From: a virus
Length of the DNA stretch: 24,703 bases
IMG/VR virus record: IMGVR_UViG_3300025687_007527
Location: 1-24,703 of that record
Reading direction: 5' to 3' (one strand)
The notes beneath the pieces were generated by a model. It was not told the DNA's origin. It made no database searches and worked only from the letters and a program-made list of their open reading frames with translations. Every line of letters begins with the position of its first letter. Position 1 is the stretch's first letter. Below are positions 1-24,703 of this stretch, one piece after another. Position numbers and translations under genes: made by a program.

Positions 1-978
1 TGTATTTGAAACTTCCACATATTGGACCTTTCTTTGAAATTCATCAACATGCCTTGCGCCAGCATATGTAAATGCAGATCGTAATCCACCAGTAAGTTCA
101 TCAATAACTTTTTGTGCCGAACCTGTAACTGGAGCCCAAAAGGCCTCACCTTCAGCTACGGTTCCTTCTTTTAAACCGCCCTTAAAATCTTCTTGAAAAT
201 CTTTTGATGCTTGTCCACGATATTTTGCCAAGAAAGGCTCAGCAGATAGTTCAGAACCTTTCTTTTCGGCCGCACTCTCTACAGTTAAGGCGAATATCTT
301 TCCCATCATAACAGTAGTTGCCCCTGCGGCGAGAGCTTTTGCAATATCAGCGGAACCTCTAATACCACCATCAGCGATAATAGGCACTCCATATTTTTTT
401 GCTTCATAAGCGCAGTTTTCTATTGCAGTAAATTGAGGAACGCCAAAGCCAGTAACCATTCTAGTTGTGCAAGCGGCTCCAGGACCGATTCCAACTTTAA
501 CTGCATCAGCACCAGCATTTACCAAATCAATATATCCTCCAGCGGTACAAACATTACCAGCAATAATTTCAAACTTATATTTTGATTTCAAATGTCTAAC
601 AAGATCTAACATTCTACTATCATGACCGTGTGCAATATCAATACACACACCACGAACGCCAGACTTGCTATAATGCTCTAAAAGACTTTCTTGTTCATTC
701 ATGCCAATGGACATATAACAGTATTCATTGAATTCTTCTGCTATTGAAATTAATTCATCTTGTTTTGCAAATCTGTGAAAGATCGGAAATGTTCCGTTGT
801 TCAGTAATATATTTGCCAGATCTCTTCCAATAACAGTATCCATGTTAGCGGCAATAATAGGAATTTTAATTTTTGTTTTTGCTGTAAGCCAAGTTGACAG
901 AGAAGGCTCTGTTCTTGAGGGAACATTGTTAAATTGGGGCACCAAGGCAACATCATCAAATGTTAATGCTTTCTTCAT
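1..978 (-). CDS. GMP reductase / IMP dehydrogenase family protein (3' end cut by window edge)
   Basis: The frame is open from the ATG at 978 to the left edge (326 codons, no stop), so the C-terminus is missing. It has the IMPDH/GMPR TIM-barrel hallmarks: [11 protein letters not shown] near residue 5, [10 protein letters not shown] around 40-49, the nucleotide loop [11 protein letters not shown] with the catalytic cysteine at about 170, IIADGGIRG around 200-208, and a YRG flap motif near 253. The CBS pair that usually interrupts IMPDH is absent. The AANMDTV and HRF segments and the lack of an obvious Arg-Tyr flap dyad lean towards GMP reductase (GMP to IMP), but a CBS-less IMPDH cannot be excluded. 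Either role would adjust guanine nucleotide pools during infection. AGGA precedes the ATG at suitable spacing. The gene begins only 27 bp after the stop of the truncated polymerase and looks co-transcribed with it. Confidence 0.88.
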
Positions 979-1005
979 ATAATATTCCTATAGTTTAGGG
1001 TTTAT

Positions 1006-2463
1006 TTACAATCCACGCTTATGCAATTCTTCTTTTACTCTCTCTAGCTCTTTTTTAGCCGCTATCATTTTGTTCTTATACATCTTTCTATCTTCATACA
1101 TTCTCATGAGAATGTCTGGAAGAAAACCAATCTTTTCATTAGAGAAACATTGTCCATTTGCGGCATAGCTTACATTAGAATCAGAAAATCTCTTTGTATC
1201 TACACTTTCACTCAACAGAGACTCAACTCTTGTTGATGAGTACATATCTGGAAGCAAACATTCTGGAGATATGTTCCATTGTGCTATAATGTTGGGATAC
1301 AGACTATTCAAATCAAAAGATACTACCCAGTTCTTTGAACATGCTTCGACATCTTTAACATATGCTCCAGCATATTCTGTACTCTTCTCGCCTTTAGTCA
1401 TTTTAGGAACAACAATATTCTTTTTTCGCAAATCATTAAATATAATAGTGTCCCAAAGTCGCACTTGTGCAAAAACATCAGTAAAGTTCACTTTAGCATC
1501 GTATGCTAGAGCAATTACCATTTCTATTAGTTTTAACTTCTTCTCAAGTCTGGAAACAAGCTCAACATCTTTGATGTTATATTCCATAAAAAGTTGAAAA
1601 TTATTTTTGTATAGATTGTGCAAGTTTCCATACTCTTCATAAGAGATCTTCTTTTCGCCAAGCTCAACATAAGATATATAATTTAACTTGTTACTCTCTT
1701 TCTTTGGCTGATAGCGAATATAGAGATCCATGTAATCAAGAACAGATATTCCAGCAAGTTCTATTTGCTCTTGTGTTTTGTTTAAATAGTAGACATCTTT
1801 TTTGCTTGCTATCTTCCATGGCGATAATTTCTTGGCTTCACTCTCACCAAGAACTCTTTCGATTCTATTATACAAATATGGAATATCATAAAACTGTATG
1901 TTCCATCCAGTTATGATGTCTGGAGATATATGACTCCAATGCTCTAAGAATTTTCGCAAAAGTCCCGCTTCATTCTCACACTTGATATACTTAACAGATG
2001 GATTATCAGTAACGAAATCTCCACAACCAAAAGATAGATATGTTCCGTTTACATCTATGGTTATGGCAATAACTTCTTCAAAAGGATTGTCAGGCTTTGC
2101 GAAACCAACTTCAGATGCAACTTCAATATCTATGTTTGCCACTACGATGTCTCTAATATCGTAATCAATTAGATCTTTGAAATTATCAGATATGAACGCA
2201 TAATGAAACTTTACATTTCCATAATATGTAAAATTATCAACGCTGTCGTATCTTCTAATAAAGTCTCTAGCTTCGCTCACAGTAGAGAATGTTATCTTAT
2301 CAACATTTTTTCCATCTAGAGTTTTCCACTTAGTGGGAACTTTAGAGTCAACAAACAAAGAAGGCGAGTAGGGAATCTTATGTAAGACTCTCTCGCCATT
2401 CTCAGTTCCTCTGTAAAATATGTGATCGCGGATAAGAAAGAAGTTTGTGTATTGTTTGCTCAT
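1006..2463 (-). CDS. 43: Family B DNA polymerase, N-terminal part (gp43A-like: exonuclease plus palm motif A)
   Basis: This is the N-terminal part of T4-type replicative polymerase gp43, 485 residues against about 900 for an intact family member. The 3'-5' exonuclease is intact: D112/E114 (NIDIE, the same numbers as in T4), Exo II TGWNIQFYDIPY around 185-196, and Exo III YNIKDVELV around 295-303. Palm motif A DLNSLYP lies at 384-390. The protein ends after a charged helix, LERVKEELHKRGL, which by alignment with RB69 gp43 is the start of the fingers. Motif B (KxxxNSxYG) and motif C (DTD) are missing, so this chain alone cannot polymerise. The stop is followed by a short spacer and the GMPR gene, with no polymerase remnant in between. 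T4-like Aeromonas phages have split gp43 genes, so a partner 43B outside the window is the likeliest explanation. No Shine-Dalgarno sequence is seen. Confidence 0.93.
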   Translation of the reverse strand: MSKQYTNFFLIRDHIFYRGTENGERVLHKIPYSPSLFVDSKVPTKWKTLDGKNVDKITFSTVSEARDFIRRYDSVDNFTYYGNVKFHYAFISDNFKDLIDYDIRDIVVANIDIEVASEVGFAKPDNPFEEVIAITIDVNGTYLSFGCGDFVTDNPSVKYIKCENEAGLLRKFLEHWSHISPDIITGWNIQFYDIPYLYNRIERVLGESEAKKLSPWKIASKKDVYYLNKTQEQIELAGISVLDYMDLYIRYQPKKESNKLNYISYVELGEKKISYEEYGNLHNLYKNNFQLFMEYNIKDVELVSRLEKKLKLIEMVIALAYDAKVNFTDVFAQVRLWDTIIFNDLRKKNIVVPKMTKGEKSTEYAGAYVKDVEACSKNWVVSFDLNSLYPNIIAQWNISPECLLPDMYSSTRVESLLSESVDTKRFSDSNVSYAANGQCFSNEKIGFLPDILMRMYEDRKMYKNKMIAAKKELERVKEELHKRGL

Positions 2464-2470
2464 AGCTAAT

Positions 2471-2499
2471 ATAATACAGAATAAATCTTATTATGTCAA
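2471..2499 (-). promoter_or_regulatory. Sigma70-type early promoter for gene 43A
   Basis: On the minus strand TTGACA (2499-2494) is followed after 17 bp by TATTAT (2476-2471). Transcription would start near 2464, next to the ATG at 2463-2461, so the mRNA would be almost leaderless. It overlaps the stop codon of the preceding gene. Confidence 0.55.
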
Positions 2500-2795
2500 A
2501 CTATATCTGAACTTTTAGCTAATACAATTCCACTTCCAAATATTGAGTTATACTTGTTTACAATATCGACTATAGGCTCATATTCACTGGAAACATGAAC
2601 TTTATTAAATGTCACTTCCTTATCATTAGAAAAGGGGGCGTAAGGAACGAAAAATACAGTTGGTCTTTCAGAGTCACTTCTTCCAGGTGCTTGCTGAAGA
2701 GAAACTGGATTTTCAATAACTATTTGCTCATTGGCTTCGGATACCACTTTTCCCAAAATCTCCTCGCCATTTATCATTCTATATATTTTTATCAC
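2496..2795 (-). CDS. Small phage protein with Sm-like character (paralogue of the 18464-18799 product)
   Basis: A 99-residue protein. It opens with alternating beta-strand segments around the pattern NGEEILGKV...IVIENPVSL, which resembles an Sm/LSm barrel, and continues with FFVPYAPFSN and a C-terminal KYNSIFGSGIVL. Related small proteins are common in T4-like environmental phages; I know of no demonstrated function. The product of 18464-18799 shares the order of motifs (NEEILGIV, REPMML, VSPWIP, AEQYYNMVL), so the phage carries two family members. The start is GTG at 2795, one base after the lysozyme stop, with AAGGAAG in the lysozyme 3' end as its ribosome binding site, which implies translational coupling. 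An RNA-binding role would be inference from the fold only. Confidence 0.75.
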   Translation of the reverse strand: MIKIYRMINGEEILGKVVSEANEQIVIENPVSLQQAPGRSDSERPTVFFVPYAPFSNDKEVTFNKVHVSSEYEPIVDIVNKYNSIFGSGIVLAKSSDIV

Positions 2796-2796
2796 T

Positions 2797-3240
2797 TTAT
2801 ACTTCCTTTAGAAACAAATTCATTTCAGATTCTCTTCGTCTAACTAGACCAGGCAAAACTTTTCCGCCAGCTTTGTTCCATCGCAAAAATTCCTTTGATG
2901 CTCCATCAAAATCTTCGCCATTCAGTTTTCGTAGAAGTGTCGATTTTTTAAATGCTCCCAATCCAATATTGTATACAAAACATACTAAAGCATCAAATTG
3001 ATTTTGATTCAAATCAACTTTCACTAGAGAATTGATTCCATTTTCAAAATCATATAGATCAGCATCTAAAAAAACATTAGCTTCATCTAGTGTTATTTTC
3101 ATGCCTTCTGGAACTGGCTTTCCATTTATCACAGTCGTTCCAAAGCCTATCGTATTAACTCCAGCAGGACAGACATATGCATGAGATCTAAATCCCTCAT
3201 ACTTTTTTATTAGATTCTTTCCTTCTTTACCTGTTTTCAT
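2797..3240 (-). CDS. T4-type lysozyme / endolysin (GH24)
   Basis: A peptidoglycan-cleaving muramidase of 147 residues from the preferred ATG at 3240. The catalytic pattern is E-x8-C-x5-T: the Glu of KKYEGF, the Cys of YVCPAG and the Thr of NTIGFG. T4 lysozyme has Asp at the middle position; Cys is found in the P1/R21 type of GH24 endolysin. GLVRRRESEMNLF is the usual C-terminal helix. A longer reading from 3303 would overlap the conserved end of dut by about 60 bp and add a hydrophobic stretch; I reject it because the ATG at 3240 follows the dut stop by 4 bp and has GGGGAAA upstream. With the short start there is no signal sequence, so export would need a holin, not seen here. It lies between dut and the Sm-like gene, inside the replication operon. 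Confidence 0.88.
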   Translation of the reverse strand: MKTGKEGKNLIKKYEGFRSHAYVCPAGVNTIGFGTTVINGKPVPEGMKITLDEANVFLDADLYDFENGINSLVKVDLNQNQFDALVCFVYNIGLGAFKKSTLLRKLNGEDFDGASKEFLRWNKAGGKVLPGLVRRRESEMNLFLKEV

Positions 3241-3244
3241 TTTA

Positions 3245-3781
3245 CTATTTCCCCGTAGAACCAAAGCCACCATTTCTAGAACTCTTCTGAGAAGGCTCAT
3301 CATAAGTCTCCTCTATTGAGCATCTCAAATCTGATATTAACTCTGCTTGACATATTCTATCTCCATGCTTTATTTTTTGCTCAATGCAAGATGCGTTATA
3401 GATTGAAACAAAAACTTCTCCAAAATAATCTTCATCAATAACACCCTGACAATTTGATAACATAAGACCATTCTTGAATGAAAGTCCAGAGCGAGGATGT
3501 AGTCTGACTGAACAATTTATGGGTATTTGAAACTTTAGTCCAGTTGGAATCAAACTTCTGCTATTTGCAGGCAATATAATCTCAAAATCTTCACTAACTG
3601 AAAGCTCATCAAAAATTTCAGTATTTCCATGAGCCTCTTGAGGAAAAAAAGATTTTACTTTAGCAAATTCTTTATCTTTGACTAAACAAGCATGAATGTC
3701 AAAACATGAAGAGTATTCGGTCGAATACTGAGGAATAATAGCTTCGGGAAAGCACTTATACACATTTAATTTATTTGTCAT
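3245..3781 (-). CDS. dut: dUTPase (deoxyuridine 5'-triphosphate nucleotidohydrolase)
   Basis: Trimeric-type dUTPase, hydrolysing dUTP to dUMP and PPi, which keeps uracil out of phage DNA and supplies dTMP synthesis. All five motifs are present in 178 residues: motif 1 SSCFDIHA (about 24-31), motif 2 PRSGLSFKNG (96-105), motif 3 GVIDEDYFGEV with catalytic Asp 116, motif 4 GDRICQAEL (140-148) and the glycine-rich motif 5 RNGGFGSTGK at the extreme C-terminus. Residues 32-65 form an insertion between motifs 1 and 2 that is longer than in compact bacterial enzymes. The start is ATG at 3781 with GGTG upstream. The stop lies 4 bp before the lysozyme start. An intact motif 5 argues for a full-length, active enzyme. 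Confidence 0.95.
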   Translation of the reverse strand: MTNKLNVYKCFPEAIIPQYSTEYSSCFDIHACLVKDKEFAKVKSFFPQEAHGNTEIFDELSVSEDFEIILPANSRSLIPTGLKFQIPINCSVRLHPRSGLSFKNGLMLSNCQGVIDEDYFGEVFVSIYNASCIEQKIKHGDRICQAELISDLRCSIEETYDEPSQKSSRNGGFGSTGK

Positions 3782-3817
3782 AATATATACACCAATTTTA
3801 CATTACAATATTAAAAA

Positions 3818-4255
3818 CTATCGCCGATTTCTCGAATTTCCTATGCTGTATTTTGCTTGCAAGTTCCAGTTTACTTTATCTTTATATGAGACTATCTGTA
3901 TAAAAGATATGGGACATCTAGGAGACTCACACTTAGATTTATCTACAACATTTATCAAATTCCACTCAGATAATACATTAATTATAGTATTTCGTCTAGC
4001 AATATCATCTTCTGTAAAATCAGTTTGCTTGCCATCTAGCTTAAAAAGTTCTTTAAAGTGAACTATGTAATACCTACTAGCCTTTGTATCTCTGTCTCTC
4101 TTGTGCAAAATATGACAAGACTGATACAAAGTATTATCTTTTTTTGAAGATACACCTATTCTAGTAAGAGTTTCTCTAACTTTTAAAAAATCATCTGCTG
4201 TAGGCAAAGTAATCTCTACAAGCTCATCAATAATACTCATTTGCTGAAAATCCAT
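3818..4255 (-). CDS. regA: RegA-like translational repressor
   Basis: Homologue of T4 RegA, an RNA-binding protein that blocks ribosome access at early mRNAs, including gene 44 in T4. The core matches T4 RegA closely: VEITLPTADDFLKVRETLTRIG, then LYQSCHILHKR, YYIVHFKELFKLDGKQ, a TEDDIARRNTI helix, and C-terminal YSIGN. Length is 145 residues against 122 in T4; the excess is an N-terminal extension of about 11 residues, a short insertion near DRDTKAS and a basic tail. The start may be ATG at 4255 or ATG at 4240; the latter has GGA about 11 bases upstream. It sits directly after the 62 block and before dut, the position known from T4-like genomes (44-62-regA-43). Confidence 0.93.
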   Translation of the reverse strand: MDFQQMSIIDELVEITLPTADDFLKVRETLTRIGVSSKKDNTLYQSCHILHKRDRDTKASRYYIVHFKELFKLDGKQTDFTEDDIARRNTIINVLSEWNLINVVDKSKCESPRCPISFIQIVSYKDKVNWNLQAKYSIGNSRNRR

Positions 4256-4259
4256 TTCA

Positions 4260-4451
4260 TTAAAAATTACTCTTTATATTTAGCAAATTGAAAATTGACT
4301 TTCTTTTAGTCTTCTTTTTTAGAGTGTTATTAATATCTTTAACTATAGAGATGCAATCTTTTATGTTTCTGTTATTATCCTCAATTAAAATCTCAATTTG
4401 CTTTAAGGTCCGTCTAAGTTCATTAATATGCTTCTCATCATCGCTTTGCAT
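4260..4451 (-). CDS. Small coiled-coil protein between 62 and regA, function unknown
   Basis: A 63-residue protein from the ATG at 4451; a GTG nine bases upstream would give 66. The ribosome binding site AGGGTGG lies inside the end of gene 62 and suits the ATG, so the genes overlap by 14 bp and are probably translationally coupled. The sequence is highly charged with heptad-like spacing (HINELRRTLKQIEILIEDN, then IVKDINNTLKKKTKRK), which suggests a short helical coiled coil with a basic end. I recognise no family. Its fixed place inside the clamp-loader/regA operon, with tight spacing on both sides, supports it being real. Confidence 0.6.
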   Translation of the reverse strand: MQSDDEKHINELRRTLKQIEILIEDNNRNIKDCISIVKDINNTLKKKTKRKSIFNLLNIKSNF

Positions 4452-4836
4452 TTTTGCCACCCTTGTTTAGCTTATCTTTCATATATGAAATATCATCTTC
4501 TGAAAATAAGTTCAACATTTCTTTAGCTTTCTTTTCACTGCATGAATGATACTCAGAGATAAGATCTATCAAGTCTTGTTTATGATGTTTAATATACTTA
4601 AAAAATCTCTTCTGCTTCTTTATTGCATAAAAGTGATAGTCATACTGCATGTCTTTGGGAAGATGAGAATTACAATTCATCTCTTGAGCATACATTATAG
4701 TCTCAATGTTCATTGATAGCCAGCGATTAATCATGTAAGAGTTATACTGAGAGTGATTAGACTCATTCAGAACGCACTTCTTATTGTGAGATATGTCATT
4801 TAGAATATCAAATATACTTAGCTTATCATCACTCAT
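4438..4836 (-). CDS. 62: Clamp loader small subunit (gp62-like)
   Basis: Small subunit of the sliding-clamp loader, which with gp44 loads gp45 onto primed DNA. The match is to the short environmental version (132 residues here against 187 in T4): NSYMINRWLSM near residue 30, YHFYAIKKQKRFFKYIK, then SCSEKKAKEMLNLFSEDDI. It has no ATP-binding motif, as expected for this subunit. The ATG at 4836 overlaps the TGA of gene 44 by one base (TGATG), a start-stop coupling that is also typical of T4 44/62. A GTG one codon upstream is possible but less likely. The assignment rests partly on gene order because gp62 diverges fast. Confidence 0.85.
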   Translation of the reverse strand: MSDDKLSIFDILNDISHNKKCVLNESNHSQYNSYMINRWLSMNIETIMYAQEMNCNSHLPKDMQYDYHFYAIKKQKRFFKYIKHHKQDLIDLISEYHSCSEKKAKEMLNLFSEDDISYMKDKLNKGGKNAKR

Positions 4837-5786
4837 CACTTAAACTCCGAAGTCAATCCGAGTTCTATCAGACAAGCCATAAGATTTATTTCATTATCTG
4901 CAACTATAGTATTCATATACTTAGCGATAATCAAAATAGCATTGGGTATTGATGCTGGCTTCAAATTTGGCTTGAGATTGTCATATAGCTTTCTGTAAAT
5001 AGTAGATGGATCATTATCTAAATTTTCAACCACCCACTCTCGCACATCTTGAAACTTCTTATCTTTTAATGCTCGATACAGTTTAGTTATGTTTACATCT
5101 CCAGCAAAAGATAATATGCCTTCATCAATTTTTCCATACTGCTGACTAAATGATTGAAGCTCATTCAATAATCGTCTAAAGTCTGGAAAATACTTTACGA
5201 CTATTGAAGCTAGTGCCTTTCCATCATACTCTACGTTCTCGGCTTGTAAGATTGAAACAACTCTCTTATAACACTGTGCAATAAGTTCTTGCTTTTCATC
5301 TTTTGATATTCTGAATTCTTTTACCGAACACCTAGATTGCAAAGGCTCAATTATTTTGTTTTTGTAATTGCAAGTAAGAATAAAAGAACAATTCGCTGAG
5401 AATTCTTCCATAACTCCACGAAGTGCTGGCTGAAAACTTTGAGGATTAAGATAATCTGCCTCATCTAGTATTATCACCTTTCTCTTTCCGTTGAAAGACA
5501 ATCCAGATGCAAACTGCTTAACTGTAGTTCTGAGAGTATCAATATTTCTATCATCAGAAGCATTGATTATGATGTTATAGTAATCCAACTCCTCGCATAT
5601 AGCTTTAGCAATAGTAGTCTTTCCAATTCCTGCTGTTCCGCATAACAACATATGAGGAAGTTTTCCAGTCTTGACTATGCCAGAGAAAGTATCTTTTAAT
5701 TTCTTGGGAAGAATACATTCATCAACTTTGTGTGGACGATACTTTTCCATCCATACGATGTGCTTTCTATTTTCACTTATGCTCAT
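4836..5786 (-). CDS. 44: Clamp loader ATPase subunit (gp44-like)
   Basis: AAA+ ATPase forming the motor of the sliding-clamp loader. Counted from an upstream GTG at 5798, Walker A GTAGIGKT is at 54-61, Walker B IILDEAD near 109-115 and the sensor/arginine-finger motif SRC at 155-157; WMEKYRP near the N-terminus is typical of RFC/gp44 proteins. I prefer the ATG at 5786 (316 residues; T4 has 319) because GGGTG lies at good distance. The C-terminal collar domain follows without interruption. The gene ends in a one-base overlap with 62. A perfect 16-bp inverted repeat lies just upstream (5817-5864) and may affect its expression. Confidence 0.95.
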   Translation of the reverse strand: MSISENRKHIVWMEKYRPHKVDECILPKKLKDTFSGIVKTGKLPHMLLCGTAGIGKTTIAKAICEELDYYNIIINASDDRNIDTLRTTVKQFASGLSFNGKRKVIILDEADYLNPQSFQPALRGVMEEFSANCSFILTCNYKNKIIEPLQSRCSVKEFRISKDEKQELIAQCYKRVVSILQAENVEYDGKALASIVVKYFPDFRRLLNELQSFSQQYGKIDEGILSFAGDVNITKLYRALKDKKFQDVREWVVENLDNDPSTIYRKLYDNLKPNLKPASIPNAILIIAKYMNTIVADNEINLMACLIELGLTSEFK

Positions 5787-5816
5787 TATAATTTTCACCC
5801 ATTTTCATTAAACATT

Positions 5817-5864
5817 TTTACTATACTTTGACACAAAAATGGAATTAGGTCAAAGTATAGTAAA
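5817..5864. repeat. Perfect 16-bp inverted repeat upstream of gene 44
   Basis: TTTACTATACTTTGAC at 5817-5832 is the exact reverse complement of 5849-5864, with a 16-base loop. It starts 2 bp downstream of the preceding stop codon and ends about 30 bp before the gene 44 ATG. Neither strand has a U-tract after the stem, so it is not a standard terminator. It could be an operator, an RNA processing hairpin or a translational control element. Confidence 0.85.
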
Positions 5865-5865
5865 G

Positions 5866-6108
5866 TTACTGTTTGTTAGCAGAGTCTAGTTCTGCTATTG
5901 CAGTATTGGTTAAAGAAATTATGCGTGAAATATCATCTTCAGAAAGTTCTCTATTAAGAGATTTTCCTATGGCGGAAAATATAATGGACTTAGACAACAA
6001 GTATATGTTGTATTTTACCATATGGCCTAGAAGAAAATATGGGTCTTCTGCCAATTCTTTTTTACCTTTATTTAAAAAGGGAACCTTAGAGATTATCTTC
6101 TTTATCAT
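5866..6108 (-). CDS. Small protein between 45 and 44, function unknown
   Basis: An 80-residue protein from the ATG at 6108; a GTG at 6117 is in frame, but GGAGAG is too close to it and fits the ATG. The N-terminus is basic (MIKKIISKVPFLNKGKKE), the middle has a hydrophobic helix-like part (YFLLGHMVKYNIYLLSKSIIF), and the end is acidic and helical (ELSEDDISRIISLTN). It overlaps the upstream small gene by about 23 bp. I do not recognise the family. Its place between clamp and clamp-loader genes in a tightly packed operon suggests a replication accessory role, which is inference only. Confidence 0.6.
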   Translation of the reverse strand: MIKKIISKVPFLNKGKKELAEDPYFLLGHMVKYNIYLLSKSIIFSAIGKSLNRELSEDDISRIISLTNTAIAELDSANKQ

Positions 6109-6286
6109 TCTGCTCACTCTCCATCATTTCAACAAATTTCTTCCACTGAGATAATCTGCTATTAAGTTTAACTTTTCTGTTATTAGTCATAGCAGTTTCC
6201 AACTGAGACTCAATAACCAAAATTGCTTTTTTTGCATATCCCAAAGGATTCTTTAGAAGCTCAATGCTTGAATTACCGCTTCTCAT
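6086..6286 (-). CDS. Small basic helical protein downstream of gene 45, function unknown
   Basis: A 66-residue protein starting at an ATG with a strong GGAGG seven bases upstream, 2 bp after the gene 45 stop. The composition is helical and basic in the middle (NPLGYAKKAILVIESQLETA, then NRKVKLNSRLSQWKKF), with an acidic tail. No catalytic motif is visible. Similar short genes occur at this point in environmental T4-like phages as far as I recall, without known function. The strong ribosome binding site and tight spacing support that it is expressed together with the clamp. Confidence 0.6.
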   Translation of the reverse strand: MRSGNSSIELLKNPLGYAKKAILVIESQLETAMTNNRKVKLNSRLSQWKKFVEMMESEQNDKEDNL

Positions 6287-6288
6287 AT

Positions 6289-6969
6289 CTATGCCTCCAT
6301 TACAATCCAGTATTGTACACCAGTAGTTTTTCCAGTAAAATGTGCTACTGTGGGAGAAAGAGAAATATCATAAGAATCGGAAATGATTTTTAGATTTTCA
6401 AAAAGCATGTTTACTGTCTGCTCATATTCTCCAGATGATGTGCTAGTAAGATTTAATGTATACTTATTTTGTGTTGAGCGTGATGATAAATCTCGCACAA
6501 CAACTTTTACACTATCTTGACTTCCAACAAAACTTATATGGGTCAGTGACAAAAGAGAAGCATTTAGTCTAATTGACTTTAACTCACTTTCAGACAAAGT
6601 AAACTTCTGAATGATGCTCTCTTCAGTAAATATTGTTGGGATCTTTTTTCTCGTTGGCATAGCATCTTGAACATTAGTTGGATCAGAATAAAAATAATCT
6701 AGAGTTGATTTAGAATGTTCAGTAGAAAATACAACTCTATCATCCTCAAGAGATAAATCCGAATCAGACTGGGCTGAGTTTACGCCAAGAAATTCACTGA
6801 GATTATAAATTGCAAAGTCTCTAGTGAATGGCTGTTCAAGTTCCGCATCAGCAACTATTCTAAGCTGTGGGTCAACTGTAACAAGTGAAGAATTTGCTCG
6901 AATGTAAATTGAATTGTTTATTTCAGAAAAGTTTTTCAAGATTTTTAATGCGCTATCCGTTAGTTTCAT
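6289..6969 (-). CDS. 45: Sliding clamp, DNA polymerase processivity factor (gp45-like)
   Basis: Trimeric sliding clamp that tethers the polymerase to DNA and, in T4, also acts with gp55 and gp33 in late transcription. The match to T4 gp45 (228 residues; 226 here) is clear at the N-terminus, MKLTDSALKILKNFSEINNSI, at FAIYNLSEFLGVNS (T4: VAIYDLNGFLGILS) and at the C-terminus, VAHFTGKTTGVQYWIVMEA. The start is the ATG at 6969 with GGAG at the right distance; an in-frame extension to 7011 would run through a terminator hairpin and is rejected. It heads the clamp/clamp-loader operon. The terminator immediately upstream raises the question of how it is transcribed. Confidence 0.93.
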   Translation of the reverse strand: MKLTDSALKILKNFSEINNSIYIRANSSLVTVDPQLRIVADAELEQPFTRDFAIYNLSEFLGVNSAQSDSDLSLEDDRVVFSTEHSKSTLDYFYSDPTNVQDAMPTRKKIPTIFTEESIIQKFTLSESELKSIRLNASLLSLTHISFVGSQDSVKVVVRDLSSRSTQNKYTLNLTSTSSGEYEQTVNMLFENLKIISDSYDISLSPTVAHFTGKTTGVQYWIVMEA

Positions 6970-6983
6970 TATATATTCTCCGC

Positions 6984-7024
6984 GATAAAAAAATGCGTGA
7001 ACAGACCGCAAGATCTGTCCACGC
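6984..7024 (-). terminator. Rho-independent terminator between the HTH gene and gene 45
   Basis: On the minus strand the stem GCGTGGACAGA / TCTGTTCACGC (11 pairs, one G-U) has an 8-base loop and is followed by A and seven Ts. It is GC-rich for this genome. It ends only a few bases before the GGAG of gene 45. Confidence 0.85.
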
Positions 7025-7040
7025 TTCAGGACACTACTAT

Positions 7041-7307
7041 TTACTTAGAGAACCAATAGCCATCATTCAATAGAGTGTTAGGAGTCTTCTCAACACTAAG
7101 CCTGTATCCAGTTACAGTCTTTCCACGATTAACTCCGCCTTTAGCAGTAAAGCGGTTAGTGTAGATAGCAAATCCAAACTCTCGCAACTCAGCAACACGA
7201 GCCGAAAGATTCTTAACACCGTAGCGAGATTGCGCTTCAGTAATTGTTAGGTTCTTTCCGTTAGAAAGTCTGCGAATTAGCTTTTGGTTTTGAGTCATCT
7301 TAGTCAT
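7041..7307 (-). CDS. Helix-turn-helix (winged-helix) DNA-binding protein
   Basis: An 88-residue protein. The N-terminal half reads as a helix-turn-helix: LIRRLSNGKNLTITEAQSRY, then GVKNLSARVAELREFGFAIY, followed by a wing-like segment TNRFTAKGGVNRGKTVTGYRL. Proteins of this pattern are frequent in phages and are usually annotated as HTH domain proteins. No known regulator can be named. The start has AAGGTG upstream. It stands as a single transcription unit between a TTGACA/TACATT promoter (7388-7360) and the terminator at 7024-6984, so it is probably made early. A role as a transcription regulator is inference. Confidence 0.8.
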   Translation of the reverse strand: MTKMTQNQKLIRRLSNGKNLTITEAQSRYGVKNLSARVAELREFGFAIYTNRFTAKGGVNRGKTVTGYRLSVEKTPNTLLNDGYWFSK

Positions 7308-7359
7308 AGTTTTTCACCTTTTATTATATAAAAAGATACACATTAAAGTTTATACTTAA

Positions 7360-7388
7360 AATGTATCATATCAAAATTATGTTGTCAA
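7360..7388 (-). promoter_or_regulatory. Sigma70-type early promoter for the HTH gene
   Basis: Minus strand: TTGACA at 7388-7383, 17-bp spacer, TACATT at 7365-7360 with TGA just before it (extended -10). It lies in the roughly 120-bp gap between the CobS-like gene and the HTH gene, about 53 bp upstream of the start codon. Confidence 0.6.
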
Positions 7389-7426
7389 CAATATATCAAA
7401 TTATTTTTGAAAAATATTAACAACAC

Positions 7427-8731
7427 TTAAACAACATCTGGAACTACAGAACTCTGTTCAGTTTCAGAAATTGAATTCTCATCACTAGCAGTCTTATATT
7501 GGTCTATAGCATCATAGAACTCAATAAAAGAAGATTTAGTGTAATCATCGAATCTAGCTATACACATTTGAATAGCTTGACTTCTAACATTATACAGAGA
7601 AACTTTATATTCAGAATCACTCTGAGTATCTACTTTCTCTGGATGTCCTAGAATTGCATACGCATTAGAAATATGAACTAATCGCCTGGTGCTTATTAGA
7701 TCATTTATTCCTCCACTATCATAAGTTTTTCTAGTACCATTTGCCCAAGCCACCAGCTTGAAAATAAAGTCATCAATATATTCATCTTTCATATCATTAG
7801 ATGAAAATATTGATTTTAATATCTTAGTTTCTACGGCTTCACTGGGATACTCTTGTTCAAAAGTAGCACAAAATCTCTCAAGAAATGCCTCATTAAGAAT
7901 GTTAGTTCCAATAAACTTTCCACTCTCGGATCCCTGACCTTTAGTATTAGCCGTAGCTACTATTGTGAATCCATCTTTAGGCTTTACAAACTGATTTATT
8001 TTCTTGAGAAGAATTCCTTTACCCTCTAGCACTGGCTGTAAACATAGTAGCTTATTACTTCCTAGATCAACTTCATCTAAAAGAAGAACTCCACCACTTT
8101 TCATAGCTCTAACTACTGGACCGTCAAACCATTTAGTAGTTCCATTGACTAGTCTAAATCCACCAAGAAGATCGTCCTCATCAGTCTCAATAGTTATGTT
8201 TACCCTGTACAAATCTCGTTTACTTTTAGCACAAGCCTGTTCTATCGAAAAAGTTTTGCCATTACCAGATAGACCAGTGACAAATATTGGATAAAACTTT
8301 TTAGACTTTATTATACTATGTAGTAGTGAGAAGTGTCCATGAGATACAAATCCAGAATCAACATCAGGAACCATAGATGTCTGCTCTGTGGTATGAGAAA
8401 AATTCTGTAGTGCAATTTTATCATCAGCAAAATTGTCTTTTTCCGTAGGCAAAGATACTTCTGATACTTCTGATACTTCTGATACTTCTGATACTTCTGA
8501 TACTTCTGAAGTATTAGAGTCTTTTGCATTAATGCAAAGGACATCTTTTGCATTTGGAGTGTAGTATCCACGAGAAACTTGATAAGCTGGATCTTTATAG
8601 AACCAGTTAAGATTCTTATATCCATGTCTATCATTAAATGCTTTCAAGTCTTTTCTCTTTATAGGAGAATCTGAAAAAGTCTCTCTAACATGATTCAGAT
8701 AAGATTCTTTATTTGCTTTAGTATTTGTCAT
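7427..8731 (-). CDS. MoxR/CobS-like AAA+ ATPase
   Basis: AAA+ ATPase of the MoxR/CobS group, often labelled CobS (cobaltochelatase subunit) in environmental T4-like phages, although a true cobalamin role is unproven. The first 60 residues form a small N-terminal domain (KRKDLKAFNDRHGYKNLNWF). Residues 75-93 are a pure SEV tripeptide repeat, then a linker. Walker A GLSGNGKT is at 153-160, Walker B VLLLDEVD at 215-222, sensor 1 around IVATANTKG, and an arginine-finger candidate at LERF. The DLLGGFRLVNG segment is typical of the group. The likely partner is the VWA protein encoded at 11624-13777, since MoxR ATPases usually work with VWA proteins. AAGGTG precedes the ATG, and a consensus-like promoter lies upstream. 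Confidence 0.88.
   Translation of the reverse strand: MTNTKANKESYLNHVRETFSDSPIKRKDLKAFNDRHGYKNLNWFYKDPAYQVSRGYYTPNAKDVLCINAKDSNTSEVSEVSEVSEVSEVSEVSLPTEKDNFADDKIALQNFSHTTEQTSMVPDVDSGFVSHGHFSLLHSIIKSKKFYPIFVTGLSGNGKTFSIEQACAKSKRDLYRVNITIETDEDDLLGGFRLVNGTTKWFDGPVVRAMKSGGVLLLDEVDLGSNKLLCLQPVLEGKGILLKKINQFVKPKDGFTIVATANTKGQGSESGKFIGTNILNEAFLERFCATFEQEYPSEAVETKILKSIFSSNDMKDEYIDDFIFKLVAWANGTRKTYDSGGINDLISTRRLVHISNAYAILGHPEKVDTQSDSEYKVSLYNVRSQAIQMCIARFDDYTKSSFIEFYDAIDQYKTASDENSISETEQSSVVPDVV
8454..8516. repeat. 9-bp tandem repeat (7 copies) inside the CobS-like gene
   Basis: Seven exact copies of GATACTTCT (plus strand) stand head to tail. Translated, they give the SEV repeat in the linker between the N-terminal domain and the AAA+ core. 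As 9 is a multiple of 3, copy-number changes would keep the frame. Confidence 0.97.
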
Positions 8732-8778
8732 TTGTCACCTTATTCATAATGTTATATCTAACAACTTATTACATAATA

Positions 8779-8808
8779 AGTATACATGGATAACACACAT
8801 TTTGTCAA
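8779..8808 (-). promoter_or_regulatory. Sigma70-type early promoter for the CobS-like gene
   Basis: Minus strand: TTGACA at 8808-8803, 18-bp spacer, TATACT at 8784-8779. It lies in the intergenic gap about 50 bp upstream of the ATG at 8731. Confidence 0.6.
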
Positions 8809-8847
8809 TGTTTTTTTGGTAAAAAAGGTAACTTTTATGTTATTGAT

Positions 8848-9771
8848 TTAATTAGACTTTTTAATTAATTTCAATCCATAGTTATTAGGCTCGTCGGGAA
8901 GAACAACATCTTTCTTCAAAATTAGCTGATTGTCTTTGAATTTACTATAGTCTACATGATGGTGCCATCTTCCATATCGCCAAACAACTCTTGAAACATC
9001 TGGATATATATCAGTAAGCATTTTTGATTTTGCAATAGTGCCAGAACTATTATACTCTTTAACTAGAGACTCGGACTCTATGGCTTCTCCAGTTTCTGGA
9101 TCTATTCCCAACTCTTTCTTGTAAATTTCATCAGTGTTTCCCCCACTAACTGTTTGAGTGGCACATTTGCCTTGCAGAAAAGCATTAAACAAAATTGTGC
9201 AATAACCAGAGCTTAAAACATCTAAACTAAGAATTACATCTTCATTATACTTACCCCGCCATCTGTGTGGACAATCATTTCTAATTAGCAAGCAAGAATA
9301 AACTCTAGTGTTTTTAACATATGCTGGATACTTTTGATTTGGAGCAATAAAAAATCTGTACTGAAGTCCAGATACAGGAACATTTTCAAATCTATCAACA
9401 AAATCTTCACACGCCTTAAACATTACTCCACTCTCAACTCTTATACGTTGATTTTGGTGAAGTCTGTAAAAATCTGAAATGTTATCATCCATCAGCCAAT
9501 GCGATTCTGCTCCTATAGATATTGAGTGGTCCCAAGACCAATTTCTAGCTCTTCCAGATCCTTGTCCATGATTAGAAAACGGAGCAACCAACAGAGTGAC
9601 ATACTCTCTAATATTAAACTTATCTAATGCATTGTTGTAATTATCGTAATCTTGAGGTTCAATAACGATATAGTGAGGAACTTTCATTCTAGATAAACTT
9701 CTAGAAGTAAACATAGAAGATGAGCGATTCTTTGAAATTATGTATACTGGATATTTAGGATTTGTAGTCAT
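8848..9771 (-). CDS. TET-associated-type glycosyltransferase (TAGT-like, GT-A fold)
   Basis: A 307-residue protein matching the TAGT pattern: the start PVYIISKNRSSSM, then VPHYIVIEPQDYDNY, PFSNHGQGSGRARNW and the metal-binding motif LMDDNI at 93-98, followed by the FYRL segment. The family was defined next to TET/JBP dioxygenases in phages and is proposed to glycosylate oxidised or hydroxymethylated pyrimidines in DNA. No TET-like dioxygenase or pyrimidine hydroxymethylase is visible in this window, so the acceptor is unknown; glycosylation of protein or surface polymer is an alternative. It lies 16 bp downstream of a second GT-A-like gene and probably shares its transcript. Confidence 0.8.
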   Translation of the reverse strand: MTTNPKYPVYIISKNRSSSMFTSRSLSRMKVPHYIVIEPQDYDNYNNALDKFNIREYVTLLVAPFSNHGQGSGRARNWSWDHSISIGAESHWLMDDNISDFYRLHQNQRIRVESGVMFKACEDFVDRFENVPVSGLQYRFFIAPNQKYPAYVKNTRVYSCLLIRNDCPHRWRGKYNEDVILSLDVLSSGYCTILFNAFLQGKCATQTVSGGNTDEIYKKELGIDPETGEAIESESLVKEYNSSGTIAKSKMLTDIYPDVSRVVWRYGRWHHHVDYSKFKDNQLILKKDVVLPDEPNNYGLKLIKKSN

Positions 9772-9787
9772 AATATATGTTCAAAAA

Positions 9788-10639
9788 TTAAAGGTCTAAA
9801 AAACTTTTTCTTCTTTCTTTGTACGCTTTGCCCCAAGAAATTCTTAGCTTTCCCATTTTTCTGTATCCGCCAGATACTCTGCTTCCATTTTCATCATAAA
9901 CAATCTTAAAAAAATCTGGAAACATATTCTCAATAATTTTATGATCTGTCAATGTTCTTTCTTCGGTCTGAGAATCCCATTGTGTGGATGTCATAGTTTT
10001 TCTTGAATTACTAACATTTTGAAAAACAAACTCGTTGCTAACTCTATTTCCATATCCATTAGTTAAAAGATGAAGAAGGAAGCAAACATCTTGAGCAACT
10101 CTAACCGATGTTAAATCAAAAGATTCTAAAGAATCCTTAAAATCTTTACCGTTTATCCAGAAAGCACTACTAACAGAAGTATTCTGCAAAAACATTTTTT
10201 TAGATGGCGGGTTTTCAACATGTGAGCATCCACAGACCGTAACATCATTTTCATCTAACCAGTTCGAGTATAACTCAAACATTTCTAATATATCATCAGA
10301 ATTGCATTTTCTCTTTGACTTTTCCATATTACTTACTGAAGAAAAGTATTTTGTGTTTCTCCTATGAAAGATTATATCATCATCTATTAAAGCATACTTC
10401 ATGTTTTTAGCGTACTCATAAATGAATTTTTTAGTTTTAGAAAAACAATAGTAATGTGAATAGTGATACTCTTCGGTGTCTGGAAGAATTAGATAATCAC
10501 AATCATAATCGTAGAAGTCTTTTTCCCAATGCTGAATTACAAAAACAACTTTTTTTCGCAATTCATCTGGTAAATTCTGGTATGTTATTTGAGAATCAGT
10601 TCTGTGTACTGTTGGAATGAATATCTTATCAATCGTCAT
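9788..10639 (-). CDS. Second GT-A-like glycosyltransferase candidate
   Basis: 283 residues from the ATG at 10639; an in-frame TTG at 10648 is less likely. The layout mirrors the neighbouring TAGT-like protein: an N-terminal strand (IDKIFIPTVHRTD), VVFVIQHWEKDFY, then a predicted DxD-type metal site ALIDDDIIFHRR at about 84-95, and a later segment with VRVAQDVCFLLHLLTNGYGN resembling the nucleotide-sugar transferase EDV..L...G pattern (in the neighbour: NEDVILSLDVLSSGY). I infer a distant relative of the same fold with a different acceptor or donor. The start lies within the 3' end of the preceding gene (a few bases of overlap), so the two are coupled. Sequence alone does not show whether it is active. 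Confidence 0.65.
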   Translation of the reverse strand: MTIDKIFIPTVHRTDSQITYQNLPDELRKKVVFVIQHWEKDFYDYDCDYLILPDTEEYHYSHYYCFSKTKKFIYEYAKNMKYALIDDDIIFHRRNTKYFSSVSNMEKSKRKCNSDDILEMFELYSNWLDENDVTVCGCSHVENPPSKKMFLQNTSVSSAFWINGKDFKDSLESFDLTSVRVAQDVCFLLHLLTNGYGNRVSNEFVFQNVSNSRKTMTSTQWDSQTEERTLTDHKIIENMFPDFFKIVYDENGSRVSGGYRKMGKLRISWGKAYKERRKSFLDL

Positions 10640-10994
10640 CTTCTTCAATCCAACGTAAAAGAGAGTTTTTCGTTCTATCTAATTTTGGATGCCAAATTGA
10701 CTTTGTTTTTAGAGTTAGTTTTTGTTGAATAAGTTTTGAAAATTCTTCATAATCTTCTTCACATCTAAAATGGACATATATGGTTTTGTATGTTGGATTA
10801 TCTTCCTGCTCAAAATCAGGCATGCCTTTCCAATACTTTTTCCACTCAGATTCATCATCCAGAATTGCAACTTTTTTTTCTTCATCATCAAATTCTATTA
10901 TATCAGCTAAAGATGCAGAACTTGTTTTTTTAACTTTCTTTCCTATTAGCGGATCAAACTTTGCGCTTTCTTTGACTTTAACAGAATCACTCAT
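10629..10994 (-). CDS. Conserved small phage protein, function unknown
   Basis: A 121-residue protein from the ATG at 10994, with GGAG eight bases upstream. The N-terminal half is charged and probably disordered. The C-terminal half carries a recognisable pattern, YWKGMPDFEQED, TYKTIYVHFRCEEDYEEF, then LTLKTKSIWHPK, that I recall from many phage and prophage hypothetical proteins, but no function is known to me. It overlaps the start of the GT-A-like gene and has its own TTGACA/TATTAT promoter, so it heads the glycosyltransferase group. A role linked to DNA modification is a guess from context. Confidence 0.75.
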   Translation of the reverse strand: MSDSVKVKESAKFDPLIGKKVKKTSSASLADIIEFDDEEKKVAILDDESEWKKYWKGMPDFEQEDNPTYKTIYVHFRCEEDYEEFSKLIQQKLTLKTKSIWHPKLDRTKNSLLRWIEEDDD

Positions 10995-11023
10995 CACATA
11001 TTCTCCACATAATCATCATGATA

Positions 11024-11053
11024 ATAATATAATAAGATACAGATGGATGTCAA
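11024..11053 (-). promoter_or_regulatory. Sigma70-type early promoter for the glycosyltransferase group
   Basis: Minus strand: TTGACA at 11053-11048, 18-bp spacer, TATTAT at 11029-11024. The start site would give a leader of roughly 20 bases containing GGAG before the ATG at 10994. Confidence 0.6.
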
Positions 11054-11057
11054 ATTT

Positions 11058-11627
11058 TTACATTGACTTTTTATCTAAAAGCTCTCTGTATCCTCTGCTC
11101 ATTAGATTTTCTTGGAAATCAACAGATTCAAAAGTGAATGTTCTATTACCTTTCAGCTTTGTGTAAAAAGCTCCTATTCTCTGAGCATTGAATTTGCCAA
11201 CATTAACTTCTGTTCCAAGTCCTGGCCATCTTCCAGAAGCGGTTCCAATTAGAGATCCTTCCTCGCTTTCAACATCTTTATAGAAGACTGAATCTTGATT
11301 ATACTTTTTGCCCATTGAAACTAAAAACTTTTTTAGTTTTCCAGAATCAGATGGAGAGGATGTTACGAAAAATGACTTCTCTTGAACTTTAGTCTCATCT
11401 TTTTTTCCAAGATTTTCAATATAAAATCCAGTAACACTAAAGTAGCCAAATCCATTTGAGCGAATCTCTTGAGCCAACTTTGCATTTCTAGCTTCGTTTG
11501 CTTTTTTATCAAACTCACCTCTATGCGCCGTAATTATCCCAACATTAGATTCTTGAGTATGTTGTAAAACTCTGGATAAACTTTTTGATGCGGCTTCGTG
11601 CAATACAGATTCAGTAAAAGTCCTCAT
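11058..11627 (-). CDS. DUF3293-like phage protein, function unknown
   Basis: A 189-residue protein. The segment VGIITAHRGEFDKKANEARN followed by LAQEIRSNGFGYFSVTGFY, KSFFVTSSPSDSGKLKKFL and KYNQDSVFYKDV follows the layout of DUF3293 proteins (a TA-N-P-like start, an asparagine/arginine-rich helix, a G-Y-x-x-V-x-G strand, an SFLV strand and a GQ-x-x-V strand). The function of that family is unknown to me. The C-terminal third (TFTFESVDFQENLMSRGYRE) looks like an addition. The gene overlaps the VWA gene by ATGA, so the two are translationally coupled. A TCTAAATA box at 11654-11647 resembles a T4 late promoter, but weakly. Confidence 0.6.
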   Translation of the reverse strand: MRTFTESVLHEAASKSLSRVLQHTQESNVGIITAHRGEFDKKANEARNAKLAQEIRSNGFGYFSVTGFYIENLGKKDETKVQEKSFFVTSSPSDSGKLKKFLVSMGKKYNQDSVFYKDVESEEGSLIGTASGRWPGLGTEVNVGKFNAQRIGAFYTKLKGNRTFTFESVDFQENLMSRGYRELLDKKSM

Positions 11628-13777
11628 GAAATTTGCTCCATAAATTTATTTAGAAATACTTTATTGTGGGTGCTGTTGTTCATATATTTATTAAACTTTC
11701 TAGCTATAGCTCGAACATTTTTCTTAACAGTCTTAATGTCTTCAGAATCAGAATATTCAGCATCAGCATATCTTTCTGAATTATCCAGTTTCAATCTACT
11801 AGTTTTGATTACATAAAGAGCATCGTATCCTGCATGGGATTTAGTCTCTAAAAAGCCATCTTTCTTTAAAGAAACTTTAGAATATTCTGATATCGGTATG
11901 CTCAACTTCCTACATGCATTTTCGATACTTGAATCTAAATAGAACGAAATCATGTTGGCGCCAGTTTCAGACTTTACCATTTTGAGAAGATTCTCAGAAG
12001 TGTGCCTCCTAAATGACCAATATGAATCAAATACTAGATGATCTTTTCCAGCTTTTGTTCTAATAACGCATTTAATATTACCCTTATGAATATGTTGATC
12101 AATAATATTATTTTTATCATATACATAGTGGTTGTCTTCACCATCAGTTATGAATAAAGCATTAACAATATCTAAAGAGTTACTACTTCTAAATCTGCTT
12201 ATAATACTCTTAGATGCTAATATACAAGGAACTAGAGGGGTTGCACAGAGTCTCTCAGATGGAGGTACGGCTCCATAATCGTGCCCTTCAGCTAATCTAA
12301 TAATATTTAAAAACGCATTTTCATATTCATGGCTAGTCATTCTACTACTCAGATAGTGCCGTAATGTAAAATCGCCATCAATCTTAATATCACCAACTGT
12401 AGTATTTTTGGCATTATGATAATATTGTTGATTATTTGAAAAGCCATATACATCAAATGGTATATTAATCTTTTTACAAAACATAGCTACTAATAAAATC
12501 TGCTCTAAACATGAAGATAAAATTCTATCCATGCTAGAACTCATATCGAAAAACATAACTATTCCGTGAGACTTACCTTCTGGTATGGAAGTTATCTTTT
12601 TGAAAATATCATCATTATAGCTATATGAATGTATTCTATTCATATCTAACTGTCCAGTTTTGGATGTTAGAGATCTAGAATATAGAGATGCACGTTTTTT
12701 CATCTCGAACAAATTGGCCATTGAGTTTACACTAAATGAATGTTTGGCCTTAAACTCGGAAACTTTTGTGATAAAAGCATCTCTAGAAAAGTCTTTACTG
12801 TAGTATGAATTATTTCGTAAATTTTCATAGTAGAGATCTATTGAATTATGTATATTGCGATAATTAACTAAAAATTGGTCAAAAGCACTTTCTGAAAATT
12901 CTTGCAGTTCAATATAATGTTCAATCTTTTCATCCACAATATTCTTTTTAACAGAGGAATCAAAAGAGCTTTGGGTCTCACAAGAATATTCATCAAACAA
13001 ATCATTTATCTCTGAGTCTTCAGAAATACCTGAAGAGTTTAACTCAGATTCTTCTTCTGTTCTACTAGAATTGGAATCAAATTCTTGCGAATCTTTTCCA
13101 TCTTGATATTCACTTGAATCAATATCACTTTCTGATTGAGAAGAATTATAGTCACTGGATTCTTCTTGAGAATTTGAATCACCATTCTCATTATTTTTAT
13201 CTTGAGATTTCTGTTCATCTAGAAAATTTAAAAGTTCTTTAGAAACTGAAAAAACATCCGAAAAAGTATCACAAGCTGAAATTTTATCAATCCAAACCAA
13301 TTCATCTTCAGAAAACGGAACAGAATAATAGTCAAAAGTTCCAACTTTGAAATGTATGTTGAGTCTATCTAAAAGTCCATATGAATCTGGAGTTTTATCT
13401 TTAGTCCCGAAGAAATTGTCTTTAAGAAGTTTTAAGTATCCTTTACGAAAATGAAACTTAGTACCAGGATATTTTTTCTGAATCAACTTCTCAATTCTAA
13501 CATCCTCAACTATATTAAGAATATGCTTCAGTCTACGGTTTTCATTTAGAGCTTCTCTCAATTCATCCGATGGACTATATAGTGCATGTCCAACTTCATG
13601 TGTGATTAAAAGAGTGTAAACAGATTGATCCGTATCTTTCCATACTGGAAGAATCAATTCTCGATTAACAACATCAAATCCCGCGGTACTTACATTAGCC
13701 GAATGAGTTATTCTAATATTCTCATTAGAAAGTAACTTAGCTAAAGATTCTCTAACTATATTTGTGTTGCTAATCAT
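11624..13777 (-). CDS. Large HExxH metallopeptidase-like protein with VWA domain (CobT-like)
   Basis: A 717-residue protein with three parts. Residues 1-190 carry a zinc-metalloprotease signature, LITHEVGHALYS (HEVGH at 60-64), followed by NIVEDVRIEKL near 88-98, where the Glu could be the third ligand. Residues 190-265 are an acidic, serine-rich linker (about half Ser/Glu/Asp). The C-terminal part is a von Willebrand A domain with the MIDAS motif DMSSS at 411-415 and a FITDGEDNH segment. CobT-like VWA proteins pair with CobS/MoxR AAA+ ATPases, and such an ATPase is encoded at 7427-8731, so I infer a two-component AAA+/VWA remodelling machine. The substrate is unknown. A possible extended -10 promoter lies upstream; the 3' end overlaps the DUF3293-like gene. 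Confidence 0.85.
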   Translation of the reverse strand: MISNTNIVRESLAKLLSNENIRITHSANVSTAGFDVVNRELILPVWKDTDQSVYTLLITHEVGHALYSPSDELREALNENRRLKHILNIVEDVRIEKLIQKKYPGTKFHFRKGYLKLLKDNFFGTKDKTPDSYGLLDRLNIHFKVGTFDYYSVPFSEDELVWIDKISACDTFSDVFSVSKELLNFLDEQKSQDKNNENGDSNSQEESSDYNSSQSESDIDSSEYQDGKDSQEFDSNSSRTEEESELNSSGISEDSEINDLFDEYSCETQSSFDSSVKKNIVDEKIEHYIELQEFSESAFDQFLVNYRNIHNSIDLYYENLRNNSYYSKDFSRDAFITKVSEFKAKHSFSVNSMANLFEMKKRASLYSRSLTSKTGQLDMNRIHSYSYNDDIFKKITSIPEGKSHGIVMFFDMSSSMDRILSSCLEQILLVAMFCKKINIPFDVYGFSNNQQYYHNAKNTTVGDIKIDGDFTLRHYLSSRMTSHEYENAFLNIIRLAEGHDYGAVPPSERLCATPLVPCILASKSIISRFRSSNSLDIVNALFITDGEDNHYVYDKNNIIDQHIHKGNIKCVIRTKAGKDHLVFDSYWSFRRHTSENLLKMVKSETGANMISFYLDSSIENACRKLSIPISEYSKVSLKKDGFLETKSHAGYDALYVIKTSRLKLDNSERYADAEYSDSEDIKTVKKNVRAIARKFNKYMNNSTHNKVFLNKFMEQIS

Positions 13778-13823
13778 AGTTCTATTCTCCTTGTACGATG
13801 CGTTGAATCTCTATCGTGTCTAA

Positions 13824-13852
13824 ACAATAGCACAACAAAAATCATATTACAA
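13824..13852 (-). promoter_or_regulatory. Possible promoter for the VWA gene
   Basis: Minus strand: TTGTAA at 13852-13847, 17-bp spacer, TGC TATTGT (extended -10, hexamer 13829-13824). It lies in the 107-bp gap between the ClpP-like and VWA genes. Weaker than the TTGACA promoters of this window. Confidence 0.4.
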
Positions 13853-13884
13853 GAAGTTTCTTTAACTATAACATATTAATTATA

Positions 13885-14526
13885 CTACTTTTTTTTAGTT
13901 TTTTTACTGTTAGTCTTTCTTTTTTTGACATTTTTGCTTTTTTTAACTTCAGTCCTCTGAGGCTCAGGAGATACTACATTCAAATTAAATGAAGTTTCAA
14001 TTACTGGTATGCCAACATGATCTGCAATACCATGATTTATTACTTCATTGGCATCCAAGTATATGTTGGCATGTTTTCTCTCACTCAGTAATTTTTGAAA
14101 GTAATCTTTTTTCTTATTACATCTTTGATCCAAAATGCTATACATTTTTTTATTAAGTCTATCTGCTTCAAAAACGTCGGCTTTTAATTCTTCTATTTTT
14201 CCAAAAGACATAGAGGCGGCATCATGTATCATAACAGTAGAATATGGACCAACAAATCTAAATTCTGGACTTCCACACGCTAATAGTATTCCACCACAAC
14301 TCATAGCCTTTCCCAAAGCTATTGTTGCTATAGGTTTTGTAGCTGTACTGATTATATCAAGCATAGCAAAAAGTGAATATACTTCTCCGCCATAGCTGTC
14401 TATAAAAATAGGTATGATGGGTATATTGCTATGATTCAACTCATCAAACTCGTTCTTAAAATTTTTCACGCTACTTTCATCGAAAGCATTTACTACTATA
14501 GAACTTTTTTTAGATTCTTCTGTCAT
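13885..14526 (-). CDS. ClpP-like serine protease
   Basis: A 213-residue crotonase-fold protease of the ClpP/S14 type. Visible features: IDSYGGEVYSLFAMLDII (43-60), the nucleophile serine S76 in GKAMSCGGILLACG, the histidine H101 in VMIHDAASMSFG, and the C-terminal VINHGIADHVG. The position of the catalytic Asp of bacterial ClpP (RDxF before the SAxEA helix) appears as Asn 154, with Asp 158 nearby as a possible substitute. After residue 190 there is a Lys-rich tail (KKSKNVKKRKTNSKKTKKK) that could bind nucleic acid or pack the protein into the capsid. ClpP-like genes are recurrent in environmental T4-like phages. It lies between 46 and the VWA gene; whether it works with a host or phage ATPase is unknown. 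Confidence 0.85.
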   Translation of the reverse strand: MTEESKKSSIVVNAFDESSVKNFKNEFDELNHSNIPIIPIFIDSYGGEVYSLFAMLDIISTATKPIATIALGKAMSCGGILLACGSPEFRFVGPYSTVMIHDAASMSFGKIEELKADVFEADRLNKKMYSILDQRCNKKKDYFQKLLSERKHANIYLDANEVINHGIADHVGIPVIETSFNLNVVSPEPQRTEVKKSKNVKKRKTNSKKTKKK

Positions 14527-14544
14527 GTTCGGTATTCTCCATAA

Positions 14545-16257
14545 TTAGACTAAAGATGTGAAATTTTTTATCTTAGCAAAACTCAAAACTTTGTTAAACT
14601 TATCAGATATAGTCTCTTTGTGCGATATTACAAAAATGTTTGAGTTTGCAAATAGTTCCGAATTTAATAATTGTAAAACATTCTCCGTTGCTGAGTTATC
14701 AAGATAGCTATCAAGAACTTCATCCATTATGAGAAGATTAGTATTGATACTATTCTTCATCTTAGCTATTGTTCTCCAAGTCAAAAGAAGTGCCAGATCT
14801 ATTCTTTGCTTTTCGCCTTCAGAAAAGTTTTCATATGAAAAGTCATCTCTTCCTCTAGATTTTATTGACTCGTTGAACTCTTCATCAATGTTGAAAACTA
14901 CAAAGAAATTCATAGAGTTTAGAAAGATATTTGTGTGCTTGTTTATCAAAGGAAGATATTGCTTTATAATCTTTGCTTTTACTCCATCATCTTTGAGTAT
15001 AGTTGAAGATATGTCATACAAAGATTTAGAGTAAAGCAATTCTTTTTTCTGTTCTTCTAATGATTCTATCCTTTGTTGAATATCATTAAGATTAGATGCA
15101 TATTTTTCTTTAACAGTTTGAGTTTTTTCTAGCTTATCATTATCTAATCTAACTTTTTCTATGAATTTCTTTATGGCATAAATTGAATTCAACTTCTTGG
15201 ATACATCAGAGTCTTTATCTCTAATCTCAGATTCAATGCTTTCGGCATCACTAAGTCTGGAATTAAATTTTATTAGGCTTTTCTTTATGTCTTCTAGTGC
15301 TAGATTATATTCATCAATTTTACTACTTGATGCATTTAGTTCTGCGCTTTTAAAATCTTCATCTATTTTTTGATTGCAAGTTGGACATGCACTATTGTCA
15401 TTGTAGAATGACATTTTCTTTTTCAAATTAGAAATGTTTTGTTTTAACTTCTGTTCAATGTTAGAAATTTTGTTTATGTTAGATTCAACTTCAGACTTGA
15501 AACTAATGCTATCGTTTAGTGTTTGAATCTCACCTTTAAGTTCTGCAATAGATGATTCTATAAGAAGTATTTGCTTTTCATTATCTTTAATTATAGCGAG
15601 ATTATCAGTTATCTTTTTTTGTCTATCTTCAGAAGCATCTTTTATATACTGCTCTTGAAGGTCTTTCTTTTCAGCCTCTATAATGATAGAGTTTTCAATG
15701 TCAAGCAATTCACTTTTCAATTCAGATAGCTTCTTTTTTATTATAGAATTCATAACAGAAAATATCTCTATATCAAGAAGACTTTCTATTATGATTCTTC
15801 TGTCCGCTGGTTTCAACTGCATGAAAGGAGTGAAATTGCTTGCACCAAGAACTACTATTTGAGTAAACGCCTTGAAGTTAAAATTTAGAACGCTCTTTTC
15901 TAAAAACTGCTGATAGTCTTTATTGTGTGAATCTTGGCCAACTAGTTTGTCATCTTGATATATCTCAAAGACTGATGGCTTTATTCCTCGGCGAACTAGA
16001 TAATTTTTTGTCCCTATAGTAAACTCAATCTCAACTAGACAGTCTTTTTGATTTATAGAATTTACTAACTGATTCTTGTTTATGTTTCTAAACGGCTTGT
16101 TGAATAAAGCAAAAGATATTGCATCAAGAAGTGTGCTTTTTCCACTACCAGACTTTCCAATTAGAATCGTGCTTCTAGCATCATTTAAATTTATTTCTAC
16201 AAAATTGTTCCCAGTAGAGAGTAAATTTTTCCATCTAATCTTTTTGAATATAATCAT
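14545..16257 (-). CDS. 46: Recombination endonuclease subunit, Rad50/SbcC-like (gp46)
   Basis: ATPase subunit of the T4 gp46/47 complex (Rad50/Mre11 type), which resects DNA ends for recombination-dependent replication. At 570 residues it is close to T4 gp46 (560). Walker A GKSGSGKS is at 34-41, the Q-loop is around 130-150, the central part is a coiled coil with a zinc hook CPTC at 291-294, and the C-terminal ABC signature FSEGEKQRIDLALLL is followed by Walker B LLIMDEVLDS and the switch histidine in FVISHKE. The start ATG overlaps the stop of gene 47 by one base (TAATG), so the two subunits are translationally coupled. Nothing unusual was noted. Confidence 0.96.
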   Translation of the reverse strand: MIIFKKIRWKNLLSTGNNFVEINLNDARSTILIGKSGSGKSTLLDAISFALFNKPFRNINKNQLVNSINQKDCLVEIEFTIGTKNYLVRRGIKPSVFEIYQDDKLVGQDSHNKDYQQFLEKSVLNFNFKAFTQIVVLGASNFTPFMQLKPADRRIIIESLLDIEIFSVMNSIIKKKLSELKSELLDIENSIIIEAEKKDLQEQYIKDASEDRQKKITDNLAIIKDNEKQILLIESSIAELKGEIQTLNDSISFKSEVESNINKISNIEQKLKQNISNLKKKMSFYNDNSACPTCNQKIDEDFKSAELNASSSKIDEYNLALEDIKKSLIKFNSRLSDAESIESEIRDKDSDVSKKLNSIYAIKKFIEKVRLDNDKLEKTQTVKEKYASNLNDIQQRIESLEEQKKELLYSKSLYDISSTILKDDGVKAKIIKQYLPLINKHTNIFLNSMNFFVVFNIDEEFNESIKSRGRDDFSYENFSEGEKQRIDLALLLTWRTIAKMKNSINTNLLIMDEVLDSYLDNSATENVLQLLNSELFANSNIFVISHKETISDKFNKVLSFAKIKNFTSLV

Positions 16258-17375
16258 TATGAATTACTCTGAATATGTTCATTAGAACTAAGCGCATCAA
16301 AATACACTTCTCTAATTTTATTCTTAACATCACTTTTCAGCTTTTCACTTTTCAAATCATTTCCATTAGCATCTTCTTTAGAAACATTTATTATGTCAAC
16401 AAAATCATTAAGTATAGTTAGAGTATCTTTAGTTTCATCAACATCTACAGACTCAACAGAATCAGTATCAAAAATAGCTTCAACCACAGACAAGTCAGCA
16501 GGATTGGCTAATTGAACGCACTCGAAAAATTTATCAAATGCGTAAGGGTCCAACTTACTCTTAACTATAATCTTAACAAATTTGTTAGATAAACTGGAAT
16601 AATCAGATGATATTATTTGTTCTATGTCAATTCCGTTAGAATCATTATATTCTAGCTTGCGAAACATTTCATTTTCATTTCTTATAAATGTAAGATCGAG
16701 AGTTTCTGTATCCAAAACATGAAATCCTCGTCTGCAATTATAATCGCCCCACATCATTGGATAAGGCGCACCAAGATAATGAATATCACTCTTTGAACTT
16801 TTTTGATGATAGTGTCCAGATAGAGTCATGAAAAACTTATCAAATAGTTTTGAACTCATTCCAGATTCTGAAATTCTTCCTGCATACAATTCAAAACCAG
16901 CAAGCTCTAAGTGACCCATACACAATTTAGCATCACTATCGTTTATCATATTCAGAGAATGTTCGCTATTATCAGAACATATCCAGGGAACATAAAGAGT
17001 CTTAACATTGTCTAAAAAAACTTCTTTTGAATTTTCATAAAAGTTAAAATTGTCATATATAGACAAAAGCTCAATAACACTATTAACACTGTTTGTATGT
17101 TTGTAGTAAGTATCATGATTGCCGATAAGAATATCAACTCTATCACAAATTGAATTCAACTTATCAAATACCCTGCTTCTCCATAAATTAAGCGTATTAA
17201 AGTTTATGTATTTTCTTCTATCAAATACATCCCCTAGATGCACAACAGTTTTTATTCCACTATCAACTAGATATGGAAAAAACACATTCTCATAAAACTG
17301 CAAGAAGTATTCATTCAAATGCTTATTATCATTTCCTGAGCCACAGTGAGTATCTGTTATTATGGCAATTTTCAT
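16257..17375 (-). CDS. 47: Recombination endonuclease subunit, Mre11/SbcD-like (gp47)
   Basis: Nuclease subunit of the gp46/47 complex. The calcineurin-like phosphoesterase motifs are in order: ITDTHCG (D8, H10), LGDVFDRRKYIN (about 47-58), IGNHDTYYKHTN, GHLELAG and the last histidine pair in LSGHYHQKSS. At 372 residues it is slightly longer than T4 gp47 (339); the extra length lies in the variable C-terminal region, which ends in a charged helical tail likely to bind gp46. The start is ATG at 17375 with only a weak AAGTGA upstream. The gene lies 17 bp after gene 55 and overlaps 46. Confidence 0.95.
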   Translation of the reverse strand: MKIAIITDTHCGSGNDNKHLNEYFLQFYENVFFPYLVDSGIKTVVHLGDVFDRRKYINFNTLNLWRSRVFDKLNSICDRVDILIGNHDTYYKHTNSVNSVIELLSIYDNFNFYENSKEVFLDNVKTLYVPWICSDNSEHSLNMINDSDAKLCMGHLELAGFELYAGRISESGMSSKLFDKFFMTLSGHYHQKSSKSDIHYLGAPYPMMWGDYNCRRGFHVLDTETLDLTFIRNENEMFRKLEYNDSNGIDIEQIISSDYSSLSNKFVKIIVKSKLDPYAFDKFFECVQLANPADLSVVEAIFDTDSVESVDVDETKDTLTILNDFVDIINVSKEDANGNDLKSEKLKSDVKNKIREVYFDALSSNEHIQSNS

Positions 17376-17392
17376 AAGTTCACTTTATTGTT

Positions 17393-17953
17393 TTATTCTT
17401 CATCATCTTCTCCGACAAAAATGTCATCAAAACATCTACTTTTCTTCTTTGAGTATGTCTTAACTTTTCTCTTTCTGTCTTCTTGTGTGCTTTCAAACTT
17501 AGTTATAAATTCATGCATATTTGCATCTGAATAATCAGAACCATATTTTGTCACATTTAGATTTTCAACTTCTGCATATTCATGAGTTATTTTTTGATTG
17601 ATAAGTTTATACTTAGTATATAGATGCCGTTTTTCTCTCTGTATTCTTCTAACAAAAGCATAGTATATTATCTGAGTAAAGTATCCAAATGGATTAGAGC
17701 TTTTCTCTGGATCAAAATTGTTTATATACTTTAGAGAGTTTTCTATTCCATCTGCTATCATTTCTTCTTTGAAAGGATAATTAATGAAGTTTGGTCTGTT
17801 AGCTAAGCCTATAGATATTTTCTGTATGCACTCGCCTATGTATTCAGAAACTCTAGGCGCTTCTTCATTTTGATTGAATAACTCAATATGTTCTTTCATA
17901 GACTCTAAGAGTTTCTTATTGTCTACATAGTTTTCACTTTTCTTTTTTGTCAT
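17393..17953 (-). CDS. 55: Late-transcription sigma factor (gp55-like)
   Basis: Phage sigma factor that directs host RNA polymerase to TATAAATA late promoters, in T4 together with gp33 and the gp45 clamp. The 186 residues align with T4 gp55 (185): N-terminal [20 protein letters not shown], the core [20 protein letters not shown] (T4: [20 protein letters not shown]), [20 protein letters not shown], and an acidic C-terminus with CFDDIF, similar to the T4 tail that contacts the clamp (LDFLYE). The hydrophobic residues of that clamp-binding motif appear conserved. It is preceded by the largest non-coding gap in the window, which has a TATACT-type promoter just upstream. Confidence 0.95.
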   Translation of the reverse strand: [186 protein letters not shown]

Positions 17954-18463
17954 TTGAAATTCTCACAACATAAATCTTATTTGAGGGGATAACTTTATAG
18001 TATACTAAACACTATCAGATAAAAGCAATCGTGTAAAGAATTTGTAACAGATTTTTTTATGTTTGTCACATAGTAAATGAATATGTGAAATTGATAACCA
18101 ATACTAATGATATATATAGTATAGTTCTAGTAGAGATCAATAATAAGTATTAAAGATAATATTTGATTCAATGTGGTACATAGCCTATGTATACAAAAAA
18201 AATTCAAAACCAGAGTGCAAGTAGAAAATAATTTCAACTTAGATAACAAAGTATTGATATTTTTAGTAATGTTTTTTTAAAACATTGTTTTAGATGTTGA
18301 ACGAAAGTTTGCCTTTAACGAAATCTATAATATATTGATTTTATTGAACTTAAAAAAATAAAGCATTTAAATGCACCAAACGCATACAGTTGTACTAAAA
18401 GCACCATTTTTTTGAATTTTGTCGTTGTAGATACTTGAAATCATTAACGAAAAAAAGCACTTT
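17954..18463. other. Largest non-coding gap (about 510 bp), AT-rich
   Basis: No ORF of useful size and no tRNA is seen. It holds a candidate promoter for gene 55 (18028-17999), a dyad TACATAG-C-CTATGTA at 18177-18191, a short AT hairpin at 18268-18286, a 12-bp palindrome GCATTTAAATGC at 18363-18374, and several A/T runs. On the minus strand the palindrome is followed by a T-rich tract and could be a weak terminator of the uvsW transcript. Confidence 0.6.
17999..18028 (-). promoter_or_regulatory. Possible promoter for gene 55
   Basis: Minus strand: TTGCTT at 18028-18023, 18-bp spacer, TATACT at 18004-17999, followed by a leader of about 40 bases. The -35 hexamer is poor, the -10 good. Confidence 0.4.
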
Positions 18464-18799
18464 TTATTGAATGTCACCATCAACATTATTAAGTAGTACC
18501 ATATTGTAATATTGTTCGGCAATATCGTTTGCGGCATCTACTATCGTAAGTATGTTTCTCTTAGCTATTGGAAAAAATGCAGAATCGGAAGCTGGGATCC
18601 ATGGACTAACTAAAAATGAATATGATGCATCAAGATCTTGATATACAGACTTCAACATCATAGGCTCTCTAATGAAAATCATATCTTCAGAAGAAATCGT
18701 ATTATTCTCATTGATGTAATTTTTTCCATCAAACACTATTCCGAGAATTTCTTCATTAGTCAATAGCTTAACGATTCTTAGTTTACCTTCATGTTCCAT
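18464..18799 (-). CDS. Small phage protein with Sm-like character (second family member)
   Basis: A 111-residue protein starting with KLRIVKLLTNEEILGIVFDG, then REPMMLKSV, SFLVSPWIPASDSAFFPI and a C-terminal helix VDAANDIAEQYYNMVLL. The order matches that of the 2496-2795 product: an Sm-like opening strand pair, a PxxL strand, a Pro-containing PWxP/PYAP strand, and a final helix with a YN pair. I therefore treat them as paralogues of one small beta-barrel family of unknown function. It follows uvsW by 9 bp, so it is probably on the uvsW transcript. It is the last gene before the large non-coding gap. Confidence 0.7.
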   Translation of the reverse strand: MEHEGKLRIVKLLTNEEILGIVFDGKNYINENNTISSEDMIFIREPMMLKSVYQDLDASYSFLVSPWIPASDSAFFPIAKRNILTIVDAANDIAEQYYNMVLLNNVDGDIQ

Positions 18800-18808
18800 A
18801 TTTTATAC

Positions 18809-20293
18809 TCACTTCTTCATATTTACTTTATGTATTTTATATTCAAATTTTTGGTCATCATACATCTTAATTCTTTCTAGAAAATGCTTTACTGCAAAAT
18901 TTCTATGCTTCTTATAAGATAGATCATCCACTATGTCATACAGTTTAGCTTTATCTGATAAGTCTCCTATGCGAAGTGTTCTTCCTATAGATTGTAGCGT
19001 TTTTATTCTAGATTTTGTGGGTGATGCAAAGATAATGTTTTCCAAATTTCTTATATTGATTCCCGTTGAAAATACTCCACTAGATGCAACTATTATAGCA
19101 TCTTTTTCTTTCTCAACTATTTGACGAACATTCTCTCTTATGATAGAGTCTGTTTCTCCCGACACGAAAAAAACTTTTCTATCTGGATTAGTAGACTGCA
19201 ACTTATCTTTGATTAGATTGTACAATACTTTTCCATGAAGCTCGACTAACTGAAAAAGAACTAAGCAGTTTGCTTTTGTTGATATTGCCAAGTTTCTTAT
19301 GAATATATTTCTCTTTTCATTTTGCACTAAGTATTTTATTTCATCATGGTATCTGATTCCTTTAGTCGCCTTAGCTGTCTCTTCATCGTATTTTAGTATA
19401 ACACAATCAATAGTTAATTTTGCTAAATGCTTATTATCCATGAGATCTTTAGTTGTTGTCACAGAAAATGTTTTTCCAAAAAGACCCTCTAAAGTTAGCT
19501 TGTTAGTCTGCGATTCATCAAGCGTACCTGTAGTTCCTATTCTATATCTTGCGTTTGTTAGCTTTTCCATTATACTTATTAGAGACTTAGCTTTAAATGT
19601 GTGTACTTCATCTCCTATAACTACTTCAAATTGTTCAAACCAACTTTTTGGCAACTTAAATATGCTTTGCCAAGTTGAAATAATAAATTTTTTATTTGTA
19701 TTTTTTTCTTGACCTTGATATATACAATGATATACACTATCAACATCAATATTAGAATCTTTAGCAGAATACTCTCTAAAATCTGATAACATTTGATGGA
19801 CTAGAGAAACAGTTGGAACTATTATTAGAGTTTTTTTGTTATGAAATCTAGTTAGTGCATATATTATTAAACTTTTACCAGAACCAGTGGGAGACAAAAG
19901 AAGTGTACGCTCTTTTTTTATTGCTTGCAATATGGCTTGTAATTGATAATCTCTTGGTGATACTGATAGCTTCAAAGATGTTAAGAAATCTTGACAATCT
20001 TTTTCCAAAAAGTTATCATTATTTGTATGACTCAAAGACTCATCAAGCACAATCTCATATTCACGAGATTCGCAAAAATCGTAGAGTTGGGGCAACAGAC
20101 CCACATAAAGAGTATAGTTCATCTGATTAAAGAGTCTTATTTTTCCATCCCACATACGCATTTTGTATGAGGGCATAAAACGATAACCAGGAACATAAAA
20201 GCTGAAATATTCAGATAATTCTCTAGATATGCCAGATTCACAAGAAATTTGTAGAAAAACTTCATTCAATTTTGATGCAACAATTCTTTCCAT
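18809..20293 (-). CDS. uvsW: UvsW-like DNA/RNA helicase
   Basis: Superfamily 2 helicase, which in T4 unwinds R-loops and branched DNA and switches replication from origin to recombination mode. 494 residues against 503 in T4. The N-terminal domain (MRMWDGKIRLFN near 46) is the UvsW substrate-binding part. Helicase motifs: Q-like RDYQLQAI, motif I SPTGSGKS at 134-141, motif II GDEVH at 227-231, motif III GTTGTLDES, motif V SSGVFSTGINI and motif VI QSIGRTLRIG. AAGGTG precedes the ATG. A CATAAATA box (20318-20311) resembles a late promoter, which would fit the late expression of uvsW in T4. It is divergent from the next gene. Confidence 0.95.
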   Translation of the reverse strand: MERIVASKLNEVFLQISCESGISRELSEYFSFYVPGYRFMPSYKMRMWDGKIRLFNQMNYTLYVGLLPQLYDFCESREYEIVLDESLSHTNNDNFLEKDCQDFLTSLKLSVSPRDYQLQAILQAIKKERTLLLSPTGSGKSLIIYALTRFHNKKTLIIVPTVSLVHQMLSDFREYSAKDSNIDVDSVYHCIYQGQEKNTNKKFIISTWQSIFKLPKSWFEQFEVVIGDEVHTFKAKSLISIMEKLTNARYRIGTTGTLDESQTNKLTLEGLFGKTFSVTTTKDLMDNKHLAKLTIDCVILKYDEETAKATKGIRYHDEIKYLVQNEKRNIFIRNLAISTKANCLVLFQLVELHGKVLYNLIKDKLQSTNPDRKVFFVSGETDSIIRENVRQIVEKEKDAIIVASSGVFSTGINIRNLENIIFASPTKSRIKTLQSIGRTLRIGDLSDKAKLYDIVDDLSYKKHRNFAVKHFLERIKMYDDQKFEYKIHKVNMKK

Positions 20294-20310
20294 AATAATT
20301 CACCTTAAAT

Positions 20311-20318
20311 TATTTATG
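20311..20318 (-). promoter_or_regulatory. Late-promoter-like box before uvsW
   Basis: Minus strand CATAAATA, 7 of 8 matches to the T4 late consensus TATAAATA, 18 bp before the start codon. A start site about 6 bases downstream would leave a very short leader that still contains AAGGTG. Confidence 0.45.
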
Positions 20319-20339
20319 ACTAATTTTAAGCAATATTTT

Positions 20340-20368
20340 TTGACATTACATGAGAATTGATATATAAT
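20340..20368 (+). promoter_or_regulatory. Consensus sigma70 promoter for the rightward cluster
   Basis: TTGACA at 20340-20345, a 17-bp spacer, TATAAT at 20363-20368: a perfect match in both hexamers and spacing. It lies in the divergent region between uvsW and the first plus-strand gene, about 60 bp upstream of its ATG at 20430. Confidence 0.75.
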
Positions 20369-20429
20369 TAAATGCGATGCTATCTTGAAATGGTGGCAAA
20401 TTTAACACACACATCACATAGGAGAAATT

Positions 20430-20669
20430 ATGAGTGATATAAATCCATATAGAATTCGCTTTGAACTTTTGCAGATGGCTAAAGATCTTCTGATGGAAGA
20501 ATATTATGCGAAAAAAGAGGCTGCGATTGAATATTGGAGGGAGTTGAAAAACTCTCAAGGATGCACTGAGTTTCCTAGTTTTCCTGAACTGCCTTCATAT
20601 CCAACCGAACTTGATATTGTAAGAAAGGCTTCAATATTAAACGACTTTGTTTCAAGACACAATTTCTAA
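20430..20669 (+). CDS. Small conserved phage protein, function unknown
   Basis: A 79-residue protein. The first 45 residues look like one long amphipathic helix (YRIRFELLQMAKDLLMEEYY, then KKEAAIEYWRELK), followed by a Pro-rich turn (FPSFPELPSYP) and a second helix (IVRKASILNDFVS). Proteins with an INPYxxRFxLLxMAK start are, as I recall, common in T4-like environmental phages near uvsW; the function is unknown. GGAG lies seven bases before the ATG, and the strongest promoter of the window reads into it. It is the first gene of the rightward cluster that ends with uvsY. Confidence 0.75.
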   Translation: MSDINPYRIRFELLQMAKDLLMEEYYAKKEAAIEYWRELKNSQGCTEFPSFPELPSYPTELDIVRKASILNDFVSRHNF

Positions 20670-20703
20670 AGAAAAAAATGATAAAAGTTACATTATGTCT
20701 TTG

Positions 20704-20711
20704 GATAAATA
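20704..20711 (+). promoter_or_regulatory. Late-promoter-like box before the tail-tube-like gene
   Basis: GATAAATA, 7 of 8 matches to TATAAATA, 27 bp upstream of the ATG at 20739, placing the start site near 20718 with CGGAGG in the leader. It fits late expression of a virion gene. Confidence 0.6.
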
Positions 20712-20738
20712 CTATTTGAGATAATATTCGGAGGCATA

Positions 20739-21299
20739 ATGGCTTTTACCAACGTCAAAAATAGAAATTTTCAATCACCATCAAAATTCAATTTTCAAAT
20801 TGATCGACTTCGAGATTTTGATTTTTATGTTCAATCTGTTAATATTCCAGACATGAGCATATCTACTGCTGAAACTGGAACTCCGTTTTCTGCCATGAAA
20901 ATACATGGAGATCACATAGACTTCTCAAATTTACAGGTGACATTTAAATTGTCTGAGGGAATGTATAATTGGTACGAAATTTTCTCTTGGATACAAGCAC
21001 TTGGATTCCCAGAACGACAAAAGCAATTTGGAGATTTAAGACAATCAAAACTAAAAGACTTAGATGGAGACCCCATTCCAGAAAGAGGTGTATTTAGGGA
21101 TATAGGAGATCTATATGGACAAGCATCTCTAACTATAAACACAAGTCATAATAATCCACATTTAATGATAAACTTTGTGGACATTCATCCAATATCACTG
21201 GGTAGTGTTACATTAAGCACAACAGATACCGAGGTTGATTACTTGACATCTGATGTGACATTTGCTTATGATTACTTTACTGTAGAAAAAGTTAAATGA
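20739..21299 (+). CDS. Tail-tube-like (gp19-fold) virion structural protein
   Basis: A 186-residue protein. The N-terminal part (KFNFQIDRLRDFDFYVQSVN, then IPDMSISTAE, GTPFSAMKIHGDHIDF) and the C-terminal part (HPISLGSVTLSTTDTEVDYL, then SDVTFAYDYF) follow the pattern of T4 gp19 and related tube proteins: an opening strand, a P-G/HGD turn, a middle NWYEIFSWI helix, and a final IxxxxPxxLGxxxLxxxxxEVxxxxxxFxYDY strand set. I conclude a tube-fold protein of the tail or baseplate; whether it is the main tube subunit or a minor tube-like protein cannot be decided here, and T4-like phages can carry several copies. A late-promoter-like box and a strong CGGAGG support high late expression. Confidence 0.7.
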   Translation: MAFTNVKNRNFQSPSKFNFQIDRLRDFDFYVQSVNIPDMSISTAETGTPFSAMKIHGDHIDFSNLQVTFKLSEGMYNWYEIFSWIQALGFPERQKQFGDLRQSKLKDLDGDPIPERGVFRDIGDLYGQASLTINTSHNNPHLMINFVDIHPISLGSVTLSTTDTEVDYLTSDVTFAYDYFTVEKVK

Positions 21300-21315
21300 T
21301 AGAAAAGGTAATATT

Positions 21316-21681
21316 ATGAAAGCCAAAAAGAAGACGCGGGTAGAAAATTTTCCTAAAAAGATAAAAATTGCTTATTCAAATTTTGATCTGATAGCAAAAG
21401 ATAAGACTTGGAGTAATGCTAATGAAGCCCACGGAACTTGCGACTATGATAATTGTAAAATTGAATATAATTCAACTCAAAAGAGACCAGAAATAGTAAA
21501 TACCATAATTCACGAAGTTCTACATGCGATAATTCACGTTTTTGATATTCATTTTGACAGCCCCAAGATAGAAGAAGATGTTGTAACTAAACTAGCAAAT
21601 GGATTACAAACTGTTCTTTGGGATAATCCAGAGCTATCTAGAATTATCATCAATAGCGAGTCGAATGTCAAAGATGAGTGA
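21316..21681 (+). CDS. Small HExxH metallopeptidase-like protein
   Basis: A 121-residue protein with the zinc motif IIHEVLHAII near residues 64-73, preceded by a strand pattern (KIKIAYSNFDLIA, NCKIEYNSTQ) and followed by EEDVVTKLANGLQTVLWDNP, in which the first Glu pair could give the third metal ligand. This is the usual layout of short phage-encoded SprT/ImmA-like zincin proteins. The substrate is unknown; possible roles are processing of a host repressor or virion assembly. The start has AAAGG upstream. It sits between the tail-tube-like gene and two genes leading to uvsY. Confidence 0.75.
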   Translation: MKAKKKTRVENFPKKIKIAYSNFDLIAKDKTWSNANEAHGTCDYDNCKIEYNSTQKRPEIVNTIIHEVLHAIIHVFDIHFDSPKIEEDVVTKLANGLQTVLWDNPELSRIIINSESNVKDE

Positions 21682-21955
21682 TATTAAAAATATTTACGAT
21701 ACTGACTTAAATTCAGATGTTCCGCAATGGATTAAACAACTAGAACATGATGATGAAGTTATGATATTTTTTCCCGCTGATAGACTCTTAGCTTACTCCA
21801 TTGTTTTAGATAACTATATATCAGAATCAAAAGACCATATGTCAATTTTGACTGTAGTATACACATCAAAAGGCACAACAAAACTTGAAGAACTACTTTA
21901 TGATAACTATGCTTGCGGAGATGAAAATTCTTGGCACGCATTTCAAATAATGTAA
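21674..21955 (+). CDS. Small acidic protein, function unknown
   Basis: A 93-residue protein from the ATG at 21674, which overlaps the preceding stop by 8 bp; ATG at 21665 is also in frame, and a longer reading from 21599 would run deep into the previous gene and is rejected. The sequence is acidic with aromatic patches (VPQWIKQLEHDDEVMIFFPA, LEELLYDNYACGDENSWHAF) and no catalytic motif I can name. There is no clear Shine-Dalgarno sequence; translation is probably coupled to the metallopeptidase-like gene. It lies 7 bp before uvsY. Confidence 0.6.
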   Translation: MSDIKNIYDTDLNSDVPQWIKQLEHDDEVMIFFPADRLLAYSIVLDNYISESKDHMSILTVVYTSKGTTKLEELLYDNYACGDENSWHAFQIM

Positions 21956-21962
21956 ATATATT

Positions 21963-22394
21963 ATGAAACTAGAAGAAATTGAATTGATGTGGCAAGAAGA
22001 TTGCCATATAGATAGAACATCTTTAGACCAAGAGAGCATAAAAATCCCACTACTTCATAGTAAATATTACAAGATTTTTCTCAGAGAAAAGATGCAATTA
22101 AAAATTGAAGATTCTGAATACAAACAGTTCTATAAACTAAAGCATGAATACTATACTGGAAAACTATCTCAAGAAGAGCTTAATCAATATGGATGGGAAC
22201 AATTTCAATTTATATTGAAAGGCGACTTATCTGTTTATATTGACTCTGATAAAGATCTAGCTCAAAGATTAATAAAATTGCAAATACAAAAAGAAAAAGT
22301 AGAGCTTCTAGACAGCATCATAAAAACTCTAAACACTAGAGGGTTCTTAATTAAGAACGCAATAGACTTTATAAAATTCTCTAATGGAAATTAG
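21963..22394 (+). CDS. uvsY: UvsY-like recombination mediator
   Basis: Recombination mediator that in T4 loads UvsX recombinase on gp32-coated single-stranded DNA. At 143 residues it matches T4 UvsY (137) at the N-terminus (MKLEEIELMWQEDCHIDRTS; T4 starts MRLEDLQEELKKDVFIDSTK), at LLHSKYYKIF, at YYTGKLSQEEL, and at the C-terminus, SIIKTLNTRGFLIKNAIDFI (T4: GALDAIKSRGFAIKHIQDM). It is predicted to be mostly helical. It ends the rightward cluster and is followed by a bidirectional terminator. In T4 uvsW and uvsY are adjacent; here four small genes and a divergent promoter region separate them. Confidence 0.92.
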   Translation: MKLEEIELMWQEDCHIDRTSLDQESIKIPLLHSKYYKIFLREKMQLKIEDSEYKQFYKLKHEYYTGKLSQEELNQYGWEQFQFILKGDLSVYIDSDKDLAQRLIKLQIQKEKVELLDSIIKTLNTRGFLIKNAIDFIKFSNGN

Positions 22395-22400
22395 CATAAA

Positions 22401-22426
22401 AAAAGAGGGGCATATGCCCCTCTTTT
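22401..22426. terminator. Bidirectional palindromic terminator between uvsY and gene 23
   Basis: A perfect 26-bp palindrome: AAAAGAGGGGCAT followed by its exact reverse complement. It gives a GC-rich stem flanked by A and T runs on both strands, so it can stop transcription from uvsY (plus) and from gene 23 (minus). It lies 7 bp after the uvsY stop. Confidence 0.93.
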
Positions 22427-22447
22427 AGCTTCATATCTTTTCTGAGA

Positions 22448-23761
22448 TTAGAGAAGATTTGAAACCTTGACCTTACGATAGTACACGTTAGCACCATCAT
22501 TTAGTCCAGCACCAGCAGTAACGCTACCAGTTGAGAACGGGTTAGAAACAAGACCGTAACGAGTCTTGAAACCTACCTTAGGCTGGAAAGAACCTTGATC
22601 AACTGCACGAACCATCTGAAGAGGAACGTATGGGCAGTAGAACAATCCAGCATCATACTGATTAGCTCCCTTGAAGCCAGCTACGAAAAAGTTAGCTCCG
22701 AGTGGTGCATATGGGTCAATATATACTTTGAAACGTCCGTTAAGAACACCAACGAATGTGTTTCCAGTATCATCAACACTTAGAGAATCCTTGAGTGCGG
22801 CACTTGAATCAAGAAGACCAGCTACGCTCAAAGCACTTGCTGTATCGCTATCGCAGATGAGCATGTTACCACGTCCACGACGAGTTTCTTTAGCGATTGC
22901 ATTAGCTTCACGCTCAATCTGAACCATAAGACCCTTGTACTTTTCTACAGACCAACGTCCGTTAGAATCAACATCAAGGTCGAAAGTTCCAGCTACTGCT
23001 GTGCCATAAGAAGCTCCAGCCTTAGCACTCTTGTATACAGAACGAACAACTTCACGGTTGATTTCTGCAAGAATCTCAGCCGAAAGGATGTTAGCAAGTT
23101 CTGTCTCAGCATCAAGACCGTGAACAGCCTTAAGATCCTGAGCAAGTTCCATTGAGTATTCAGCCTTCAAAGCACGAGTCTTAGCTTCTACGCTAACTTT
23201 CTCGATGCTGAAAGCCATCTCAGGAATAGCGTCAGCGTTTGTTACTGGATTGCTATTGAGACCAGTTCCCTTAGCTTCTCCATCTTGTGTGTTAAGACCA
23301 GTACCAGAAGAGAAAGCTCCAGTGAAAGGATCATTAGCTCCAGGTGTCCAAGTAGAATGAGTTCCAGTTCCAGCGTAATCAGAATCAGCCTCGTTGAAGA
23401 GAGCTTCTGTTCCGCCTTGAGTTCCGTAACGAGACTTCATAGCGAAGATGAGTCCAGTAGGAGCCTTCATTGGTTGAACGCCGCAAATATCAAAAGCGAT
23501 AAGATTTGGCAAAGCACGACGAAGAAGACCAATCAGTACAGGATCATATCCCTGCATGTTAGCGTTAGCGTCTACTGTGCTTGGTGTTGCAAGACCAGAG
23601 TTTGCTGGGGAAGCCTCAAAAATCATCTTGCGGGTTTCAGCAATTTGATTCTCTAGAAGAACAGTCATAACTGCTCTCTTGTGGGCATCACGAACCTCTG
23701 GCAACTCAGGGTGGTCAATAACTTTTGACCACTTCTTTTCAAGTTCTTCGGTGAGATACAT
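22448..23761 (-). CDS. 23: Major capsid protein (gp23-like)
   Basis: HK97-fold major capsid protein precursor, 437 residues (T4: 521). The match is strongest at LIGLLRRALPNLIAFDICGV, QPMKAPTGLIFAMKSRYG and the C-terminal region MVRAVDQGSFQPKVGFKTRY. The N-terminal propeptide is short; IFE at 47-49 followed by ASPANSG fits the (I/L)xE rule of the gp21 prohead protease and predicts cleavage after residue 49. Codon use is visibly more GC-rich and more regular than in the neighbours, as expected for the most highly expressed gene. AAAGGAG precedes the ATG, and an AATAAATA box lies at 23815-23808. It follows gene 22 as in T4. Confidence 0.97.
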   Translation of the reverse strand: MYLTEELEKKWSKVIDHPELPEVRDAHKRAVMTVLLENQIAETRKMIFEASPANSGLATPSTVDANANMQGYDPVLIGLLRRALPNLIAFDICGVQPMKAPTGLIFAMKSRYGTQGGTEALFNEADSDYAGTGTHSTWTPGANDPFTGAFSSGTGLNTQDGEAKGTGLNSNPVTNADAIPEMAFSIEKVSVEAKTRALKAEYSMELAQDLKAVHGLDAETELANILSAEILAEINREVVRSVYKSAKAGASYGTAVAGTFDLDVDSNGRWSVEKYKGLMVQIEREANAIAKETRRGRGNMLICDSDTASALSVAGLLDSSAALKDSLSVDDTGNTFVGVLNGRFKVYIDPYAPLGANFFVAGFKGANQYDAGLFYCPYVPLQMVRAVDQGSFQPKVGFKTRYGLVSNPFSTGSVTAGAGLNDGANVYYRKVKVSNLL

Positions 23762-23807
23762 TTTTATTTCTCCTTTAATTATACAAAGTAAAAAACTTTA
23801 TTTCTTA

Positions 23808-23815
23808 TATTTATT
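23808..23815 (-). promoter_or_regulatory. Late-promoter-like box before gene 23
   Basis: Minus strand AATAAATA, 7 of 8 matches to TATAAATA, about 46 bp upstream of the gene 23 start and overlapping the last codons of gene 22. Confidence 0.5.
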
Positions 23816-24703
23816 TTCTTCCATTCTCCGAGTTAATCATCTTGCTAATAATATTAGCATATGTATCAAACTCAGTGATTACTTCAGGTGTTGTTTCAGG
23901 ATGTATTCCACCTTCAGTGAGAAGAACATCATCCATTTGGTTTGAAATTACTTTTTTGCTATTGGGAAAATAATTTTCCTTGATAACAACTAGCTTGTTT
24001 TCAAAACTTTTCTCATCAGAAAAAGATACGCCTTCGCAAAGTTCAAAGAACTTGCTTGCTTCGCTACGACTCATTCCTTCAGAAATTTCTGAGATTATAG
24101 CGTTCTTTTTAAGATTATTTTTCTCTTTCTTTAGCTCAATATTCTTATTAATCTCTTCATTGAGTTCAGCTTCTAGAGATTCAATTTTAGCAGATTGCTC
24201 AGAAAGAACATCTAGTTTATCTTCTGGAACATCAATATAATGTGTCTCAAATAGACTTCTCAATCCTACAATGAAATTTTCTGTTATATCAGAACGAATA
24301 GATGACTCTAAAGCAACTTCATTAGTCTTCATCCACTCTTCAACAACATAATCAAGATATCCATCAAGTTTATTTACTAAACTTTCAGAAAGCTCTTCTT
24401 TGTAAGAATTTAATTTTGACTCAAAAGATTCTTCAATCTTTTTTGTCTCAGCTAAAATTTTATTTTTGCTTGCTCTTTTTAGAGATGCTTCAAATATTGT
24501 AGATACTTTTTCTTTGAATGATTCTGAAAGCTCTTCGCCATTAAGCATAGCTTTAGTTGCATCTTCTATGTCTTTTTTCTCTTCTTCAGACATTTCTTTT
24601 TCCATGTCTTCTTCAGACATTTCATCATGCTTCATGTCTTTTTCTTCAGACATTTCTTTTTCCATGTCTTTCATTTCTTCTTCAGACATTTCTTTTTCCA
24701 TGT
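23811..24703 (-). CDS. 22: Prohead core scaffold (gp22-like), start beyond window
   Basis: Internal scaffold around which the gp23 shell assembles and which the prohead protease then degrades. At least 296 residues are visible (T4 gp22 has 269), and the frame is open at the right edge, so the start is not in the window. The visible N-terminal part is a Met-rich acidic repeat (units such as MEKEMSEEEMKDMEKEMSEE), then a long helical, charged body with coiled-coil character (SEQSAKIESLEAELNEEINK), and a C-terminus ending VITEFDTYANIISKMINSEN, similar in layout to gp22 of environmental T4-like phages. The position directly before gene 23 supports the call. Candidate (I/L)xE protease sites are present (such as IFE and LEAE). 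Confidence 0.85.
   Translation of the reverse strand, partial: MEKEMSEEEMKDMEKEMSEEKDMKHDEMSEEDMEKEMSEEEKKDIEDATKAMLNGEELSESFKEKVSTIFEASLKRASKNKILAETKKIEESFESKLNSYKEELSESLVNKLDGYLDYVVEEWMKTNEVALESSIRSDITENFIVGLRSLFETHYIDVPEDKLDVLSEQSAKIESLEAELNEEINKNIELKKEKNNLKKNAIISEISEGMSRSEASKFFELCEGVSFSDEKSFENKLVVIKENYFPNSKKVISNQMDDVLLTEGGIHPETTPEVITEFDTYANIISKMINSENGRK
24583..24703. repeat. Imperfect repeat in gene 22 coding the MEKEMSEE units
   Basis: A unit containing CAGACATTTCTTTTTCCATG recurs at about 24588, 24648 and 24684 (plus strand), with a degenerate copy between. It encodes the acidic Met/Glu/Ser repeats of the scaffold and probably continues past the right edge. Confidence 0.8.

Follow-up and report, generated by a model that had tools for sequence, protein, structure and literature searches.

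What becomes of a replicative DNA polymerase when its reading frame stops in the fingers domain, and where is the rest of the enzyme? The question is raised by gene 43 on a virus fragment of 24,703 nucleotides (IMG/VR record IMGVR_UViG_3300025687_007527; the window, below, means this whole stretch). The features of the window around the stop are as follows.

1..978, minus strand: cargo gene of the IMPDH/GMP-reductase family, 326 of 335 aa, cut by the contig edge (domain match; complete in the relative L003 at 7537-8544)
979..1005, minus strand: junction between the 43A stop and the cargo start, 27 bp, with AGGA 7 nt before the cargo ATG
1006..2463, minus strand: 43A, the N-terminal 485 aa of gp43 (Pfam, PHROGs and motif positions)
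2471..2499, minus strand: sigma-70-like promoter before 43A, TTGACA-17-TATTAT (consensus match only)

43A comprises the N-terminal domain, the 3'-5' exonuclease, the palm with motif A, and the first finger helix. Pfam DNA_pol_B_exo1 matches it with an E value of 1.9e-21, and Pfam DNA_pol_B covers it only over model positions 17-147 of 453. The exonuclease motifs are found at residues 110, 186, and 295 and motif A, FDLNSLYPN, at residue 383; motifs B and C are absent from the 43A frame (residues 1-485), and there is no second PF00136 match elsewhere in the 24.7 kb record. Pfam and the motif positions therefore agree with the original prediction, made from the DNA letters, that the frame ends at residue 485 before motifs B and C, and the 27-bp gap that it described extends from 979 to 1005, up to the IMPDH start. 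PHROGs already holds families with the extents of the two halves, phrog_2062 (502 aa, matched over 2-500) for 43A and phrog_1918 (382 aa) for 43B. The promoter before 43A was scanned on L003 (6016-6044) and then converted to window coordinates; the L003 43B is also preceded by a similar sigma-70-like promoter (8591-8619, consensus match only), and promoter-like hexamers are not above shuffles (21 sites vs 16.9). A phage lysozyme gene (PF00959; window 2797-3303) lies within the replication cluster, two genes before 43A.

The missing half was found in two contigs that are nearly identical to the window, L002 (99.79% DNA identity over 12.5 kb) and L003 (99.94% over 8.5 kb). Both have the gene order 43A, IMPDH (335 aa in full), 43B. 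In L003 the 43B gene encodes 368 aa (8652-9758) and starts 107 bp after the IMPDH gene, and in L002 it is cut at the contig end. Both motif B (KKIQLNSAYG) and motif C (DTDSIY) lie in 43B, together with what remains of the family B core, so that the motifs of a T4-type family B DNA polymerase (gp43) are spread over 43A and 43B, and the layout is that of a split gene 43: two ORFs on the same strand in the order 43A-43B, with the break between the finger helices. The window contig ends inside the IMPDH-family gene, and its own 43B should therefore lie just past the edge, as judged from contigs 99.8-99.9% identical. The search for an ORF with motifs B and C that the original prediction had proposed thus leads to 43B beyond the neighboring gene, and the evolved split (43A plus 43B) that it had suspected is borne out by 43B directly behind the inserted gene in both contigs.

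The window is a metagenome contig, and the stop could in principle be a sequencing or assembly error. The 43A stop is identical in L002 and L003, the same 43A end is kept across a clade of 10 divergent split rows, and the break recurs in a complete isolate genome (S-H34, below). The probability of an artefact is negligible, an assembly artefact being already refuted by the independent contigs.

We consider it very probable that gp43 of this phage consists of two non-covalent halves, paired by long finger helices, with the break used as a cargo slot. An uncultivated marine T4-like phage would make its replicative family B DNA polymerase as two chains: the 43A chain would supply the exonuclease together with motif A and the first of the two finger helices, and the 43B chain (368 aa, outside the window) the second, along with motifs B and C and the thumb. 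The halves most likely assemble without covalent joining, and the two lengthened finger helices would pair with each other in the way seen in the hairpin of intact fingers. Because the break lies in the fingertip loop and assembly would follow translation, genes between the halves, in the window the gene of the IMPDH/GMP-reductase family, would be harmless. We infer operon expression of 43A, cargo, and 43B, and some benefit from the cargo.

Does the break fall at a position where an enzyme could bear it? An AF2 model of the intact gp43 of a relative, L007 (849 aa; pLDDT 87.8 with a 40-sequence alignment), matches RB69 gp43 (Foldseek E about 1e-73), and its fingers consist of a helix (449-482), a loop (483-490), and a second helix (491-525). 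The 43A ends and 43B starts of split relatives align to the loop 483-490, so that the expected position in a fingers loop is confirmed on the model of the intact protein. The span from GFLP to NSAYG has a median of 58 residues in intact polymerases (n=214, most 54-58) and is 70-97 residues in split ones, both halves summed; the finger helices of split enzymes are thus longer, and they plausibly act as a non-covalent clamp.

Split gene 43 is itself known from the Aeromonas phages 44RR2.8t and 25 (Petrov et al. 2010, cited by PMC2988022), where the same enzyme is broken at the same fingertip position as in the window. The 44RR 43A ends with KKILASRGVKLDH and its 43B begins with MELELFRDFNEEELTYLNTLSTDEL. 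The gap is a 49-nt untranslated stretch in 44RR and a seg-type homing endonuclease in phage 25, whereas in the window and its relatives metabolic or other genes occupy it, in many cases with translational coupling; the window clade also occupies another branch of the gp43 tree than the Aeromonas split phages. According to PMC2988022, which refers to Petrov et al. 2010, the two gene 43 products of phage 25 co-purify and polymerise, which makes a two-chain enzyme likely for the window phage as well. Together with the fold, this result suggests that 43A and 43B would assemble non-covalently. It also argues against separate action of the halves, for example with 43A as a free exonuclease or an mRNA-binding repressor, a role to which its complete exonuclease domain would be suited. 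A family B active site is not formable from motif A alone or from motifs B and C alone, and both motif A and motifs B/C are conserved; we therefore regard separate action as very unlikely.

A further alternative is gene decay, in which 43A would be a relic and another polymerase would be in use, and the window itself does lack 43B. However, 43B is intact next door in the L002/L003 type, and the break is kept across a divergent clade. In the closest pair, L098/L324, dN/dS is 0.004/0.231 for 43A and 0.005/0.272 for 43B, about 0.02 each, and both halves are under strong purifying selection. The complete polymerase elsewhere that would have spoken against a split was not found in relatives of 87-168 kb: neither another polB match nor polA is present in L062 (168 kb), L252 (143 kb), L098 (93 kb), or L005 (88 kb), large contigs that are not proven to be complete genomes. 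Decay is accordingly exceedingly improbable.

Could a full-length polymerase be restored by a group I intron, a split intein, or ribosomal bypass? Such elements do visit gene 43, since a group I intron lies in 43B of phage 25 and an intein is annotated in the split polymerase of AS-gz. However, there was no Rfam intron match in the window, L003-L006, L008-L010, L062, L098, or L153, in a scan that did find the known phage 25 intron as positive control, and no intein domain match in 43A or 43B. Moreover, 43B has a start codon of its own, which often overlaps the stop of the cargo, and the bare 43A/43B junctions of L004 and L153 leave nothing to splice. Restoration has, in our view, very little likelihood.

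The relatives, most of them metagenome contigs, differ in what lies in the break.

Window, L002, L003: IMPDH
L010: dCMP deaminase
L005, L006, L008: dCMP deaminase and an ORF of about 205 aa
L098: dCMP deaminase, an ORF of about 205 aa, and a 512-aa ORF
L009: prephenate-dehydrogenase-like gene
L244, L250, L252, and others: 2OG-Fe(II) oxygenase
L255, L270, L282: ORFs of about 88 aa
L062: 125-aa ORF and dCMP deaminase
L242: 111-aa ORF (related to the 125-aa ORF of L062) and tRNA-Asn
L004, L153: empty break, bare 43A/43B junction

The original prediction had contrasted a nucleotide-metabolism gene at this break with the homing endonuclease of Aeromonas phages. The contrast holds for the window but is incomplete, as the relatives have many cargo types, one with an endonuclease-like ORF and some with none. 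Cargo may be drawn from the same neighborhood, since relatives with an intact gp43 have dCMP deaminase homologs upstream of it and 2OG-oxygenase homologs downstream. Losses of cargo occur alongside gains: L324, with 93-95% identity to L098, has no dCMP deaminase, and a stretch of about 50 nt preceding its 43B is similar to the 3' end of the L006 deaminase gene. ORFs of about 205 aa are found in L005 (204 aa), L006, L008, L098, and L324. Only that of L006 has an endonuclease-like match, a weak one (phrog_681, E 2e-6), and a structure model (pLDDT 80) gave no PDB match in a fold search, so that a guessed GIY-YIG fold was not confirmed. The 512-aa ORF stands directly after 43A in L098 (7359-8897) and L324 (2779-4317), with DGQHR and an HNH-like C-terminal stretch seen by eye and no Pfam, PHROG, or convincing NCBIfam match. 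The tRNA-Asn of L242 occupies 3724-3799 of the 43A-43B gap, beside the 111-aa ORF. Permuted tmRNA genes occur on the split-gp43 contigs L255 (327-605) and L270 (5551-5835), with Rfam RF04321 scores of 110.8 and 98.9 bits; ARAGORN agrees and gives the tags ANDSTYALAA and ANDDTYYQDLRLAA.

In many relatives the halves and the cargo would be made together, since the next gene overlaps the 43A stop and has its ribosome-binding site in the last 43A codons. The start that follows 43A overlaps or adjoins its stop codon at 14 loci, and a Shine-Dalgarno-like 4-mer is present in the last 43A codons in 14/14, against 1.0 expected from the same-frame 43A background; several of these loci are close relatives and not all are independent. 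Such sites partly explain the recurring tails RRGL and LKEL. Shared RRGL tails were also considered as proof of one transferred junction and set aside: they encode ribosome-binding sites, a simpler reason for convergence. Transfer of the RRGL junction between phages may nevertheless have occurred.

How often has the break arisen? We fetched 260 loci with an intact frame and about 30 split ones (a few of the loci share a contig), numbers that give no frequency because split queries were used. On a 115-row gp43 tree (fingertip columns removed, short search, simple model), the split/intact label needs 8 changes, 7 of them forced by starred branches; on a careful 33-row tree it needs 6, with a bootstrap range of 5-6. 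The fingertip break thus recurs, with 5-8 intact/split changes on the gp43 tree. Splits are seen in the Aeromonas phages, in the window clade with L062/L242, in L153, in the 2OG-oxygenase group, in L244 (whose sister L268, 86% identical, is intact), and in the group with the 88-aa ORF. The phages closest to that of the window by capsid protein, HTVC008M, Melnitz, and Mosig, have single gp43 frames of 830-851 aa. One shared origin with the Aeromonas split was rejected, as intact gp43 lineages lie between the Aeromonas split rows and the window clade on the 115-row tree; loss and regain may be an alternative to separate origins. L305 (807-4131) and L175 (766-4203) look split and were left out of the trees because their break lies elsewhere, about 25 residues past motif A; the gap there measures 560-750 nt and has no Rfam intron match.

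The break would have been made, or moved, repeatedly in T4-like phages while the cargo turned over, and in at least one lineage gene 43 seems to have been re-fused. L007 (intact) and L005 (split by the 204-aa ORF and dCMP deaminase) are about 99.8% identical over 3.2 kb. The high identity ends inside 43A, at about L007 position 3240 and some 0.9 kb before the break; from there, through the break and on, it is mostly 75-98% per 200-bp window, so recombination has exchanged the break-bearing region. In a tree of that region L007 nests with L005 inside the split clade (100/99). The fingers of L007 are split-type in length (71), and their sequence resembles a 43A tail plus a 43B head, so that, given the near-identical split relative, L007 looks re-fused. 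This is the simplest reading, the alternative being repeated splitting of its neighbors.

A cultured phage has the same break. In the complete genome of Synechococcus phage S-H34 (NC_070965), gp164 and gp166 are annotated polymerase genes of 488 and 366 aa; 43A ends KRRGL*, 43B begins MDLTSLSNEDL, and an 81-aa ORF lies between them. S-H34 differs from the window phage in that its closest gp43 sequences are of the intact cyanophage type and its cargo is another one. The words "split" and "gp43" are absent from its genome paper (PMC7472177). S-H34 is an isolate available for work on split gp43.

Other core DNA-metabolism genes are likewise made as two functional chains by an insert, such as Aeh1 nrdA, split by mobE, and T4 gene 60/39, split by mobA (PMC2988022). 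In these two the insert is a homing endonuclease, whereas the gp43 break holds mainly cargo. Dassa et al. reportedly described, in 2009, "fractured genes" with split inteins, which are also DNA-metabolism genes of phages in two pieces separated by other genes. The gp43 break differs from these in that 43A and 43B are without intein halves.

Split gp43 was therefore already known; new are the fingertip cargo slot, the recurrence of the break, and the natural allele swap between an intact and a split phage. In the literature searched, which covered few subscription journals, no paper on a gp43 fingertip cargo slot was found. On balance we think it probable that the fingertip is a reusable docking site, which can be reopened, loaded, provided with a ribosome-binding site in the polymerase tail, exchanged between alleles, and closed again. 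If so, T4-like phages carry exchangeable metabolic or mobile genes in a core replication gene, and near-identical phages swap intact and split-plus-cargo alleles. With the relatives, an isolated oddity of Aeromonas phages becomes a recurrent evolutionary pattern. Nearly controlled natural pairs are at hand in L005/L007 (split/intact), the sisters L244/L268 (split/intact), and L098/L324 (cargo present/lost). They make three things testable: the cost of a protein split, the means by which a replicative polymerase copes with a broken chain in its moving fingers, and the route by which metabolic genes enter the replication operon of phages.

Two further observations concern other parts of the window. 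An AAA+ ATPase-like protein (8311-8634 and 7427-8731) contains a repeated SEV stretch (TSEVSEVSEVSEVSEVSEVS), and the repeat is open in two frames. The ORF adjoining gp23 (23811-24701) has acidic EMSEE/DMEKEM repeats at its N-terminus and is possibly the head scaffold protein.
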